Below, piece after piece: positions 1-64,000 of a DNA stretch of 64,000 bases. The stretch spans positions 1 to 64,000 of the forward strand of contig DATGEL010000049.1 in NCBI GenBank assembly GCA_035310145.1, in the 5' to 3' direction. The position numbers were made by a program, and so were the translations under genes. Positions within the stretch are counted from its first letter, which is position 1, and each line of letters starts with the position of its first letter. The DNA is from Dehalococcoidia bacterium. Lineage in GTDB: Bacteria > Chloroflexota > Dehalococcoidia > CAUJGQ01. A model generated the notes under the pieces. The model was not told where the DNA came from, made no database searches, and was given only the letters and a program-made list of their open reading frames with translations.

Positions 1-151
1 CCCCGTCGTGCTGCTCAACGATCGTGGCGAGCAGCGCATCGTGGCGTGCCATGGCCTGGCGCATGGCCGCGGGATGTTCCTCCCACGGCCGCGACGAGCC
101 TTCAACATCGGTGAACAGAAACGTGATCGTGCCGGTCGGCAGCTCAGGCAT
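1..151 (-). CDS. Class III adenylate/guanylate cyclase-type protein, N-terminal fragment
   Basis: The reverse strand opens at an ATG (149-151) and stays open to the window edge for 50 codons. The protein begins MPELPTGTITFLFTDVEGSS and continues with a W-E-x-H-P segment. This is the usual start of class III nucleotide cyclase domains in large bacterial regulators, often fused to an AAA/TPR or LuxR part. The aspartate of the FTD motif is a metal-binding position in the family. An in-frame stop lies a few codons upstream in the repeat at 171-206, so this ATG is the only good start. What follows the cyclase domain is outside the window. Confidence 0.75.
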   Translation of the reverse strand, partial: MPELPTGTITFLFTDVEGSSRPWEEHPAAMRQAMARHDALLATIVEQHDG

Positions 152-170
152 CGCGTCCGCCTCGCTGAAC

Positions 171-206
171 TCCCCTGTCCCCTGTCACCAGTAACCTGTC
201 ACCTCA
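171..206. repeat. Degenerate heptanucleotide repeat, CCTGT type
   Basis: Units of seven bases (CCCCTGT, CCCCTGT, CACCAGT, AACCTGT, CACCT) fill the short gap between the cyclase fragment and the end of the SDR gene. It is one of at least nine period-7 loci in the window. It ends at the stop codon of the SDR gene on the opposite side. Confidence 0.7.
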
Positions 207-962
207 CGCGATCGAGTAGCCGCCATCCACCACCAGGTTCTGGCCCGTGACGAAGTTCGAGGCGCGCGAGGCGAGGAAGACGGCGGCGCCTGCTAGTTCT
301 TCGGGTTCGGCGAAACGGCGCGCCGGCGTACGGCCGACGATGCGCTCGTAACTCTCCTTGTCGGCCATCAGCGGCGCGGTCAGGTCGGTGCGCACCCAGC
401 CGGGGATGATGCAGTTGACCCGGATGTTGTCCTTCGCCCAGGCTACGGCCAACGACTTCGTGAGCTGCACCACGCCGCCCTTGCTGGCCGAGTACGACGA
501 CACCGTGGGGCTGCCGAACAGCGAGAACTCCGAGCCGATCGTGATCACCCTGCCGCCGCCGTTCGCCAGCAGCGCCGGGTAGGCCGCCTGCGCCGCGTAG
601 AAGACGCCGTTCAGGTTCGTGCCCAGCACGCGCAGCCAGTCGGCTTCCGCCAGCGCCTGCGGCGCCCCGCGCACGGCGATGCCCGCATTGGCCACGACGA
701 TGCTCAGCTTGCCGAAGGATTCGAGCGCCGCCCGCACCGCGGCCTGCACGTCCTCACGCCGGCTCACGTCGCAACGCACGCCCAGGCAGCGCCGGCCCAG
801 CGCCTCGATCTCGGCGCGGGCCTCCGCCGTCTTCGCCTCGTTGCGCGCCGCGATCACGATCTCGGCACCGGCCCGCGCCAGCCCTACGGCGATGCCGCGG
901 CCGATGCCGCCGTTGCCGCCCGTCACCAGCGCGACCTCGCCCTTCAGATCGAACTCATCCAT
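204..962 (-). CDS. SDR family NAD(P)-dependent oxidoreductase (FabG / glucose 1-dehydrogenase type)
   Basis: A classical short-chain dehydrogenase of 252 residues, close to the usual 250. The cofactor motif TGGNGGIG is near residue 14, NAG is near 91, the catalytic Ser lies in TIGSEFS and the catalytic Tyr/Lys are in YSASK. The C-terminal GQNLVVDGG motif is typical of tetrameric dehydrogenases of the gluconate 5-dehydrogenase / glucose 1-dehydrogenase group. The substrate cannot be read from sequence. It is divergent from a LacI-family gene 170 bp away, which suggests, without proving, sugar or sugar-acid metabolism under that regulator. Confidence 0.9.
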   Translation of the reverse strand: MDEFDLKGEVALVTGGNGGIGRGIAVGLARAGAEIVIAARNEAKTAEARAEIEALGRRCLGVRCDVSRREDVQAAVRAALESFGKLSIVVANAGIAVRGAPQALAEADWLRVLGTNLNGVFYAAQAAYPALLANGGGRVITIGSEFSLFGSPTVSSYSASKGGVVQLTKSLAVAWAKDNIRVNCIIPGWVRTDLTAPLMADKESYERIVGRTPARRFAEPEELAGAAVFLASRASNFVTGQNLVVDGGYSIA

Positions 963-1059
963 CGGTACCGTCCCGGCCAGGGCATCGTGCCGCCGCTCAC
1001 CACGGCAAACGCCTGCATTCTACGCCCCCCGCCCCTCGCTTGACGTCCTCGATCACGGC

Positions 1060-1088
1060 TTGACAGCGCTGTGACGCGGGGCGATACT
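1060..1088 (+). promoter_or_regulatory. Sigma-70-type promoter of the LacI-family gene
   Basis: TTGACA at 1060-1065 and GATACT at 1083-1088 are separated by exactly 17 bp. Transcription would start near 1095, about 38 nt before the GTG start. GGTAAACC at 1098-1105 lies at the expected start point and could be half of an autoregulatory operator; that part is speculative. Confidence 0.6.
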
Positions 1089-1132
1089 TCGGCGGCCGGT
1101 AAACCTTTTCGCGCAAGACGCCTGGCGCGAGG

Positions 1133-2173
1133 GTGTTCGTGGCTACTATCCGCGACGTCGGCCGCGCGGCGCACGTTTCGATCGCCACGGTCTCGCGCGT
1201 GGTCAACGGCGACCGTTCGGTCCACCCCGGCCTGCGCCGGCTGGTCGAGGAAGCGATCGAGCAGCTCGGCTACCGGCCGAACGCCGCCGCGCGCAGCCTG
1301 CGCCTCGCCCGCACCGGCACGATCGGCGTCGTCGTGCCCGATCTCACCAATCCCACCTTCACCGACATCCTGCACGGCGTCGAGCAGGTCGCCGCGGCGC
1401 GCGGGCGCAACCTCTTCATCTGCGACGCCGCCGGCTCGTTCAGCGCCCAGAGCGCCCACCTCGACCGGCTCTACGGCCAGCGCGTGGACGGCATCCTCAT
1501 CCACCCACTCGGCCCGTTTCAGGCGCAGATCGCCGCCACGCGGGCGCTGGGCATCCCCGTCGTCGTCATGGGCCAGCGCGCCCCCAGCGGCATGGAGCCC
1601 GAGATCGTGGTCGACGAGGCGGACGCTGCGCGTGCCGGCTTCCGCTTGCTCTTCGAGCTGGGCCACCGCCGCATCGGCATGATCATCCGCTCCTACGGCA
1701 GCGAGCCCTCGCAGCCGATGGCGAGCATGCCCGTGCGCCTGCGCGACTACCGCGCCGCCCACGACGAAGCGGGCATCCCCGTCGATGAGTCGCTGCTGTT
1801 CAGCGCTCAGACGCTGGAAGAGGCGCGGCGGCAGGCGAGCGAGATGCTGGCGCGGCCCGACCGCCCGACCGCCCTGATCGCGGGCATGCACCGCTTCACA
1901 CCGGGCATGCTGCTCGCCATCCGTGAGGCCGGCCTGCGCATGCCGCGCGACGTCTCGCTGCTGGCGCACGGCGATTCGCTCTGGGCCAACGCCTTCGAGC
2001 CGCCGATCAGCGTGATCCGGCTCGACTACAGCGCTTTCGGCCGGCGCGCCGCCGAGCTGTTCTTCGCCGTGGAGGCGGGCGAGGCGCAGGAACAGACCCT
2101 GACCCAGCGCTCGGAGCTGGTGGTGCGCCGCACCTGCGTCCCGGCGCGGCTGGTTGCGGCAGCGGCCCATTAG
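1133..2173 (+). CDS. LacI family transcriptional regulator
   Basis: 346 residues with the standard two-part layout. The N-terminal helix-turn-helix and hinge (IRDVGRAAHVSIATVSRVVN, then GYRPNAAARSLR) are followed by a periplasmic-binding-like sensor domain starting at TGTIGVVVPDLTNP. This family binds palindromic operators and is released or recruited by a sugar or related ligand. A GTG start at 1133 is used here; another GTG two codons later is possible. The divergent SDR gene, and perhaps the downstream Gfo/Idh/MocA enzyme, are natural candidate targets. The ligand is unknown. Confidence 0.92.
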   Translation: MFVATIRDVGRAAHVSIATVSRVVNGDRSVHPGLRRLVEEAIEQLGYRPNAAARSLRLARTGTIGVVVPDLTNPTFTDILHGVEQVAAARGRNLFICDAAGSFSAQSAHLDRLYGQRVDGILIHPLGPFQAQIAATRALGIPVVVMGQRAPSGMEPEIVVDEADAARAGFRLLFELGHRRIGMIIRSYGSEPSQPMASMPVRLRDYRAAHDEAGIPVDESLLFSAQTLEEARRQASEMLARPDRPTALIAGMHRFTPGMLLAIREAGLRMPRDVSLLAHGDSLWANAFEPPISVIRLDYSAFGRRAAELFFAVEAGEAQEQTLTQRSELVVRRTCVPARLVAAAAH

Positions 2174-2240
2174 TGCGCAGAATGCCGCACGCGGGGCGCT
2201 GCCGCGCCGCCGGCAGCCGCCCACAGTACGCAGGAGCACG

Positions 2241-2765
2241 ATGGTGGAGATCCGCGAATATCTACGCTACTTCATCGACCAACTGCACGGCAACTACGAG
2301 AAGGCGCTGGCCGATCTGACGGCGGACGAGTGGCGCCACCGGCCCGGACCGGAGACGAATCACATCGGCTTCACCGCCTGGCACTGGGTGCGCACCGAAG
2401 ACAACGTGGTCAACTTCGTATTGCAGCGCAAGAACACCGTCTGGCTCGACCAGGGGCTGGACCAGAACTGGCAGTTGCCGAAGGCCGCGCAGGGTACCGG
2501 CATGCCGCGCGAGGAAGCGCATGCCATGACCGTGCCACCGCCCGCCGAGTTCTTGCCCTACGCCCGCGCCGTCTGGCAGAGCACCGCGCCCTACTACGCC
2601 GCGCTCACGCCGGACGAGCTGGACCGCGTAGTGCGCGTCATGCCCTTCGGCGAAATCCCCGTCTTGCAGGCGCTCGGCCAGATCCTGATCGCGCACGGCA
2701 ACCAGCACCTGGGCGAGATCTGGCTGACACGCGAGCTGCAGGGCAAGAGCGGCCAGGGCTTCTGA
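2241..2765 (+). CDS. DinB-like four-helix protein
   Basis: 174 residues starting at an ATG preceded by AGGAG. The opening (EIREYLRYFIDQLHGNYEKAL) and the conserved histidines in HIGFTAWHW and the late LIAHGNQHLGEI segment match the DinB/YfiT-like superfamily, whose members bind a divalent metal with three histidines. Many are thiol transferases or have no known function, so the name does not imply DNA damage induction. It lies about 67 bp after the LacI gene on the same strand. Confidence 0.85.
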   Translation: MVEIREYLRYFIDQLHGNYEKALADLTADEWRHRPGPETNHIGFTAWHWVRTEDNVVNFVLQRKNTVWLDQGLDQNWQLPKAAQGTGMPREEAHAMTVPPPAEFLPYARAVWQSTAPYYAALTPDELDRVVRVMPFGEIPVLQALGQILIAHGNQHLGEIWLTRELQGKSGQGF

Positions 2766-2804
2766 CGGACGACCGCCGCGCCCGGGCGTCAATGCGGCAG
2801 ACCG

Positions 2805-3815
2805 TCAGCCCGGCCGCACCGCCTTGCCGCCACGGGCCGAGTCGTAGGCCGCCAGCACGACCGCCAGGCTGGCACGCGCTTCGGCGCCGTCCGAGATCGG
2901 ATGCACGCCCTCGCGCACGGCACGCACGAAGTGGGCGTAGAGGCTGTCCGCCGAATCAGACGGCGGCGCCGCCGCGCTGCGCTGGCCGGCCCCGTCCGAA
3001 TACAGCAGCAGGAGCGGCTGCGCTGCCGCCGGATCGAGCACCAGCCGGCCGCGCTCGCCCTGCACGGTGACCAGCCTGTCGACGCCGGGCCGCGCCGTCC
3101 ACGAGGCCTGCATGGTCGCCAGGGCGCCGCCGGCGAAGCACAGCAACACCAGCGCATTGTCGTCGGCGAAGGTGGGTTTCTGCACCCGCGCCGTCATCGC
3201 CATGACGTCCACCACCGGCTCGCCCACGAACCAGCGCAGAATATCGACCATGTGAATGCCGAGGTCGAGCAGGGCGCCGCCTCCGGCCGCGTCCTCCCGC
3301 CAGAACCAGTCGCTCGTCGCGCCCCGGGCCCCGTCCGGGCCGGCGTGGCCGAAGACGCCGCGGGCGGAGAAGATGCGGCCGATCGCGTCCGCCGCCAACT
3401 CCCGCCGTGCCGCCGCGAAGAGCGGCTGAAAGCGCAGATTGTGCGCCACCATCAGCACCGTGCCGGCGGCGCGAGCCGCCTCGATCATCGCGTCGGCCTC
3501 GGCCAGCGAGACGGCCATCGGCTTCTCGACCAGCACGTGCTTGCCGGCGCGAGCCGCGGCGATCGCGATCTGGGCGTGCAGCGCGTTCGGCGTGCAGATC
3601 GACACGGCGTCGATCTCCGGGTCGGCCACGAGCTCCTGCCAGTGTGCGTAGACGCGCAGCACGGAGAACTGCGCCGCGGCCGCCTGGGCGGTCCCGACAT
3701 GGCCGCTGGCGACGGCGACAAGCCGCGCGTGCGGATCGGCGGCGAAGGCGGGCAGATGCGCGCGGCGGGCGATCAGGCCGCAGCCGACCAGGCCGATGCC
3801 GGTGGCTGCGCACAT
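2805..3815 (-). CDS. Gfo/Idh/MocA family oxidoreductase
   Basis: 336 residues with a Rossmann N-terminus (GLVGCGLIARRAHLPAF), the EKP motif near residue 100 (HVLVEKPMAVS) and GGALLDLGIHMVD, which carries the catalytic-site Asp and His of the family. Members oxidise or rearrange sugars, inositol or related polyols with NAD(P). It is the last gene of a leftward run: its ATG lies 2 nt after the stop of the unknown gene at 3818, which itself overlaps the upstream kinase gene. Confidence 0.92.
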   Translation of the reverse strand: MCAATGIGLVGCGLIARRAHLPAFAADPHARLVAVASGHVGTAQAAAAQFSVLRVYAHWQELVADPEIDAVSICTPNALHAQIAIAAARAGKHVLVEKPMAVSLAEADAMIEAARAAGTVLMVAHNLRFQPLFAAARRELAADAIGRIFSARGVFGHAGPDGARGATSDWFWREDAAGGGALLDLGIHMVDILRWFVGEPVVDVMAMTARVQKPTFADDNALVLLCFAGGALATMQASWTARPGVDRLVTVQGERGRLVLDPAAAQPLLLLYSDGAGQRSAAAPPSDSADSLYAHFVRAVREGVHPISDGAEARASLAVVLAAYDSARGGKAVRPG

Positions 3816-3817
3816 CG

Positions 3818-4327
3818 CTACGCCAGGTCCGCCGGGCGCGGCGCGGCGCCCTGCCGGCGCACGACGATGCGCAGGGCGTCCGCCTCGACGTGCAGCGCGA
3901 TCTGCGCCCCGGCGGCCGCGGCCAGCGGCGCAAACACGTCGAACAGCGCCCGCATCGCCGCGGGCGTCGCGCCGAACGGTGCCAGCACCGAAGCCCAGTC
4001 GGCGTCGCTCAGCCCCAGCGGCACCAGGCCCAGCGTCGCCGTGGCCTCGTCGGCGCCCGGCTGCACCTCGCGCACGGCGTAGCCGGTGGAGGCGAGGTTC
4101 TCCAGCACCAGGTGCAGCACCGCGTCGGCGCCGTGGCCGTGCAGCCCTGCCCAGGTCGGCGCCAGCCGCTCGGCCACGCGCTCGATCAGGCGCTGCGGCT
4201 CGACGCCGGCCTCCGGCAGCAGGCCGAGCGCCGCGGCGAGGAAGACGTGGAAGTTGAAGCCGGCGCGCAGCAGCAGGCTCTCGAGATCGGGCCCAGCGTC
4301 GGCATCCGGCGGCGGCGCCTCAGCCAC
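3818..4327 (-). CDS. Protein of unknown function, between a kinase and an oxidoreductase
   Basis: 169 residues, alanine- and leucine-rich, with no motif I recognise. It reads as a soluble alpha/beta domain (for example GYAVREVQPGADEATATLGL and AQIALHVEADALRIVVRRQG) and has no signal peptide or membrane span. Its ATG overlaps the last 8 nt of the histidine kinase gene and its stop is 2 nt before the next ATG, so it is probably translationally coupled to both. The position suggests a partner of the kinase, but this is inference only. Confidence 0.7.
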   Translation of the reverse strand: MAEAPPPDADAGPDLESLLLRAGFNFHVFLAAALGLLPEAGVEPQRLIERVAERLAPTWAGLHGHGADAVLHLVLENLASTGYAVREVQPGADEATATLGLVPLGLSDADWASVLAPFGATPAAMRALFDVFAPLAAAAGAQIALHVEADALRIVVRRQGAAPRPADLA

Positions 4328-6830
4328 CGGCCGCGTCCGCGCCGGCGATCGGCAGCCGCACCGTGAACAGCGAGCCGTCGCCCGGCGTGCTGGCGACGGC
4401 GATCGTGCCGCCGTGCCGCTCCACGATCTCCCGGCAGATGTAGAGACCGAGCCCGAGGCCGCCGGCGTACTGCGCCGCGTTCTCCGCCCGGTAGAAGCGT
4501 TCGAACAGGTGCTGCTGCGCCTCGGCCGGGATGCCGATGCCCCGGTCGCGCACGGCGACCGTCGCCCAGCCGTCGTGCCGCAGCAGGGTCACGTCGATGG
4601 GGGCGCGGGCATCGCTGTACTTGGCCGCGTTGTCGAGCAGGTTGTTGAACACCTGCTGCAGCCGGGCGCCGTCGCCGTTGGTCTGCAGGCTCTCCGGCAG
4701 GTGCAGGCGGATCTCGCCCTCGCGCTGCGGCGCCAGGAGGGCAACCGCGCCGCGCAGCAGGACGCTGAGGTCGCAGGGCTGCATGGTGAGCGAAAGGCGC
4801 CCGCTGCGGATGCGCGAGACGTCGAGCAGATCGTCCACCAGCAGCGCCATCTGCGCCGTCTGCTCGGTGATGCCGGCCAGCGCGGCGGCGATGTGCTCCG
4901 GCTCGAGCTGCGCGTAACGGCGTTCCAGCAGTTGCGCCAGGCCGCGGATGCTGGTGATCGGCGTGCGCAGCTCATGGCCGGCGATCGAGAGAAACTCGTC
5001 GCGCAGGCGATCCATCTCGCGCAGGCTGGTGATGTCCTGGAAGACCATGATCACCGCCGCGAGCTGGCCGCCGGCGTCGCGGATAGGCGCCACGTTGGAG
5101 ACGATCGGCAGCTCCTTGCCGTCGGCGTGGCGCACGATCTGCTCCTCGCCCAGCACCGGCCGGCCCGTGCTGAAGGTGCGCACGATCGGCTCGTCGCCGG
5201 GCTGATAGAGCCGGCCGTCCGCCTGCAGGAAGCCGTAGTGGGCGCCGAAGCTGACCAGCGGCATCTCCGGGTCGACGCTGCGGCCCAGGATCTGCTCGGC
5301 GCTGCGGTTGCTCATCTCCAGGCGCGCGGCCGCATCAAACAGCAGCACGCCCTCCGGCAACTGGTCGAGCACGGCCTGCAGACGTGAGCGCTCCGTCTCC
5401 GCCTGCTCGCGCTTCTGCACGCCGTCGAGGTCCGCGCCGATCTGGGCGGCCAGCGCCTCCAGCAAGGCAAGCTCGTCGCGGTTGGGCACGTGGCGTTCCT
5501 TGCCCGCCAGCGTCAGCAGGCCGAAGCGCCGGGCGCCGGCGGCCAGCGGCAGGTTGACGAAGGTGGCGGCGCCGCTGGCGGCCACCACGCGGCGCGCGGC
5601 CTCGTTGCCCGGCCGGTCGCGCTCGGTATCGAAGATCGTGGGGCGATCGCCCAGCAGCGCCTGTGTGGCGCGGAGCGCCGGTCCCAGCGGCGTGGCCGAG
5701 AGCAGCGCCGCCGCTCGGCTGGGAAAGCCCGCGTGCGCGAGGAAGACCAGCGCATCGCCCTCCTCGGCGAAGACGGCGGCCATGTTCACCCAGGGCAGGT
5801 GAGAAACCACACGGCGGCAGACGGCGCGGGCGGCGTGCCGCAGCTCGCCGGCGTGGCTGACACCGCGCCGCACCTCGTCCATCAGGCGCAGCGCCTGCTC
5901 GCGCGCCACCGCGTCCGACGTGTCACGCCAGACCGTCACCGCGCCGACGATGGCGCCGCCGGGGTCACGCAGCGGGTTGCCGGTGATCTCGAAGTGGCGG
6001 TCGTGCCCGTCGGCCATGCGGAAGACGCGCTGCGCCTGCGAGCTGCGCCCGGCCAGCGCCCGCGAGAGCACGGAGTCGCCGGGGCGCAGGCGCCGCCCCA
6101 GGCGGTCGCGCGGCAGCACGATCTCGGGCGCGGCCACCAGCGGCCCATCGCTGAGCCCGGCGGCCGCCAGCAGGGCATGATAGGCCGCGTTGCCGCTGCG
6201 CACGCGGCCGGCGGCATCGTAGAGCGCGACGGGATCGCTCATGCTCTCCAGCAGCGTGTCCACGCTCGCCCGGTCGATCGCCGCGGGCATGAGCATGGTG
6301 GCCGGCGGCTCATGGACGCCGTCGCGCAGCAGGTCGGCGCAGGCGGCAAGAAAGGCGCGGTCGATCGCCTCGCCCGCCGCGAACGGCCCCACCAGCAGGA
6401 GATAGTCAACGCCGCCGCGGACGAACGACGCCAGCGCCCAGCAGCAGCCGTCGCCGTCGACGAAGTCCGCCACGTCACCGTCAAGCGCGTCGCCGGCATG
6501 CTCGTGCGCCGCAGCCGCGACTGCCGCCGGCAGCTCCGAGCCGTCGAGGTCATCCGGCAGCGCGGCACCGTCGCGCCGCAGCACAGCGCCATGTGCGGCT
6601 CCGAGCGCGCCGGCCGCCAGCGCCCCGGCCTCGCGCAGCGCCGCCGACGGCTCGCCGGCGACGCGCGGTTGGGCCAGCGCGTAGAGCGCCTGCAACCGCG
6701 CCTGCTCGGCAAGGGCGGCGGGCGAGGCAGGTTGGGAGGCGGCGGGATGCGGCGTAGCCCTCTCGCTGGTCGTCATCGCTCCTCGCGGGCCGGCGGCGCC
6801 GCTGTCCGTGCCGCCGGCTGCGCCATCCAT
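4320..6830 (-). CDS. Multi-sensor PAS/GAF histidine kinase
   Basis: 836 residues without an obvious membrane span. Order: an N-terminal GAF-like region (about 35-180), PAS (about 190-310), GAF (about 325-470), PAS (about 480-600), HisKA with the phospho-acceptor in GHELRTPITSIRG, and an HATPase_c with NNLLDNAAKYS, DRGIGIP and GGLGLGLYICREI. It should autophosphorylate in response to a cytoplasmic signal; no response regulator is adjacent. A second start at 6776 (MTTSER) follows GAGGAG and is as plausible as the longer one. It leads a tight three-gene operon. Confidence 0.92.
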   Translation of the reverse strand: MDGAAGGTDSGAAGPRGAMTTSERATPHPAASQPASPAALAEQARLQALYALAQPRVAGEPSAALREAGALAAGALGAAHGAVLRRDGAALPDDLDGSELPAAVAAAAHEHAGDALDGDVADFVDGDGCCWALASFVRGGVDYLLLVGPFAAGEAIDRAFLAACADLLRDGVHEPPATMLMPAAIDRASVDTLLESMSDPVALYDAAGRVRSGNAAYHALLAAAGLSDGPLVAAPEIVLPRDRLGRRLRPGDSVLSRALAGRSSQAQRVFRMADGHDRHFEITGNPLRDPGGAIVGAVTVWRDTSDAVAREQALRLMDEVRRGVSHAGELRHAARAVCRRVVSHLPWVNMAAVFAEEGDALVFLAHAGFPSRAAALLSATPLGPALRATQALLGDRPTIFDTERDRPGNEAARRVVAASGAATFVNLPLAAGARRFGLLTLAGKERHVPNRDELALLEALAAQIGADLDGVQKREQAETERSRLQAVLDQLPEGVLLFDAAARLEMSNRSAEQILGRSVDPEMPLVSFGAHYGFLQADGRLYQPGDEPIVRTFSTGRPVLGEEQIVRHADGKELPIVSNVAPIRDAGGQLAAVIMVFQDITSLREMDRLRDEFLSIAGHELRTPITSIRGLAQLLERRYAQLEPEHIAAALAGITEQTAQMALLVDDLLDVSRIRSGRLSLTMQPCDLSVLLRGAVALLAPQREGEIRLHLPESLQTNGDGARLQQVFNNLLDNAAKYSDARAPIDVTLLRHDGWATVAVRDRGIGIPAEAQQHLFERFYRAENAAQYAGGLGLGLYICREIVERHGGTIAVASTPGDGSLFTVRLPIAGADAAGG

Positions 6831-6845
6831 GATAGCGGATCGGGC

Positions 6846-6940
6846 CGGGCGGCCCTCACCCCCGGCCCCTCTCCCAACCCTGGGAGAGCGGAGTTCTTGA
6901 CTACGCCGCCCGCTCTCTGTTCCCTCTTCCCTATTCCCTG
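6846..6940. repeat. CCCTCTCCC-type dispersed element followed by heptamer repeat
   Basis: 6846-6886 is a C-rich dispersed element (CCCCCGGCCCCTCTCCC core) related to copies near 25122, 31830 and 36206. From about 6913 to 6940 it changes to period-7 units TTCCCTC, TTCCCTA, TTCCCTG. No gene is visible from 6831 to 7060. Confidence 0.6.
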
Positions 6941-7060
6941 CCGCATAGCCCGCATAGCTGTCGGCGGGGGCTTGCAGCGCTAGGCGCTTCGCTGCCAGAA
7001 TATCGCACAGATGTTCTGATTAGCCGCGGCCGGCAGCGGCGTGGAAGCAGGAGCGGAGCG

Positions 7061-7297
7061 GTGCCCTTCATCGTGCGGCGAGGAGCGGCGCGCGGCGCCT
7101 GGCGGCTGGAGGCCGAAGTGCCTTCCGCGGGCACGGCGTTGCGCATCCTCGAACGCTGGGCGCGCGAGTTCCCGTACGAGTACGCCGAGGTCGAGGGGAT
7201 CGCCGGCGTCTTCGCCACGCACGACCCGGCCACGCACGCGATCGCCCGGCGGCCCCGTCCGGGGCGCGGAACGAGGGAACGAGGAACGAGGAAATAG
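7061..7297 (+). CDS. Small hypothetical protein whose C-terminus is encoded by repeat DNA
   Basis: 78 residues from a GTG preceded by an AGGAGCGGAG purine run. The central part (RILERWAREFPYEYAEVEGIAGVFATHD) looks like a genuine small folded protein, while the last 10 or so residues (RGTRERGTRK) are translated from the heptamer repeat, whose AAATAG supplies the stop codon. It may be a real gene with its end remodelled by the repeat. No family is recognised. Confidence 0.4.
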   Translation: MPFIVRRGAARGAWRLEAEVPSAGTALRILERWAREFPYEYAEVEGIAGVFATHDPATHAIARRPRPGRGTRERGTRK

Positions 7298-7395
7298 GAA
7301 AGAGGAGCGGGCCACGGAACCCCTATTTCCTTCATCCTATTTCCTGTCCCCTGCTCCCTGTTCCCTGTAACCTGTCACCTGTCACCTGTCACCTA
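7268..7395. repeat. Long heptamer repeat block with inverted halves
   Basis: The left half reads AACGAGG, AACGAGG, AAATAGG, AAAGAGG. After a short gap the right half reads as the opposite strand (CCTATTT, CCTATTT type) and then turns into TTCCCTG and CCTGTCA units up to about 7395. The arrangement can fold into an imperfect hairpin. It lies between the small gene and the ribosome-binding site of the crotonase. Confidence 0.75.
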
Positions 7396-7413
7396 CCCCC
7401 GGGAGGGAGTCCG

Positions 7414-8217
7414 ATGCAGTACCAGACGCTGCTCGTGGAGCGCGAGGGCCACATCCTGATCGTCACGCTGAACCGGCCGGAGCGGCTCAACGCCCTCTCC
7501 GCCGAGCTGACGGCCGAGCTGGGCAGCCTGCTCGCCGAGCTGGCGCAGGGCGAGGAGGACGTGCGCTGCCTCGTGCTCACCGGCGCGGGCCGCGCCTTTT
7601 GCGCCGGCGGCGATACGGGCGGCATGCCCGGCGGCGCCAGCGAACGGCCGCGGCGCAGCGCCGAGGCGGTACGACGCAGCTTCCGCGGCGCCCAGGCCGT
7701 CGTGCTCGGCCTGCAGCGGCTGGAGATTCCCACGATCGCCATGGTCAACGGCGACGCGGTGGGCGCCGGCTTCGACCTCGCCTGCGCCTGCGACCTGCGC
7801 ACGGCGGCGCAGAACGCCCGCTTCATGGTGGCCTACCGGCGCATCGGCCTGATTCCCGGCTGGGGCGGCGCCTGGCTCTACGCACGGCGGCTGGGGCTGA
7901 GCAAAGCAGCAGAGCTGATGTTCACCGGCGACTTCATGCCCGCCGAGGAGGGCTACCGCCTGGGCATGATCAGCCGCGTGACGCCGCCCGAAGAGCTGCG
8001 CGCGGAGACGCTGGCGCTGGCCGGGCGCATCGCCAGCGGCCCGCCGATCTCGCTGCGGCTGATGAAGCAACTGCTCTACCGCGGCCAGCAGACGGACCTG
8101 GAAACGGCGATGCTGATGGCCGCCACCGGCTCCTCGATCACCCTGCTTTCGGAAGACCACGTCGAGGGCATCGGCGCCTTCCGCGAGAAGCGCGCCCCGA
8201 ACTTCGCCGGCCGCTGA
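7414..8217 (+). CDS. Crotonase (enoyl-CoA hydratase/isomerase) family protein
   Basis: 267 residues, start preceded by GGGAGGGAG. Crotonase features: LNRPERLNALS, oxyanion-hole segments RAFCAGGDTGGM and GDAVGAGFDLACACDLR, then IGLIPGWGG and AAELMFTGD. By eye the second catalytic glutamate (AAELMFTG) is kept, but the first, normally just before the I/L-x-x-G-x-I-P-G segment, is not. A single glutamate is more typical of isomerase-type members, so water addition should not be assumed. The heptamer repeat begins right after the stop codon. Confidence 0.88.
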   Translation: MQYQTLLVEREGHILIVTLNRPERLNALSAELTAELGSLLAELAQGEEDVRCLVLTGAGRAFCAGGDTGGMPGGASERPRRSAEAVRRSFRGAQAVVLGLQRLEIPTIAMVNGDAVGAGFDLACACDLRTAAQNARFMVAYRRIGLIPGWGGAWLYARRLGLSKAAELMFTGDFMPAEEGYRLGMISRVTPPEELRAETLALAGRIASGPPISLRLMKQLLYRGQQTDLETAMLMAATGSSITLLSEDHVEGIGAFREKRAPNFAGR

Positions 8218-8220
8218 TGG

Positions 8221-8262
8221 CAGGGAATAGGGAACAGGGAATAGAGGGCGTGGGGCGTAGGG
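8221..8262. repeat. Heptamer repeat, GGGAATA / GGGAACA type
   Basis: Units GGGAATA, GGGAACA, GGGAATA followed by GGGCGTGGGGCGTAGGG. The last part is nearly the reverse complement of the repeat at 10627-10661. It starts 3 nt after the crotonase stop codon. Confidence 0.7.
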
Positions 8263-8384
8263 ACGCACGGCGTGCGCCCTTCGCGGCGCCGGGAACGCGA
8301 ATCGGGCTGGCCGTACACGGCCCTCCTGTCACCGGCCAGCGGCAACCACCCCGCGCCCTGCGCCCTCGTTATGCTAAGCGGCGC

Positions 8385-8413
8385 TTGACAGATGAGAACC
8401 AAAGTTCTGTACA
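8385..8413 (+). promoter_or_regulatory. Promoter with a LexA-type palindrome between -35 and -10
   Basis: TTGACA at 8385-8390 and TGTACA at 8408-8413 are 17 bp apart. Between them sits AGAACCAAAGTTCT (8395-8408), a GAAC-N4-GTTC palindrome, which is the core recognised by LexA in Bacillus and actinobacteria. A repressor bound there would block RNA polymerase. The -10 is weak. The same layout is seen at 41507-41551. Confidence 0.55.
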
Positions 8414-8493
8414 GAGCGCATGAACGAACCGCCCGACGCCGCCGCGAACCGCTCCGCCGCGGCCCGCGCCCGCGCGATCGAGCAACTCCGCAA

Positions 8494-8829
8494 ATGGACC
8501 TGGAACCCGGCCTCTACTGCCCGCGGTTCATCTGCGACGCCTGCGAGCGGCCGATCACGCACCACAAGGATGGTCTCTACCTCTGGTTGCGACGCGCCCG
8601 GCTCGAACAGCCTGCGGCCGCGACAGCACCGGTGATCGCCTCCGTCCACAATGACGGCTGCGATCGCGACTTCGAGCGGCGGCAACAGCTCGGCCGCCGG
8701 GTCTGGGGGCCGATTGGCGCCCTGCTCGCCTTCCTCGCCAGCGACCCGGAGCTGCAGCCGCGCGATTTCGTGAAGGTCCGACGGCGCTCGGCGCTGCGGA
8801 ACAAGATCGCCCGCTCGCGCTACGACTGA
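8494..8829 (+). CDS. Small cysteine-motif protein of unknown function, behind a LexA-type promoter
   Basis: 111 residues if started at ATG 8494 (MDLEPGLYCPRFICDACERP). CxxC (CDAC) and an upstream Cys may bind zinc. The central segment ends in a hydrophobic VWGPIGALLAFLASDP stretch and the C-terminus is basic. There is no clear ribosome-binding site. An ATG at 8420, at the predicted transcription start but in another frame, reads MNEPPDAAANRSAAARARAI; joining it to this frame would need a one-base change near 8490, so a frameshift or assembly error is possible. The last 10 nt overlap the convergent Nudix gene. Confidence 0.55.
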   Translation: MDLEPGLYCPRFICDACERPITHHKDGLYLWLRRARLEQPAAATAPVIASVHNDGCDRDFERRQQLGRRVWGPIGALLAFLASDPELQPRDFVKVRRRSALRNKIARSRYD

Positions 8830-9353
8830 CGCTCCGGCCGGCCGGGCGCCTCGTAGCGCGGCAGCAGCCCGGAAGGCGGTTCCAGCAGCGATTTCACCAG
8901 CCACCAGCTCGTGCTGCCGGCGCGCAGCCGGTGCAGCTCCGGCGGCGCCGCCTCAACCTCGTCCACGTCGTCACCGGCCTGCAGGACGCCGCCGGTGGCG
9001 CGGGCATGAAAGGCGATCACGATCTGGTCGGGGCGCTGCGCGTAAACGTGTGTGCCCATGTAGCGCACCAGCTCGGCGTCGAGGCCGGTTTCCTCCTTGA
9101 CCTCGCGCAGGGCCGCGTCCTCGGCCCGCTCGCCGCGGGGAATGAAGCCGGAGACGACGGACCAGCGCCCCGGCTCGAAGCTGTTTTTGCGCGTATAGAC
9201 GACGCGGCCGTCGTCCAGCGTCACCAACACGAGCGTGACCGGCGTGGGCGGGTCGTACCAGGTCCAGCCGCAGGCCGTGCAGAACTGCCGGTCGTAGCCG
9301 CTCTCGTCGGGACCGAAGCCGAGCGCTGTGCCACAATCGCCGCAGTGCTTCAC
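8820..9353 (-). CDS. Nudix hydrolase with N-terminal zinc ribbon
   Basis: 177 residues from a GTG start. The N-terminus has two CxxC pairs (CGDC, CTAC) forming a zinc ribbon as in NudC-like proteins. The Nudix box is complete: G-x5-E-x7-REVKEETGL, beginning at GFIPRGE. The family hydrolyses nucleoside diphosphates linked to another group; the zinc ribbon resembles NADH pyrophosphatase (NudC) but the protein is shorter than NudC, so the substrate stays open. A TATCCT hexamer supplied by the upstream heptamer repeat lies 8 nt before the GTG. Confidence 0.9.
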   Translation of the reverse strand: MKHCGDCGTALGFGPDESGYDRQFCTACGWTWYDPPTPVTLVLVTLDDGRVVYTRKNSFEPGRWSVVSGFIPRGERAEDAALREVKEETGLDAELVRYMGTHVYAQRPDQIVIAFHARATGGVLQAGDDVDEVEAAPPELHRLRAGSTSWWLVKSLLEPPSGLLPRYEAPGRPERQS

Positions 9354-9432
9354 GAGGAAATAGGATACAGGAAATAGGAAATAGCTGGGGATGCTCGTTC
9401 CTATTTCCTATTTCCTCGTTCCTATTTCCTGG
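9354..9432. repeat. Heptamer repeat forming a large inverted repeat
   Basis: The left arm uses AGGAAAT and AGGATAC units and the right arm TTCCTAT and TTCCTCG units, so the arms are roughly complementary and can form a hairpin. It occupies most of the 100 bp between the divergent Nudix and CMD genes and therefore overlaps any promoters there. Confidence 0.75.
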
Positions 9433-9453
9433 AGCGAGCGAAGGGAGCGACCA

Positions 9454-10029
9454 GTGGCACGCATCGCCTATGTCACGGACGAGAGCGGCTCTGAAGAAGT
9501 GAAACAGGAGTTTGCGCGGCTGCGCGCGGCGCGGGGCAGCAGCCCCGGCCACCTCTACCAACTGCTGGCGCACAGTCCAAAGCTGATGCAGCGCTGGGGC
9601 GCCTTCGCCGAGACGCTGCGCGGCTTCGACCAGGACGGCTCGGTCAGCCTGGACGCGCGCAGCCGCGAGCTGGCGATCATCCAGGTAGCCCGCGTCAGCG
9701 GCGCCGACTACGAGTGGGCGGCGCACCTGCCGCTCGCCCGCCGCGAAGGCGTGACGGAGGAGCAGGTGCAGGCGCTGCTGCGCGAAGATCCGGGCCCCTT
9801 CTCGCCCGCCGAGCGCGCCCTGCTGGCCTATGCCGCCGAGTCCACGCGCCGCGTGCAGGTCTCGAACGCCACCTTCGCCGGCCTGCGCGCCCACTTCGAC
9901 GACCGCCACATCCTCGAGCTGGCGATCACCGTCGGCTTCTACAACTGCGTGGCGCGCGTGCTCGAAGGGCTGGCCATCGACCTGGAGCCGGGCATGCAGC
10001 GGATCGAGGAAATAGGAGTCAGGAAATAG
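9454..10029 (+). CDS. Carboxymuconolactone decarboxylase (CMD)/AhpD-like family protein
   Basis: 191 residues from a GTG with AAGGGAG 8 nt upstream; the longer open frame upstream only translates repeat DNA. The core (SRELAIIQVARVSGADYEWAAH, then LARREGVTEEQV) matches the CMD domain. The CxxC pair of true AhpD peroxidase partners is absent, so a lactone-decarboxylase-like or unknown role is more likely. The last residues (IEEIGVRK) and the stop codon come from the next heptamer repeat. Confidence 0.88.
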   Translation: MARIAYVTDESGSEEVKQEFARLRAARGSSPGHLYQLLAHSPKLMQRWGAFAETLRGFDQDGSVSLDARSRELAIIQVARVSGADYEWAAHLPLARREGVTEEQVQALLREDPGPFSPAERALLAYAAESTRRVQVSNATFAGLRAHFDDRHILELAITVGFYNCVARVLEGLAIDLEPGMQRIEEIGVRK

Positions 10030-10098
10030 AAAATAGGAACGAGAAACGAGGAGCGCGGAATTCGTTCCTATTTTCTATTTTCTCGTTCCTATTTCCTC
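10012..10098. repeat. Heptamer repeat forming a large inverted repeat
   Basis: AGGAAAT, AGGAGTC, AGGAAAT, AGAAAAT units are followed by TTCCTAT, TTTCTAT, TTTCTCG and TTCCTAT. The left part overlaps the final codons of the CMD gene and provides its TAG stop. Confidence 0.75.
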
Positions 10099-10115
10099 CC
10101 GGCGGAGCCGCTCGC

Positions 10116-10601
10116 ATGCCGCCGCTCACTGACTGGCTGCAGGTGCTCGCCTCGGTCGGCTCCTTGCTCAGCGGGCTGGGGCTTGTGGGCACAATGTGCT
10201 CGCTGCTGATCTTCGCGCGGCAGGCGCGGGCCAGCGAGCAGGCGAGCATCGCCACCGCCTATCAGGCGATCGTCACCGCCGGCTCCAACAACAATATGCT
10301 CTATCTGGACCACCCGGAGTTGCTCGAAGCGCTCAACGACCCGAAGTACGCGGAGGGCGAGTGGGACTTCGCGCGGCTGCGCGGTGAAGATCCGCGGCTG
10401 ATCCTCGTCTGTGCACAGGTGCTCGACTACTACGAGCTGGTGCTGGTGACCATGGGCGCCTTCCCCCGCCACCTGCGCCAGGAATGGCAGGACTATATCC
10501 GTAGTATGTTGCAGCGCCAGTCCGTGGTGCGGCAGGTGCTGCTGACCACCGACTGGTACACCGAGGAGCTGCGATCGTTAGGGCGTCGGGAAGGGGTGTA
10601 G
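10116..10601 (+). CDS. Hypothetical protein with one N-terminal membrane span
   Basis: 161 residues, ATG preceded by GGCGGAG. A hydrophobic segment at about residues 8-32 (VLASVGSLLSGLGLVGTMCS) is followed by a charged soluble part rich in Tyr, Trp and Leu (VLDYYELVLVTMGAFPRHLR). This resembles single-span proteins of the DUF4760-like kind, but I cannot assign a family securely. The function is unknown. Confidence 0.7.
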   Translation: MPPLTDWLQVLASVGSLLSGLGLVGTMCSLLIFARQARASEQASIATAYQAIVTAGSNNNMLYLDHPELLEALNDPKYAEGEWDFARLRGEDPRLILVCAQVLDYYELVLVTMGAFPRHLRQEWQDYIRSMLQRQSVVRQVLLTTDWYTEELRSLGRREGV

Positions 10602-10626
10602 GCTGTGGGAGCGCCCCGCGGCCAAT

Positions 10627-10661
10627 CATCCTTACGTCCTACGCCCCACGCCCCACCCCCT
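10627..10661. repeat. Heptamer repeat, CGCCCCA type
   Basis: Units TACGTCC, TACGCCC, CACGCCC, CACCCC lie between the membrane protein and the amidohydrolase, just before the latter's GGAG ribosome-binding site. The sequence is close to the reverse complement of 8246-8262. Confidence 0.6.
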
Positions 10662-10673
10662 ATGGAGACGCCC

Positions 10674-11867
10674 ATGAACCCGCATCCGGCCTTCGTCATC
10701 ACGAGCGCCAACATCTTTGACGCCGAGGCCGGTTCGCTGAGGCCGGGCCTCGACGTACGCGTCGAAGACGGGCGCATCGCCGCCATCGGCCGCGCGCTGC
10801 CGCGCGCCGCCGCCGAAGTGGTGGACGCCGCGGGGCTGACGCTGCTGCCCGGCCTGATCGATTGCCACGTGCACCTCGCCTACGACGGCCGCCCCGGCGA
10901 GCCGCTCGACCCGGTGGACCCGGTCGCCGTCTACGCCTGGCGCATGGCAAACAACGCCCGGGCCACGCTGCGCGCCGGCTTCACCACCGTGCGCGACCTC
11001 GGCGCCCCGCACGCGATCAACTGCGAGCTGATGCGCGCCGTCGAGCAGGGCATGGTCGTGGGGCCGCGCATCGTGTCCGCCGGGCGCATGGTGACGATGA
11101 CCGGCGGCCACGGCTGGCCGATCGGCCGCGAGGCGGACGGCGCCGATGAGGTGCGCAAGGCCGTGCGCGAGCAGCTCAAGGCCGGCGCCCGCGCGATCAA
11201 GCTGATGGCCAGCGGCGGCGTGATGACACCGGGCGTGGACCCGCGCTCGCCGCAGCTCGGCCTGGAGGAGCTGCGCGCCGGTGTGGAGGAGGCGCACAAG
11301 GCGGGGGTGAGGACGGCCTCGCACGCGCAGGCGGCAGCGGGCATCCGCAACGCTGTCTTCGCCGGCATCGACTCGATCGAGCACGGCATCTACCTCGAAG
11401 ACGACGTGATCGCGGAGATGAAGCGGCGCGGCACGGTGCTGGTGGCCACGATCGCGGCGCCGCACAACATCAACCTGCTGGGCGAGGGCGCCGGCATGCC
11501 GCCGCACGTGCTGGAGAAGTCGCGCATGGTGGCCGAGGCGCACCTCGACTCGTTCCGCCGCGCCCGCCGCGCCGGCCTGCTGCTTGCCTCCGGCACCGAC
11601 GCGGGCACACCGGGCAACTATCACGGCCAGAACGCGCAGGAGCTGCGGCTGATGGTCGAGCACGGCCTCTCCGCGCCCGAGGCGATCGCTGCCGCCACGG
11701 TCACCGCCGCCGCGCTGCTGGGGCTGGGCGAGCGCACAGGCCGCCTCGCGCCGGGCTTCGCCGCCGACCTGCTGCTTCTGGCCGGCGACCCGCTTCAAGA
11801 GATCGGCCTGCTGGAGCGGCCCGAGGCGATCCGCGGCGTCTGGCTGGAGGGCAAGCGGGCCGTGTAG
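10674..11867 (+). CDS. Metal-dependent amidohydrolase (imidazolonepropionase/prolidase-like)
   Basis: 397 residues from ATG 10674, with GGAG 7 nt upstream. Metal-binding H-x-H (DCHVHLAYDG, near residue 63), a candidate carboxylated Lys in AIKLMASGGVMTPG, His residues in ASHAQA and SIEHGIYL, and the catalytic Asp in LASGTDAGTPGN give the full signature of the AGR_C/TatD-unrelated amidohydrolase branch that includes Xaa-Pro dipeptidases and organophosphate acid anhydrolases. The substrate is not predictable. The stop is 14 bp from the convergent MFS gene. Confidence 0.9.
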   Translation: MNPHPAFVITSANIFDAEAGSLRPGLDVRVEDGRIAAIGRALPRAAAEVVDAAGLTLLPGLIDCHVHLAYDGRPGEPLDPVDPVAVYAWRMANNARATLRAGFTTVRDLGAPHAINCELMRAVEQGMVVGPRIVSAGRMVTMTGGHGWPIGREADGADEVRKAVREQLKAGARAIKLMASGGVMTPGVDPRSPQLGLEELRAGVEEAHKAGVRTASHAQAAAGIRNAVFAGIDSIEHGIYLEDDVIAEMKRRGTVLVATIAAPHNINLLGEGAGMPPHVLEKSRMVAEAHLDSFRRARRAGLLLASGTDAGTPGNYHGQNAQELRLMVEHGLSAPEAIAAATVTAAALLGLGERTGRLAPGFAADLLLLAGDPLQEIGLLERPEAIRGVWLEGKRAV

Positions 11868-11881
11868 GCGGGGCGGCCCGT

Positions 11882-13309
11882 TCAATCGCCCGCGGCCGGC
11901 TGTGCCAGCGCCGGCGCCGAGGCTTCCCCTGGCCGCGACGGGGACGCGGGGAAGGACAGGCGCCCCATCCTCCGTGCCGCGAGCAGCCCAAGCAGCAGGC
12001 CGGCGAGCCCGATGGCGTAGGCCGCGGCGATGCCGTGCGCCTCGCCCCAGCCGGCGCCGCGTGCGAGGGCGATGGCGCCGCCGCCCAGCCCCGCCGCGAC
12101 CGCGACGGAGAGCGATTCGGCCAGCGTGAGCGCCGCGGAGGCCATGCCCTCTTCGCCCGCGCCGGCGAGACCGAGCACGATCACGCTGAGCGTCGGATAG
12201 GCGATGCCCATGCCCAGCCCGCCGACCGCCCAGCCGGCCACCGTCGCCCAGGGCGACAGCGCCGTGTCGAGCACCGGCACGGCCGCCAGCACGCCGCCGA
12301 CCAGTACCAGCAGCAGACCAAGCGAGGCGCGGGGCGAGCGTCCGGCGCCGTCGTCGCGCTGATCCAGCCGCGCCTGCAGCCAGGAGCCGGCGGTCCAGCT
12401 CAGGCCGGCGGCGGTAAGAATCGTGCCGGCCTCGGTCGCCGTGAGGCCGCGCAGCCGGGTCAAGCCCAACGGCAGGAACGCCTCGACGCCGAAGTAGCCG
12501 AAAGTAAGCAGCCCGCGCACCGCCAGCGCCGCCGGCAGCCCCGGCCGCGCCGTCAGCGTGCCGGCGGGGAACAGCCGTCGCAGCGCGGGCACGCCGAGCC
12601 AGAGCCCGGCCACCGCCAGCGGCCAGACGAGCACGGCGGCGCCTGTATCGAGCGCGGCGAGGAACAGGACCGCCCCCGCCGCCAGCCGCACGGCCAGCCA
12701 GCCGCGACCCGCGGCGGAGCGCTCGGCCGCAGGGTCGCTGCCGAGGCCGCGTAGTCCAGGCAGCATCATCGCGGCGGCCAGCGCCAGCAGCGGCAGCAGG
12801 GCGACGAAGACCAGCCGCCAGCTGGCGCGGTCGGCGGCTAGCCCGGCAAGCGCCGGCCCGATCAGCGCGGGCAGCACCCAGGCGCTGGAGAGCAGGGCGA
12901 GCAGGCGCGGCCGCTGGCTGTCCGGGTAGCCGCGGCTGATGCAGAGGTAGGCGAGCGCTGCGATCGTGCCGGAGCCGCTGCCCTGCACCGCCCGCCCGGC
13001 GATGAACACCGGCATGGTCGGCGCCGCGCCGGAGATGACGAGGCCGGCGGCGAACAGCGCGATGCTGGCGAGGAAGGGACGCAGCGGCCCCTCGTGGTCG
13101 GCGATGTCGCTGCCGACGACGATGGAGACGAGGCCGGCAAGCAGGAAGGCGCTGAAGGCCCAGCCGTAGAGATTCGGCCAACCCAGCTCGCGCGAGGCGG
13201 CCGGCAGCACCGTCGCCACGGCCACCTCCTCGAAGGCGACGGCAGAGACGATCGTGATCAGCCCAATCGTCAGGGTCGTGTTCGCGTGCGGGGCGTCGCG
13301 GCTGGCCAC
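11882..13309 (-). CDS. MFS transporter (drug-efflux type)
   Basis: 475 residues with about 12-14 hydrophobic segments. The N-terminus (TLTIGLITIVSAVAFEEVAV) and the conserved loop region (RAVQGSGSGTIAALAY) are typical of DHA-type major facilitator exporters using the proton gradient. The substrate is unknown. The very long reading frame on the same strand (10632-13349) is a GC-driven shadow in another frame. Confidence 0.88.
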   Translation of the reverse strand: MASRDAPHANTTLTIGLITIVSAVAFEEVAVATVLPAASRELGWPNLYGWAFSAFLLAGLVSIVVGSDIADHEGPLRPFLASIALFAAGLVISGAAPTMPVFIAGRAVQGSGSGTIAALAYLCISRGYPDSQRPRLLALLSSAWVLPALIGPALAGLAADRASWRLVFVALLPLLALAAAMMLPGLRGLGSDPAAERSAAGRGWLAVRLAAGAVLFLAALDTGAAVLVWPLAVAGLWLGVPALRRLFPAGTLTARPGLPAALAVRGLLTFGYFGVEAFLPLGLTRLRGLTATEAGTILTAAGLSWTAGSWLQARLDQRDDGAGRSPRASLGLLLVLVGGVLAAVPVLDTALSPWATVAGWAVGGLGMGIAYPTLSVIVLGLAGAGEEGMASAALTLAESLSVAVAAGLGGGAIALARGAGWGEAHGIAAAYAIGLAGLLLGLLAARRMGRLSFPASPSRPGEASAPALAQPAAGD

Positions 13310-13454
13310 CGTGTCCTCCCGTGGCCAGTCGCAGTGAGGCCACGGACACAGGCTAGCGAAGGCGGCGAGCCGCTCCCACGGCTGCGGGACCGCACGTGGC
13401 CCCGGCCATTTGGACAGGCCGCGCCCTCGGGCGTGACAGGCGGCACAGAAGGAG

Positions 13455-13546
13455 CGAGGAAATAGGACAAAGAAGATAGGAAATAGGAACTGAGGGAGGG
13501 GTCCTCCTCGTTCCTATTTCCTATTTTCTCGTTTCTATTTCCTGGT
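13455..13546. repeat. Heptamer repeat forming a large inverted repeat beside korB
   Basis: AGGAAAT, AGGACAA, AGAAGAT, AGGAAAT units are followed by a TTCCTAT, TTCCTAT, TTTCTCG arm. The block runs up to the stop codon of korB (13549-13551), whose TAG is in register with the repeat. Nothing else is visible between 13310 and 13548. Confidence 0.75.
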
Positions 13547-13548
13547 CC

Positions 13549-14427
13549 CTACCGGTAGCCGGCGAGGATCTTCTGGAACTCGCCGTCCGGCACGGTCCAG
13601 TCCTGGTTGACGATGCCCTGCTCGCGGAAGCCCGGCAGCATCTGGTCGAACGACTCGGAGACGGTGTCCTCGTAGACCAGGCCGGTCACGGCCTCGTCGT
13701 TCTCGGCCAGCAGCTTCATCGCCGTCACGCGGTCGTGCGGGTCATAGCCGTCGAGCGTGGTGACGTCCACCAGCTTCTGCTTCCACCAGGCGTAGGTGTT
13801 GATCTTGTTGAAGGTGACGCAGGGGCTCTGCGTGTTGACCAGCGAGAAGCCCTTGTGGCGGATGGCGCCCTTGATGAGATCGACGAGCTGGCGCTGGTTG
13901 GAGCTGAAGCCCTGCGCCACGTAGGTCGCGCCGCCCGCGATCGCGAGCTGCAGCGGCCGCACGTTGTGCTCCTTGTTGCCGGAGGGCGTGGACTTCGTCT
14001 CGAAGCCCATGGCCGAGGTGGGCGAGGTCTGGCCCTTGGTCAGGCCGTAGATCTGGTTGTCCATCACGATGTAGGTGATGTCGGCGTTGCGGCGCAGGGC
14101 GTGCATGAAGTGGCCCATGCCGATCGCGTAGCCGTCGCCGTCGCCGCCGGCGGCGATCACCGTCAGCTCGCGGTTGGCCAGCTTCAGGCCGAGCGCGGCG
14201 GGCATGGTGCGGCCGTGGGTGACGTGGATGTTGTAGCTGTTGACGTAGTTGCCGATTTTGCCCGAGCAGCCGATGCCGGCGACCAGCGCGATCTCTTCCG
14301 GCTTAATCTGCAGGTCGAGCAGCGCCTTTTGCAGCGCGGCGAGCACGCCGAAGTCGCCGCAGCCGGGGCACCACCAGGACTCTTCCGGCGTCTTGTAGTC
14401 TTGCAGGGTCAGCGCTTCTGCCACCAT
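13549..14427 (-). CDS. korB: 2-oxoacid:ferredoxin oxidoreductase, beta subunit
   Basis: 292 residues. CPGCGDFGVLAAL near the N-terminus and the thiamine-diphosphate/Mg site (GGDGDGYAIGMGHFMHALRR, then NQIYGLTKGQTSPTS) identify the beta subunit of KorAB-type enzymes, which oxidise 2-oxoglutarate or related 2-oxoacids to acyl-CoA and reduce ferredoxin. Its ATG overlaps the korA stop by one base (TAATG), so the two are coupled. No extra ferredoxin-domain subunit gene is nearby, matching two-subunit KorAB. Confidence 0.93.
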   Translation of the reverse strand: MVAEALTLQDYKTPEESWWCPGCGDFGVLAALQKALLDLQIKPEEIALVAGIGCSGKIGNYVNSYNIHVTHGRTMPAALGLKLANRELTVIAAGGDGDGYAIGMGHFMHALRRNADITYIVMDNQIYGLTKGQTSPTSAMGFETKSTPSGNKEHNVRPLQLAIAGGATYVAQGFSSNQRQLVDLIKGAIRHKGFSLVNTQSPCVTFNKINTYAWWKQKLVDVTTLDGYDPHDRVTAMKLLAENDEAVTGLVYEDTVSESFDQMLPGFREQGIVNQDWTVPDGEFQKILAGYR

Positions 14428-16208
14428 TATGCTCGCACCTCGTGCGCCGCCCGCGCGGCGGCCTGGGGAACGGCGGTCATCTCCTTCACCCGGGCGGTGA
14501 CTTCGTCGCCGCGGAAGAGGGTGCCGTCATACTTCAACATGGACTGGACGTTGCCGTAGGGCACGCGGTTCGCCCGCATCAGGTAGGCGAGCTGGCCCTC
14601 GGAGTTGTTCTCGATCACGATGACGCTGCGGGCGCCGTTCACCAGCGCCGTCAGCTCCTCTGCCGGCAGCGGGTTGAGCAGGCGCACCTGGCAGACGCCG
14701 ACACTCAAGCCCTCGGCGGCAAGATTGCCGGCCGCCTCGCGCACGGCGCCGATCGTCGAGCCGTAGGAGATCAGCAGCACGTCGGGCTTCTCCGGCCCTT
14801 CGACCTCCACGCCGGGGACGGGCTTGCCGCCGATCTCCAGCTTCGCCAGCTTGCGCTTGCGGCGCTCGATCATGCGCACGCGGTTGGTCGGGCTCTCGGT
14901 GACCTTGCCCGTGCGGCCGTGCTCGGCGCCCGTGGCCAAATACTGGCCGTTCTTCATGCCGGGGAAGGAGCGGGCGGAGACGCCCGTCTCGCTGTCGGCG
15001 TAGCGCTCGAAGCCGTCGCCGCCGATGCTGTCCAAATAGGACTGCTCGACGATCGGGCCGCGGTCGATCACAACCTTTGAAGCATCGAACGGATCGACCG
15101 TTTGCTGCCAGAGGGCGAGGCCGAGGTCGGAGGCGATGATCACGGGACAGTGGTAGTTGTCGGCCAGGTTGAAGGCGAGCGCGGCGTCGTAGAAGGCCTG
15201 CTCGCCCGTGCCGGGCGCCAGCACGATGCGCGGCGCCTCGCCGTGGCCGCCGTGGATCAGGGCGAAAAGGTCGGACTGCTCGTGCTTGGTGGGCATGCCG
15301 GTGCTGGGGCCGCCGCGCTGCGTGTCGATGATCACGCAGGGGACTTCCGTCATGCCGGCGAGGCCCATCAGCTCCTGCATCAGCGAGATGCCGGGGCCGG
15401 CGGTGCAGGTGAGCGCCCGGGCGCCGGCGAAGCCCGCGCCGATCACCGCGCCGAGGGCGCCCAGCTCGTCCTCCATTTGCACGGCGACGCCGCCGTAGCG
15501 CGGGAAGAGCTTGGCCGCGACCTCCAGCACTTCGGAGGCCGGCGTAATCGGGTAGGCGAAGACGGCGCGGCAGCCGGCGGCCAGCGCGCCGAGCGTCATC
15601 GCGTCGTTGCCGGTGACGATCAGGCGGTCGTTCTTGCCGTCGGGCACGCCGAGGCTGAAGACCTCGTGGCCGAGCTGCTCGATCGCGATCTGGGCGCCCA
15701 TGTCGAGCGCCCGCCAGTTCTCCTGGACGACGGCCTCGCCCTTGCGGCCGAACTTCTCCTGCACGTACTCGCGGAAGGGCTCCAGCGGAATGCCGAGCAC
15801 CTGCGCGGAGCAGCCGACGGCGATCATGTTGCGGTAGACCGGATTGCCCAGCTCGCGCGCCATCTTGGTGAGGTCGGCGGTGATCAGCTTCACGCCGTCC
15901 GGCGCCTGCGGGTGGAAGCCGCTGTCGGCGAGCAGGATACCGTCCTCGGCCAGGTCTTCGACCAGCAGGTCGATCGACTCCTGGTCGATGGCGACGAGCA
16001 TGTTCAGCTTCGGCGCGGGCGAGAGCTTGCGTTCTTGACTGACGCGCACGGTGAAGTCGGTGTGGCCGCCCTTGATGCGCGACGAGAAGGTCTTGTAGGC
16101 GTAGACCCAGTAGCCCATGCGGTTGCAGACGGTGGCGAAGACGTCGCTGGTGGGATCGAGCCCCTGTCCTTGCTCGCCGCCGATCTTCCAGACGATCTCC
16201 TGGAGCAT
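14427..16208 (-). CDS. korA: 2-oxoacid:ferredoxin oxidoreductase, fused gamma-alpha subunit
   Basis: 593 residues from the ATG at 16208, chosen because AAGGAGGAG stands 4 nt upstream; the frame continues further upstream without a start signal. The N-terminal ~190 residues are the gamma-type domain (IGGEQGQGLDPTSDVF, SSRIKGGHTDF) and the rest is the pyrimidine-binding alpha domain (AVFAYPITPASEVLE, QMEDELGALGAVIGAGFAGA). Together with KorB it gives a reversible, ferredoxin-linked decarboxylation of 2-oxoacids. The substrate (2-oxoglutarate is the usual one for this form) is inferred. Confidence 0.93.
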   Translation of the reverse strand: MLQEIVWKIGGEQGQGLDPTSDVFATVCNRMGYWVYAYKTFSSRIKGGHTDFTVRVSQERKLSPAPKLNMLVAIDQESIDLLVEDLAEDGILLADSGFHPQAPDGVKLITADLTKMARELGNPVYRNMIAVGCSAQVLGIPLEPFREYVQEKFGRKGEAVVQENWRALDMGAQIAIEQLGHEVFSLGVPDGKNDRLIVTGNDAMTLGALAAGCRAVFAYPITPASEVLEVAAKLFPRYGGVAVQMEDELGALGAVIGAGFAGARALTCTAGPGISLMQELMGLAGMTEVPCVIIDTQRGGPSTGMPTKHEQSDLFALIHGGHGEAPRIVLAPGTGEQAFYDAALAFNLADNYHCPVIIASDLGLALWQQTVDPFDASKVVIDRGPIVEQSYLDSIGGDGFERYADSETGVSARSFPGMKNGQYLATGAEHGRTGKVTESPTNRVRMIERRKRKLAKLEIGGKPVPGVEVEGPEKPDVLLISYGSTIGAVREAAGNLAAEGLSVGVCQVRLLNPLPAEELTALVNGARSVIVIENNSEGQLAYLMRANRVPYGNVQSMLKYDGTLFRGDEVTARVKEMTAVPQAAARAAHEVRA

Positions 16209-16311
16209 GCACTCCTCCTTGCGTGTTTGCCCGCGGGACGGGCTGCCGGGGCTTCGGTCTCGGCACTGCAAGACGGGCCGGGCACACCCCTTGCCAGTCT
16301 CATCCCTGGCG

Positions 16312-16358
16312 ATCATACGTGTGTAACATTCATACGTCCAATGCATCGTTGCTATACT
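16312..16358. promoter_or_regulatory. Overlapping divergent promoters of korAB and lysR-type gene
   Basis: Rightward: TTCATA (16329-16334), 18 bp, TATACT (16353-16358). Leftward: TTGGAC (complement of 16336-16341), 18 bp, TATGAT (complement of 16312-16317). CATACGT occurs twice, at 16314-16320 and 16331-16337. The overlap would let one bound regulator control both directions, as is common for LysR genes. Confidence 0.5.
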
Positions 16359-16406
16359 CGGAATGCGCGACTTGAATCGTGACGCGCCTAAAGGAGCCGC
16401 AACGAG

Positions 16407-17345
16407 ATGATTCTGCAACATTTAGAGACGTTCGTGCGCGTCGTGGACGAGGGCAACTTCACCCGTGCGGGCGAGCTGCTGAATTTGAGCCAGCCCGCGG
16501 TCACGCGCCAGGTGGCGGCGCTGGAGCGCGAGCTGGGCGCCACGCTGGTCGAGCGCGGCGGCCGCGGCCTGCACCTCACGGCGATGGGCCAAAGCGTCTA
16601 CCAGCACGCGCACCACATCCTGGCGCAGGTGGAGAATCTGAAGACGGACGTGACCTCGCTGGCCGACCCGGAGCGGGGCGAGGTCTCGATCGCCTGCGTC
16701 ACCACGGTCGGGCTGTTCACCCTGCCGCGGCTGCTGGCCGAGTTTCGCGCCGCCTATCCCAACGTGCGGCTCCGCGTCTGGTCGGCCCGCGCCGACGGCG
16801 TGCTCGACCGCCTGCTCGAAGGTAACGCCGACCTCGGCCTGACCAGCACGCCCGTGGCCCACCCGCGGCTGGAGTCGACGGCGCTGTTCGAGGACCAGAT
16901 CATCGCCGTCGCCGCGCCGGCCTACGCGGCCGGGCTGCTGGACCCCATCCCGCTGGCGGAGTTCTCGCAGCTCGACATGATCCTCTTCCAGGCGCCGTCG
17001 CGCTTCCGCACGCACGTCGATGCGGAGCTGGAGCAGGCGGGCGTCTATCCGCGCATCACGATGGAGTTCGACAGCCACGAGGCGGTGCGCACGGCGGCGC
17101 AGATGGGCTACGGCGTGGGTATGGTGCCACGCCAGGCGGTGGCCGCGGAGCTGGCGGCGGGGGCGCTGGTCGAGCTGCGCGTTGCCGGCCTGCCGCGGAT
17201 CACGCGGACCACCTGCCTGGTGGTGCCGCGCCGCGGCGCCCCGCCGCCGCCGGCAGTGGCGAACTTCATCCGCTTGCTGCTCGCCCGCTACGGCCACGGG
17301 GTGCGAGGGAACAGGGCGGCGCTGCAGCCGGCGGCGACGGTGTAG
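16407..17345 (+). CDS. LysR family transcriptional regulator
   Basis: 312 residues. The N-terminal winged helix (LETFVRVVDEGNFTRAGELL, LNLSQPAVTRQVAALEREL) and a C-terminal substrate-binding domain (EVSIACVTTVGLFTLPRLLA) are clear. LysR proteins usually regulate the divergently transcribed neighbour, here korAB, and their own gene. The effector is unknown. The start is an ATG following a GGAG-like run (AAAGGAGCC, 16390-16398). Confidence 0.92.
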   Translation: MILQHLETFVRVVDEGNFTRAGELLNLSQPAVTRQVAALERELGATLVERGGRGLHLTAMGQSVYQHAHHILAQVENLKTDVTSLADPERGEVSIACVTTVGLFTLPRLLAEFRAAYPNVRLRVWSARADGVLDRLLEGNADLGLTSTPVAHPRLESTALFEDQIIAVAAPAYAAGLLDPIPLAEFSQLDMILFQAPSRFRTHVDAELEQAGVYPRITMEFDSHEAVRTAAQMGYGVGMVPRQAVAAELAAGALVELRVAGLPRITRTTCLVVPRRGAPPPPAVANFIRLLLARYGHGVRGNRAALQPAATV

Positions 17346-17437
17346 GCCGCCTCAGCACGGCGGCGGGCTGCGACTTTTGGCGACGTGCTGCGTCCTTTTC
17401 TGTGCCGGGGCACGCCTCTCGCGTGCGGCCGCCGCGG

Positions 17438-19042
17438 ATGGCTTCAATGCGCAGTCATAGGACTCGCCTGCTGCTCTGCTTCGCGACGGCTTGTGCCGCG
17501 CTGATCGTGGCGCTCGCGCTTGCCGGCGGGAGCGGCCCGCCACGGGCGGCCGGCCAGCCGCAACCGTCGCTCACGCCGGAGAACCAGATCACGATTCCGG
17601 GCGGCCGCACGCTGGCGCCGGGCGAAGACGTGACCTTCGTGCCGCCGCCGCCCGCGCCCCTGCCAACGCCGGCGCCGGGTGCTCCGCCGATCCGAGCGCA
17701 CTTTTCGGCCGTGACCGTGCACGTCATCAATGGATCGCCAGGCCGCGTGTTCGTTTCGCTCGGGGCGCCCGACTTCACCGTGACCGCCTTTGAGGATGCG
17801 CTGGTCCAGCTGCAGACTTCGTATCCCTCCGAGTTCGTTCCCGGCGGCGTGCCCGGCCTCGGCTTCTGCGGCGCCGACGACGCGCGCGGCAACGTCGTGC
17901 GCTGCCGCGCCCGGCTCGCGACGATGTTCCCGTCAGGCGCCCTTGAGGTAGCCGTCACCACGGTCCCGGAAGACGCCGCGATACAGGAGTCCGCGCTGGC
18001 CCCTGGCGACACGGTGCATTGGATCTATCCAGCGGCGGACGGGGCGGCCGAAAGGCTGTCGCCCGCGCTTTCCGTGGCCAACGACGCCAAACAGCCGCTG
18101 ACTGCCGCCTGGGACGGCGCGAAGCTGACGGCCGCGACCGACGCGGACGTGGCGCTCACCGCCGGCCTGCAGGCGCCTGGCCTGCCCGTCGACCAGTGGC
18201 CGCCATCGAGTCTCTGCGCGGAGGCGCCGGAAGCGCCGAATGCGCTGAGTTGCGACCTGAGCGGTTACCTGCAGGTCGACGCAACTATCCGCTCGCTGCC
18301 CCGGGCGCCTCGGAGCGTGCCGCAACTCGCCTATCGTGACCGCTTCGGCGATGGCGTGCTCTCGATCACGCCCGTCGGTCCGGACGTGGCGCCGGGCGGC
18401 GAGGCCGTCAACGTGACGGTCGACGCCGGCGGCCGCTCCTTCGCCGGGCAGGGCGCGCTGCGTCCGGGTGGGCCGGGCGGGCAGTTTGCGCTGAGCTTCA
18501 GCGCAAATGACGATGCCGGCGCCGCCTACCTGTTCACCGGCGAGTTGAAGCCGTTCGGCGACACGTTCGCGGCCCGCGGCTCCTGGCTCGGCCTCGCCAC
18601 GCCTCACACCGTCGGCAGCTGGCAGGCAGGAGATGCGGACGCGGCGCAGGTGTCCGCCTTCGCCGTGCCGATCAGCTATACGACGCGCACTCCGGACGAT
18701 CCGAACTTCAGCTTCCCCGGCATGGGACTGCCGTTCCTGAGCGACGAGCTTGTCGGATTCGACCCGCCGGGAAGCGGGGCGCATCCGGTCGCACCGCCAA
18801 CCATCGCCGTGGCCGGCCAAACTATCGGCCTTCAGGCGATCACCACGGCGCCGCTGGTCGGCAGCCGCTACACCTATGACTTCGACTTCGGCGACGGCAG
18901 CGTCGACACGGGCGACACACGCCAAACCGTACCCCACGTCTACCAGGCCGCCGGCGTCTACACGATCGTCGCCGTCCTGACCGACGAGAGCGGTGTCCAG
19001 GCCTTCGGCGCGACGCGGATCCGCATCGCGCCGGTGCCGTAG
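17438..19042 (+). CDS. Exported protein with C-terminal PKD domain
   Basis: About 534 residues; ATG 17438 or 17447 (MRSHRTRLLLCF) is likely the start, giving a signal peptide or anchor (LLLCFATACAALIVALALAG) and a Pro-rich linker (PPPPAPLPTPAPGAPP). The middle is beta-rich without a named family. The last ~85 residues form a PKD fold (YTYDFDFGDGSVDTGD, VPHVYQAAGVYTIVAVLTDE). PKD domains mediate extracellular protein or polysaccharide contacts. Function otherwise unknown. Confidence 0.75.
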   Translation: MASMRSHRTRLLLCFATACAALIVALALAGGSGPPRAAGQPQPSLTPENQITIPGGRTLAPGEDVTFVPPPPAPLPTPAPGAPPIRAHFSAVTVHVINGSPGRVFVSLGAPDFTVTAFEDALVQLQTSYPSEFVPGGVPGLGFCGADDARGNVVRCRARLATMFPSGALEVAVTTVPEDAAIQESALAPGDTVHWIYPAADGAAERLSPALSVANDAKQPLTAAWDGAKLTAATDADVALTAGLQAPGLPVDQWPPSSLCAEAPEAPNALSCDLSGYLQVDATIRSLPRAPRSVPQLAYRDRFGDGVLSITPVGPDVAPGGEAVNVTVDAGGRSFAGQGALRPGGPGGQFALSFSANDDAGAAYLFTGELKPFGDTFAARGSWLGLATPHTVGSWQAGDADAAQVSAFAVPISYTTRTPDDPNFSFPGMGLPFLSDELVGFDPPGSGAHPVAPPTIAVAGQTIGLQAITTAPLVGSRYTYDFDFGDGSVDTGDTRQTVPHVYQAAGVYTIVAVLTDESGVQAFGATRIRIAPVP

Positions 19043-19126
19043 CCGCACGCAGGCGAGGACGACGCTCCCGCGGTCAGTTGCCCTTCCGCAAATGGGATAC
19101 GCTGGAGGTGAGCCACGCGACCGCGC

Positions 19127-20371
19127 GTGGCCGCAGCGCCCGGAAAGGCCAGCGACGTGGTTGCCGGAACCAATCCCCTGATGTCGCCCGAGAATTTGGA
19201 CAATCCCTACCCGCTCTACGCCCTGGCACGGCAGTTTGAGCCGTTCTCCTTTCAGCCGGAGATGCAGGCGTGGAACGCGTTCCTGTACGAAGACTGCCGC
19301 GCGATCCTGCGTGACCCGCGGCGGTTCTCCAGCGACTTTCAGCGCAACCTGCCGCCCGCCGAACGCGCCACCACCAGCATCCTCAACCTCGACCCGCCGC
19401 GCCACACGCAGCTGCGCGAGCTGGTCAACCGCGCCTTCACGCCGCGCATGGTGCAGCAACTGGCGCCACGCATCCGCGCGATTACGGACGAGCTGCTGGC
19501 GGCCGTGGAACCGAGCGGCCGCACCGACCTGATTCACGACCTCGCCTATCCGCTGCCGGTGATCGTGATCGCCGAGATCCTGGGCGTGCCGCCGGAGGAC
19601 CGCGCGGACTTCAAGCGCTGGTCGGATGTGATCGCGGCGAGCCTCGGCACCGGCCTTGGAGCCGAAGGCGAGGACGAGGCGATGGGCGCGCGCGAAGTGC
19701 CCGAACAGACGATCACGGAGATGAGCGCCTACTTCGGCGCCGTGGTCGACGCGCGCGAGCGGGAGCCGCGGCAGGACCTGATCAGCGCCCTGATCGCGGC
19801 GGAGATCGAAGGCCAGAAGCTGACGCGCGACGAAATCCTGACCTTTTGCATCCTCTTGCTCGTCGCCGGCAACGAGACGACGACCAACCTGATCGGCAAT
19901 GCCGTGCGCACGCTGCTGGAGCAGCCCGCGGCCCTTGCGCGGCTGCGCGCCGGCGCGACGCTCTGGCCCTCGGCGGTGGAAGAGGTGCTGCGCTACCGCC
20001 CGCCCGTGCAGGCCACCGTGCGCCTGACGACCGAGGATACGGAGCTGCGCCGCCAGGCGATGAAGGCCGGGCAGGTGGTGATCGTCTGGCTGGCCTCCGC
20101 CAACCGCGACGCCGACGAGTTCCCCAACCCGGACACGTTTGACATCGCCCGCTCGCCCAACCGGCACCTGAGCTTCGGCCAGGGCATCCACTTCTGCCTC
20201 GGTGCGCCGCTGGCGCGGCTCGAGGCCGCGATCGCGCTGGACGAGATCGGCCGGCGTCTGCCCAACCTGCGCCGGGCGGACGCCGCGCCGCTGGAGCAGG
20301 TGCCCGGCTTTATCATGCACGGCGTCAAGCACCTGCCGCTGGCGTTCGATCGGCGAAACGGTCGAGACTGA
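19127..20371 (+). CDS. Cytochrome P450
   Basis: 414 residues, bacterial class I length. The I-helix oxygen-binding motif AGNETTTNLI, the ExxR motif (EVLRYRPP) and the haem loop FGQGIHFCLGAPLARLEA with its ligand Cys are intact. It needs a ferredoxin/reductase pair that is not next to it. Start choice is uncertain: GTG 19127 lies inside a perfect hairpin (arms 19112-19119 and 19124-19131), while GTG 19157 has GGAAAGG 9 nt upstream and would remove 10 residues. The substrate cannot be predicted. Confidence 0.93.
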   Translation: MAAAPGKASDVVAGTNPLMSPENLDNPYPLYALARQFEPFSFQPEMQAWNAFLYEDCRAILRDPRRFSSDFQRNLPPAERATTSILNLDPPRHTQLRELVNRAFTPRMVQQLAPRIRAITDELLAAVEPSGRTDLIHDLAYPLPVIVIAEILGVPPEDRADFKRWSDVIAASLGTGLGAEGEDEAMGAREVPEQTITEMSAYFGAVVDAREREPRQDLISALIAAEIEGQKLTRDEILTFCILLLVAGNETTTNLIGNAVRTLLEQPAALARLRAGATLWPSAVEEVLRYRPPVQATVRLTTEDTELRRQAMKAGQVVIVWLASANRDADEFPNPDTFDIARSPNRHLSFGQGIHFCLGAPLARLEAAIALDEIGRRLPNLRRADAAPLEQVPGFIMHGVKHLPLAFDRRNGRD

Positions 20372-20477
20372 GCGCGCTCGCGCCGGCCCCGCTCCGCGGC
20401 CGTCCATCTTTCCGTGCCGACGCCCGCGGGCTTACGATGATCGCAGGGTGTTGGCTCGGTGGAGGAGGGAATCCGTC

Positions 20478-20786
20478 ATGGCCGTCATCATTTACATCGC
20501 CTGCCTCGCGGCGCTCGTCTGGGGCGGCTGGCGCGTGGCCCAGTACCGCCGGGGCCAGCTCGACTACCCGCACGGCAACGAACGCCGTCGCCGGCAACTG
20601 GTCGTGCAAACGCACTCGTATCTCGCCCTCGCCGGCGGCGCCAGCGCCGTGGTCGCGCTGATCTTCCTCTTCGGCCACAAGCTCTCCGGCGGCGCGGGCG
20701 TGCTGCTGCTGGTGCTCGGCGCGCTGGCCCTAATCGGCGCCGGCGCAAGCATCGTCAGCTCGCCCACGGCGTCCGATTGGGAGTAA
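20478..20786 (+). CDS. Small membrane protein with three predicted spans
   Basis: 102 residues, ATG preceded by GGAGGAGGGA. Hydrophobic stretches at about 1-17 (MAVIIYIACLAALVWGGW), 53-70 (LALAGGASAVVALIFLFG) and 75-93 (GAGVLLLVLGALALIGAG) flank a basic loop (RRGQLDYPHGNERRRRQ). No family recognised. Confidence 0.65.
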   Translation: MAVIIYIACLAALVWGGWRVAQYRRGQLDYPHGNERRRRQLVVQTHSYLALAGGASAVVALIFLFGHKLSGGAGVLLLVLGALALIGAGASIVSSPTASDWE

Positions 20787-20865
20787 CCGCAAAGCGCGGC
20801 CGGCTGGCCTGCACCCGTAGCCGTGTGCCATGCTCAGCGGGGCGGCCTGCCGCCCGAGGTGCAGT

Positions 20866-21636
20866 GTGACCGCTGATCAGGGCACGGGCGCGAACAGCGC
20901 CATCCCGGGTGACGCCGTCGTGCTGGCGCACAGCTCCGATCTGCACCTCGCTTCGGAGACGCGGCACGAGGACGACCTCGCGCGGCTGCAGGGCGTGCTC
21001 GAGGCAGCGCTGGCGGCGGGGGCCGACGCGCTGCTGTTGGCGGGCGACATCTTCGACCACAACCGCGTCAAGCTGCCGCTGATCGACGCCGTTGGCCGCC
21101 GCCTGCAGGATGCGGCGCTGCCGGTGATTATTCTGCCCGGCAACCACGACTGCCTTGCCGCCGGCTCCGTCTACCGCCGCGGCGGGCTGGGCGAGCTGCC
21201 CAACGTCGAGGTGCTCGGCATCACCGTGGACGAGCTGCTGCCGCTGGCCGGCCTTGACCTCGAAGTCTGGGGGAGGCCGCACCCCGATCACGTGGACATG
21301 GCGCCGCTGCGCGAGCCTGCGCCGCGTGGCTCGGCGCGCTGGCGCGTGGCGATCGCGCACGGGCACTGGGTCAGCGGCCCGCAGGACCTGCACCGCTCCT
21401 GGCTGATTCACCAGGAGGAGCTGGACGCGCTGCAAGCCGACTACCTTGCCCTTGGCCACTGGGACCTGGCGACGAAGATCGGCGCCGGCGCACTGCCCGC
21501 CTACTACTCCGGCTCGCCCGACCTCGCGAAGACGATCAACCTGGTGCGGCTGAGCGCGGGCGGCGTCGAGGTGACGCGCATGCCGCTGCCGGCCAGCACG
21601 AACGGCGGGGCGGACGATGGGCGACGCGGCGCCTGA
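20866..21636 (+). CDS. Calcineurin-like metallophosphoesterase
   Basis: 256 residues from GTG 20866 (GAGG 5 nt upstream); an ATG 12 codons earlier is the alternative. Motifs in order: SSDLHLA (D-x-H), LLAGDIFDHN (GD), LPGNHD, AIAHGHW and LALGHWD, so the binuclear metal centre of the family can be formed, although the last motif is GHW rather than GHxH. This resembles SbcD-like or general phosphodiesterases, but there is no SbcC partner. The 3' end overlaps the next gene by 20 nt. Confidence 0.85.
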   Translation: MTADQGTGANSAIPGDAVVLAHSSDLHLASETRHEDDLARLQGVLEAALAAGADALLLAGDIFDHNRVKLPLIDAVGRRLQDAALPVIILPGNHDCLAAGSVYRRGGLGELPNVEVLGITVDELLPLAGLDLEVWGRPHPDHVDMAPLREPAPRGSARWRVAIAHGHWVSGPQDLHRSWLIHQEELDALQADYLALGHWDLATKIGAGALPAYYSGSPDLAKTINLVRLSAGGVEVTRMPLPASTNGGADDGRRGA

Positions 21637-22456
21637 GGTTCTGCGTCCGGATCTCTTCGCCGGGCGAGCGGCGATCGTCACCGGCGGCGGCAGCGGCATC
21701 GGCCGGGTGATCGCGCGGCGCTTCGCGGCGCTGGGCGCCGGCGTCGCCGTGGCGGGCCGGCACATCGAGACGCTGGGCGAGACGCGAGCGCAGATCGAAG
21801 CCGCGGGCGGGCTCTGCCAGGCGCTGGCGACGGACATCCGCGACGTGGCGCAGGTCGAGGCGCTGGTCGCAGGCGCGATCGAGCGCTTTGGCCGCGTCGA
21901 CTTCCTGATCAACAACGCCGGTGGCCAGTTCCCGGCGCGGCCTTCGCAGATCTCGGACCGCGGCTGGCGCTCGGTGATCGACCTGAACCTCAACGGCACC
22001 TGGAACATGTGCAGCCGCGTCGGGCCGCGCCTGGTGGCGCAGGAGTTCGGCGCGATCGTCAACGTCGTGCACGTGTACGCGCTGGAACGCGGCGCCTACT
22101 TCTTCGCCCACTCCGGCGCGGCGCGAGCCGGCGTCATCAACCTGACTCGCACGCTGGCGAACTACTGGGGCCGCCACAACGTCACCGTCAACGCGCTGGC
22201 GCCGGGCAACGTGGACACGACCGGGATGCGCGAGAAGGAACTGGCGCAGGCGGGCTTCGACGCGGCGTCGGAAGCCGCAAACCTCGCCTCGGTGCCCGCG
22301 CACCGCTACGCCTCACCGGAGGAAGTGGCGGAGCTGTGCGCCTTCCTCTGCTCGCCGGCGGCGCGCTTCGTCAACGGCGCCGTGCTGGTCGCGGACGGCG
22401 GGCAACTGCTGCACAACTGGCCGGAGCCGGCCGGCTGGGAGATGGAGCGGCCCTGA
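21617..22456 (+). CDS. SDR reductase of the trans-2-enoyl-CoA reductase (PECR) type
   Basis: 279 residues. TGGGSGIGRVIARRFAALGA binds NADP(H). The catalytic region reads NNAGGQFPARP and, instead of YxxxK, HSGAARAGV. That exact replacement is characteristic of peroxisomal trans-2-enoyl-CoA reductase and the 2,4-dienoyl-CoA reductase branch of the SDRs, so a role in saturating enoyl-CoA intermediates is likely by family. It overlaps the phosphoesterase gene by 20 nt and is convergent with the gene at 22472. Confidence 0.87.
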   Translation: MGDAAPEVLRPDLFAGRAAIVTGGGSGIGRVIARRFAALGAGVAVAGRHIETLGETRAQIEAAGGLCQALATDIRDVAQVEALVAGAIERFGRVDFLINNAGGQFPARPSQISDRGWRSVIDLNLNGTWNMCSRVGPRLVAQEFGAIVNVVHVYALERGAYFFAHSGAARAGVINLTRTLANYWGRHNVTVNALAPGNVDTTGMREKELAQAGFDAASEAANLASVPAHRYASPEEVAELCAFLCSPAARFVNGAVLVADGGQLLHNWPEPAGWEMERP

Positions 22457-22471
22457 ACGCGGCCCCGGCGA

Positions 22472-23296
22472 TCAGCGCCGGCCCGCGGCCGTGCGATCGC
22501 TGATGCGGTGCAGGGAACGCGCCGGTGCCGCGGGCGCAGCCGCCGTCGGTCCCGCCGACTCACCGGCCGAGCCTGCAGACGGAACCACGCCCGCTTCCGG
22601 CGCGGTGGCGCGCGGTTGGCTGCCGCTGCGCAGGAAGCCGGCGAAGATGATGGAGATGCCGAGGATCTCGCCGGCGTAGAGAAACTCGCCGTGCCCGAAG
22701 GCCTCGAGCGAGCCGGCGCTGGCGATGACGATAGCGCCACCGGCAATGAGGAGGTTGGCGATCACGCGGTTGCCGGCGCGCCGGCGCCGGTCCAGCCGCA
22801 CGTCGAGATAGAGGATCGCGCTCCAGATCGCGCCGCCCACCAGCAGGAGCGTGCCGTAGATGTTGAGCAACGCGGCGTCGGCGCGCAGATCGGCCGGCAG
22901 GCTCGTGGCGCGTGGTGTAACCTTGCCGGCCGGCGGCAGGATCTCGCCCAGGTGCAGCGGCACGGTGAAGATGCGCAGCGTGGCCACGGCCGACACGAGC
23001 AACAAGACGGCGAAGATGATCCGGGCGGCGCGGCGCGGCAGCAGCAGGAAGGCCGTGCCCTGGCCGAGGTAGGCCGCGGTGAGCAGGCCGCCGGAGAGAT
23101 ACCAGATGCGGAAGGCCGGCGTGCTCCAGCCCCAGCCCTCAGCCACGAACTGGGCGCTGGTGGCGGCGCCGTAACAGAGCAGAGCGACCGCCCAGACGAG
23201 CCGATGCAGCCTTCGCCGCCGCCGGTACTGCCAGAGCACGGCGCCAGCGAAGGCGAAGGTGATCAGGCTTGCCAGGAGCGAGATCGCGACTGACAT
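22472..23296 (-). CDS. Seven-span integral membrane protein of unknown function
   Basis: 274 residues from ATG 23296; the frame runs on upstream but without a start signal. About seven hydrophobic segments alternate with basic loops (QYRRRRRLHRL, VRLDRRRRAGNR), followed by a disordered Ala/Pro/Ser-rich cytoplasmic tail of about 55 residues. The topology resembles bacterial 7TM proteins but no conserved motif is recognised. Confidence 0.7.
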   Translation of the reverse strand: MSVAISLLASLITFAFAGAVLWQYRRRRRLHRLVWAVALLCYGAATSAQFVAEGWGWSTPAFRIWYLSGGLLTAAYLGQGTAFLLLPRRAARIIFAVLLLVSAVATLRIFTVPLHLGEILPPAGKVTPRATSLPADLRADAALLNIYGTLLLVGGAIWSAILYLDVRLDRRRRAGNRVIANLLIAGGAIVIASAGSLEAFGHGEFLYAGEILGISIIFAGFLRSGSQPRATAPEAGVVPSAGSAGESAGPTAAAPAAPARSLHRISDRTAAGRR

Positions 23297-23482
23297 GGCT
23301 CCGGCCTGGCGCGGGCGGGCCAGACTCCCGCCGTGCGCGTTGAGCATGCTCCGTCTTCGCATTTTACCGCGCCCGCGGGAGCCGGCGCGAGGTGGAGGGT
23401 CCGACGCGTCGGCGTTCGCTGGCGGCAGCGCGAACGCCGATGCTACGATCGCGGCGCTGGCGAGCGGCGGAACGGGGAAGAG

Positions 23483-24247
23483 ATGAGGCGGCGGGGATTC
23501 GGCGGACTGCTCCTCGGCGGAGGGCTGGCGGTGGCGGCCATGGCCGCGGGGTGCGCCGTGAATCCGCAGGCGCCGCGCAACGAGCCCGGCGGCACGCCGG
23601 CGCCGGCCGGCAGCCTGCCCTGCCTCGGCGGGCTGCGCGCCTACCGCTTCAGCGGAGAATTGAAGTTCAACGCCGGCCAGGGCCAGGCGCGCAACCAGGT
23701 CGGCTCCCTGGCCAACCTCTTGCAGGACGTGCAGTTTGAGGGCGCCCACCGCGCCCCGGCGGCGACGCAACTGCAGGTCAGCTTCCCGCAGGGCGCCAGC
23801 CAGGACGTGGAGACGATCCGCATCGGCGGCACGCAGTACCAACGCGTGGGCGGCGGCGCCTGGGAGACGGCGAACGGCAGCGCCGGGCCGTTTGTGGCGG
23901 CCCTCGCCGGCCTCGATCCGCAAACGCTCTGCGAGCAGACGCTCGGCACGGTCAGCACCGCCGGCAAGGCGCCCGTGGCCGAGACGCTGAACGGCGTGCC
24001 GGCCCAGCACTACAGCTTCGCCCCCGGCGAGCTGGCGCGCACGCCGGGGCTCTTCGGCCAGGGCCGCGAGGGCGTCAACAATCAGCAGTCGTCCACGTCG
24101 CTCGACGTCTGGACCGCGGGCGGCAACCGCTATCCGCTGCGCATCGACGTGCAGAACCGCGACCCCGCCGACGGCAGCTCCTTCCAGCTCTCGCTCGACG
24201 TGCGCGACCCGAACGGCGGCGACATCGCCATCAAGGCGCCGCGCTGA
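23483..24247 (+). CDS. Lipoprotein of the LppX/LprG-like or outer-surface type
   Basis: 254 residues. The N-terminus MRRRGFGG, a hydrophobic stretch and the lipobox AMAAGC predict lipid attachment at about residue 23. The mature part (RAYRFSGELKFNAGQ ... GTQYQRVGGGAWE ... PLRIDVQNRDPADGS) reads as a curved beta-sheet shell like LolA/LppX proteins. That assignment is a guess from pattern. TGC followed by TACGAT at 23441-23449 could be an extended -10. Confidence 0.75.
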   Translation: MRRRGFGGLLLGGGLAVAAMAAGCAVNPQAPRNEPGGTPAPAGSLPCLGGLRAYRFSGELKFNAGQGQARNQVGSLANLLQDVQFEGAHRAPAATQLQVSFPQGASQDVETIRIGGTQYQRVGGGAWETANGSAGPFVAALAGLDPQTLCEQTLGTVSTAGKAPVAETLNGVPAQHYSFAPGELARTPGLFGQGREGVNNQQSSTSLDVWTAGGNRYPLRIDVQNRDPADGSSFQLSLDVRDPNGGDIAIKAPR

Positions 24248-24453
24248 TGGCGGGCGTGATCGTCGTTGCGATCCTGCTGGCGATCGTCGTCGTCGGCGGA
24301 CTGATCAGCTACCGCCAAACCCTGGGCCGCGGACCGTACGGCGGCTCGATGCACGGGGCGGTGAGCGTCGGTTCGCTGCTGGGCGTCTTCCTGGGCCTGA
24401 CGGCAGGCCTGGCGACGCTGCTGATCGTGTTGCTGGTCCGCGCGCTGCGCTGA
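24247..24453 (+). CDS. Small two-span membrane protein
   Basis: 68 residues. ATG overlaps the lipoprotein stop (TGATG), so it is coupled to it. Two hydrophobic segments (VIVVAILLAIVVVGGLI and LLGVFLGLTAGLATLLIVLL) flank a Gly-rich loop. Possibly a membrane partner of the lipoprotein. Confidence 0.6.
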   Translation: MAGVIVVAILLAIVVVGGLISYRQTLGRGPYGGSMHGAVSVGSLLGVFLGLTAGLATLLIVLLVRALR

Positions 24454-24484
24454 GGTGCATGGCGGTCCCAGCCCGTGGCCGCGG

Positions 24485-24697
24485 CTAGAGCAGGCGGCGG
24501 ATCGGCTTGCGGCCGGGGCGCGGGTCGTAGTTGGACTTGAACATCTCGATCTTGTCGCGCTCGATCAGGTATTTGCCGGCGAAGAGCACCGCCGGGACTT
24601 TGCCCTGCTTGATCAGGCGCCGCAGGCTCTGCGGGTGGATGGCCAGCACGCGGGCGGCCTCGACCAGGTCGAGGTAGTTCTCGAACGGTGTCGCCAT
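24485..24697 (-). CDS. Excisionase/MerR-type helix-turn-helix protein
   Basis: 70 residues. DLVEAARVLAIHPQSLRRLI, then KQGKVPAVLFAGKYLIERD and a basic tail (RPGRKPIRRLL) are typical of HTH_17 excisionase-family DNA-binding domains. Such small proteins act as excisionases or as regulators of toxin-type or mobile genes. A near-perfect palindrome lies about 46 bp upstream (24743-24756), a plausible own operator. Confidence 0.75.
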   Translation of the reverse strand: MATPFENYLDLVEAARVLAIHPQSLRRLIKQGKVPAVLFAGKYLIERDKIEMFKSNYDPRPGRKPIRRLL

Positions 24698-24742
24698 GGG
24701 GGGCTTCCTCGTTGCGAATCTGCTCAAGCGCGTGCGCCATAG

Positions 24743-24756
24743 TAACACCGGTGTCA
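24743..24756. promoter_or_regulatory. Palindromic operator candidate upstream of the HTH gene
   Basis: TAACACCGGTGTCA contains the perfect 10-bp palindrome ACACCGGTGT (24745-24754). On the reverse strand it falls between TTGTTT and TACTAT (17 bp apart), a possible promoter for the HTH gene, so a bound dimer would repress it. Confidence 0.45.
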
Positions 24757-24772
24757 AGTACAAACAACGCCG

Positions 24773-24982
24773 TCAGATGCGTTGCCGGCGCCGCTTCTTC
24801 AACGCTTCGGCTCGCTTCAGCACCGCATTGCGGTAGATTTGCGCAAGGTTGGCGCCGTGCGTCTGCATCTCGCGGCGCTTGCGGGCGCGCCGCTCCGGGC
24901 GCGTCTCATCAGCTCGATCATCGCTCACGGCAGCGTCCCTTCCACCGGTGATGCGCTCATCGTACGCGGCAGCAGTTGCCAT
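24773..24982 (-). CDS. Small basic hypothetical protein upstream of the HTH gene
   Basis: About 69 residues from ATG 24982 (other ATGs at 24994 and 25057). The charged C-terminal part (THGANLAQIYRNAVLKRAEA, then LKKRRRQRI) looks helical and nucleic-acid binding. No clear ribosome-binding site and no recognised family. With the HTH gene it may form a two-gene cassette. Confidence 0.4.
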   Translation of the reverse strand: MATAAAYDERITGGRDAAVSDDRADETRPERRARKRREMQTHGANLAQIYRNAVLKRAEALKKRRRQRI

Positions 24983-25121
24983 GCGGGCCGTCATCCCAGA
25001 CGCAGTGAGCGGTACGCCGCGGCGCGCCCTGACGATGACTGCCGGCCCGACACGCATGCGGAACGTGCTGCCGATGATCGCCCCTCCCTCCCGATCATTT
25101 ATATCGCGTGGAAGGCGAAGC

Positions 25122-25160
25122 TTAATCCCCAGAGGGAGAGGGGCAGGGGGTCGGGGGCAC
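25122..25160. repeat. CCCTCTCCC-type dispersed element (reverse orientation)
   Basis: TTAATCCCCAGAGGGAGAGG followed by a G-run is related, in reverse orientation, to 6846-6886, and its TAATCCCCAG part recurs inverted at 36206-36235. No tRNA-Sec is visible in this stretch although selB follows. Confidence 0.5.
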
Positions 25161-25202
25161 TCGTCGTTACGTCGCCTCGGTCCGGCCGTGCGGCGGATTG
25201 CG

Positions 25203-25211
25203 TGCTATCCT
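25203..25211 (+). promoter_or_regulatory. Extended -10 element of selB
   Basis: TG-C-TATCCT forms an extended -10 (TGnTATNNT). Only 9 nt separate it from the selB ATG and no Shine-Dalgarno sequence is present, so the mRNA may be leaderless. Confidence 0.4.
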
Positions 25212-25220
25212 CGTGCCACC

Positions 25221-27113
25221 ATGTATGTCATCGGTACCGCCGGCCACGTCGATCACGGCAAATCGACGCTTGTGCAGGCGCTCACCGGCATCGACCCCGA
25301 CCGGCTCCGCGAGGAGAAGGAGCGGGGCATGACGATCGACCTCGGCTTCGCCTGGCTGAAGCTGCCGGGCGGCGAAGAGGTCAGCATCGTCGACGTGCCG
25401 GGCCACGAGCGCTTCATCAAGAACATGCTGGCCGGCGTCGGCGGCATCGACATCGCCCTGCTCGTCGTGGCGGCGGACGAGGGCGTGATGCCGCAGACAC
25501 GCGAGCACCTGGCGATCCTCGATCTGCTTCAGGTGAAAACGGGCGTTGTCGCCGTGACCAAGGCCGACCTGGTCGAGGCCGACTGGCTGGAGCTGGTGCA
25601 GGCGGACATCGCCGACACGCTGGCGGGCACGAGCCTGGCCGGCGCGCCGCTCGTGGCCTGCTCCGCGGTCACGCGCGAGGGGCTGCCGGAGCTGCTGGCG
25701 GCGCTGGAAGCCGCGCTGGCGAGGACGGAGCCGAAGCGCGACATCGGCCGGCCGCGCCTGGCGATCGATCGGGTGTTCAGCGTCGCCGGCTTCGGCACGG
25801 TCGTCACCGGCACACTGATCGACGGCATGCTGCGCGCCGGGCAAGAGGTCGTGGTCGAGCCGGGCGGCCTGCGCTCGCGCGTGCGCGGCCTGCAGTCGCA
25901 CAAGCACAAGGTGGAGCGATCGGAACCCGGCAGCCGCACGGCCGTCAACCTCGGCAACGTCGGCACCGATGAGCTGCACCGCGGCCTGGTGCTGACCACG
26001 CCCGGCTGGCTCATGCCCACCACGGCCGTGGACGTGCGCCTGCGCATGACCGCCGACGCCACCCACCCGCTGCGACACAACGCGCAGACGACGTTCCACA
26101 GCGGCTCGGCCGAGGCGCCGGCGCGCGTGCGCCTGCTCGACGCCGACGAGCTGCCTCCCGGCGGCGAAGGCTGGGCGCAGGTACGGCTGTTCGAGCCGGT
26201 GGCCGTGGCGCGCGGGGACGGCTTCGTGCTGCGCTCTCCCAACGAGACGCTGGGCGGCGGCACGGTCGTGGACGTGCACGCCCGCCGGCATCGCCGCCGG
26301 CACGAGGCGACATTGGCCTCGCTCGCCTCTTTAGAACGTGGCTCGCCCGAAGAGAGCCTCTATGAGGTGCTGGCGCGCCACGAGCCGGCGGCGCTGGACC
26401 TGTTGGTGCGCGAGACGAGCCTTGGCGCTGCGGGCGTGCGTGCGGCGCTGGCGAAGCTGCTTGAAGCGGGCCGCGCCGTACGCATCGGCGGCGACGGCGA
26501 TGAAACGCCCGGCCCGAACGCGGCGCTGTACACGCTGGCGGGCTATCAACGGCTGACGGAGCGGGCGCTGGCCGCGGTGGCCGCCTTCCTCAAAGAGCAC
26601 AGCCTGCGCGCGGGTATGCCGCGCGAGGAACTGAAGAGCCGGCTCGGCCTCAATCCGCGCCTGTTCAACGGCCTGCTGGAGCACTGGCTCGCCCGCGGCG
26701 ACCTGGCCGAGCGCGGCGCCACGGTCGCCCCGCCCGAGCACGCCGTCGCGCTCAACGCGGCACAGAAGGCGGAGTCCGATCGCTTCCTCGCGGCGCTGCG
26801 GGCGCATCCGTACGCGCCGGCGCCGGACCACCTGCCCGAGCGCGAGTTGATCGCCTATCTGGCGGAGAGCGGCGCCGTTGTGCCGGTGGCCGAAGGCATC
26901 GTCTTCGACGCCGCGGCCTACCGGCTGATGGTGGATGGCATCGTCGCCCACCTGAAGCGGCATCCGGCGATCACCCTGGCGCAGGTGCGCGACCTGTTCG
27001 GCACCAGCCGCCGCTACGCGCAGGCGCTGCTCGAACACCTGGACGACAAGCGTGTCACGCGGCGCCTGGGCGACGAGCGCGTGCTGCGCAGCCCGGAAGG
27101 GGCCGTGCATTGA
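25221..27113 (+). CDS. selB: Selenocysteine-specific translation elongation factor SelB
   Basis: 630 residues. GTPase motifs: [10 protein letters not shown] (G1), [11 protein letters not shown] (G2), [12 protein letters not shown] (G3, the SelB-type effector region), TKADLV (G4). Domains II-III follow, then four winged-helix-like repeats at about 385-630 that in this family bind the SECIS hairpin. It delivers Sec-tRNA to recoded UGA codons. selA, selC, selD and a selenoprotein are not in this window. The last bases overlap the TTG start of nurA, an unusual pairing. Confidence 0.95.
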
Positions 27114-28351
27114 CGCTGGACCTGGTCAAAGTCGCCGCCAGCCTGCCGGAACTGGTCGAACGCGCGCGGCTCGAACAGGCGCAGAACGCGGCGCGCATGG
27201 AGCGGGCGCTAGCGCTGCTGCGCGCGGCCGCCGAGGCGCCGGCCGCCTTCGCCGAGCGCGTCGAGCGGGCGGAGACCTCGTGGTCGCTGGCGCTGCCGCA
27301 CACAGAGCGCCTCGACGCGGCGATCGCGCCGCCCGCCGCGCCCGCGGACTACGCCGTGCTGGCTGTGGACGGCTCCAGCATCGACGTCGATCGCAACCTG
27401 CCCGTCGAGTGCTACGTGCTCAACTTCGGCTGGATGTCGCTGCAGTACGGCGGCAGCCCCTTCGCCGATTTCAACACCCGCGCCGAGCTGCAGCCGACGG
27501 GCGACGAGCTGTTCCTGCGCGACGCCAGCGACCCGAGCCGCGAGGCCGCGATCCGCGGCGCGGTGCTGGACGTGGTGCGCGGCGTGCGCGAGCTGGCGCT
27601 GCTGGCCGAACTGGCCGAGACCGTTTGCCCCAGCGACCGGCCGCTGCTGGCGCTGCTCGATGGCAACCTGGCGCTGTGGAACCTGGAGAAGCGCTACGTG
27701 CCGCCCCTGATCGCGGAAGACCTGAAGCACGGCGAGCGCGGCACCTTGCAGGCGCTCAGGCGGCTGGAACGGCTGGTGCAGGACGGCCGCGCCGTGTTCA
27801 GCGGCTACGTCAGCCGCAGCGGCGCAAGCAACGTGGTCAACAGCCTGCGCCTGCTGGAATGCCCGATGCGCCCGGCGGTGCAGTGCCGCGCCTGTCCCGG
27901 CCGCGAGACGGGCGAGCGGCCCTGCGACGCGGCCGGCCTGCCGGACGACGCGGCGCTGATGCTGCGCCTGCTGCAGCCCTGGCAGCGCAGCGCCGTCTTC
28001 CTGCCGCATCGCTCGACCGGCGACCAGACGGCGGAGCGCTGGTACGAGCAGGAAGGCCACCGCATCGCCTTCTTTTACCTGCGCGCCGGCGACGAGATCG
28101 CGCGTGTCGAACTGCCGTTGTGGATGGCGGAAGAGCATTCGCGGCTGGAGCTGCTGCACGCGCTGCTGGTGCGGCAGGCGCAAAGCGGCGCGAACTACCC
28201 GGTGGCCCTACAGGAGGCCCACGAGCAAGCCGTGATCTCGACAACGGACCGCATGGCCTTCTCCGCCCTGATCGCGCGCGAGTGCGAGCTGCACGGCATC
28301 CCCTGGCTGACTTCGTCCAAGGCGCTGAGCAAGCGGGTGCGTGGGATATGA
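27110..28351 (+). CDS. nurA: NurA domain DNA end-resection nuclease
   Basis: 413 residues from a TTG overlapping the selB stop, with GGAAGGGG upstream. The NurA fold is indicated by the early VLAVDGSSIDVDRN motif (catalytic Asp), LLALLDGNLALWNLE and the C-terminal DRMAFSALIARECELHGIPW segment. NurA is a 5'-3' nuclease that works inside the HerA hexamer during double-strand break processing; herA lies three genes downstream. A CxxC-like pair (CRAC) in the middle may bind a metal. Confidence 0.88.
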   Translation: MTLDLVKVAASLPELVERARLEQAQNAARMERALALLRAAAEAPAAFAERVERAETSWSLALPHTERLDAAIAPPAAPADYAVLAVDGSSIDVDRNLPVECYVLNFGWMSLQYGGSPFADFNTRAELQPTGDELFLRDASDPSREAAIRGAVLDVVRGVRELALLAELAETVCPSDRPLLALLDGNLALWNLEKRYVPPLIAEDLKHGERGTLQALRRLERLVQDGRAVFSGYVSRSGASNVVNSLRLLECPMRPAVQCRACPGRETGERPCDAAGLPDDAALMLRLLQPWQRSAVFLPHRSTGDQTAERWYEQEGHRIAFFYLRAGDEIARVELPLWMAEEHSRLELLHALLVRQAQSGANYPVALQEAHEQAVISTTDRMAFSALIARECELHGIPWLTSSKALSKRVRGI

Positions 28352-28386
28352 CGAGGGCAGGCACGGCGCGGCCGCGTCGGACCAGC

Positions 28387-28414
28387 GGGGCGCCCAACCA
28401 GGATTGGGCGCCCC
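28387..28414. terminator. Strong GC hairpin after nurA
   Basis: An 11-bp perfect stem (28387-28397 with 28404-28414) and 6-nt loop, with no following T-run. It may attenuate or process the message between nurA and the downstream genes rather than fully end it. Confidence 0.5.
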
Positions 28415-28442
28415 GGCAGCACTGCGATAGGCGGCGAGCGAG

Positions 28443-28817
28443 ATGAAGCGTGACGTGAATCCCGAGCGCGAGCGGCAGTCCGGCTGGGCCGTGCAACCGC
28501 ACCGGCAGGAGCCGGAGCCGGACGAGCGCGATGACGACTACGACGACGAAGACGGCGGCGAGCCGATCGCCTGGGAGTACGTGCTGCTCACGGGCATCAC
28601 GGGCGACACGGCGGGCGCCTTCGGCACAGTCTCGCCGCGCTGCGTCTGGCTGACGAAGGACGGACCGGAGCTGATCTCCGACTTCAGCGACCGCGACCGC
28701 AACACGGCCGAGACCGACGCGGTGCTCGCAGCCATCGCCGACCTGGGCGAGCAGGGCTGGGAGATGGTCGGAGCGCCGTGGAACGGCCTGCTCTTCTTCA
28801 AGCGGCCGAAAGAATAG
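28443..28817 (+). CDS. DUF4177-like small acidic protein
   Basis: 124 residues. A disordered acidic stretch (DERDDDYDDEDGG) precedes a folded part with WEYVLLTG, an Asn/Thr-rich centre, LGEQGWEMVGAP and LLFFKRP, the pattern of DUF4177-type proteins. Function unknown. It lies inside the nurA-herA gene run. Confidence 0.65.
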   Translation: MKRDVNPERERQSGWAVQPHRQEPEPDERDDDYDDEDGGEPIAWEYVLLTGITGDTAGAFGTVSPRCVWLTKDGPELISDFSDRDRNTAETDAVLAAIADLGEQGWEMVGAPWNGLLFFKRPKE

Positions 28818-28835
28818 CGCTCGCAGGGAACGCCG

Positions 28836-29432
28836 ATGACCGCCTTCGCCCCAAGCGCCCGCTACGGCCGCGTGATCCGTGCCTCGATCGACCGCTTCTG
28901 GGCCGAGTGCTTCGCGCGCGACGCGGCGCCGCCGCTGGGGCTGCTCGTGGCCGTCGAGGATATCGACGAGCCGGTCTTCGGCATCGTCGCCGGTGTGCTG
29001 ACTGAAGGCATCGACCCCTCACGCCGCATCACCGCCCGCGGCGAGCCGGAGCACGACCTGCGGCGCGTGCTGGACGAAAATCCGCACGTGCCCGCGCTGC
29101 TGGCCACGACGTTCGAGACGGTGGTGGTCGGCCACGCGCGCGACGGCCTGATGCGCCAGTACCTGCCGGCGGCGCCGCCGCCGATCCTCGCCCGCGTGCG
29201 CGGCTGCAGCGAAGACGAGTGCAGCGAGTTCATGCGCTCGTTCGACTTCCTGCGCCTGCTGCTGGCCGCCGGTCTCTTCGCCGACGATGTGATCGCCGCC
29301 GCGCTGCGCCTGGCGGCCGCAGCGCAGCCCGACCGCCGCGGCTTTCTCGTGCGCGCGGGCAAGGCGCTGACGCCGCTGCTCGCCGACGACGCCACCCGCC
29401 TGCAGGCCATTTTGCGGAGGATGCAGCCATGA
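28836..29432 (+). CDS. Conserved-looking protein coupled to HerA
   Basis: 198 residues, no membrane span. The first half (SARYGRVIRASIDRFWAECF ... PPLGLLVAVEDIDEPVFGIV) resembles the HAS-barrel-like beta region that precedes HerA ATPases; the second half is helical. Its stop overlaps the herA ATG (ATGA). A role in loading or regulating HerA is inferred from this coupling only. Confidence 0.65.
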   Translation: MTAFAPSARYGRVIRASIDRFWAECFARDAAPPLGLLVAVEDIDEPVFGIVAGVLTEGIDPSRRITARGEPEHDLRRVLDENPHVPALLATTFETVVVGHARDGLMRQYLPAAPPPILARVRGCSEDECSEFMRSFDFLRLLLAAGLFADDVIAAALRLAAAAQPDRRGFLVRAGKALTPLLADDATRLQAILRRMQP

Positions 29433-31120
29433 ACGGGCACGGCAGCGACGGCCGCCCCGCACTTTCGCTCGTGGCGCTGGACCGGCCGACGATCTTCTCG
29501 CCGCTCGGCTCCGTGGTCGGCGGCTCGCTCACCGCCGGACTCGAGGTGCGGCTCGACGCCGAGGTCGACGTGGAGGAGATGGCTGCCGGCCGGTATGTCA
29601 CGGTGGAGGCGCAGGACCAGCTCTTCTTCGGCATGATCACGGACGTCGAACTGCGCACCACGCTCTCGGCGCTGACCGAGACGCCGCCCGGCGAGGACGA
29701 TGACTTCCTGCGCGAGGTTTACCGCGGCACCGCCGCCTTTGCCGTGCTGCACATCACGCCGATGCTGCGCGTCTCCGCCGTCGAGAACAACGCGCCGGAG
29801 CCGGTCAAGACCGTGCCGGGCCACTTCTCCCGTGTGCGCGAGGCGACGCAGGGCGAGGTCGAACGCATCTTCGGCGCCGAAGACGCCGAGCACTTCGTGA
29901 TCGGTACGCCGCTCGACATGGACGTGAAGGTCCGGCTCGACTACGAGCGCTTCGTCGAGCGCAGCAACGGCATCTTCGGCAAGAGCGGCACGGGCAAGAC
30001 GTTTCTGACGCGGCTGGTGCTGCTCAACGTGATCCAAAAGAGTAATGCGCAGCGCGAGGCGAAGAAGAAGGCGGTGCACCTCGTCTTCGACATGCACAAC
30101 GAGTACGGCTGGGAGGGCACGTACGAGGGCGCGGGCGGCACGGTGAAGGGGCTGAAGCAGCTCGCAGGCTCCTCCGTGGTGGTGTACACGCTGGACGAGG
30201 ACAGCTCTCGCCGGCGCCGCGTACCGTACGACTCGGCGATCACAATCGGGCACAACGAGATCGACGCCGAGGACATCGCGCTGCTGGCCGAGACCTTGAA
30301 CCTGACGCAGAACTCGGTGGACGCCTGCCACGCCCTGCAGGCCCGCTTCCGCGAGGGCTGGTTGAAGCAGGCGCTGGCCCTGAGCATGGACGAGGACAGC
30401 GCCGACACCGGGTTGCTCAACCAGCTCGCGATCCACGTCGCCACGGTGCGCAACCTGCAGCGCGGCCTCAACAAGCTGCTGCGCAACAAGCCGTTTCTCG
30501 TAGAACGGGCGCCGGCCGCCTCGCTCAACGCCATCCTGGGCTCGCTGCTCTCCGGCAAGAGCGTGGTGATCGAGTTCGGCCGCTTCGGCAACGACCTGGA
30601 CGGCTACATGCTCGTGGCCAACGTGCTTACCCGGCGCATCCACGAGCGCTACCGCGACCTGGTGGAGAAGGCGCTGGGCGAGAAGGGCGAGAAGCCGATC
30701 CGGCTGATGATCACGATCGAGGAGGCGCACAAGTTCCTCGACCCGCGCGTGGCCGGGCAGACGATCTTCGGCCAGATCGCGCGCGAGATGCGCAAGTACA
30801 ATGTCACGCTGCTGATCATCGACCAGCGGCCAAGCGCGATCGAGGGCGAGGTGATGTCGCAACTCGGCACACGCGTGAGCTGCCTGCTGGACAACGAGCG
30901 GGACGTGGACGCGGTGCTGGCGGGCGTCTCCGGCAAGAGCGGCCTGCGCGAGGTGCTGGCGCGGCTCGATTCCAAGCAGCAGGCGCTGATCCTGGGCCAC
31001 GCCGTGCCGATGCCGATCGTGGTCAAGCCCGAGGACTACACCAGCACCTACGAGCGCTGGCTGGAAGACCTCGGCGCCCGCCCGCGCTCCCGCGCATCAG
31101 ACCTGTATCCGGAAGAGTAG
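29429..31120 (+). CDS. herA: HerA-type DNA translocase ATPase (DUF87)
   Basis: 563 residues, ATG with GGAGG upstream. An N-terminal HAS-barrel region (IFSPLGSVVGGSLTAGLEVR) precedes the ATPase core: Walker A GKSGTGKTFL, FDMHNEYGW, Walker B LMITIEEAHKFLD, then IIDQRPSAIEGEVMSQLGTR. HerA forms a hexameric pump that feeds DNA to NurA. Co-location with nurA supports a repair module. Related HerA pairs also act in phage defence in other bacteria, but the operon here shows no defence-island neighbours. Confidence 0.9.
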   Translation: MNGHGSDGRPALSLVALDRPTIFSPLGSVVGGSLTAGLEVRLDAEVDVEEMAAGRYVTVEAQDQLFFGMITDVELRTTLSALTETPPGEDDDFLREVYRGTAAFAVLHITPMLRVSAVENNAPEPVKTVPGHFSRVREATQGEVERIFGAEDAEHFVIGTPLDMDVKVRLDYERFVERSNGIFGKSGTGKTFLTRLVLLNVIQKSNAQREAKKKAVHLVFDMHNEYGWEGTYEGAGGTVKGLKQLAGSSVVVYTLDEDSSRRRRVPYDSAITIGHNEIDAEDIALLAETLNLTQNSVDACHALQARFREGWLKQALALSMDEDSADTGLLNQLAIHVATVRNLQRGLNKLLRNKPFLVERAPAASLNAILGSLLSGKSVVIEFGRFGNDLDGYMLVANVLTRRIHERYRDLVEKALGEKGEKPIRLMITIEEAHKFLDPRVAGQTIFGQIAREMRKYNVTLLIIDQRPSAIEGEVMSQLGTRVSCLLDNERDVDAVLAGVSGKSGLREVLARLDSKQQALILGHAVPMPIVVKPEDYTSTYERWLEDLGARPRSRASDLYPEE

Positions 31121-31143
31121 CGTCCGTAGCGTCAGCAGTAGCG

Positions 31144-31908
31144 TCAGATGAGGTGGCGCCGCGTGGCGATCGCCACGGCTTCAGTGCGGTTGCCGGCGCC
31201 GAGCTTGCGCAGCACCGTCTCCACGTGGAACTTGGCCGTGCGCTGCGCCACGCCCAGCGCCACGGCGATCTCCTTGTTCTGCAAACCCTGCGCCAGCAGG
31301 GCAAGCACCTGCTGCTGCCGCGGCGAGAGTGGCTCGAACGGCGCCTCGTCTTCGCCGCGCACGTGGCGCAGCAGCCGCGACGCGACCAGCGGCGGCAGCA
31401 GCGAGCCGCCTGCCGCCACCGTGCGCAGCGCCGTGAATACCTCTTCGCGCGGAGCGCCCTTCAGCAGATAGCCGCGCGCCCCCGCCTGCAGGGCTGCGAG
31501 GATACGTTCATCGGTGTCGAACACGGTGAAGACGACGATGCCGATCCCCGGGCGTGTCTCGCGCAGGCGGTGGATCACCTCAACGCCGTCCAGCCGCGGC
31601 ATGCCGAGGTCGAGCAGCAGCACGGCAGGCCGCAGCTCCTCGGCCAGGCGCAGCGCCTCCACGCCGTCAGCGGCAAGGCCCACGACGTCGAAATCCGGCT
31701 CGGTTTGCAGGATCAGCGCCAGGCCGTCGCGCACCACCGGATGGTCATCCGCGATCAGCACGCGGATCGGGGCAGGCGCGACCGCCCCCGGTTCATCCCA
31801 ACTGCCGGCGGTTTGCTCGCTACCATCCGAACCCAGATCGCCCCTTCCCCTGGTATTGGGGGCCAGGGGATATTCCGGGGGATCGGGGCCCGCGCCGGCG
31901 GCAGTCAT
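31144..31908 (-). CDS. NarL/FixJ family response regulator
   Basis: 254 residues. A 50-residue loose N-terminus, partly encoded by a dispersed C-rich element near 31830-31890, precedes the receiver (VLIADDHPVVRDGLALIL; phospho-Asp in LLLDLGMPRLDG; Lys in YLLKGA) and a LuxR-type HTH (LSPRQQQVLALLAQGLQNKE). The ATG follows the sensor-kinase stop by one base, so the two form a cognate pair. A shorter start nearer the receiver is possible. Confidence 0.9.
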   Translation of the reverse strand: MTAAGAGPDPPEYPLAPNTRGRGDLGSDGSEQTAGSWDEPGAVAPAPIRVLIADDHPVVRDGLALILQTEPDFDVVGLAADGVEALRLAEELRPAVLLLDLGMPRLDGVEVIHRLRETRPGIGIVVFTVFDTDERILAALQAGARGYLLKGAPREEVFTALRTVAAGGSLLPPLVASRLLRHVRGEDEAPFEPLSPRQQQVLALLAQGLQNKEIAVALGVAQRTAKFHVETVLRKLGAGNRTEAVAIATRRHLI

Positions 31909-31909
31909 G

Positions 31910-33127
31910 CTACGCCTCCGCCGGCAGATCGAGCGTGATGCGCGTGCCGCCGCCGGGTGCGCTGGCGATCTCCAGCCGGCCGCCCAGCAGCCGCGCCCGC
32001 TCGCGCATGCCGAGCAGGCCGAAGTGACCCTCCGGCGGCTCGGCGGGATTGAAGCCGCGGCCGTCGTCCTCGATCGCCAGCCGCAGCGGCTCGTGCGGCG
32101 CCAGCCCTTCGCCGGGGTCGAGCGCAACCGTGACGCGGCGCGCGTGGGCGTGCTTGACGGTGTTGGTCAGCGCCTCCTGGGCGATGCGGAAGACCCCCAT
32201 CTCCACCCGCGGCGAGAGTGGCCGGTCGGCCCCGCGCAGCTCGAAGCGGGCATCGAGGCGCTGCTCGCGGCCGGTCTGCTCCACCAGCCGGCGCAGCGCC
32301 TCGGCCAGCGTCAGCCCCTCCAGCGGCGCGGCGCGCAGGTCGGTGACGGAGCGGCGCACCTCGTCCAGGGCGCCCTTGGTCAGGCCGATCGCGTTGCGCA
32401 CCGCCTCGCGGCCGCGTGCGGGGTCGCGCTCGGAGAGGGCGTCGGCCACTTCCAGGCGCAGCGCCAGGCCCGCCAGCGTCTGCGCTACGGTATCGTGGAT
32501 CTCACGGGCCAGGCGGTTGCGCTCCTCCACCTGCGCCAGCCGTGTCTGCGCGTCCAGCAGCCGCGCGTGCTCGACCGCGAGGCCGACCTGGTAGCCGACG
32601 GTATAGAGAAACTGCAGCTCCTCGGCGTCCAGCTCGCGCCACTCGGGCATCGCCACGTTCATCACGCCGATGCGCCGGCCGCCCAGGTAGATGGGAATGC
32701 TGGCGTGGAAGCGGATGCCGTCCGTGCCGTCCACTACATCGTCCAGGCGGCTGCACTCGAGCACGTTGACGTTGGCGGCGCCGCGCAGGTCGCCGGCGAC
32801 GAAGGTGCGCAGGCAGAGGCAGTGCCAGCCGGTCATGTGCTGCGGGTCTTGCAGATACGGCGGGAGATGATAGGTCGCGGCGGGCACGAACTCGCCACGC
32901 TCGTCGCGCAGCCAGACCCAGCCGGAGCGCATGCCGATCGCCCCGGCGACCACGGCCAGCGTACGTTCCAGCGCCTCGGCGATGCTGCCGGAACGGTTGA
33001 GCACCTCGGCCACGGCGTTCAGCGCGGCCAGCTCGCGCGCTCGGCGGCTGCGCCCCGTGGCGCCCTCGCGCGCTGCGCCGGCATGGGCGCCGCGCGCCCT
33101 GGGTGGCCGCGCTTGTGCGTCGTTCAT
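31910..33127 (-). CDS. NarX-type sensor histidine kinase with cysteine-bearing GAF domain
   Basis: 405 residues, soluble. A GAF domain at about 35-190 is followed by HisKA_3 with the phospho-acceptor His211 in REIHDTVAQTLAGL, and HATPase_c (AQEALTNTVKHAHA, DDGRGFNP, HFGLLGMRERARLLGG). Within the GAF, HCLCLR and ECSRL give Cys103, Cys105 and Cys125, a grouping that could bind a metal or Fe-S cluster or sense redox state. That sensing role is inferred. Its partner is the response regulator immediately downstream. Confidence 0.9.
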   Translation of the reverse strand: MNDAQARPPRARGAHAGAAREGATGRSRRARELAALNAVAEVLNRSGSIAEALERTLAVVAGAIGMRSGWVWLRDERGEFVPAATYHLPPYLQDPQHMTGWHCLCLRTFVAGDLRGAANVNVLECSRLDDVVDGTDGIRFHASIPIYLGGRRIGVMNVAMPEWRELDAEELQFLYTVGYQVGLAVEHARLLDAQTRLAQVEERNRLAREIHDTVAQTLAGLALRLEVADALSERDPARGREAVRNAIGLTKGALDEVRRSVTDLRAAPLEGLTLAEALRRLVEQTGREQRLDARFELRGADRPLSPRVEMGVFRIAQEALTNTVKHAHARRVTVALDPGEGLAPHEPLRLAIEDDGRGFNPAEPPEGHFGLLGMRERARLLGGRLEIASAPGGGTRITLDLPAEA

Positions 33128-33133
33128 GGCTCC

Positions 33134-33139
33134 AGTATA
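33134..33139 (-). promoter_or_regulatory. -10 hexamer 6 nt before the sensor-kinase start
   Basis: Reverse-strand TATACT followed by GGAGCC and the ATG. With a start point about 7 nt downstream the transcript would begin at or near the start codon; the GGAG could alternatively be a ribosome-binding site if transcription starts further up. Confidence 0.4.
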
Positions 33140-33367
33140 GGCATGCTCGCGAACGAACCTCGGCCGGCACTTGCCGGCGGTTCTACAATTGAGCCGGGGC
33201 CCCGCGGCGCGCCGGCCCGTGAGCCGTGCCGAGCCGGGACGTGGAGACGGGCGCGAGCAACTCGTTCGCTTGCAGTATCGCCTCGGCGTGGTTCGCGCGG
33301 GATGATCGTAGGTGGGGGACCGTTCCGCCAGGAGTCGATCCCGCGGTCATCCCGCAGGGAGGCGATC

Positions 33368-33634
33368 ATGTCCGAGCTGAGTACGAGGCAGCGCGAGCGG
33401 ATGCCGCGTGAGCGCTTTGCCTTCCCGAAGGAGCGCAAGGAACCGCTGAACGACGCGGCGCACGTGCGCAACGCCGTGGCACGCTTCGATCAGGTTGAAG
33501 GCGTGAGCAACACGGAGCGCGACGCGGCCTGGCGGCGCATCCGCGAGGCGGCGCGGCGCTTCGGCGTGCAGATCGAAGAGCGCGGCTGGCGGCAGCTCTT
33601 CAGGAAGAACGGGCACCGCGTGCCCTCGCACTGA
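33368..33634 (+). CDS. DUF6582-like small stress-type protein
   Basis: 88 residues, ATG preceded by GGGAGG. The pattern RERFAFPKERKEPLNDAAHV, then RNAVARFDQVEGVS and AWRRIREAARRFGV matches short proteins of the DUF6582 kind, often found beside stress genes. Function unknown. Followed 52 bp later by a BON-domain gene. Confidence 0.75.
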   Translation: MSELSTRQRERMPRERFAFPKERKEPLNDAAHVRNAVARFDQVEGVSNTERDAAWRRIREAARRFGVQIEERGWRQLFRKNGHRVPSH

Positions 33635-33686
33635 GCGGCGCGGCGATCGGCCGGCCGCACGGCCGGCGGCAGAAAGGCGGTGGGCG

Positions 33687-34247
33687 ATGGACGAGCAGGC
33701 GAACGCGGGGGAGAGCCGCCGCCGCGGCGCTCCGGGCATCGGCCCGCTTGTGCTGGCCGGCCTGGGCGGCGCCCTGATCGTGTACCTGTGTGAGCCGGGC
33801 GTGGGTCACCGGCGCCGCGCACGGCTGATCTCCAGGGGCGGCGCCCTGCTGCGGCGCGGCCGCCGGCGCGCCCGTCGCCTGGGCCGGCGCGGCACGCGGA
33901 CACTGACGGGGCAGTGGGGGCGCTTCACCCGGCCGGGTCACAGCGAGGAGCCGGCGGACGCGGTGACGCTGACCCAGCGCGTCGAGAGCGAGCTGTTCCG
34001 CGATCCGTCGGTGCCGAAGGGCCGCATCAACGTCAACGCCGAGAACGGCGTGATCGTGTTGCGCGGCCAGCTCGACTCGGCGGAGCAAATCGAGCGCATC
34101 GTGGCGAGGGCACGACGCGTGCCCGGCGTCTACAACGTCGCCAACCTCATGCACCTGCCCGGCACGCCGGCGCCAAACAAGGCGGCGGCGCTGCACGCCA
34201 GCCACGAGAGCGAGACGATGCCGCACGGGCGGCCGCCCGCCGGGTAG
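33687..34247 (+). CDS. BON domain protein with N-terminal membrane anchor
   Basis: 186 residues. A short span (GPLVLAGLGGALIVYLCEPG) and a very basic stretch (RRGRRRARRLGRRG) precede a BON domain at about 95-160 (TLTQRVESELFRDPSVPKGR, INVNAENGVIVLRGQL, VPGVYNVANLMHLPG). BON domains bind phospholipid or peptidoglycan and occur in OsmY-like stress proteins. The C-terminus is disordered. Confidence 0.85.
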   Translation: MDEQANAGESRRRGAPGIGPLVLAGLGGALIVYLCEPGVGHRRRARLISRGGALLRRGRRRARRLGRRGTRTLTGQWGRFTRPGHSEEPADAVTLTQRVESELFRDPSVPKGRINVNAENGVIVLRGQLDSAEQIERIVARARRVPGVYNVANLMHLPGTPAPNKAAALHASHESETMPHGRPPAG

Positions 34248-34281
34248 CCGGCCGGCAGCAGCGGCGCGATCGCACCGCAGT

Positions 34282-34287
34282 TATAAT
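34282..34287 (+). promoter_or_regulatory. Consensus -10 (TATAAT) of the three-PAS kinase
   Basis: A perfect TATAAT, rare in this GC-rich window, lies 24 bp before the kinase ATG. No recognisable -35 is seen 17 bp upstream. Confidence 0.45.
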
Positions 34288-34310
34288 GACCGCACTCCGC
34301 GTTCCCTGCT

Positions 34311-36233
34311 ATGGCGCGGAATGAGGTTGGCATGGCCGCGCCGCCCCGGCGCGCGCGCACGCCGCGCGCTGCTGCCCAGCACGATTCCGCACTGCATGCC
34401 GCACTGGAAGCCGCGGGAATCGGCATCTGGGAGTGGGATCTGCGCGGCGGGGCCGTGCGCTGGTCGCCGGCCGCGGAGACGCTGCTCGGCCCGTCGCGGG
34501 CGTGCTTCGACGATCTCGATTCATACCTCGCGCTGGTGTGTGCAGACGATCGCCAGCGCCTGCGTGAAGCGCTCGCCGGCGCAGCGCAGGGCCATGACTT
34601 CGCCCTGGAGGTCCGGTTTCAGCCGCCGGGCGGCGCGGAGCGCTGGATCAGCCATCGCGGCCAGATCGAGCGAGATGGACGCGGCCGGCCGCGGCGTGTG
34701 ATCTGTTTCGTCCAGGACCTGACCGCAGAGAAACAGGCGGAGGCTGCCCAGCGCTGGCGCGAGCGGCACTACCGAGAGCTGTTCGAGAACTCCAACGACA
34801 TCCTCTACACGCTTGACCTGGAAGGCAACGTCACCGAGCTCAATCGCGAACACGAGCGTGTGACCGGCTACACTGCGGCGGAGTTGCTCGGCCGGCCGAT
34901 CAGCGACATTGTGCTGCCCGAGTACCGCCAGCGCATGCAGCAGATGCGGGCGCGCAAGCTCGACGGCGAGCCGGTCACAACGTACGAGCTGGGCGTACGG
35001 GCCAGAGACGGCCGCAGCGTGATCCTGGAAGTATCGAGCCGGCTGCTGTACGACGGCGACCGGCTGGTGGGCTTGCAGGGCTCGGCTCGTGACATCACCG
35101 CGCGCAAGCAGGCGGCCGAAGCGCTGCGCCGCAGCGAAGAGCGCCTGCAGCGCATCGTCGAGAACGCCGCCGTCGGCATCCACATCTTCGACCGCGGCGG
35201 GGGCTCGCTGCTGCTCAACGCCGCCGTGGAGGAGATCTTCGGCGTTTCGCGCGAACAGTGGGAGGGTGGGTCGGCCGTCCCGCCCTTCCGGCTGCTGCGG
35301 CCGGACGGTGCGCCGCTGCCGACGCGGGCGCATCCGTTCGCGCTCGTGCGACGAACCGGCGGGCCGCTGCACGGCATGGAATTCGTCGTGGTGCGGCCCA
35401 CCGGGCAGCGGGTGGTCGTCTCCGCCAGCGGGGCGGCGCTGCACGACGCGGCGGGCCGCTTCGACGGCGTGGTGCTCGTGTACCACGACGTGACGGAGCG
35501 CGAGCGCGCCGAGCGGCAGTTGCGCGATGCCGTCGCCGTGCGCGACCAGTTCCTCTCGATCGCCTCGCACGAACTGCGCACGCCGTTGACCTCGCTCAAG
35601 GGCCAGATTCAGCTTGGCCAGCGCCGGCTGCAGCGCGGCGCCCAGCCCGAAGAGATCGCCGCCTCGTTGACGATCGCCGAGCAGCAGGTGAACCGGCTGG
35701 CGCGGCTGGTGGGCGAGCTGCTGGACGTCTCGCGCCTGGCCAGTGGCCGCTTCGGCATCGTGCCCGTGCCGCTGGCGCTCGATCCGCTGGTGCGGCGCGT
35801 GGTGGAGACCGAGCGCGCCGCCGAGCCGCCGCACCCGATCGACTTCGGCGGCGCCGGCGGCGCGCCGGAGGTTCGCGCCGATCCGGACCGGCTGGAGCAG
35901 GTGCTGGTCAATCTGTTGCAGAATGCGCGCAAGTACTCGCCGCCGGGCAGCCCGATCCGCGTGCGGGTGTGGAAGGAGCCGGAGGCGGTGGCGATCGCCG
36001 TGCAGGACCGCGGCATCGGCGTGCCGCCGGCAGACCAGGAGCGCATCTTCCAGCCGTTTCAGCGTGCCAGCAACGTCGACCGCGGCGTCGCCGGCCTCGG
36101 CCTCGGCCTCTACATCGCCGCGGAGATCGCCCGTGCCCACGGCGGCGCCATCGACCTCGACTCCCTCCCCGGCGAAGGCAGCACCTTCACCCTGCGTTTG
36201 CCGCTGGGTGAGGGGGGAGAGTCTGGGGATTAG
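34311..36233 (+). CDS. Three-PAS sensor histidine kinase
   Basis: 640 residues, no membrane span. PAS domains at about 22-140 (ALEAAGIGIWEWDLRGG), 150-270 (LFENSNDILYTLDLEGNV) and 280-400 (IVENAAVGIHIFDRGGG), then HisKA (IASHELRTPLTSLKGQ) and HATPase_c (LVNLLQNARKYS, DRGIGVPP, GVAGLGLGLYIAAEI). Start could be 34332 (MAAPPRR), which has GAGG upstream. The last residues (GEGGESGD) are encoded by a copy of the dispersed CCCTCTCCC element. No response regulator adjoins it. Confidence 0.92.
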   Translation: MARNEVGMAAPPRRARTPRAAAQHDSALHAALEAAGIGIWEWDLRGGAVRWSPAAETLLGPSRACFDDLDSYLALVCADDRQRLREALAGAAQGHDFALEVRFQPPGGAERWISHRGQIERDGRGRPRRVICFVQDLTAEKQAEAAQRWRERHYRELFENSNDILYTLDLEGNVTELNREHERVTGYTAAELLGRPISDIVLPEYRQRMQQMRARKLDGEPVTTYELGVRARDGRSVILEVSSRLLYDGDRLVGLQGSARDITARKQAAEALRRSEERLQRIVENAAVGIHIFDRGGGSLLLNAAVEEIFGVSREQWEGGSAVPPFRLLRPDGAPLPTRAHPFALVRRTGGPLHGMEFVVVRPTGQRVVVSASGAALHDAAGRFDGVVLVYHDVTERERAERQLRDAVAVRDQFLSIASHELRTPLTSLKGQIQLGQRRLQRGAQPEEIAASLTIAEQQVNRLARLVGELLDVSRLASGRFGIVPVPLALDPLVRRVVETERAAEPPHPIDFGGAGGAPEVRADPDRLEQVLVNLLQNARKYSPPGSPIRVRVWKEPEAVAIAVQDRGIGVPPADQERIFQPFQRASNVDRGVAGLGLGLYIAAEIARAHGGAIDLDSLPGEGSTFTLRLPLGEGGESGD

Positions 36234-36235
36234 GG
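36206..36235. repeat. CCCTCTCCC-type element at the kinase 3' end
   Basis: GGTGAGGGGGGAGAG followed by CTGGGGATTAGG is a reverse-oriented relative of the elements at 6846 and 25122. It encodes the kinase C-terminus and its TAG stop codon. Confidence 0.5.
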
Positions 36236-36304
36236 TTTCGCAAGAGGGGCCCGGCGGTCCCGTGCCGGGTCGAGCACGCGTGCAGGAGCGCTGGACGCTA
36301 TCCG

Positions 36305-36709
36305 CTACACCCGCTCCACGCGGCAGACGATCTCCACTTCGTTGCCATCCGGGTCGTCGACATAGAACGCTTCAACGGGCAGGAAGGGGTGCTGGCCGCC
36401 GCGCGGCGCAAAGCCGAGGCCGGCCAGGCGCTCGCGCTCGGCGGCGAAGTCGCTGGCCGCCACTTCGAGGCCGATGTGATGCAACGATTGCCCGGCCTTG
36501 CCGGCGGCGGGGCCAGCCCGGGCAGGCCGCGGCACGAGCACGATCTGCTGGGGCACGCCCGCACCCTCTGCTCCTACGCGCAGGAACGTCGCCGGCGCGC
36601 CCGCGGGCGAGATTACGCTCAGCCCGAGGATGTCGCGGTAGAAGGCGAGCGACCGCTCCAGATCCTGCACCAGCAGCACGACCTCGGCCAGGGCGCGGAT
36701 GTTCGACAT
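36305..36709 (-). CDS. VOC (glyoxalase/bleomycin resistance) family protein
   Basis: 134 residues. Two beta-alpha-beta-beta-beta modules: VVLLVQDLERSLAFYRDILG and, in the second half, LHHIGLEVAASDFAAERERL then FYVDDPDGNEVEIV. The YVDDPDGNEVE motif supplies a metal-binding Glu. Family members include glyoxalase I, dioxygenases and antibiotic-sequestering proteins; the reaction cannot be told. Confidence 0.9.
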   Translation of the reverse strand: MSNIRALAEVVLLVQDLERSLAFYRDILGLSVISPAGAPATFLRVGAEGAGVPQQIVLVPRPARAGPAAGKAGQSLHHIGLEVAASDFAAERERLAGLGFAPRGGQHPFLPVEAFYVDDPDGNEVEIVCRVERV

Positions 36710-36874
36710 TGCAGTGTTCTCCGACGGCTATCATGAATCGGCGCAGCGAATCGCCTACCTCGCCACGCCGGCAGTATACGGCGTGATCGCGCGCCGGCAG
36801 GCGCCGGGCGTACCCACGCCGCGGAGCGGTCTGAACCATCGCCGATCCGGATGCGCGCCGTGCGGCAGTCCGGC

Positions 36875-37903
36875 CTACGGCTCGCCGAGGTTGGTGAGCA
36901 CACAGCCGCGGGCTTCCAGCGTCTGCACGACCTGCGGCACGGCGAACTGGTCCCGCGGGAAGGCCTGCGTGTGCATCAGCACGATCTCGCCCGTGCAGTT
37001 CACCGAGAGCGCCGTGTTGGCCACGAGTGCGGGAGCGCGGCCCGACCAGTCCAGCGTGTCGCGATCCCACATCACCATGCGGCAGCCGAAATCGGCGGCG
37101 GCCTGGCGCACGGTGGCGTTGATCGCACCGTAGGGCGGGCGGCAGTACGGCCTGGTAGAGACGCCGGCCACGGCCTGCGCCGCGTCCTCCGTGCGCTGCA
37201 GGGTGCTGATGATGCCGCCGTAACTCAGGCGAGTCAGGTTTTCGTGCGCGAAGGTGTGGTTGCCGAGCTGGTTGCCCGCGGCCACCAACCGCTGCACGCA
37301 CGCCGGGTTCGCGAGGATCGCCTGCCCGGTCAAGAAGAAGGTGGCGTGAATGCCGAGGCCGATCACCATGTCCACCGTCTGGCAGAGGTCGATGTAGCCG
37401 TCGTCGAAGGTGAGATGCACCGGCCGGCGCGGCGGGGGCGGCGGCGGGGGCGGCGGCGGCGCGAACAGATACTCGCGGCAGGCGCCCTGACCGGCGAGCA
37501 ACGGCAGCTTCGGCTCGAACAGCGCGACGCGCTCCCCGATCTGCTGCGTGTCGGGCGCCTCGTTCCAGTCCGCGTCGCCGCAGGCCAGGCTGGCGATGCC
37601 ATTCAGCGTCTCGCTCTGCACCACCAGCGCGTAGAGCCCCTGCGGCGCTTCCAGGTGGGCGCGGCCGTCGGCGCCGGTTTGCCCCTGTGTGACCTGCAGA
37701 CCCAGCAGGCTCTCCAGCGAGACCGTCGCGCCGGCGAGCGGCGGCGTGCTGCCGTCCGCCTGCTGCTGAAAGACGGCCACGTCGAGCCAGCCGTTGACGC
37801 CGGCCTGCGCCTCGGCGCGCCGGGCGCCGGTCGCAAGCGCCACCAGCAGCGCCACCAGCAGCGCCGGCAGCAGCGCTCGCCCTGTGGTCGATGCCTGCTT
37901 CAT
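36875..37903 (-). CDS. Secreted polysaccharide deacetylase with carboxypeptidase-like N-terminal domain
   Basis: 342 residues. Signal peptide (LLPALLVALLVALATGARRA), then a prealbumin-like beta domain (PLAGATVSLESLLG, GADGRAHLEAPQGLY), a ten-proline linker near residue 150, and a NodB domain: TFDDGY (catalytic Asp, metal Asp), HTFAHEN (metal H-x3-H), RPPYGAIN, MWDRDTLDW and VLMHTQ. It probably removes acetyl groups from cell-wall or other polysaccharides outside the cell. Confidence 0.92.
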   Translation of the reverse strand: MKQASTTGRALLPALLVALLVALATGARRAEAQAGVNGWLDVAVFQQQADGSTPPLAGATVSLESLLGLQVTQGQTGADGRAHLEAPQGLYALVVQSETLNGIASLACGDADWNEAPDTQQIGERVALFEPKLPLLAGQGACREYLFAPPPPPPPPPPRRPVHLTFDDGYIDLCQTVDMVIGLGIHATFFLTGQAILANPACVQRLVAAGNQLGNHTFAHENLTRLSYGGIISTLQRTEDAAQAVAGVSTRPYCRPPYGAINATVRQAAADFGCRMVMWDRDTLDWSGRAPALVANTALSVNCTGEIVLMHTQAFPRDQFAVPQVVQTLEARGCVLTNLGEP

Positions 37904-37993
37904 CTCGAGTACCGCTTACCGGTTTCCGCGCTCGACGGCGCACACGCACGCTGCCTCGCGGCCAGGGCGGACGCCGGCATGCAATAAGAGTGT

Positions 37994-38025
37994 CGAATGC
38001 GTTGCGCAACAGCGTAGTGCATTCG
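37994..38025. promoter_or_regulatory. Nested palindromes between deacetylase and antiporter genes
   Basis: The 10-bp palindrome GTTGCGCAAC (38001-38010) lies inside a larger inverted repeat, CGAATGC (37994-38000) and GCATTCG (38019-38025). It sits midway between two divergent starts and is a reasonable operator for a dimeric regulator. Confidence 0.4.
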
Positions 38026-38092
38026 GCTCGTGTTCCGATAGATGGTCGTGGCGGCGCTTGAGCCCGTTGCTGTGGTTTGCCACGATCGGTGC

Positions 38093-39265
38093 ATGGACGG
38101 CGTGCTGCTGCTGCTTGGCCTCGCGATGGCCAGCGCCCTGCTGGTCCAATACGTGCGCGTGCCCTACACGGTCGTGCTCGTCGTGCTGGGGCTGGCGCTG
38201 GGCGTGGCGGACGTGAAGCCCGGCTTCGCGCTGGACCGCGACCTGATCCTGCACGTCTTTCTGCCACTGTTGCTGTTCGAGGCGGCGCTGCTCGTCGATC
38301 TGCGCCTGCTGCGCGACGCGCTGACGCCGATCGCCGTGCTCGCCGTGCCGGGCGTGATCGTCTCCACCCTGATCATCGGCCTGCTGCTCTGGCGGCTCAC
38401 GGGCCTGAACCTCGCCCTGGCAGCGCTGTTCGGCGCCATGGTCTCCGCGACCGACCCGGTGGCGGTGCTCGCCACCTTCAAGCGGCTGAAGATCTCCGAG
38501 AAGCTGGCGCTGGTGGTCGAGGGCGAGAGCGTGCTCAACGACGGCACGGCGCTGGTGCTGTTCACGCTGTTGCTGCCGGCGGCGCGGGGCGGCGTCTTCC
38601 GGCCGCTCAACGTCGGGCTACAGTTCGTCGGCGTGCTGGCCGGCGGGCTGCTGGTCGGTGCGGTAATGGGTTGGCTTGGGGCGCGCTGCGCCGCGCTGCT
38701 GGAGGACCACCTGGCGCAGCTCGCCGTCTCGGCGCTGGTGGCCTACGGCGCCTTTCTGCTGGCCGAGCGTCTGCAGGTTTCCGGCGTGATCGCCACCGTG
38801 ACGGCGGGGCTCGTCTTCGCCGCCGACGGCGCCGAACGGCTGCAGCCCGCCGCGCGGGAGTTGCTGCACGAGGTCTGGGAGTTCGCGGCCTTCCTGGCCA
38901 ACTCGCTGCTGTTCCTGCTAATCGGCCTCAAAGTCGGTCCGACCAATCTGCGCGGCGTGACCGGCGACCTCGCCTGGGCGGTAGCGGCGACGCTGCTGGC
39001 CCGGCTGCTCGTGGTCTACGGCAGCGGCGTGCTGTTGCGCTGGTGCGGGCGTCCGTTCCTCTGGCGGCACGGGGCGCTGGTCTTCTGGAGCGGCCTGCGC
39101 GGGGCACTGGCGATCGCCCTGGCGCTGAGCCTGCCGCTGGACCTGCCGCAGCACGACCTGCTGCTGCGCCTCACCGCCGGTGTAGTGCTGTTTACGCTGC
39201 TGGCGCAGGGACTGACGATCGCACCACTGCTGCGCCGCCTCGAAGCGTCGTCCGGCGCAGCATGA
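38093..39265 (+). CDS. CPA1-type Na+/H+ antiporter
   Basis: 390 residues from ATG 38093. About 12 hydrophobic segments. The conserved FGAMVSATDPVAVLATFK motif holds the ion-binding Asp, and LVVEGESVLNDGTALVLF is the second family signature; FWSGLRGALAIALALSLP carries the conserved Arg. It exchanges Na+ (or K+) for H+ across the membrane. The long cytoplasmic tail of some NhaP proteins is absent. Confidence 0.93.
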   Translation: MDGVLLLLGLAMASALLVQYVRVPYTVVLVVLGLALGVADVKPGFALDRDLILHVFLPLLLFEAALLVDLRLLRDALTPIAVLAVPGVIVSTLIIGLLLWRLTGLNLALAALFGAMVSATDPVAVLATFKRLKISEKLALVVEGESVLNDGTALVLFTLLLPAARGGVFRPLNVGLQFVGVLAGGLLVGAVMGWLGARCAALLEDHLAQLAVSALVAYGAFLLAERLQVSGVIATVTAGLVFAADGAERLQPAARELLHEVWEFAAFLANSLLFLLIGLKVGPTNLRGVTGDLAWAVAATLLARLLVVYGSGVLLRWCGRPFLWRHGALVFWSGLRGALAIALALSLPLDLPQHDLLLRLTAGVVLFTLLAQGLTIAPLLRRLEASSGAA

Positions 39266-39405
39266 GGTTGCCTTCGCCCGCCGTTTGCTCCGCGCTTCGC
39301 CGCTGCCGTATTATCGCCGGGCAAGCGGGCAGTGACGTGGGCCGGCACACCGGCCATGCAACAGCGCTAACGCCGCGGCCGCACCCGGTGTCGTTACGGC
39401 CTGAA

Positions 39406-39667
39406 AGGGGCTCGCCCCTGAGACCAACGGAGTTGCCGCTGAAGCGCGGGAAGCCCCGCGGTGAAATCACCGTCCGCGCAGCGGACCTCACTGCTGGGGT
39501 GCTTAGCATGGGCGGGCAAGCGCCCACCGTAGATCAACGCTTGCCCCCATCGCGTTCGGAGATGTCCATCAACGTGCGGGAAGCCCCGCGGTGAAATCAC
39601 CACGGCCGCAGGCCGTCTCACTGCTGGGGGTGAAAGGGGGCGTGCCCCCTATGACCATCGGAGATGT
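39406..39667. repeat. Tandem array of hairpin modules (two full units, 130 bp apart)
   Basis: A 26-nt block at 39446-39471 is repeated exactly at 39576-39601. It folds as GCGGG-AAGC-CCCGC plus GGTGA-AA-TCACC. Each copy is followed by a variable 6-bp hairpin with a GCA loop (GTCCGC/GCGGAC, then ACGGCC/GGCCGT) and by CTCACTGCTGGGG. Further hairpins lie at 39406-39419 and 39635-39650. CGGAG(A/T)TG recurs, and its last copy serves as the ribosome-binding site of the alcohol dehydrogenase. The gene gap 39266-39670 holds nothing else that I can see. Confidence 0.8.
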
Positions 39668-39670
39668 GCA

Positions 39671-40762
39671 ATGAAAGCCGCCGTTCTGCACGAGGCGAAG
39701 GAGCCACTGACCGTCGAGACGCTGGACGTGCGCGACCCCGCACACGGCGAAGTGCTGGTGCGCACGGCCACCACCGGCGTCTGCCATTCCGACCTGCACT
39801 TCGTGGACGGCCTCTGGCCGATCCGCTTCCCCGTCGTGCTCGGCCATGAAGCTTCCGGCGTGGTCGAGAAGATCGGCGACGGCGTGACCTACGTGAAGCC
39901 GGGCGACAAGGTGATCCTCTCCTTCAGCCCCTTCTGCGGCCGCTGCCAGATGTGCACCACCGGCAATCCCCACCTCTGCCAGGAGCCGTCGGGCCGTGAC
40001 CCGTCGCCAGAGGCCGGGCCACGCATCACCTGGGACGGCCGGCCGGTGACGCAGTTTGCCAGTATGGGCTCGTTCGGGGAGATGATGGTCGTGCCCGAGG
40101 GCGGCCTCGTGCGCATCGACGACCCGGACACCTCGCTGGACACGGCCGCGCTGGTCGGCTGCGGCGTGATGACCGGGGTGGGCGCGGTGCTGAACACGGC
40201 TAAGGTCAAAGAGGGCGAGACCGTCGTCGTCGTGGGCTGCGGCGGCGTCGGGCTGAACGTGATCCAGGGCGCCGTGCTGGCCAACGCCGGCCGCATCATC
40301 GCCGTGGACTTGCTGGACAACAAGCTGCAGATGGCGAAACAGTTCGGCGCCACGGACACGGTCAACGGCAAGGAGACGGACGCCGTTGCCGCCGTCAAAG
40401 AGCTGACGAAGGACAACGTGGACTTCGCCTTCGAGGCGATCGGCAACACCACGGCGGCGCGGCAGTGCTTCGACATGGTGCGCCGCGGCGGCACCGCCGT
40501 GATCGTCGGCATGATGCCCTGGGGCTCGGAGATCAGCGTGCCCGGCCCGGCGCTGCTCTCCGAGAAGAAGTTGATCGGCTGCTTCTACGGCAGCACGCGC
40601 CAGCGCGTAGACATGCCGCGCCTGCTCAACTTCCACAAGCAGGGCAAGCTCAAGCTGGACGAGCTGGTGACCAAGCGCTGGGAGCTGGGCCAGGTGAACG
40701 AGGCCTTCGCCGCGCTGAAGAACGGCGAAGTCGCCCGCTCGATCATCCCGATGACGAAGTAG
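39671..40762 (+). CDS. Zinc-dependent alcohol dehydrogenase
   Basis: 363 residues. Catalytic zinc ligands: Cys in TGVCHSDLHF, His-Glu in LGHEASGVVE; structural zinc lobe C-x2-C-x2-C-x7-C in FCGRCQMCTTGNPHLCQ. The NAD fold reads VVVVGCGGVGLNVIQG with Asp in IIAVDLLDNK. It is closest to the medium-chain class III/acyl-alcohol group (NDMA- or NAD-dependent). The ribosome-binding site (CGGAG) lies in the hairpin array upstream, and a heptamer repeat begins at the stop codon. Confidence 0.93.
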   Translation: MKAAVLHEAKEPLTVETLDVRDPAHGEVLVRTATTGVCHSDLHFVDGLWPIRFPVVLGHEASGVVEKIGDGVTYVKPGDKVILSFSPFCGRCQMCTTGNPHLCQEPSGRDPSPEAGPRITWDGRPVTQFASMGSFGEMMVVPEGGLVRIDDPDTSLDTAALVGCGVMTGVGAVLNTAKVKEGETVVVVGCGGVGLNVIQGAVLANAGRIIAVDLLDNKLQMAKQFGATDTVNGKETDAVAAVKELTKDNVDFAFEAIGNTTAARQCFDMVRRGGTAVIVGMMPWGSEISVPGPALLSEKKLIGCFYGSTRQRVDMPRLLNFHKQGKLKLDELVTKRWELGQVNEAFAALKNGEVARSIIPMTK

Positions 40763-40790
40763 GGAACAGGAAACAGGGGATAGGTCATAG
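40761..40790. repeat. Heptamer repeat at the alcohol dehydrogenase stop codon
   Basis: Units AGGGAAC, AGGAAAC, AGGGGAT, AGGTCAT run directly on from the TAG stop. Confidence 0.65.
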
Positions 40791-40794
40791 AGGC

Positions 40795-40824
40795 GCGGCC
40801 CCGCATCCACGGATGCGGGGCCGC
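40795..40824. terminator. Strong GC hairpin after the alcohol dehydrogenase gene
   Basis: 14-nt complementary arms (40795-40808 and 40811-40824) form at least a 12-bp stem. No T-run follows, as for the other hairpins in this window. Confidence 0.6.
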
Positions 40825-40974
40825 GGCGCGCATTCGACCTAACGGCACGGGGCTTGCCACGTCTCCCGACATATCATCGATGCAACATCGTGCCGACGAT
40901 GGGAGAGAGGCGCGCCCCACTTCGCCGCGCGCCGCGAACAAGCGTTGAGGCTAAGGCAACGAAGGGAGTGCGGA

Positions 40975-41451
40975 ATGAGCCTGCGCAGAGCGCAACAGAC
41001 GGCCATGCACCCGGCGCTGGTGCAACACGCGGAGGAGCGCGCCAACAGCATCCAGAACCGCATCGCCGACGTGATCACCGCCTTCGCCGGCTCGATGATC
41101 TTCGTCTACCTGCACGCGGTCTGGTTCATCATCTGGGTCGTCACCAAGCCCTTCGGCGACAAGTTCCCCTTCGGCCTGCTGACGATGATCGTCTCGCTGG
41201 AAGCGATCTTCCTCAGCACCTTCGTGATGATCAGTCAGAACCGCGCCGACGAGCGGCGACAGATCCTGGCGGACAACGAGTGGAAGCTGGTGCAGGACGA
41301 GGGCAAGCAGAACCAGGAGCTGATCGACATCTCCAACCAGTTGCTCGGCCTCACCCAGCAGGTGCACATGATCACGACGCAGGTGCACGGCCTCACCACC
41401 CAGCTCTGCCAGCAGGTATTGCCCGCGCCGCCGGCCGGCGGCGATAGCTGA
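40975..41451 (+). CDS. DUF1003 family membrane protein
   Basis: 158 residues, ATG with GAAGGGAG upstream. Two membrane spans around AFAGSMIFVYLHAVWFIIWV and LTMIVSLEAIFLSTFVMISQ, then the conserved Q/N-R-x-x-x-R-x-x cytosolic helix (QNRADERRQI). This is the DUF1003 signature. Function unknown. CGAACAAGCGTTGA at 40935 is one base off the GAAC-N4-GTTC pattern and lies just upstream. Confidence 0.9.
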   Translation: MSLRRAQQTAMHPALVQHAEERANSIQNRIADVITAFAGSMIFVYLHAVWFIIWVVTKPFGDKFPFGLLTMIVSLEAIFLSTFVMISQNRADERRQILADNEWKLVQDEGKQNQELIDISNQLLGLTQQVHMITTQVHGLTTQLCQQVLPAPPAGGDS

Positions 41452-41506
41452 CGCGGCCGGCGAACCCGCACGACGGTGCCTGACCAAGCCCGCGCGGCCC
41501 AGGGTG

Positions 41507-41551
41507 TTGACATCCGAACGAGCGTTCTGATATATCAAGAACGAACGTTCT
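41507..41551 (+). promoter_or_regulatory. Promoter with two LexA-type boxes
   Basis: TTGACA at 41507-41512 is followed by CGAACGAGCGTTCT (41515-41528), an AT-rich -10 area GATATATC (41529-41536), then AGAACGAACGTTCT (41538-41551). Both boxes are GAAC-N4-GTTC, and they flank the -10 as in strongly repressed SOS promoters. The downstream gene starts at 41579 with AGGAGG. Confidence 0.7.
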
Positions 41552-41578
41552 GATGCCGCCCGCGCAGGAGGCCGCGCC

Positions 41579-41878
41579 ATGATGCGCACGTCCAGCTACC
41601 GCCAGGCGAGGGGCGCCGCGGCGCCGTTTGCGGTCCGGCGCGAACCCGCTGCGGGCTACGCGGGCTACCAGTTCTCCCTGTTTGCGCCGCCGCCGCTGCG
41701 CGATGACCGGCGGCCGGCGCTCGAGTCGCTGCCCTACACGGTGCGGGCGGTGGCGCCCTCGTTGCGCCGGTTGATGGCCAGCACGGGCAACCGCTGCCCG
41801 GACTGCGGCGGCCCGCTGGTGAACGGCGAAGGCTGCGTGGCCTGCCCGGTGTGCGGCTTCCGCCGCCAGGGCTGGTAG
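41579..41878 (+). CDS. Small zinc-ribbon protein under SOS-type control
   Basis: 99 residues. The N-terminal half is basic and disordered with an aromatic YAGYQFSLFAPP segment. The C-terminal ribbon CPDCGGPLVNGEGCVACPVCG has two CxxC pairs and resembles the C-terminal zinc ribbon of class II (B12-dependent) ribonucleotide reductases. No catalytic domain is present. Regulation by LexA is inferred from the two boxes upstream; the role in DNA damage response is unknown. AGGAGG precedes the ATG. Confidence 0.75.
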   Translation: MMRTSSYRQARGAAAPFAVRREPAAGYAGYQFSLFAPPPLRDDRRPALESLPYTVRAVAPSLRRLMASTGNRCPDCGGPLVNGEGCVACPVCGFRRQGW

Positions 41879-41880
41879 CG

Positions 41881-42360
41881 GTGGCCGCCACTGTGCCGCT
41901 CACCTGGGCCGAGTTCGCGGCGCAGGCGCCCGAGCTGGCCGAGCACGGACGCCGGCTGCTCTACCAGCACGGTCCCGGCCTCGCCTTTCTGGCGACCGTG
42001 CGCCGCGACGGCGCCCCGCGCCTGCATCCCATCTGCCCCACGATCGTTGACGGCGGCCTTTACGCCCTGATCGGCGCCTCACCCAAGCGGGGCGATCTTG
42101 TGCGCGACGGCCGCTACGCGCTGCACGCCCACCAGGGCGATCAGAGCGACGACGAGTTCTTCCTGGCCGGCCGCGCCCGCCGTCTTGACGACGCGGCGCT
42201 GCGCGAAGCCGTGTTCGCCGCGCTCACCAGCACCGGAGTGCAGCCCGGCGCCGAGGACTCGCTCTTCGAGTTCCGCATCGAGCGCGCCCTGCACGCCGCC
42301 TACGCCTCCCGCGGTCAGTGGCCACCCGCCCGTACGATCTGGCCGCCTCCGTCTCGCTGA
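41881..42360 (+). CDS. Pyridoxamine 5'-phosphate oxidase-like flavoprotein
   Basis: About 159 residues from GTG 41881 (an ATG at 41851 is possible). The split-barrel pattern LAFLATVRRDGAPRLHPICP, LYALIGASPKRGDLVRDGRY and ALHAHQGDQSDDEFFLAGRA matches PNPOx-like FMN or F420 binding proteins. The exact cofactor and substrate are uncertain. It is 2 bp from the zinc-ribbon gene and may be co-transcribed with it. Confidence 0.85.
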   Translation: MAATVPLTWAEFAAQAPELAEHGRRLLYQHGPGLAFLATVRRDGAPRLHPICPTIVDGGLYALIGASPKRGDLVRDGRYALHAHQGDQSDDEFFLAGRARRLDDAALREAVFAALTSTGVQPGAEDSLFEFRIERALHAAYASRGQWPPARTIWPPPSR

Positions 42361-42458
42361 GCCGGCGTGCTGTGCGCGTGCAGCTCGTCGGCTTTGCAGC
42401 TGGAGGGAAGGCGCCGCGCCGAAGATTCGCGGCGGTGCCGTGCGGGGCAACCGGTGCG

Positions 42459-42472
42459 CGAACCCTCGTTCG
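42459..42472. promoter_or_regulatory. Orphan LexA-type palindrome
   Basis: CGAACCCTCGTTCG is a fully symmetric CGAAC-N4-GTTCG, the best match in the window to the Gram-positive SOS box. It lies in the 223-bp gap between convergent genes, where no open frame of quality starts, so it may be non-functional or serve an unseen transcript. Confidence 0.4.
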
Positions 42473-42583
42473 CGAACGTGCCGGGGCGCCGGCGTCGCGC
42501 TGCTAAGCATGCAGCCATGAGCTCGGCACAGCGTCCCACGCGTGAACGGGACTCAGAACCATGCCCTTCGAATGGTTATGTGC

Positions 42584-44233
42584 TTAGAACGGTCGTCCGG
42601 CGCCCAGCGGGCAGTCCGCGCCGTCCCAGCCGCCGGGCAGCCGCAGGAGATCGCCGGCCTTCGGGTTGAGCGGATCGAAGCCGCGCGGGTTGAGCGGGTC
42701 AAAGCCGGGCGGGTTGAGCGCGGCGACGATCGTCGTGAACGTGTCGAAGCTGCTGATCTCGTGCGTGTAACAGCTCTGCCAGAGGCCGTCCAGCGTGTCG
42801 CCGGTGCGGATTTGGAACACGACCGGAGGCATGGCGCTCGGCACCCCGCCCGCCGTGCCCGCTCCGGCGCGGCCGCCGCTGAGACCACCACCCGTCGCCC
42901 CGCTGCTCGCGCCACCCCCGCTCGGTGCGGCCGGGCGCAATGCCGGCGCCGCCACCGGGCTGCCGCGGCCACCAGCGTTGCCGGCCACCGCGACACTGGC
43001 GGGGGTGGGGCTGCGGCTGGGCGCGGCGGGAAGCGGCGCATCGCCCGGGCTGGCGGGCCCGGCAGCCGGCGGCGCCGTGGCCGACGGCGCCGGCGAGACG
43101 GTCTGTGCGGCCACGGCAAGCAACGGCGCCGCGGTCGGGGCTGGCGTCGGCGCGCTCGTCGCGGCGGGCGAGCTCGTCGACGCGGGCGTGGGGCTCGCGG
43201 GCGCAGCGGTCGCTGGTGGCGGCGATGCGGCGCCGCGCGCGGTTGCCAAGACGGCGGCGGTCTTGCGGCTGCTGCTGCCCCGCCCGGCAACGGCAACAGC
43301 ACCGGCCGTCAGTACGGCGACGGCGACAACGGCGGCCACCGCCCCGAGCACGAGCTGCGGCCACCGGCGGCGCGACCCGGCGGCGAGGGGTCGCGGAACC
43401 GCCTGCACTGCCGCCGGCTCTGGCTCCCACGACGGCGGATGTAGCGCCGCCAGCGTGCCCGCGGGCGGGCGCACGCGCTTCGCGGACGGAGCCACTACGA
43501 TCAGGCCGATATTGTCCGGCCCGCCGGCCTCGTTCGCCGCGGCGACCAGCGCTATCGCCGCCTGCTCCGCGCTGCCTGCGCCAAGCAAGCCGGCCATCTG
43601 CTCCTCGGCCACGGGGCCGCTGAGACCGTCGCTGCAGAGCAGGAGGCGGTCGCCGGCTTGCAGCGGGACTTCGGCCACGCTCGGCTCGGTCTGCGGCGTG
43701 AAGCCAAGGTTGCGCGTAAGCACGTTCCGGCCCGGATGGGCGGCCGCCTCTTCGGGCGTGAGCAGGCCAACCGCAACCCGCTCGGCGATCCAGCTATGGT
43801 CCATGCTGACCTGCCGCAACTGGCCGTCGTGCAGCAGATAGGCGCGGCTGTCACCAACGTTGGCGACGATCGCGCGGCCGGGCAGGAGCGCCGCCGCGAC
43901 GACCGTGCTGCCCATGCCCTGGTGCTCGCCGGGCGTGGAACCCTCGGCGTGGATGGCGGCGTTCGCCGCGGCGATCGCCGTGCACAGCGTCGGCTCCGGA
44001 CCCTGCCAGGGGAGCGTGAAATAGTCGCGCAGGATCGAGGCGACCGCGTAATTGGAGGCGACCTCGCCCGCGGCATGCCCTCCCATGCCGTCCGCGACGA
44101 CGTAGAGGCAGCCGCGCTCGGCGCGCAGGGCGCGATCGGCCGGCTCGAACCCGCCCACCGCGTCCTCGTTGTTCGTGCGGACGCGGCCGGGATCGCTGCG
44201 CAGGGCGCTGTCCGGCGCCGGCGGGTCGCTCAC
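42584..44233 (-). CDS. PP2C protein phosphatase with transmembrane helix and LysM-like C-terminal domain
   Basis: 549 residues from GTG 44233 (GGGAGGGG upstream). The catalytic domain (about 1-250) has RTNNEDAVG, VADGMGGHAAGE, MGSTVVAA, NVGDSRAYL, LCSDGLSG and GGPDNIGLIVV, all metal ligands kept. A membrane helix follows at about 290-310, then ~150 residues rich in Ala, Pro, Ser and Thr, and a final LysM-like part (FQIRTGDTLDGLWQ) with a short internal duplication (GFDPLNP twice). The phosphatase would face the cytosol and the LysM the wall. Confidence 0.88.
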   Translation of the reverse strand: MSDPPAPDSALRSDPGRVRTNNEDAVGGFEPADRALRAERGCLYVVADGMGGHAAGEVASNYAVASILRDYFTLPWQGPEPTLCTAIAAANAAIHAEGSTPGEHQGMGSTVVAAALLPGRAIVANVGDSRAYLLHDGQLRQVSMDHSWIAERVAVGLLTPEEAAAHPGRNVLTRNLGFTPQTEPSVAEVPLQAGDRLLLCSDGLSGPVAEEQMAGLLGAGSAEQAAIALVAAANEAGGPDNIGLIVVAPSAKRVRPPAGTLAALHPPSWEPEPAAVQAVPRPLAAGSRRRWPQLVLGAVAAVVAVAVLTAGAVAVAGRGSSSRKTAAVLATARGAASPPPATAAPASPTPASTSSPAATSAPTPAPTAAPLLAVAAQTVSPAPSATAPPAAGPASPGDAPLPAAPSRSPTPASVAVAGNAGGRGSPVAAPALRPAAPSGGGASSGATGGGLSGGRAGAGTAGGVPSAMPPVVFQIRTGDTLDGLWQSCYTHEISSFDTFTTIVAALNPPGFDPLNPRGFDPLNPKAGDLLRLPGGWDGADCPLGAGRPF

Positions 44234-44293
44234 ATCCCCTCCCCGCGGCGCTTGCAGCAACCGCTAATTGCCCGATTCTCGCCAGACTTTAAC

Positions 44294-44308
44294 AGTACGA
44301 ATGGTACT
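44294..44308. promoter_or_regulatory. Inverted repeat AGTAC-N5-GTACT
   Basis: A perfect 5-bp inverted repeat with a 5-nt spacer lies between the divergent phosphatase and ABC transporter genes. Possible operator. The 328-bp gap 44234-44561 otherwise holds only the promoter candidate at 44432-44460. Confidence 0.35.
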
Positions 44309-44431
44309 TCGGCCGATCAAGGAACGGCTTCACAGAGAGCACTTGCCGGCAGCGCATTGCTTGTGCGAACACAACCGGCTCCCGGCGGCGCGGCCACGCC
44401 GGCGAGCATCTCGCCGTCGTCTGCATCTGGA

Positions 44432-44460
44432 TTGCAACTGCAACTCGTCGCAGTTAGAGT
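44432..44460 (+). promoter_or_regulatory. Promoter candidate of the fused ABC transporter
   Basis: TTGCAA (44432-44437), 17 bp, TAGAGT (44455-44460). An inverted repeat AACTGC / GCAGTT (44436-44441, 44450-44455) sits within it. The leader would be about 95 nt. Confidence 0.4.
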
Positions 44461-44561
44461 AGCCGTGTCGAGCTTCGATCGCCACTGCGCCTGCGCGGGC
44501 AGCGCCGACAGCGGCCGTGCGGCTGCATACTGGACGCACAGCGCAAGCGGGGAATGCCGTC

Positions 44562-47500
44562 ATGTACTTTGACCGTCGCCTGTTCGCGATGAGCGCCGGC
44601 ATGCGCGGGCGCATCGCGCTCGCCGCGCTGATCGGCATCGTCGCGGTGCCCGTCGCGATCTGGCGGCTGGCCCTCACCGGCGACACGATCGCCCAGGTGT
44701 TCAAGGGCCGCTCGCTCGCCGGTCTGGCCGGCGCCTTCATGCTGATCGCCGCGCTGATCGTGCTACGTGCGGCCATGCAGCTCTGGCGCGAAGAGATCGC
44801 GAATCGGACGGCGGGTGTGCTCAAGGTGCGGCTGCGCCGGCAGCTCTACGAGAAGGTGCTGGCGCTCGGTCCCGGCTATTTCGATCAGCAGCGCACCGGC
44901 AACGTGCTGCTGGCGCTGGTCGAGGGCGTCGAGAGCCTGGATACGTTCTTCGGCCAATATCTGCCGCAACTGATCGTCGCCGCGCTCACGCCGGTGATCC
45001 TGTTTGCCGTGCTCGCCTTCCTCGACCTGAAGACGGCCGCGGTTTTCCTGTTCTTCGCCCTGTTCACGCTGATTGCGCCCGCGGCCTTTCACCGCTGGAA
45101 CGCGGCGAGCGCCCTCGCCCGCCGCGACGCCTATGCCGGCTTCGCCTCCGACCTGCTGGACACGATTCAGGGCCTGCCCACGCTCAAGGCCTTCGGCCAG
45201 AGCGGGCGGCGCGGGGTGCAGATCGCCGAGCGGGCGCACCGGCTCTTCCGCAGCACGATGTACGTGCTGGCCGTGAACATTCTCACCGGCGGCATCACCA
45301 TGCTCGGCGTCTCGGCGGGCGCGGCGGTGGCGCTGGCCTGGGGCGCCGTGCGTGTGCACGAGGGCGACCTGCAACTGCGCACACTGCTGATCGTGCTGAT
45401 GCTCGGTGTCGAGGTCTTCCGCCCGCTGCGCGACCTGACCGTGCTTTATCATCGCGGCATGCTGGCGACGGCGGCCGCGCGCGGCATCTTTGCCCTGCTC
45501 GACACGCCGATCGAGGTGGGCGAGCCGGCGCAGCCGGCCCCGCCTTCGGCGCCGCTGGCGCCGACGCTGCGCTTCGAGGGCGTGACCTTCGGCTACGAGG
45601 GCGGGCGGCGGGCGGCGCTGGAGGATCTCTCGTTTGAGCTGCGCGCCGGTGAGACGCTGGGCGTGGTCGGCCCGAGCGGAGCCGGCAAGTCCACGATCGT
45701 CAATCTGTTGCTGCGCTTCGTCGATCCACAGCAGGGGCGCGTGCTGCTCGGCGGGCGCGCCGTGCGCGAGCTGCCGTTCGCGGCGATCCGCCGGCAGGTC
45801 GCGCTGGTGGCGCAGGATACGTATCTCTTTCACGGCACGGTAGCGGAGAACCTGCGCCTGGGCAAGCCGGCGGCCGTGCAAATCGAGCTCGAAGCAGCCG
45901 CCCGCGCCGCCAATGCCCACGAGTTCATCGCCGCGCTGCCGCGGGGCTACGACACCGTCGTGGGTGAGCGCGGCACGCGGCTCTCCGGCGGGCAGCGGCA
46001 GCGGATCGCCATCGCGCGGGCGCTGCTGAAGGATGCGCCGATCCTGGTGCTGGACGAGGCGCTCTCCAGCGTGGACGCCGAGAACGAGGCGCTGATCCAG
46101 CAGGCGCTGGAGCGGCTGCAGCGAGGCCGCACCACGCTCACGATCGCGCACCGGCTCTCCAGCGTGGTCAACGCCGACCGCATCCTGGTGCTGGAGCGGG
46201 GGCGGCTGGTGGAGACCGGCCGGCACACGGACCTGATCGCGGCGGGCGGCACCTACGCCCGGCTGATGGCGGCGCAGCACGAGGTCGAGGAGGAGCGGCA
46301 GGCCGGCATCACTTCGGCGACGGCCGCGGAAGCAGCCGGAAATGCCGGCGACCGCACACGCACCGCCGGCGAGGAGCTGCCGAAGCTGGCGATCGAAGAC
46401 ACCCGCCGGCCGCTGCCCCTGCGGCGGGTGTACACGCGCCTGCTGGGTCTGGTGCGGCCATGGGCGGGCGAGATGGCGCTCACCTTCACGCTGGGGCTGC
46501 TGCGCGCCGCGGCGGTCGTGGCGCTGGGCGTGGTCGGCGCCGTGCTCGTCGGGCGGGTGACGCTCGGGCGTGCGCTCAATCCGTGGCTTACGCTGCTGCT
46601 GGCGCTGGTGCCGATCACGGCGATCCTGACCTGGGCCGAATCGTGGATCGCGCACGACCTCGCCTTCCGCCTGCTCTCGGAGATGCGCATTGCCCTCTAC
46701 AACATGCTCGACCCGCTGGCCCCGGCCTATCTGCAGCGCCGCCGCTCCGGCGACGTGGTCAGCGCGGCGACCGGCGACGTGGAAACGATCGAGCTGTTCT
46801 TCGCGCACACGATCTCGCCGCTGTTCGTGGCGATCCTCGTGCCGGGCGGCGTGCTGATCGCGCTGCTGATCTACCACTGGGCGCTGGCGCTGGCGCTGCT
46901 GCCGTTCCTGGTGGGCGTGGCGCTGACGCCGTGGCTGGCGAGCGGCGCGATGGAGCGGCTGGGCGGCGAGCTGCGCGAGGGCACGGGCGCGCTGAACGCG
47001 GGCATGGTGGACGGCGTGCAGGGGTTGCGCACGATCGCCGCCTTCGACGCCGGGCCGGCGCGGACCGCGGAGATCAGCGCCGGCGGCCGGCGCTTCGCCT
47101 CGCTGCAGGTGCGCTTCTTCCGCGACCAGGCGGTGCAGACGGCGATCATCGAGGCGCTGACCGGCCTCGGCGCCCTCGCGGTGCTGGCGGTCGGCGCCGG
47201 GCTGGTAACGAATCGGCAGCTCTCACGCGTCGATCTGCTCGTCGCCACGGTGCTGGCGGCGTCGGCCTTCGGCCCGGTGACAGAGCTGGTGAAGACGCTG
47301 AAGGAGCTGATGCAAACGCTCGCCTCGGCGCGGCGCTACTTCGCGATCGAGGACGAGCCGGTGCCCGTGCAGGACGGCCCCGGCGTACCCGAGGCGGCGA
47401 GCGAGCAGCGAGCCAGCGGTCTGCCCGTGGTCTGTGAGGGCGTGACCTTCCGCTACGCGCCGCACGATCCGCCCGCGCTGCACGACGTTAGCTTCGCCGC

Positions 47501-48200
47501 TGCGGCGGGCAAGACGGTGGCCCTTGTGGGCCGATCGGGCGCGGGCAAGACGACGCTGGCGCACCTGCTGCTGCGCTTCTGGGATCCTCAGCAGGGCCGC
47601 ATCCTGATCGACGGCCACGATCTGCGCGACTACGCGCTGGACGACCTGCGCCGGCTGGTGGCCTTGGTCGCGCAGGATACGTATCTCTTCAACACGACGC
47701 TCTGGGAGAACCTGCGGCTCGGCCGGCCCGAGGCGAGCGACGCGGAGGTGCTGGAGGCGGCGCGGCGCGCCAACGTGGACGAGTTCGCCGCCGCGCTGCC
47801 GGACGGCTACCAGACGCGCGTGGGCGAACGCGGCATGCAGCTCTCCGGAGGCCAGCGGCAGCGCGTGGCGATCGCGCGGGCGCTGCTCAAGGACGCGCCG
47901 CTCTTGATCCTGGACGAAGCGACCTCACACCTCGACGCGGTAAACGAGGCGGAGGTGCGCCAGGCGCTCGATCGGCTGATGGCCGGCCGCACGACCTTCG
48001 TGATCGCGCACCGCCTCTCCACGATCCGCAACGCCGACGAGATTCTTGTCCTGGACGACGGGCGCCTGGTGGAGCGCGGCAGGCACGCGCAACTGTTGGC
48101 CCGGGACGGCCTCTACTCGCACCTGATCGCCGCGCAGCTCATGGCGCACACCGACGCCGCGGCAGCAACGCGCACCGTCGGCGTGGAGGGCGGGGGCTAG
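44562..48200 (+). CDS. Fused ABC exporter with two complete half-transporters (CydDC-like layout)
   Basis: 1212 residues from ATG 44562. Half 1 has a six-span domain, Walker A GPSGAGKST, signature LSGGQRQR, Walker B ILVLDEALSS. A linker near 585-625 leads to half 2 with six spans, GRSGAGKTT, LSGGQRQR, LLILDEATSHLD. Both ATP sites look functional. The first half resembles CydD (early AGVLKVRLRRQLYEKVLALG segment), and CydDC exports glutathione/cysteine for cytochrome bd; a lipid or drug exporter is also possible. The two halves usually come from separate genes. A paralogue's tail survives at 49102. Confidence 0.92.
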   Translation: MYFDRRLFAMSAGMRGRIALAALIGIVAVPVAIWRLALTGDTIAQVFKGRSLAGLAGAFMLIAALIVLRAAMQLWREEIANRTAGVLKVRLRRQLYEKVLALGPGYFDQQRTGNVLLALVEGVESLDTFFGQYLPQLIVAALTPVILFAVLAFLDLKTAAVFLFFALFTLIAPAAFHRWNAASALARRDAYAGFASDLLDTIQGLPTLKAFGQSGRRGVQIAERAHRLFRSTMYVLAVNILTGGITMLGVSAGAAVALAWGAVRVHEGDLQLRTLLIVLMLGVEVFRPLRDLTVLYHRGMLATAAARGIFALLDTPIEVGEPAQPAPPSAPLAPTLRFEGVTFGYEGGRRAALEDLSFELRAGETLGVVGPSGAGKSTIVNLLLRFVDPQQGRVLLGGRAVRELPFAAIRRQVALVAQDTYLFHGTVAENLRLGKPAAVQIELEAAARAANAHEFIAALPRGYDTVVGERGTRLSGGQRQRIAIARALLKDAPILVLDEALSSVDAENEALIQQALERLQRGRTTLTIAHRLSSVVNADRILVLERGRLVETGRHTDLIAAGGTYARLMAAQHEVEEERQAGITSATAAEAAGNAGDRTRTAGEELPKLAIEDTRRPLPLRRVYTRLLGLVRPWAGEMALTFTLGLLRAAAVVALGVVGAVLVGRVTLGRALNPWLTLLLALVPITAILTWAESWIAHDLAFRLLSEMRIALYNMLDPLAPAYLQRRRSGDVVSAATGDVETIELFFAHTISPLFVAILVPGGVLIALLIYHWALALALLPFLVGVALTPWLASGAMERLGGELREGTGALNAGMVDGVQGLRTIAAFDAGPARTAEISAGGRRFASLQVRFFRDQAVQTAIIEALTGLGALAVLAVGAGLVTNRQLSRVDLLVATVLAASAFGPVTELVKTLKELMQTLASARRYFAIEDEPVPVQDGPGVPEAASEQRASGLPVVCEGVTFRYAPHDPPALHDVSFAAAAGKTVALVGRSGAGKTTLAHLLLRFWDPQQGRILIDGHDLRDYALDDLRRLVALVAQDTYLFNTTLWENLRLGRPEASDAEVLEAARRANVDEFAAALPDGYQTRVGERGMQLSGGQRQRVAIARALLKDAPLLILDEATSHLDAVNEAEVRQALDRLMAGRTTFVIAHRLSTIRNADEILVLDDGRLVERGRHAQLLARDGLYSHLIAAQLMAHTDAAAATRTVGVEGGG

Positions 48201-48204
48201 CCGC

Positions 48205-48642
48205 CTACAACTCAGCGTGCTCCTGGGACGCAAGCAGCGCAAGAAAGCCGGCAGGGGAGAGGATGCGGATACCCCGGTATTCGCGCAGGCTCAGCAGGTG
48301 ACGGTCACCGCTTACGATGAAGTCGGCCTCTCCCGCGACGGCGGCTGCAAGTACCTGATCGTCGTCCGGGTCGTCGACAATGACCGCTGGCACCTCGGCT
48401 GGTTCGACAAGGATGGCGAAACGTGCCAGTCTGGTCAGTTCGGAAGCGACTTGTTCAGGGGTCAGGCCATGCCGGCGCTGAATGCGCGGCCGGTTCAAGA
48501 CGTCTTCGTACTCGGACATGAGCGCAGGGGAGATGATCAGGTCATACCGCTGAGCTCGCCAGGCGGCCATCACCTGAGCGGGAATGCCGACGGGAACGAG
48601 GTAGCGGCTGACGACGATATTCGCATCATGGACGACACGCAT
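48205..48642 (-). CDS. PIN domain ribonuclease toxin (type II)
   Basis: 145 residues. MRVVHDANIVVSRYL (first catalytic Asp), SEYEDVLNRPRI (Glu), VDDPDDDQVLAAAVAGEADF and IVSGDRHLL (later Asp residues) give the acidic cluster of PIN nucleases of the VapC-related COG1569 group. Such toxins cleave RNA. Its start is 2 nt after the antitoxin stop; its own stop is only 4 nt from the ABC stop codon on the other strand. Confidence 0.9.
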   Translation of the reverse strand: MRVVHDANIVVSRYLVPVGIPAQVMAAWRAQRYDLIISPALMSEYEDVLNRPRIQRRHGLTPEQVASELTRLARFAILVEPAEVPAVIVDDPDDDQVLAAAVAGEADFIVSGDRHLLSLREYRGIRILSPAGFLALLASQEHAEL

Positions 48643-48644
48643 GT

Positions 48645-48926
48645 TCAGGCGTGGGTCCGGCGCGCCGAGCGCACCTCATGGAGAGCATCGGCGACGAGTT
48701 GATCCGCCTCCTGCTCTGGCACGTTGGCCCGCTTCGCAATTGCCTCCATGCGGTCGAAGAACGCCGCGCGTTCCCGCTTCCACTGCTGGTAGACAGCGAT
48801 CGGCACCACGGCTGCAATCGCCGCGCCGTGGCGCTCCACGACGTAGGCATCACCCTTCGCGGTGACCTCATTGAGCACCTTACCGAATTGGCGTCTGGCG
48901 TCAAAGGCGCCGATGGTACGTTCCAT
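48645..48926 (-). CDS. Phd/YefM-type antitoxin
   Basis: 93 residues from ATG 48926. RTIGAFDARRQFGKVLNEVT, then KGDAYVVERHGAAIAAVVPI is the Phd/YefM DNA-binding and dimer domain; the helical C-terminus (EQEADQLVADALHEVRSARR) should wrap the toxin. It is transcribed first, as usual. An upstream ATG at 48995 is less likely. Autoregulation is expected for the family. Confidence 0.88.
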   Translation of the reverse strand: MERTIGAFDARRQFGKVLNEVTAKGDAYVVERHGAAIAAVVPIAVYQQWKRERAAFFDRMEAIAKRANVPEQEADQLVADALHEVRSARRTHA

Positions 48927-49101
48927 ACTCGTAATCGCTTTCCCGCGGTGTCCCGATAGCGCTAGTATCGCAGACAGCGCAGAATGAATCGACATTTCAG
49001 GTGGGCGGAATCGGCGCCGGCCGGCCGCTGCGTGCCTGGACCGCGAGCCTGATCAAGCTTGTGGCTCTGCGGTCCGCCTGCAGGCGGCGCGGCAGACGCA
49101 G

Positions 49102-49218
49102 CATGCGCCGCTGCTGGCCCGGGACGGCCTCTACTCACACCTGATCGCCGCGCAGCTGATGGCACACACCGACGCCGCGGCAGCAACGCGCACCGTCGGC
49201 GTGGAGGGGGACGGGTAG
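49102..49218 (+). pseudogene. 3' remnant of a second ABC transporter gene
   Basis: These 117 bases align without gaps to the last 117 bases of the fused ABC gene (48084-48200), including the stop codon. I count 11 base differences in 9 codons; 7 of the changes are synonymous (for example TTG/CTG, TCG/TCA, CTC/CTG, GCG/GCA). That pattern means the copy evolved as an expressed protein before being cut down. No start codon, ATP site or membrane part is left. Upstream (48927-49101) has no homology that I can see. Confidence 0.8.
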
Positions 49219-49264
49219 ACCCTGCCGGGTGTCTGGCGCCTGCAAACCGACCCAGCCCCGCGTA

Positions 49265-49633
49265 TTACGGCGAGAAGCTGATGCTCTCTTCGTGATCAAT
49301 GACCACGCGGAACTGCGTGACGCTGCCGAGCCCCACGATCACTTCGTCGCCGCGGATGAAGATCGTGCCAGGACTGACGCTGCGATGGCCGATGCGGACT
49401 ACTCCGAGATAGGTGGGCGCCGTTACGCGTGAGCCATCGGCCAATTCGAGCGTAAGTCGCTCGAGGACCGATGCACGCGCGGTGATTGAATCGGCGGGCA
49501 GCACAATCTCGCTCGTGAAACCGGTGTCAACGAGCGCTTCGAATGCAAGCACGATGCTGAGCTCAGGGATTTCAACCGTGATGGGAATGTAAGGGACACG
49601 CCGGCTTGTGATCCTGCCGCCGTTCACCTCCAC
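49265..49633 (-). CDS. Retropepsin-like aspartic protease (clan AA)
   Basis: 122 residues. The active-site motif reads FEALVDTGFTSEIVLP with the D-T-G triad; LELADGSRVTAPTYLGVV, then GDEVIVGLGSVTQFRVVIDH completes the single-lobe fold, which must dimerise to be active. Small bacterial proteins of this type are widespread in cyanobacteria and Chloroflexi without a known target. Its start overlaps the upstream gene by 10 nt. Confidence 0.85.
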   Translation of the reverse strand: MEVNGGRITSRRVPYIPITVEIPELSIVLAFEALVDTGFTSEIVLPADSITARASVLERLTLELADGSRVTAPTYLGVVRIGHRSVSPGTIFIRGDEVIVGLGSVTQFRVVIDHEESISFSP

Positions 49634-49854
49634 TTGCCCGCGACGAGATCTCCAACCTTGAAGACATAGTTGCCCGGCCCAAAGCGTGCCGCGCCATCGA
49701 CCATCGTCGCATGCAGCGTCGGCGCAAGCGCCACTCTGCCGTCCGGCGCGATCGAGACATACTCCCCGCTGTGTTCGGCCTCGAGCGGCTTGCCGAAGCG
49801 CTCATAGAGGTCGAGCGCCTGCGCCGTAAGCTGCCGCTGCTCATTCGTCGACAT
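49624..49854 (-). CDS. Small partner protein of the retropepsin
   Basis: 76 residues. TAQALDLYERFGKPLEAEHS, then GEYVSIAPDGRVALAPTLHA is a compact fold typical of the small protein often encoded just before retropepsin-like genes. It looks like a two-gene toxin/antitoxin-style unit, though no toxicity is known. Reverse-strand TATCAT lies 6 nt before the ATG and no ribosome-binding site is visible, suggesting a leaderless message. Confidence 0.7.
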   Translation of the reverse strand: MSTNEQRQLTAQALDLYERFGKPLEAEHSGEYVSIAPDGRVALAPTLHATMVDGAARFGPGNYVFKVGDLVAGKWR

Positions 49855-49860
49855 GGACCC

Positions 49861-49866
49861 ATGATA
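49861..49866 (-). promoter_or_regulatory. -10 hexamer 6 nt before the retropepsin-partner start
   Basis: Reverse-strand TATCAT, then GGGTCC, then ATG: the same spacing as at 33134 (TATACT). Confidence 0.4.
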
Positions 49867-49945
49867 GCAGGCGCCACGGCCCTGTACCGGCCCGCCGGCG
49901 TGGGCTGTGGGCCGGCCGCGAACGCTTGTAAATCTGTAACCACGG

Positions 49946-49974
49946 TTGCATTTTCTATTCAGAGCGCGTACCGT
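49946..49974 (+). promoter_or_regulatory. Promoter of the chromate-resistance-type operon
   Basis: TTGCAT (49946-49951), 17 bp, TACCGT (49969-49974). The ATG follows 6 nt later with no ribosome-binding site, so a leaderless transcript is likely. The -10 match is weak. Confidence 0.35.
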
Positions 49975-49980
49975 CTTCCC

Positions 49981-50454
49981 ATGGACCGTTCCGCTCGCTG
50001 GGTCTTGCTCGCCTACCGGCTGCCACGGGAACCCTCGACGCCGCGCATCACGCTCTGGCGCAAACTGCGGCGGCTGGGCGCCGTGCAGATCCTCGACGGG
50101 CTGGTTGGCCTGCCGCTCGACGCGCGCACGCGCGAGCAGTTCGAGTGGCTGGCGGACGAGGTGCTGGAGGCCGGCGGCGAGGCGTCGCTCTGGCTGGGCT
50201 CACCGGCCGGCGCCGCCCAGGAGCGGACGCTGATCGGCAGCATGAACGCCGAGCTCGACGCCGAGTACCGGGCGCTGATCGCCGCGGCCCGGGCGGCGGC
50301 AACGGAGCCGGTCTCGTCGCGGCGCCGCACACTGGGCCGCCTGCGGCGTGAGTTTCGGCGGATCGCCGCGCGCGACTACTTCCCGGCGCCGGGTCAGGCG
50401 GCGGCGAGGGACGCGGTCGAGGCGCTGGCGGTGGAGATCGAGGTGCGGAGATGA
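49981..50454 (+). CDS. ChrB N-terminal domain protein
   Basis: 157 residues. WVLLAYRLPREPSTPRITLW, then RKLRRLGAVQILDGLVGLPL matches the N-terminal domain of ChrB, the chromate-sensing regulator. In usual ChrB this is fused to the C-terminal domain encoded here by the next gene. The last 4 nt overlap that gene (ATGA). No chrA transporter is nearby. Confidence 0.88.
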   Translation: MDRSARWVLLAYRLPREPSTPRITLWRKLRRLGAVQILDGLVGLPLDARTREQFEWLADEVLEAGGEASLWLGSPAGAAQERTLIGSMNAELDAEYRALIAAARAAATEPVSSRRRTLGRLRREFRRIAARDYFPAPGQAAARDAVEALAVEIEVRR

Positions 50455-50870
50455 AATGGGCGACACGCGCTTGCTGTCACATCGACCGCGCGGCCTGCGC
50501 CTGGCTGATTCGCCGCTTCCTTGACCAGGAGGCGCGGTTCATCTTCATCCAGGATCCCGACGAGCTGCCCGCGGACGCGACGCCGTTCGACATGCGCGGC
50601 GCCGTGCTCTCCCACCACGACGGCGACTGCTCGTTCGAGACGATTCTGCGCCACTACCAATTGCAGGATCCCGGGCTGACGGCCATCGCTCGCATCGTGC
50701 ACGAGGCTGACCTGGGCGACGAGCGCTACGACGCGCCGGAGGCGGCCGGCCTGGACATGCTGATGCGCGGTTTGCAACTGGTACGGAGCGACGAGGAGGT
50801 GTTGGCGCTCAGCGCGGTGCTCTTCGATGGGCTGTACGCCTACTGCAGCGCGACGGCGGGCCGACCGTAG
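50451..50870 (+). CDS. ChrB C-terminal domain protein, copy 1
   Basis: 139 residues. KWATRACCHIDRAACAWLIR, FIQDPDELPADATPFDM, LSHHDGDCSFETILRHYQL and ARIVHEADLGDE are the conserved blocks of the ChrB C-terminal (chromate resistance) domain, with His and Cys residues fit for metal or chromate chemistry. ATG overlaps the N-terminal-domain gene, so the two parts of ChrB are made as separate, coupled proteins. Confidence 0.88.
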   Translation: MKWATRACCHIDRAACAWLIRRFLDQEARFIFIQDPDELPADATPFDMRGAVLSHHDGDCSFETILRHYQLQDPGLTAIARIVHEADLGDERYDAPEAAGLDMLMRGLQLVRSDEEVLALSAVLFDGLYAYCSATAGRP

Positions 50871-50916
50871 GTGCTCCCATGGCCAGGCCGGCGCCGTGAC
50901 GTGAAGGGAAACGCCG

Positions 50917-51279
50917 GTGTTCGCGGTCTCGGACATCATTCTCTGGGCGACGATCGCCGGCGTGCTCGGCGTCCTGGTGTCGAGCCTCTGGCCCTGGGCG
51001 CGGGCGCGCTGGCGCTACCTTCTCGTGGGCGCGTCGACCCTGTGCGGTTTTCTCGGCTGGAACCTGGTGCTGCATGTCACGAACGGCCGCGGCTTCAACG
51101 TCGACGCGCCCTTGATCGGCCTGAGCTGGGCTGATGCCGGCAGCGGCGTGGTCGCCTTCCTGCTGACGGCGTTGCTGTTCGGCGGTGTTTGGGACCGGAG
51201 CGAGCCGGCCGCCCGTGTAGTGGGACTCGCCGTGATCGCTGGCGCGGTGGCGACAGGACTGGATCTGTTTGTCCTCTGA
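50917..51279 (+). CDS. Four-span membrane protein in the chrB cluster
   Basis: 120 residues from GTG 50917. Hydrophobic stretches ILWATIAGVLGVLVSSLW, YLLVGASTLCGFLGWNLVL, SGVVAFLLTALLFGGVW and VVGLAVIAGAVATGLDLFV. It is too short to be ChrA (about 400 residues, or paired 190-residue halves) and shows no ChrA motif. It may stand in as the membrane part of this cluster; that is inference. Confidence 0.7.
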   Translation: MFAVSDIILWATIAGVLGVLVSSLWPWARARWRYLLVGASTLCGFLGWNLVLHVTNGRGFNVDAPLIGLSWADAGSGVVAFLLTALLFGGVWDRSEPAARVVGLAVIAGAVATGLDLFVL

Positions 51280-51329
51280 CCTATGTAGCCGGCCCGTGCA
51301 GCCGGCCAATTTCGCCGAAGGAGAGCGCA

Positions 51330-51776
51330 ATGAAGTGGGTAACCCGTGCGCGGCCAATGGTGGATCGCGTTGCCTGCCCCTGGCTGATCCAGCGGTTCGT
51401 CGATCGCGACGCCGAGTTTCTTTATGTCCCGGCCGATCAGGTCCTGGCGGTGGCGGAGCGGGAAGACGCAACTCCGTACGACATCGCCAACGCGGAGCTA
51501 GGCCATCACGGCGCCGAATGCAGTTTCGACGCCATCATGCGCAAGTACCAGCTGAACGATCCGGCCCTCCAGCGCCTCGCGCTGATCGTGCGCGGCGCGG
51601 ATACCGATGCCCGCGACCTCACGCCCGAGTCGCGCGGCCTCGTCGCCATCGCCGCCGGCTTTCGGCTGGCGTATCAGGACGACCACGAGCAGCTCACCGC
51701 GGAGCTGCCGGTCTACGACGCATTGTACGCGTGGTGCCAGAGCCAGGTCGCGTCGGGCGCCACGTCACAACGGTGA
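51330..51776 (+). CDS. ChrB C-terminal domain protein, copy 2
   Basis: 148 residues, ATG preceded by GAAGGAGAG. KWVTRARPMVDRVACPWLIQ, ELGHHGAECSFDAIMRKYQL, ALIVRGADTDA parallel copy 1 block by block, but the two have diverged clearly, so the duplication is old. Copy 2 is nearer to the stand-alone chromate resistance exported-type proteins. Transcribed with the neighbours. Confidence 0.87.
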   Translation: MKWVTRARPMVDRVACPWLIQRFVDRDAEFLYVPADQVLAVAEREDATPYDIANAELGHHGAECSFDAIMRKYQLNDPALQRLALIVRGADTDARDLTPESRGLVAIAAGFRLAYQDDHEQLTAELPVYDALYAWCQSQVASGATSQR

Positions 51777-51781
51777 GAGAG

Positions 51782-52687
51782 ATGCTGCGACAAGGACGGT
51801 TCATCGCCATTCCCGGCGGACCCGACAACCGCTTCGACCATGGGGCGTTTGAGCCGGCGAGCGGACGGATTTTCCTGGCGCATACCTCCGCCGGCGGCGT
51901 GGCGGTGCTCGATCACGCCGCCGGGCGCCATGAACGGACCCTCGCCGGCTTCCCTGAGGCAGCGGGCGTGGCAGCCGCCGGCGGCGCCGTGTTGGTAAGC
52001 AACCGCGGCGGCGCCAGCGTCACGGCGATCGACGCGCGCACGCTGGCGATCGGCGGCAGCTACCCCACGGCCGCGCGCCCGAACGGCATCGCGCTTGCGC
52101 CGCGGCGGAGGTTGGCGATCGCTGCCTGCCTGGGCGACGAAAGCCAGGCGCCGGCGCTGCAGGCCATCGATCTCGAGCGCGGCGCTATGGAGACGCTCGC
52201 GTTGCCGGGCAGCCCCCGCTGGTGCGTCGTCGATCGGGCGGAGGCACGGGTGTACTGCGCGATTCAGAGACCATCCCAGGTGCTTGCGGTGCGGCTCGAC
52301 GGCTTCGCCACGGAGAGCTGCTGGGAGCTGCCGGTGGACGGGGCTCACGGCCTCGACCTCGACGAGCGGGGAGAGCGGCTGTTCGTGGCCTGCGACGCCG
52401 GGGAGCTGGTGGACCTGAGCGTCGTTGATGGCAGCGTACACGGCCGCTGGCCGCTGCCGGGACCACCCGATGTCACGTTCTTCAATCCGAGCAGCGGCCT
52501 CGTGCATGTGGCCGTCAAGGCGCCGGGAGTCGTGGTAACGATCGATCCGGCCACTGGTGTGCGCTGGAGCACGGAGACAGAGGCCCGGGCGGGAACAACG
52601 GCGATCGTGCCGCCCGACCGGCTCTACGTCTTTATGCCCCAGCGAGGCGGCGCTCTCGAACTGATCGAAGGTCGGAGCGCGGCCTGA
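51782..52687 (+). CDS. YncE-like beta-propeller protein
   Basis: 301 residues, ATG after GAGAGAG, 5 nt past the chrB copy 2 stop. Repeated ~40-residue blades such as GRIFLAHTSAGGVAVLDHAA, AVLVSNRGGASVTAIDARTL, RLFVACDAGELVDLSVVDG and LVHVAVKAPGVVVTIDPATG form a six- or seven-bladed YVTN/YncE propeller. No signal peptide is present. It likely binds a protein or small ligand, and belongs to the same operon as the chromate genes. Confidence 0.82.
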   Translation: MLRQGRFIAIPGGPDNRFDHGAFEPASGRIFLAHTSAGGVAVLDHAAGRHERTLAGFPEAAGVAAAGGAVLVSNRGGASVTAIDARTLAIGGSYPTAARPNGIALAPRRRLAIAACLGDESQAPALQAIDLERGAMETLALPGSPRWCVVDRAEARVYCAIQRPSQVLAVRLDGFATESCWELPVDGAHGLDLDERGERLFVACDAGELVDLSVVDGSVHGRWPLPGPPDVTFFNPSSGLVHVAVKAPGVVVTIDPATGVRWSTETEARAGTTAIVPPDRLYVFMPQRGGALELIEGRSAA

Positions 52688-52852
52688 GAAGCGGGTATGC
52701 CGATGCCACGCCTGCGCCCCGCCATGTCGCGTGCGCTGCGATGGCACAGTGCCGGCCGGTCTCGTTGCTTGCACCTCACTCCCGTCTTGACAGCCGATGT
52801 AGAATGCAACGTCTGCCCTTCGTCGGGATGCCTGTGCTCAGGAGGCGTGGCG

Positions 52853-54439
52853 ATGGCGCTCATATACGACGACGTGATCGTGGGGGCCGGCTCCTCCGGC
52901 TCGGTGCTCGCTTCGCGGCTCTCCGAAGACCCCGGCCGCAGCGTCCTGCTGCTCGAAGCCGGGCCGGATTTCGCCAGCGTCGAAGAGACGCCGCAGGACC
53001 TGATCGACGGCCGCAACATGTCCGTGCAGGCGCACGACTGGGGCTTCATGGCCGACGCCGTGCCCGGCCGGCCGATCACCTACCCGCGCGGCAAGGTCAC
53101 GGGCGGCTCCTCGGCCGTCAACGCCACGGTCGCGCTGCGCGGCGTGCCCGCCGACTACGACGAGTGGGCCGCCTGGGGCAACGACGGCTGGAGCTGGCAG
53201 GACGTGCTGCCCTACTTCCGCAAGCTCGAAGACGACGAGGACGAGCACGGCGACCTGCACGGCACGGGCGGCCCAATCCCCATCCGCCGCTGGAAGCCGG
53301 GAGAGCTGCGCCCGCCGCAGCAGGCCTACTTCAACGTCCTCCGCCGGCTCGGCTTTCCCGAGGTGACGGACCACAACCACCCCGACTCGACCGGCGCCGG
53401 CATCATTCCGCAGAACCAGCGCAACTTCGTGCGCATGTCGGCGGCGATCGGCTATCTGGCGCCGGCGCGGCACCGCATCAACCTGACGATCAAGCCGAAC
53501 TGCCTCGTCGACCGCGTGCTGTTCGAGGGCAAGCGCGCGATCGGCGTCGAGCTGGAGTGCGGCGGCGTGCGGCAGCAGGTCTTCGGCCGGCGCATCACGC
53601 TCTCGGCGGGCGCCGTCGCCTCGCCGGCGATTCTCCTGCGCTCGGGCATCGGGCCGGCGGCGGATCTGCGGGCGCTGGGCATCGAGCCGCTGGTCGATGC
53701 GCCCGTGGGCACGCGGCTCAACGACCACCCGCTGGCCTTCGTCTTCGGCCTGCCGCGGCCGGGCGTGTGCGACCGGTCCAATCCCTTCATCCAGGTGATG
53801 CTGCGCTACACCGCGCCCGGCTCCGACGTGTTCAACGACATGCAGCTCTACTTCGGCAGCCAGTTCGACGTACTGGAGCTTGCCGGCGCCGAAGCGATGG
53901 CGATGGTCGGGGCCCAGATCGTGGTCGGCGCCGGCGCCTCGCTGCAGCGACCGCTCTCGCGTGGGCGGCTGACGCTGGCGAGCCGCGACCCGCACGAGCA
54001 ACCGAAGGTCGACCTCAACTTCTGCAGCGACGCGCAGGGCGAGGATATGCGCCGCATGGTGGAAGGCGTGCGGCTCGGCTACCAGGTCGTCACGTCGCCC
54101 GAGCTGGCGCCGTTCGTGGAGCGCGTCGCCCTGCTCAGCGACGAGGCCGTCGCCTCGAACGAGGCGCTGTCGGAATACGTGCGTATGACGGTGGGCACGA
54201 CCTTCCACCCGGTGAGCACGGCGCCGATGGGCCCGGAGAGCGATGCCAACGCCGTGGTCGATCCACGTTGCCGCGTGCGCGGGGTTGAAAACCTGCGCGT
54301 GGTGGACGCCTCCGTCATGCCCAACATCGTGCGCTGCAACACGAATCTCACCTGCATGATGATCGGCGAGCGCGTGGCGGATTGGATGAAGGCGGAGCAG
54401 CCGCAGGCCGTGGGCGGGCTGGCCGCGGCGCCGGCCTAG
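52853..54439 (+). CDS. GMC family FAD-dependent oxidoreductase
   Basis: 528 residues, ATG after GGAGG. N-terminal FAD fold DDVIVGAGSSGSVLASRLSE and LLLEAGPDF, second signature YPRGKVTGGSSAVNATVALR, third LSAGAVASPAILLRSGIG, and the C-terminal active-site pair in TTFHPVSTAPMG (His) and NTNLTCMMIGERVADWM (Asn). Substrates in this family include choline, alcohols and glucose; choline dehydrogenase-like annotation is common but unproven. Confidence 0.93.
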   Translation: MALIYDDVIVGAGSSGSVLASRLSEDPGRSVLLLEAGPDFASVEETPQDLIDGRNMSVQAHDWGFMADAVPGRPITYPRGKVTGGSSAVNATVALRGVPADYDEWAAWGNDGWSWQDVLPYFRKLEDDEDEHGDLHGTGGPIPIRRWKPGELRPPQQAYFNVLRRLGFPEVTDHNHPDSTGAGIIPQNQRNFVRMSAAIGYLAPARHRINLTIKPNCLVDRVLFEGKRAIGVELECGGVRQQVFGRRITLSAGAVASPAILLRSGIGPAADLRALGIEPLVDAPVGTRLNDHPLAFVFGLPRPGVCDRSNPFIQVMLRYTAPGSDVFNDMQLYFGSQFDVLELAGAEAMAMVGAQIVVGAGASLQRPLSRGRLTLASRDPHEQPKVDLNFCSDAQGEDMRRMVEGVRLGYQVVTSPELAPFVERVALLSDEAVASNEALSEYVRMTVGTTFHPVSTAPMGPESDANAVVDPRCRVRGVENLRVVDASVMPNIVRCNTNLTCMMIGERVADWMKAEQPQAVGGLAAAPA

Positions 54440-54479
54440 ACCCGCGTGATGCCGGATTGAACCGGAGCCGCGCTGCCGC

Positions 54480-55502
54480 TCAGTGTCGGCGCTTCGCCGC
54501 GACGGCGCCGAGGGCAAGCGCCGCGACACCGCCGGCGGCCGCCGTGAGCAGGCCGCGGTGCGTGGTGGCCCACAGCTCCGGGCTGCGGCCGAGGGCGCGG
54601 TCGTCGAAGGCGCCGTGGGCGCCGTGGTCTGCGCCCCGCGGGCCATCCAGAGGCGCATAGAGATTGTTGGAGCGGCCGGGGTCGGCCGGCTCCGGCGTCT
54701 GCTGCGACTCGAATCCCGTGCGGGCGAGATAGTGGTCAAGCAGCCGGGGCGCAATCTTGTTCCCCTGGATCGCCTGCACGGTTGAACGCCCGACCCAAAG
54801 CTCGGGACGGTCGTGGTGAGCCGCCCAGTAGATGGCTTCGGCCGCGACCTCCGGTTGATAGATCGGCGGCACCGGCTGCGCCCTGCGCGGCATGCGGCTC
54901 TTCGACGGGCCAAACTGCGGGGTGTTGAGCGCAGGCATCTGCACCATGGTCAGCCTGACGTTGCTCTTGTCGTGCAGCAACTCGCAGCGCAGTGATTCGG
55001 TGAAGCCCTGAATCGCGTGCTTGCTGGCGCAGTAGGCCGCCTGCAAAGGAATGCCTCGGTAGGCCAGCGCCGAACCCACCTGCACGATGTGCCCGCGGTC
55101 GCGCGGCAGCATGCGCTGCAGTGCCGCCAGCGTGCCGTAGACGAAGCCCAGGTACGTCACTTCCGTGACGCGCTTGAAATCGTCCGGCGTCATCTCCTTC
55201 ACCGGGGAGAAGACGGAAGTCATTGCGTCGTTCACCCAGATGTCGACGGGCCCGAACGCGGCTTCCAGATTCACCGCCGCGGCCTCGACTGCCAGGGCGT
55301 CCGAGACATCGGTTTCGAGCGGCAGCGCTCGACCACCCGCGTCTTTAACATCGCGGCATGCACCGTCGAGCCCGGTGCTGCCGCGCGCGATCAGGCCGAT
55401 CGACGCACCTTCACGCGCGAAGCGCCGGGCCGTCGCCCGGCCGACGCCGGCCGAAGCGCCCGTGATCATCACCACCTCGTGTCGGTTGCCGCGGTGCATC
55501 AT
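54480..55502 (-). CDS. SDR oxidoreductase with C-terminal membrane anchor
   Basis: 340 residues from ATG 55502. Cofactor motif TGASAGVGRATARRFAREGA, active site GSALAYRGIPLQAAYCASKH (Ser, Tyr, Lys). The structural NAG is changed to NDA (VNDAMTSVF). Beyond the ~250-residue core there is a loop of ~60 residues and a final hydrophobic segment (GLLTAAAGGVAALALGAVAA) ending in KRRH, probably a tail anchor. Convergent with the GMC gene. Substrate unknown. Confidence 0.88.
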   Translation of the reverse strand: MMHRGNRHEVVMITGASAGVGRATARRFAREGASIGLIARGSTGLDGACRDVKDAGGRALPLETDVSDALAVEAAAVNLEAAFGPVDIWVNDAMTSVFSPVKEMTPDDFKRVTEVTYLGFVYGTLAALQRMLPRDRGHIVQVGSALAYRGIPLQAAYCASKHAIQGFTESLRCELLHDKSNVRLTMVQMPALNTPQFGPSKSRMPRRAQPVPPIYQPEVAAEAIYWAAHHDRPELWVGRSTVQAIQGNKIAPRLLDHYLARTGFESQQTPEPADPGRSNNLYAPLDGPRGADHGAHGAFDDRALGRSPELWATTHRGLLTAAAGGVAALALGAVAAKRRH

Positions 55503-55703
55503 CGTCGAGTCCACCAGTGTTCTGCGGAGCGTGCGGGGCGGCGTCGCGCAGCGCGGGGGCATTCTCACCATCGCGCACGCCGGGTCGATGCGCCATTGGC
55601 CCGGCGAGTGAGCCCGCTGTCGCGCCGGGGCCGCAACGGCCGCCGACTTCGCCCGCCACGTGAGAATGCACATAATTCGAAGAGAACATACGTGCTGAGA
55701 TGG

Positions 55704-55719
55704 TGTAACATCGATCACA
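55704..55719. promoter_or_regulatory. CRP/FNR-type binding site candidate
   Basis: TGTAACATCGATCACA matches TGTGA-N6-TCACA at nine of ten defined positions. It is 34 bp before the ATG of the Asp-box protein and in the gap shared with the divergent SDR. Confidence 0.4.
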
Positions 55720-55753
55720 TTGGCGAGTAGAGCAGCGTGACAGGGAGACAGCA

Positions 55754-56908
55754 ATGAATCAGTCCGTTCAACTGCTGGTCGGCACACGCAAAGGCGCCTT
55801 CATCTACCGTTCGGATGCGGCCAGGCAGTGCTGGTCGATCTCCGAGCCGCAGATGCCCGGCTGGCAGATCAATCACCTGGCCGCCGACACACGGGAGGGC
55901 CGGCAGCGGCTCTACGCGGCGGCCAACCACTGGGCCTGGGGGCCGTCCGTTGCCCGCAGCGACGACGGCGGCATGACGTGGGAGCAGCGCTGCCCCGGCC
56001 TCGCCTTCCCGCAGGATATGGGCCTCTCCATCGCCAACGTCTGGCACGTCGAGCCGGGGCACCCAAGCCAGCCGGGCGTGGTTTACGCCGGCACGCAGCC
56101 CGGCGCCCTCTTCCGCAGCGAAGACTGGGGTGAGTCCTGGGCACCGGTCGACGGGCTGACGCGCCACAGGTTCCGCGCCTTCTGGGGGCCAACCGGCAAC
56201 GTAGGAGACTCGTCACTGCACTCGATCCAGGTCGATCCGCGCGACGCCAACCGAATCTACGCGTCGATCAGCTCCGGCGGCACGTACATCAGCGAAGACG
56301 GCGGCGAGAGCTGGGAGCTGTGCTCCCACGGCATCGTCGTCACCACGCCGGCGGCGAAGCAGTTTCTCGCCGAGGTCGCCGAGTCGTTCCCGCAGCCGGA
56401 GCTGCCGCCGGACGTGGACCCGGCGGCGATGGACGAGTTCCACAAGTTCAAGATCGATCCGAAGGACCCGGACCGCCTCTGGGGACAGTCGCACGTCGGC
56501 GTCTTTCGCTCCGACTGCCGGGGCAAGGGCTGGGAAGATGTGACGCACGGCCTGCCCTCGTTCCACGGCTTCCCCATCGCCATCAGCCGGCGCGCGCCCG
56601 ATGCCGTGTACGTCGTCCCCATCGAGTACGGCGCGGACAACTTCCGCGTGGTGCGGGGGCAGTTCGCGGTCTGGCGCACCGGCGACGGCGGCAAGAGCTG
56701 GGAGCCGCTGACGCGCGGCCTGCCCGGCCCGCACGATTACCAGAGCGCCTACCGCGAGGGGCTCGACACCGACGGCCTCGAGCCCGAGGGCGTCTACGTC
56801 GGCACGACCAACGGTGAAGTCTACGCCAGCGCGGACGGCGGCGACTGCTGGCAGCGGCTGCCGGGAACGCTGCCGCCGATCCTGTCGGTTACCTGCGCGG
56901 TGCTGTGA
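55754..56908 (+). CDS. Asp-box (BNR) beta-propeller protein
   Basis: 384 residues, ATG with GGGAG upstream. Five or so Asp-box motifs: SDDGGMTWEQ, SEDWGESWAP, SEDGGESWEL, RTGDGGKSWEPL, SADGGDCWQRL. These occur in sialidases and in many non-enzymatic propellers (photosystem assembly factor Ycf48, VPS10-like). There is no signal peptide and no recognisable sialidase arginine triad, so an enzymatic role is doubtful. A CRP/FNR-like site lies upstream. Confidence 0.87.
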   Translation: MNQSVQLLVGTRKGAFIYRSDAARQCWSISEPQMPGWQINHLAADTREGRQRLYAAANHWAWGPSVARSDDGGMTWEQRCPGLAFPQDMGLSIANVWHVEPGHPSQPGVVYAGTQPGALFRSEDWGESWAPVDGLTRHRFRAFWGPTGNVGDSSLHSIQVDPRDANRIYASISSGGTYISEDGGESWELCSHGIVVTTPAAKQFLAEVAESFPQPELPPDVDPAAMDEFHKFKIDPKDPDRLWGQSHVGVFRSDCRGKGWEDVTHGLPSFHGFPIAISRRAPDAVYVVPIEYGADNFRVVRGQFAVWRTGDGGKSWEPLTRGLPGPHDYQSAYREGLDTDGLEPEGVYVGTTNGEVYASADGGDCWQRLPGTLPPILSVTCAVL

Positions 56909-56915
56909 GCGCGAA

Positions 56916-56941
56916 ACGGGGCGGCCGCATGGCCGCCCCGT
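56916..56941. terminator. Bidirectional terminator hairpin
   Basis: A perfect 11-bp stem (56916-56926 with 56931-56941) and GCAT loop sit between convergent genes, with AAA before and TT after the stem. Confidence 0.65.
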
Positions 56942-56956
56942 TGGCCTCCTACGCCA

Positions 56957-58196
56957 CTACGCCGCCGCCACGGCGTCCGGGCGGGCCGGGCGGGCCGGGC
57001 GCACGTTGGGGTTGCGCTGGAAGAGGTTCTCCGGGTCGTAGCGGCGCTTGATCTCCGCAAGCCGCTCGTAGTTCGGGCCGTAGGAGGCGCGGATGCGCTC
57101 CTCGCTCTCGCCCGCGCCGAGAAAGTTGACGTAGATCCCTTCTTCGGCGAACCGCTGCGTCGCCGCGATGCCGGCGCGCACCCAGCCGATGCTGGGTTCG
57201 CCGTCCTCTTCATCCGTCCAGCCGGCGATGTGCATCACGTCGAAGTGCGCATGGCGCTGCGAGAAGGCCGTGGCCGTGACCGGCATGCGGGCGGCCGCGC
57301 CGTGGAAGTGCTGGATCACCACCGCCGAGCGCGGTGAGGGCCGCGCGGCGCCGCATTCGACGATCGCGTCGATCGAGGCGCCGCTCAGCCACGGCAGCGC
57401 GTTCGCCTTGACGTAGTAGTTGAAGCCGGGGGGCGAGGCCGGGTCCAGCAGCCCCACCATCTGCTCGTAGCTGAGCGGCTGGATCAGGTCCATCAGCGGC
57501 GAGCCGAAGCGGCGCACCGCCTCGACCATGCGCTGCGCCCGTTCCGTCGGGCCCGTGGCGCAGACGGCGATGGCAACGGCGGGCTGGCCGTCCGGCGTGC
57601 TCAGAAGGCCGGCGTAGGCGGTCACGTCGTCGGTCGTGTGCAGCGTGTAGTGGTGGTAGAAGCGCAGCACCTCGCGCGCCTGGGCGAAGGGGTAGACGAC
57701 CATGCCGCCCAGCACCGTGCCGACTTCGCTCAGGCGGTGGTGGAAGCCGGTGACCACCCCGAAGTTGCCGCTGCCGCCGCGCAGCGCCCAGAAGAGATCC
57801 GGGTGTGCGGTTTCGCCGGCACGCACGACCTCGCCATTGGCCAGCACGACTTCGAAGCCGAGCACATTGTCCACGGTCAGGCCGAGCTTGGCCGTGAGCC
57901 AGCCCATGCCGCCGCCCAGCGTGAGCCCGGCGATGCCCGTGTTCGGACGCGGTGCCCACGGGCACGACGAGCCCTTGCGCCTCGGTCGCATGAATCAGTT
58001 CGCCCAGGTTGAGGCCGGGCTGCGCCCAGGCGCTGCGGCCGGCCGCGTCGACGGCGATGCCCTTCATCTGCGTGAGATCGATCACGAGGCCGCCGTCGAT
58101 CGCGGAGGAACCGGCAGTGCTGTGGCCGCCGCCGCGCACGGCGATGGGCAGGGCGTTAGCGCGGGCGAAGCGGATCGCCTGCCCAACGTTCCACAT
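56957..58196 (-). pseudogene. FAD-linked oxidase (BBE/berberine-bridge type), frameshifted and N-terminally shortened
   Basis: From 58196 one frame reads QAIRFARANALPIAVRGGGH, VIDLTQMKGIAVD and GLVVPVGTAS, the FAD-binding domain. It then changes frame at about 57944, where an extra base turns an expected S-N-T-G into S-E-H-G, and continues as NTGIAGLTLGGGMGWLTAKL through WALRGGSGNFGVVTGF to the BBE C-terminus NYERLAEIKRRYDPENLF. The usual first ~60 residues, including the W-N-G-M region, are also missing. A single-base sequencing error could explain the shift but not the missing start. Confidence 0.75.
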
Positions 58197-58311
58197 TTGG
58201 GAATCTGTTAACGGCTGCTTCAGCCTGATTTCAGGTTCGCCGCGTACGCTGAACCCATCCGGGCACGCCGCGCGTGATCGAGGTGTTCGCGCGGCCAAGA
58301 AAGCGGAGCGG

Positions 58312-58617
58312 ATGGATCGACGGCTGTTTCGCAACCCGCGCCTGAAGGTCTCGATCGCCGGTGCTGCGCTGCTGGCAACGCTGGGCTGCTTCGGCCTGCT
58401 GCGCGCCCAGACACCGACACGCGCCAGCAGCACGCCGGCCGCTGCGCCCGCGGCCGGTCCACCGTCCCCGGCTGCTGTCGCCGGCCCGGCCGGCGTGCTG
58501 CCGCAACCGGGTGATTTCAGCCCGTCCATCCGCCTGCCGGCAGGGTCATCGGCGCCGCAACTGCCGGTCGCGCCGGCGCCGCGCCCGCGGCCGATCACAC
58601 GCACGCGGGCGTCGTGA
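58312..58617 (+). CDS. Small membrane-anchored proline-rich protein
   Basis: 101 residues, ATG with GGAG upstream. A basic start and one span (LKVSIAGAALLATLGCFGLL) are followed by an extracytoplasmic Pro/Ala-rich tail (PAAAPAAGPPSPAAVAGPAG). Its stop overlaps the GTG of the ferric-reductase-like gene (GTGA), so the two are coupled. Confidence 0.65.
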   Translation: MDRRLFRNPRLKVSIAGAALLATLGCFGLLRAQTPTRASSTPAAAPAAGPPSPAAVAGPAGVLPQPGDFSPSIRLPAGSSAPQLPVAPAPRPRPITRTRAS

Positions 58618-59840
58618 GCGGGCGCATGCCGGCGATGCGACGGCGAGCTCAGGTGCTCCCTCTTGCCCTGGCAGCAGGCGGGCTCGCGTTGCTGCCGGTG
58701 CCGGCGCTGGCGGCCGGCGCGGGCGGCGACGCCGCGGGCGTGAACGTGCCCTGGTATCTCTCGCGCGCCACGGGCCTCGTCGCCTACCTGTTGCTCTTCG
58801 TCACCGTGGCGCTCGGTCTGGCGATTCGCACGAAAGCCTTCGACCGCCTGGTGGCCCGCTGGCGTGTGACGGATCTGCACGGCTTTCTCTCCCTGCTGGC
58901 TATGCTGTTCGTCGTCGTGCACGTGGCGGCGCTGCTGGGCGACACCTTCATCGGCTTCTCCGCGGTGCAGTTGCTGGTGCCGTTTGCTTCGCCCTATGCG
59001 GCGGCCTGGACGGCCGCCGGTCAGATCGCGGCCTACCTGCTGCTGCTGTTGCTGCTCAGCTTCCCGGCGCGGCGGCTGATCGGCTACCGCGCCTGGCGGG
59101 CGCTGCATTACCTCACGTTCCTGACGTACCTGGGCGCGCTGGCGCACGGCGTCTTCACCGGCACGGACAGCCGGCAGCTCTGGACGCAGGCCCTATATCT
59201 CGCGACGGCCGCCGTCGTTGCCCTGCTGTTGCTGCACCGCATCATCGTCTGGAACCGAAGGGCGCTCGGCGTGCTCACGGCGCGGCTGAGGGGAGTCGCG
59301 CCGGCCGAGGCCGAGGCGGCGCGCGCGGCGCTGCACCTGCGGGCCGTGCTGTTCGGCGTCAGCACGCTGGGCGCCGTCTTCCTGCTCTTCCTCGGCGCGG
59401 CCGTGGGGCCGTTCCGCTGGCTGGGCGGCGAGCACACGGCAGCCGGTCAGGCCACGGCGCCCACGTTCGCGGCAAAGGCGCCGGCCGGCTTCCACGACAC
59501 GTTCAGCGGCAGCGTCTCCACCGGCCGCCGCGCGACGCTGCTGGTGCGCCTGGATGGCACCGGCGAGCGTGGTGTAACGCTGGCGATGCAGGTGCAACCG
59601 GCCGCCGGTGGCGACGGTTCGACGGGGTACGCCGGCCCGGCCAGCCTCAGCGACGGCAATGGCGCGCCGCTGTGCAATGGCCAGGTGATGCAGCTCGATC
59701 CGAACGGCTTCAGCATCGACTGCCAGGGCACGGGCGACTACGCCGGCAAGCTGCTGCGTCTGCGCGGCGTCTTCACCCGCAGCGAGGGTTCGCAGCTCTG
59801 GGGCACGCTCGATGCAGTCGTCGGCCCCGCCGGCGAATAG
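58614..59840 (+). CDS. Ferric reductase-like transmembrane protein with exported C-terminal domain
   Basis: 408 residues. After a signal/anchor, six spans carry His residues fit for two haems (TDLHGFLSLLAMLFVVVHVA, RALHYLTFLTYLGALAHGVF), the YedZ/ferric reductase-like fold. A C-terminal ~110-residue beta domain follows the last span. GGDGSTGYAG in it is reminiscent of, but does not match, the DGxTGAT flavin-attachment motif. An ApbE gene lies directly convergent, suggesting a flavin-linked extracytoplasmic electron path. Confidence 0.82.
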   Translation: MSGRMPAMRRRAQVLPLALAAGGLALLPVPALAAGAGGDAAGVNVPWYLSRATGLVAYLLLFVTVALGLAIRTKAFDRLVARWRVTDLHGFLSLLAMLFVVVHVAALLGDTFIGFSAVQLLVPFASPYAAAWTAAGQIAAYLLLLLLLSFPARRLIGYRAWRALHYLTFLTYLGALAHGVFTGTDSRQLWTQALYLATAAVVALLLLHRIIVWNRRALGVLTARLRGVAPAEAEAARAALHLRAVLFGVSTLGAVFLLFLGAAVGPFRWLGGEHTAAGQATAPTFAAKAPAGFHDTFSGSVSTGRRATLLVRLDGTGERGVTLAMQVQPAAGGDGSTGYAGPASLSDGNGAPLCNGQVMQLDPNGFSIDCQGTGDYAGKLLRLRGVFTRSEGSQLWGTLDAVVGPAGE

Positions 59841-59845
59841 CGCGC

Positions 59846-60772
59846 TTACGCGCCGCCGCCGCCGATGGCCGGAAAACCGGGCGAGAGCTCGATCGCCCCG
59901 TCGCGCCCCACGAGCAGACAGAGCGCCCCTTCGCGCTCGACGAAGGCCCGACCGGCGGTGCGGCCCAGCAGCAGTGCCGTTTTCGCCAGCACGTCGGCCT
60001 CGGCCGCGGTTCGCGCCAGCACGGTCGCGGCGGCGAGGTCGGTGGCAGCGCTGGCGCCGGTGCGCGGGTCGATCAGGTGATGCCGTTCCACGCCGTCGCG
60101 CCGCCAGCGCCGCCGCATGATCGACGATGTCGCGAGCGCGGCGTCGCGCACGGCGACCGTGGCGATATCCCGCCCCGGCTCAAACGGGTGCTGCACACCC
60201 GCGAGCCAGTCGCCATCGGCCAGGCGTCCGGACGCACGCAGGTCGCCGCCGGCATTCGCCAGCGCGTTGCCGAGCGGCCGCAGCAGGCTCAGCGCCGCGG
60301 CCACGGCCAGCCCCTTGCCGATGCCGCCGAGATCCAGGTGCATGCCGGCGGGGCGCGTGATCGTGCGGCCGCGCGGCGCAAGTTCCACGTGGCGGAAGGC
60401 GCCAAGGATCGGCCCGGGCGCGGCGGGCGGCGTGCGCGGGGCGCTGTACGGCAGCACGGCGAAGCTGCGATCGTAGCCGGCGGCGCGCAGCGCATCGAGC
60501 ACGGCGGGCTCGAATAGACCACCCGTCCGTGCGGCGGCGTGCAGGGCGGCCCCGACCGTCGTAAACAGCAGCGGCGAGGCGGCAAAGGACTGCCCCGCGG
60601 CGCGATTCAACGCCGCCAGCTCACTGTGCTCAGAGAAGCCGGTGAGCGTCGCCTCATGGCGGTGTAACAGCGCCTCGGCTTCTGCAAAGAGGCCGGCAGC
60701 CCGGCCGCCGTCGCGCGTGTCGGCCAGCAGCTCGATCTCGGTGTTCATCGCGAAGAACGCGTGCCGCTGCAT
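59846..60772 (-). CDS. apbE: FAD:protein FMN transferase
   Basis: 308 residues from ATG 60772. HAFFAMNTEIELLADTRDGG, GMHLDLGGIGKGLAVAAAL, NAGGDLRASG, HHLIDPRTGASAATD and AEADVLAKTALLLG are the ordered blocks of ApbE. The enzyme attaches FMN to Thr/Ser of exported redox proteins using FAD. No lipoprotein or signal peptide is obvious at this start, which is unusual for ApbE. Its likely client is the neighbouring ferric-reductase-like protein, by context. Confidence 0.9.
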   Translation of the reverse strand: MQRHAFFAMNTEIELLADTRDGGRAAGLFAEAEALLHRHEATLTGFSEHSELAALNRAAGQSFAASPLLFTTVGAALHAAARTGGLFEPAVLDALRAAGYDRSFAVLPYSAPRTPPAAPGPILGAFRHVELAPRGRTITRPAGMHLDLGGIGKGLAVAAALSLLRPLGNALANAGGDLRASGRLADGDWLAGVQHPFEPGRDIATVAVRDAALATSSIMRRRWRRDGVERHHLIDPRTGASAATDLAAATVLARTAAEADVLAKTALLLGRTAGRAFVEREGALCLLVGRDGAIELSPGFPAIGGGGA

Positions 60773-60836
60773 CGAGGAACCGCTTCTCACACCGGCGGGC
60801 GAGGCCGAGGGATCCCGGCGCGGGAGCGTCTGGGCT

Positions 60837-62000
60837 TCAGCCGGAACCGCCGGACGCTCGCGCCGGCGGCTCATGCTCCAGGGGCGCAAGCGGGCGCGGC
60901 TCGCCCGTCTCGGGCAGCAGCAGCGCCGGCTGATCGCCCAGGCGGTGATAGATGTACACATACGAGTCGCGCAGCACCGCCGCCACCGGTACCACCAGCA
61001 GCAAGCCCCAGAACCCGGCCAGACGCCCGCCAATCACGATCAGCACGAGGATGACCGCCGGGTGCAGGCGCACCGCGCGGCCCTGGATGCGCGGCACGAC
61101 GATGAAGTCCTTCAGCTCCTGTGTGCCAAAGAGGAAGAGGAAGACCCAGAGCACGCGCAGGCCGGGGTGAGTGGCGAGGACGACGATCAGGGCCGGCGCC
61201 CCGCCCAGCATCGGTCCGATCACCGGGATCAAGTTGGCGACGCCGGCGACGATGCCCAGCGCCAGCGAGAAGCGCACGCCGAACCAGCGCAGACCGATCG
61301 CCGTGACAACGGCGGTGAGCACGCTGAGCAGCAGTTGCGCCCGCACGTATGAGCCGAAGACGGCGCGCGCGTTCGCCACCAGGTACTGCACGTCGGGCCG
61401 CACGCGTTCCGGAAAGAGGGCGACAAAGGCGTTGGAGGCCCGCTCGCGGTCTTTGAGCACGTAGAACGCCCAGAACGGCACGACGATGTAGCTGATCATC
61501 GTCGTCAGGCCAGCGGTCGCGAAGTTGATCGTGCGGCCGGCCACCTGCTGCGCGTAATCGCCGGCCTTGCCGGCAAGCTTGTCGATGTTCTTCTCAAGCT
61601 GATCACGAATCTCGGGCGGAACGTTCTGCTGGTACCAGCCGTTGTTGTCTTGCAGCTCGTGTTGCGCGCGGGTGGCGAGCGTGGGCAGGTCGTTGGCGAA
61701 ACTCTTGCCCTCGTCGAAGATCTGCGGACCCCAGACCGCCCCCGCCGCCAGCACCACGGCGATGAATGCCAGGTAGAGCAGGCCGACGCTGCACGAGAGC
61801 GCCAGGTCGGGATGGCCCTCGCGGAAGGGGAAACCGGCGGCCATCCGATCCACGGCGGGCGCAAAGGCGATCACGAAGATCGCGCCGAGAATGAACGGAG
61901 GCAGGGCGCCGCGCGCGAGGTACAGCAACCAGCCGGCGAGCAGCAGAGCGCCGGCCACCATGGCGATGCGAATGCTGCGCCGCGTACGCTGCTCGGCCAC
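60837..62000 (-). CDS. AI-2E family (PerM-like) transporter
   Basis: 387 residues from GTG 62000, preceded by GGAGGT. About eight spans; the central amphipathic region (EIRDQLEKNIDKLAGKAGDY) and the signature LGIVAGVANLIPVIGPMLGG, then VVPRIQGRAVRLHPAVILVL are typical of the AI-2 exporter/PerM family. Members export autoinducer or act as Na+/H+ antiporters; the substrate is not fixed by sequence. Confidence 0.9.
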   Translation of the reverse strand: MAEQRTRRSIRIAMVAGALLLAGWLLYLARGALPPFILGAIFVIAFAPAVDRMAAGFPFREGHPDLALSCSVGLLYLAFIAVVLAAGAVWGPQIFDEGKSFANDLPTLATRAQHELQDNNGWYQQNVPPEIRDQLEKNIDKLAGKAGDYAQQVAGRTINFATAGLTTMISYIVVPFWAFYVLKDRERASNAFVALFPERVRPDVQYLVANARAVFGSYVRAQLLLSVLTAVVTAIGLRWFGVRFSLALGIVAGVANLIPVIGPMLGGAPALIVVLATHPGLRVLWVFLFLFGTQELKDFIVVPRIQGRAVRLHPAVILVLIVIGGRLAGFWGLLLVVPVAAVLRDSYVYIYHRLGDQPALLLPETGEPRPLAPLEHEPPARASGGSG

Positions 62001-62361
62001 CGGTCCACCTCCGGCGCCGCAATTCTGCCGCGCTCTTCCTGGTTTCGCAAGCAATCTTCTGCGTCGGGAGAGGCGCGACAGGGCGGAGCGGCGTGGCGGC
62101 GCGTGGCATCCCGGTTGGGCACGAGCGCGGCTGGAACAGAGCACGCCGCGGCCACGGCTCCGGGCTAGCCCTGAGTCGCGCGCCTGTGTCAAGCTATTCG
62201 GAGCGCGCCGACACCTCGTCGGGCTACATGGGAGATCTACGCGGCGCGGACCCCGGCGACGCCGGGCCTGCGCCGCTGCGCGCCAGCCCTGTTTTGCCGC
62301 CCATGCAGCGGTGACGGTACGGGTGCACGGCGGTCGCGGCGGGAGGAACAGGAGGCGGCGG
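62001..62361. other. 361-bp gap between divergent genes
   Basis: Only a 6-bp hairpin, CCCGGC-GAC-GCCGGG (62252-62266), and a weak CTATTC hexamer at 62194 were noticed. No convincing gene, repeat or promoter was found. Confidence 0.4.
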
Positions 62362-63759
62362 ATGCGGCTTCAGGCGGGTAGACGCGGGGCACTGGCCCTG
62401 CTGTTGGTGCTCATCGCCCTGCTGGCAGGCAGCTTCGGAACGGCGCCGCTGACGCGTGCACTGGGAACGCGGGCGGCCCTGGCAGCGCCGGCGGCGCCGG
62501 CCGGGCCGGCCGTGGTCGACCAGACGGCCAGCGACAAGCTCGACGTGGTACGTGAAGCCTTCGACGCGCTCTATGGTGGCTTCGACCAGCCGCTGCGCTC
62601 CGACGTGGTGCTCGGGGACGCCTGGGATGGCATAAACATGGCCCTCACCAGCGCGGGCCTCAACCCACTCGGCAGCCCCGCTCTGACCGGGGTCGTGGAC
62701 AGCGACTGGCAGGCGTTCGCCGACGCCTACCGGGGCGCCGTCGGCACCGCCGTCTCGTCGGGTAAGGCGAAACCAAGCGATCTCGCCTACGGCGCGATCA
62801 ACCAGATGGCGAACGCGCGCAACAGTTGCCACACCGCCTTCCTGCCGCCGGACAACAACGCCAGCGCGGACGGTGTCGAGCGCCATCAGCTCACCACGGA
62901 CGTCGGCTTCATCGCCGGCCGCATCAACAACCTCGTCTACCGCGTCTATCCCGACGGCGCCGCGGCGAAGGCTGGGCTGCTGCCCGGCGATACGCTGCTC
63001 AGCAGCAACGGCCAGGGCGATCCCGGCATCCGCCGCCGCATCTTCCGCGCCAACGCCGGCCAGGCGGTGGACATCACCGTACAGCGCCCCGGCGTAGAGC
63101 AGCCGATCGCGCTGACCATCGTGCCCGAAGAAACCGTGCTGCCCTTCGTCCGCACACGGGTGCTGCCCGGCGGCATCGGCGTGATCCAGTGGGACGATTT
63201 CACCCAGGGCGCCGGGATGATCGACGCCATCCGCCAGGCGATCACCGGCTTCCAGCAACAAGGCGTCGTGGGCTGGGTGCTCGACCTGCGCACCAGCCCC
63301 GGCGGCGACGCGCACACGATGGCCGCGATCGCCAGCCTGTTTATGCCCCAGGGGCTGATCGCCACCTCGATCGACCGCGGCGGCGCCCGCGTGCCGGTGA
63401 TGGCCGACGCGAACGCCACCCTGCCAGAGCAGTTGCCGATGGTAGTGCTGATCGAGAACTACAGCGCGTCAGCCGCCGACATCCTGCCTGGCGCTCTGCA
63501 GGACAACCGCCGCGCCTACCTGATCGGCGAGCGCTCGGCCGGCTGCATCGGCAGCGCCATTCTGCATACGCTCTCGGACGGCTCCGGTCTGCAGGTCGAA
63601 GTCGAGCATATCCTGATCGGCAACGATCAGCTCGATCTGAACGGCGTCGGCATCACCCCGGACGAGACGGTCGTGTGGTCGCCGGAAGAGTTGGCCGCCG
63701 GCCAGGATCCGCAGATGGACCGCGCCGCGCAAGTGTTGTTGGCGCAGGCCGGCCAGTGA
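62362..63759 (+). CDS. Exported S41 family (tail-specific protease-like) peptidase with altered active site
   Basis: 465 residues, ATG after AGGAGG. Signal peptide (ALALLLVLIALLAGSFG), a helical N-terminal domain, a PDZ domain at about 190-250 (DGAAAKAGLLPGDTLLSSNG) and the S41 core (GWVLDLRTSPGGD, then nucleophile Ser in ENYSASAADI). The motif that should be G-x-T-F-G-K-G reads GERSAGCIGS, placing Cys where the catalytic Lys belongs. It may be inactive or use other residues, or act as a scaffold. Confidence 0.88.
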   Translation: MRLQAGRRGALALLLVLIALLAGSFGTAPLTRALGTRAALAAPAAPAGPAVVDQTASDKLDVVREAFDALYGGFDQPLRSDVVLGDAWDGINMALTSAGLNPLGSPALTGVVDSDWQAFADAYRGAVGTAVSSGKAKPSDLAYGAINQMANARNSCHTAFLPPDNNASADGVERHQLTTDVGFIAGRINNLVYRVYPDGAAAKAGLLPGDTLLSSNGQGDPGIRRRIFRANAGQAVDITVQRPGVEQPIALTIVPEETVLPFVRTRVLPGGIGVIQWDDFTQGAGMIDAIRQAITGFQQQGVVGWVLDLRTSPGGDAHTMAAIASLFMPQGLIATSIDRGGARVPVMADANATLPEQLPMVVLIENYSASAADILPGALQDNRRAYLIGERSAGCIGSAILHTLSDGSGLQVEVEHILIGNDQLDLNGVGITPDETVVWSPEELAAGQDPQMDRAAQVLLAQAGQ

Positions 63760-63868
63760 GCCGCAATCAGGCTGTCCATCGCGCCCGCCGCGACGCGGCG
63801 CTGCAGCTGAGCCGGCACGTCTGCCGCCCGCGTTTGGACGCCGGCACGAAGGCGTAGAGGAGAAGAGC

Positions 63869-64000
63869 ATGCCCCGTGTTGCCCGCCTGACCGCCGGCAT
63901 CGTCGTGCTGACGTTGCTGCTCGGCGGCGCGCGGCAGCCGCGCGCCGCCGCCGCACCGCTGCAGGCCATCCCCTCCGGCGCGCCGGGTGCGGATGAAGCG
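63869..64000 (+). CDS. Exported protein, N-terminal fragment
   Basis: ATG preceded by GAGGAGAAG, open to the window edge (44 codons). It begins MPRVARLTAGIVVLTLLLGG followed by ARQPRAAAAPLQA, a clear signal peptide with a likely cleavage after the alanines. It starts 109 bp after the S41 gene on the same strand and may be a related exported enzyme; its identity lies outside the window. Confidence 0.7.
   Translation, partial: MPRVARLTAGIVVLTLLLGGARQPRAAAAPLQAIPSGAPGADEA

Follow-up and report, generated by a model that had tools for sequence, protein, structure and literature searches.

According to our analysis, the tandem hairpin array in front of an alcohol dehydrogenase gene in the window (the whole stretch of 64,000 nucleotides analysed here) belongs to a repeat family that comprises about 23 units, spread over 11 loci of the window's own genome, as recovered with the covariance models R1 and R2. 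This family is probably a lineage-specific, tandemly amplifying interspersed hairpin repeat, which enters between a native Shine-Dalgarno (SD) sequence and the start codon, where it takes the place of the ribosome-binding site (RBS). The basis of this reading was observed directly: the sequence family itself, the positions, orientation and spacing of its arrays, the insertions at three junctions relative to the same-family genome G001, and the covariation of the stems. Bacterial interspersed repeats usually land where they are least harmful. The present family has settled in the gap between SD and start codon, of all non-coding positions the most sensitive, and has done so even where the flanking operon genes overlap in the relative; if confirmed, this would be a natural route to rewire the translation of unrelated genes.

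The window array and its neighbouring genes have the following features:

38042-39265, forward: upstream co-directional membrane protein gene (ORF), a probable cation/proton antiporter by inspection only
39345-39437, forward: unit 1, degenerate, short type (R1 30.6 bits, R2 40.8 bits)
39406-39419, forward: hairpin of unit 1, AGGGG-CTCG-CCCCT
39426-39434, forward: SD hairpin of unit 1, AAC-GGA-GTT
39450-39566, forward: unit 2, long type, which contains a CGGTG-AAAT-CACCG hairpin (sequence; R1 42.2 bits, R2 43.5 bits)
39472-39486, forward: variable hairpin of unit 2, GTCCGC-GCA-GCGGAC
39509-39526, forward: extra hairpin of unit 2, TGGGCG/CGCCCA
39548-39564, forward: end of unit 2, CATC..CGGAG..GATG
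39580-39668, forward: unit 3, short type, the terminal unit (R1 103.9 bits, E 1e-19; R2 99.4 bits)
39602-39616, forward: variable hairpin P2 of unit 3, ACGGCC-GCA-GGCCGT (two-sided changes in 5 of 6 P2 pairs among 24 distinct units)
39635-39650, forward: hairpin P4 of unit 3, AGGGGG-CGTG-CCCCCT
39657-39665, forward: terminal mini-hairpin P5 of unit 3, ATC-GGA-GAT (elsewhere AAC/GTT, AGC/GCT, TGC/GCA)
39660-39663, forward: repeat-borne SD, GGAG, 7 nt before the ATG at 39671
39671-40762, forward: zinc-dependent alcohol dehydrogenase gene (ORF; PF08240 and PF00107), with its RBS from the array

The preliminary description had reported an identical 26-nt block at 39446-39471 and 39576-39601, and this was borne out by the sequence. 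The similarity around the block continues to 54 nt with 81% identity (39446-39499 and 39576-39629), and the 26-mer occurs twice in the whole 5.3-Mb genome, both times in the window array. As had also been noted, the hairpins at 39472-39486 and 39602-39616 differ in five of six pairs with all six still pairing, the further paired hairpins at 39406-39419 and 39635-39650 are genuine, and the last unit merges into the RBS, since it carries the SD of the alcohol dehydrogenase gene. The array had been described from two units; both are present, but the actual number is three, with the degenerate unit at 39345-39437 as the first. The folding energy of the whole array is unexceptional for its composition (z = -1.1), and the case for the window array therefore rests on comparison.

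The genome is a 148-contig draft of a single strain. A blastn search of the array region against it returned related copies on eight other contigs, and the covariance models detected diverged relatives of the window array at ten other loci, with E-values down to 1e-19; these relatives and the restriction of the 26-mer to its two sites show that the pattern exceeds chance. R1 was built from 12 copies and R2, the second model, from 26 matches; both recover the same set of units. There are three units in the arrays on contigs C49 (the window), C99 and C15, two in one array on C103 and one in a separate array on the same contig, and one each in the C98, C58, C83 internal and C94 arrays. Two further arrays are broken by the assembly: one with three units runs from the end of C83 to C84, a join supported by the acpS-nnrE neighbourhood in G001, and one with about four units runs from the end of C110 to C86, a join assigned by elimination. 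The contig ends C83:1, C84:53402, C86:1 and C110:38644 all break inside one near-identical array stretch, of which about 245 nt precede unrelated genes on C84 and C86. Recent copying from one locus to another is suggested by this near-identical stretch at contig ends. In several arrays, the left boundary is diffuse. With multiple dispersed, related, non-coding copies in one genome, the family looks like an undescribed small interspersed repeat and not a known riboswitch.

The units are about 65-130 nt in size and share a common order of elements: a linker with a small hairpin, P1 (GUG-AAAU-CAC), the variable hairpin P2 (missing from some copies), UCAC...GGGGGUGA, P4 (AGGGGG...CCCCCU), UAYGACC, and P5 (NNC-GGA-GNN), with which all units end and the loop of which is the SD. 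Long-type units carry, in place of P4, an AUGGGCG/CGCCCAU hairpin insertion together with GCUUGCCCC. Across 24 distinct rows, the paired cells amount to 77% versus 43-50% with the partners slid, and two-sided changes occur in 13 of 23 pairs (49 cells versus 18.8 in shuffles), these counts being inflated because all rows are related paralogues from one genome. The strongest covariation support falls on P2 (five of six pairs) and P5, the middle pair of which is UA in 7, GC in 7, AU in 4 and other in 4 cases, with about 91% of cells paired. The support is weaker for P1 and for the UCAC/GUGA pairing; an alternative pairing, GUGA/UCAC plus CCCC/GGGG, is supported about as well as the GUG-AAAU-CAC hairpin. 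Stem covariation among homologues, as looked for in a structured cis-regulatory RNA, was found among the paralogues of this one genome, and the compensatory changes uphold the earlier view of an element selected for shape. In the folding predictions, the accessibility of the SD varies between loci, with no consistent difference from shuffled sequence. Sequestration of the SD was rejected, as the predictions disagree between loci, and no switch is claimed because, set against shuffles, folding does not open or close the SD in any consistent way.

The hairpins might instead be GC-rich coding sequence within translated leader peptides or uORFs. Some units are free of stops, and in the final unit of the window array, as in the C103 unit, the stop of the frame overlaps the downstream ATG. 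However, the P1-to-SD lengths (65-102 nt) cover all three residues modulo 3, no frame is open across all units, and the stem changes preserve pairing and not the encoded residues. The coding explanation fails because of these inconsistent unit lengths and open frames, and we regard it as highly improbable.

All 11 arrays lie in sense orientation and end at a start codon, and the spacing GGAG-N7-ATG is exact in 10 of them; for the remaining ORF starts covered by the available sequence, the distance of GGAG varies across 6-9 nt and beyond. The C15 array is followed by a separate native SD ahead of the ATG. The upstream gene is apparently co-directional for at least 10 of the 11 arrays, C98 being the remaining case. 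The genes 3' of the arrays encode two short-chain dehydrogenases (the second by inspection), the zinc alcohol dehydrogenase, a B12-binding subunit (assigned to methylmalonyl-CoA mutase by its neighbourhood), DUF2344 and DUF4097 proteins, an amino-acid permease, an NAD-dependent epimerase, an NAD(P)H-hydrate repair enzyme, a succinyl-CoA synthetase beta chain and a HAD hydrolase, a set with no common function or pathway. In the C83 internal array (L074 1945-2031), the repeat SD is followed by the ATG of a 9-codon frame, MDVEWTRNR, the stop of which overlaps the GTG start of the HAD hydrolase gene, so that translational coupling is possible.

G001 contains no copies of the repeat (low-score matches there are coding or unrelated), and three of its junctions lack the arrays, providing the empty orthologous sites that are looked for in MITEs. 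The genes for methylmalonyl-CoA epimerase and the B12-binding subunit overlap by ATGA in G001, whereas here they lie about 235 nt apart with two units between them; the ATG of the subunit gene is preceded in G001 by the SD GCGGAG, and here by the homologous-looking GGGCGGAGCAGGGC and then the two-unit array. The meaB-DUF2344 gap is 38 nt in G001 versus about 125 nt here, and acpS and nnrE, 19 nt apart there, are separated here by more than 300 nt. The three comparisons therefore identify the arrays as extra DNA between or beside the native SD and the start codon. A native-looking GGAG persists at the left edge of the C103, C98, C58, C83 internal and C110 arrays, and CGGAG flanks both sides of some arrays, which would suit a 4-5-nt duplication but may instead be the native SD plus that of the element. 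No clean target-site duplication was found at the arrays, no terminal inverted repeats (TIRs) were seen in them by inspection, and no mobility machinery was identified in the genome; PF01797, the Y1/RAYT transposase, had no matches in it, with 5 of 14 controls positive.

An array inserted between the native SD and the start codon would displace the native RBS, and its last hairpin, with CGGAG in the loop 7 nt before the ATG, would offer a substitute, from which translation of the downstream gene would now initiate. Insertion on the start-codon side may be tolerated, or targeted, because the last hairpin brings a new SD at the right distance. The repeat may spread between loci by transposition, or by recombination through GGAG-type microhomology, and its arrays may grow through tandem duplication. 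The hairpins are possibly kept because they fold in the mRNA, where, lying before and around the SD, they would prevent the RBS from pairing with upstream mRNA, insulating it or stabilising the downstream cistron. A bolder version is a mobile RBS cassette, in which insertion is targeted, and not merely filtered by selection, to the native SD-start gap, so that unrelated genes receive a uniform, structured and possibly centrally regulated initiation module; we offer it tentatively, as an unlikely case. The three empty sites and the paralogous copies make the repeat family a testable case of repeats turning into 5'UTR control elements.

The location exclusively at RBSs, the sense orientation, the tandem units and the conserved AAAUC and GGGGGUGA stretches could also indicate a dedicated cis-regulatory RNA regulon, in which the units would bind a protein or ligand, the SD hairpin would control translation and tandem units would act cooperatively. 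The most concrete candidate is CsrA, which is encoded in the genome (PF02599, 78.4 bits, contig C89), so that a CsrA regulon is worth considering; the SD lies within a covarying GGA-loop hairpin, and CsrA/RsmA leaders likewise have GGA in hairpin loops, one of them overlapping the SD. CsrA prefers an A 5' of the GGA motif, as in an A(N)GGA loop. In the repeat, however, the base that precedes CGGA, which may be U, A or G, changes together with the base it pairs with, so that the conserved A is absent; in further contrast to such leaders, each unit has only one conserved GGA loop, and the gene set is unrelated. The regulon as a whole is at odds with the lack of a common pathway among the downstream genes, with the spread of copies by insertion, and with the lack of relatives in the other genomes searched, riboswitches normally being more widely distributed; we consider it doubtful, with a small but appreciable probability. 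An interspersed repeat with captured RBSs appears, from the sequences compared, to be a better fit than a classical ligand- or product-sensing leader, because of the operon-junction insertion, the unrelated downstream genes, the variation in tandem copy number and the near-identical copies across loci. The csrA gene itself (L083 1393-1650) lies directly 3' of a gene for a FliA-like flagellar sigma factor.

Whole-hairpin modules, including the long and short types, have been swapped between units, and this, together with near-identical copies at different loci, tandem variation and the single-genome distribution, is also what would be seen in parasitic or neutral DNA hairpin repeats, the pairing of which is kept by template switching within palindromes or by swaps of palindromic modules, with only RBS-restoring copies tolerated. 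Such repeats are a rather improbable explanation. The three-pair SD hairpin covaries too and is too short for obvious DNA-level correction, and no copies were detected outside the RBS position or in antisense, unlike the pneumococcal BOX, RUP and SPRITE repeats, which are enriched between convergent genes (PMC3049150). Selection for function is a possibility because parasitic repeats, as seen in the pneumococcus, tend to stay away from the 5' side of genes (PMC3049150).

Among known systems, the hairpin repeat is nearest in build to BOX of Streptococcus pneumoniae, for which a boxA-boxB(n)-boxC structure, TIRs, a proposed IS partner and effects on downstream expression have been reported (PMC3049150). 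Both are small, interspersed, intergenic and modular, with hairpins and variable tandem units; compared with BOX by description and not by sequence, our family differs in having no visible TIRs, in abutting start codons in sense and in having the SD built in. In position, the nearest system is that of the TAACTGA direct repeats of marine Beggiatoaceae, 7-nt forward repeats that abut the start codons of unrelated genes and have a proposed translational role (PMC4679880). These heptamers bear little resemblance to an SD and lack a hairpin architecture, whereas the present units are structured, about 65-130 nt long, and carry the SD. REP/BIME elements, mobilised by RAYT, are similarly short interspersed palindromes and often arrayed, but the units described here are multi-hairpin and located at RBSs, and identity with RAYT-type REPs was rejected because the genome has no Y1_Tnp gene. 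In the open-access literature searched, we found no structured repeat described as bearing its own SD.

None of the 4227 families of Rfam 15 matched in the window at or above its gathering threshold, in agreement with the earlier proposal of an undescribed structured element, and only sub-threshold matches occurred around the other arrays. A sub-threshold match to the Twister-sister ribozyme (L037 4258-4337, reverse strand; 26.6 bits, gathering threshold 34, E 0.17) is probably due to chance. The comparison with the Chloroflexi-1 RNA (RF01698), reported from one Chloroflexus species (PMC2864571), was not sustained: cmscan, applied to the array region in the window and to 68 kb of sequence surrounding the full set of arrays, gave no match even at E<=10. 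A divergent cobalamin-type riboswitch, suggested by GGTGAAATC...CACTG, was likewise rejected, with no Rfam signal at E<=10.

The notion of a widespread, phylum-wide regulatory RNA was not supported: covariance-model searches, run with stricter filters by which weak distant relatives could be missed, found no copies in 392 other genomes of the class and a single weak match (G536, 29 bits) in about 400 genomes of the phylum. The expectation that a covariance model would uncover related copies with covariation was realised, but those copies have so far come from one genome only. Plasmids and phages gave no match by blastn. A pattern scan of the GTDB collection returned three matches, which were attributed to chance (L068 and L070 are both internal to long ORFs, and L069 is a match to L068), and the two from IMG/VR were dismissed at only 13-15 bits. 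The G536 match was rejected as a family member, since its sequence is a different tandem palindrome array. This array (L093 about 1415-1600, reverse strand) consists of three tandem copies of a palindrome (GGGGGGTTGCAGGGGGCCCGCCCCCTGCGATGAACTGGCGAAGCCGGC), lies between two co-directional genes and extends to the next start codon; with a similar layout and a different sequence, it may represent a comparable family elsewhere in the phylum.
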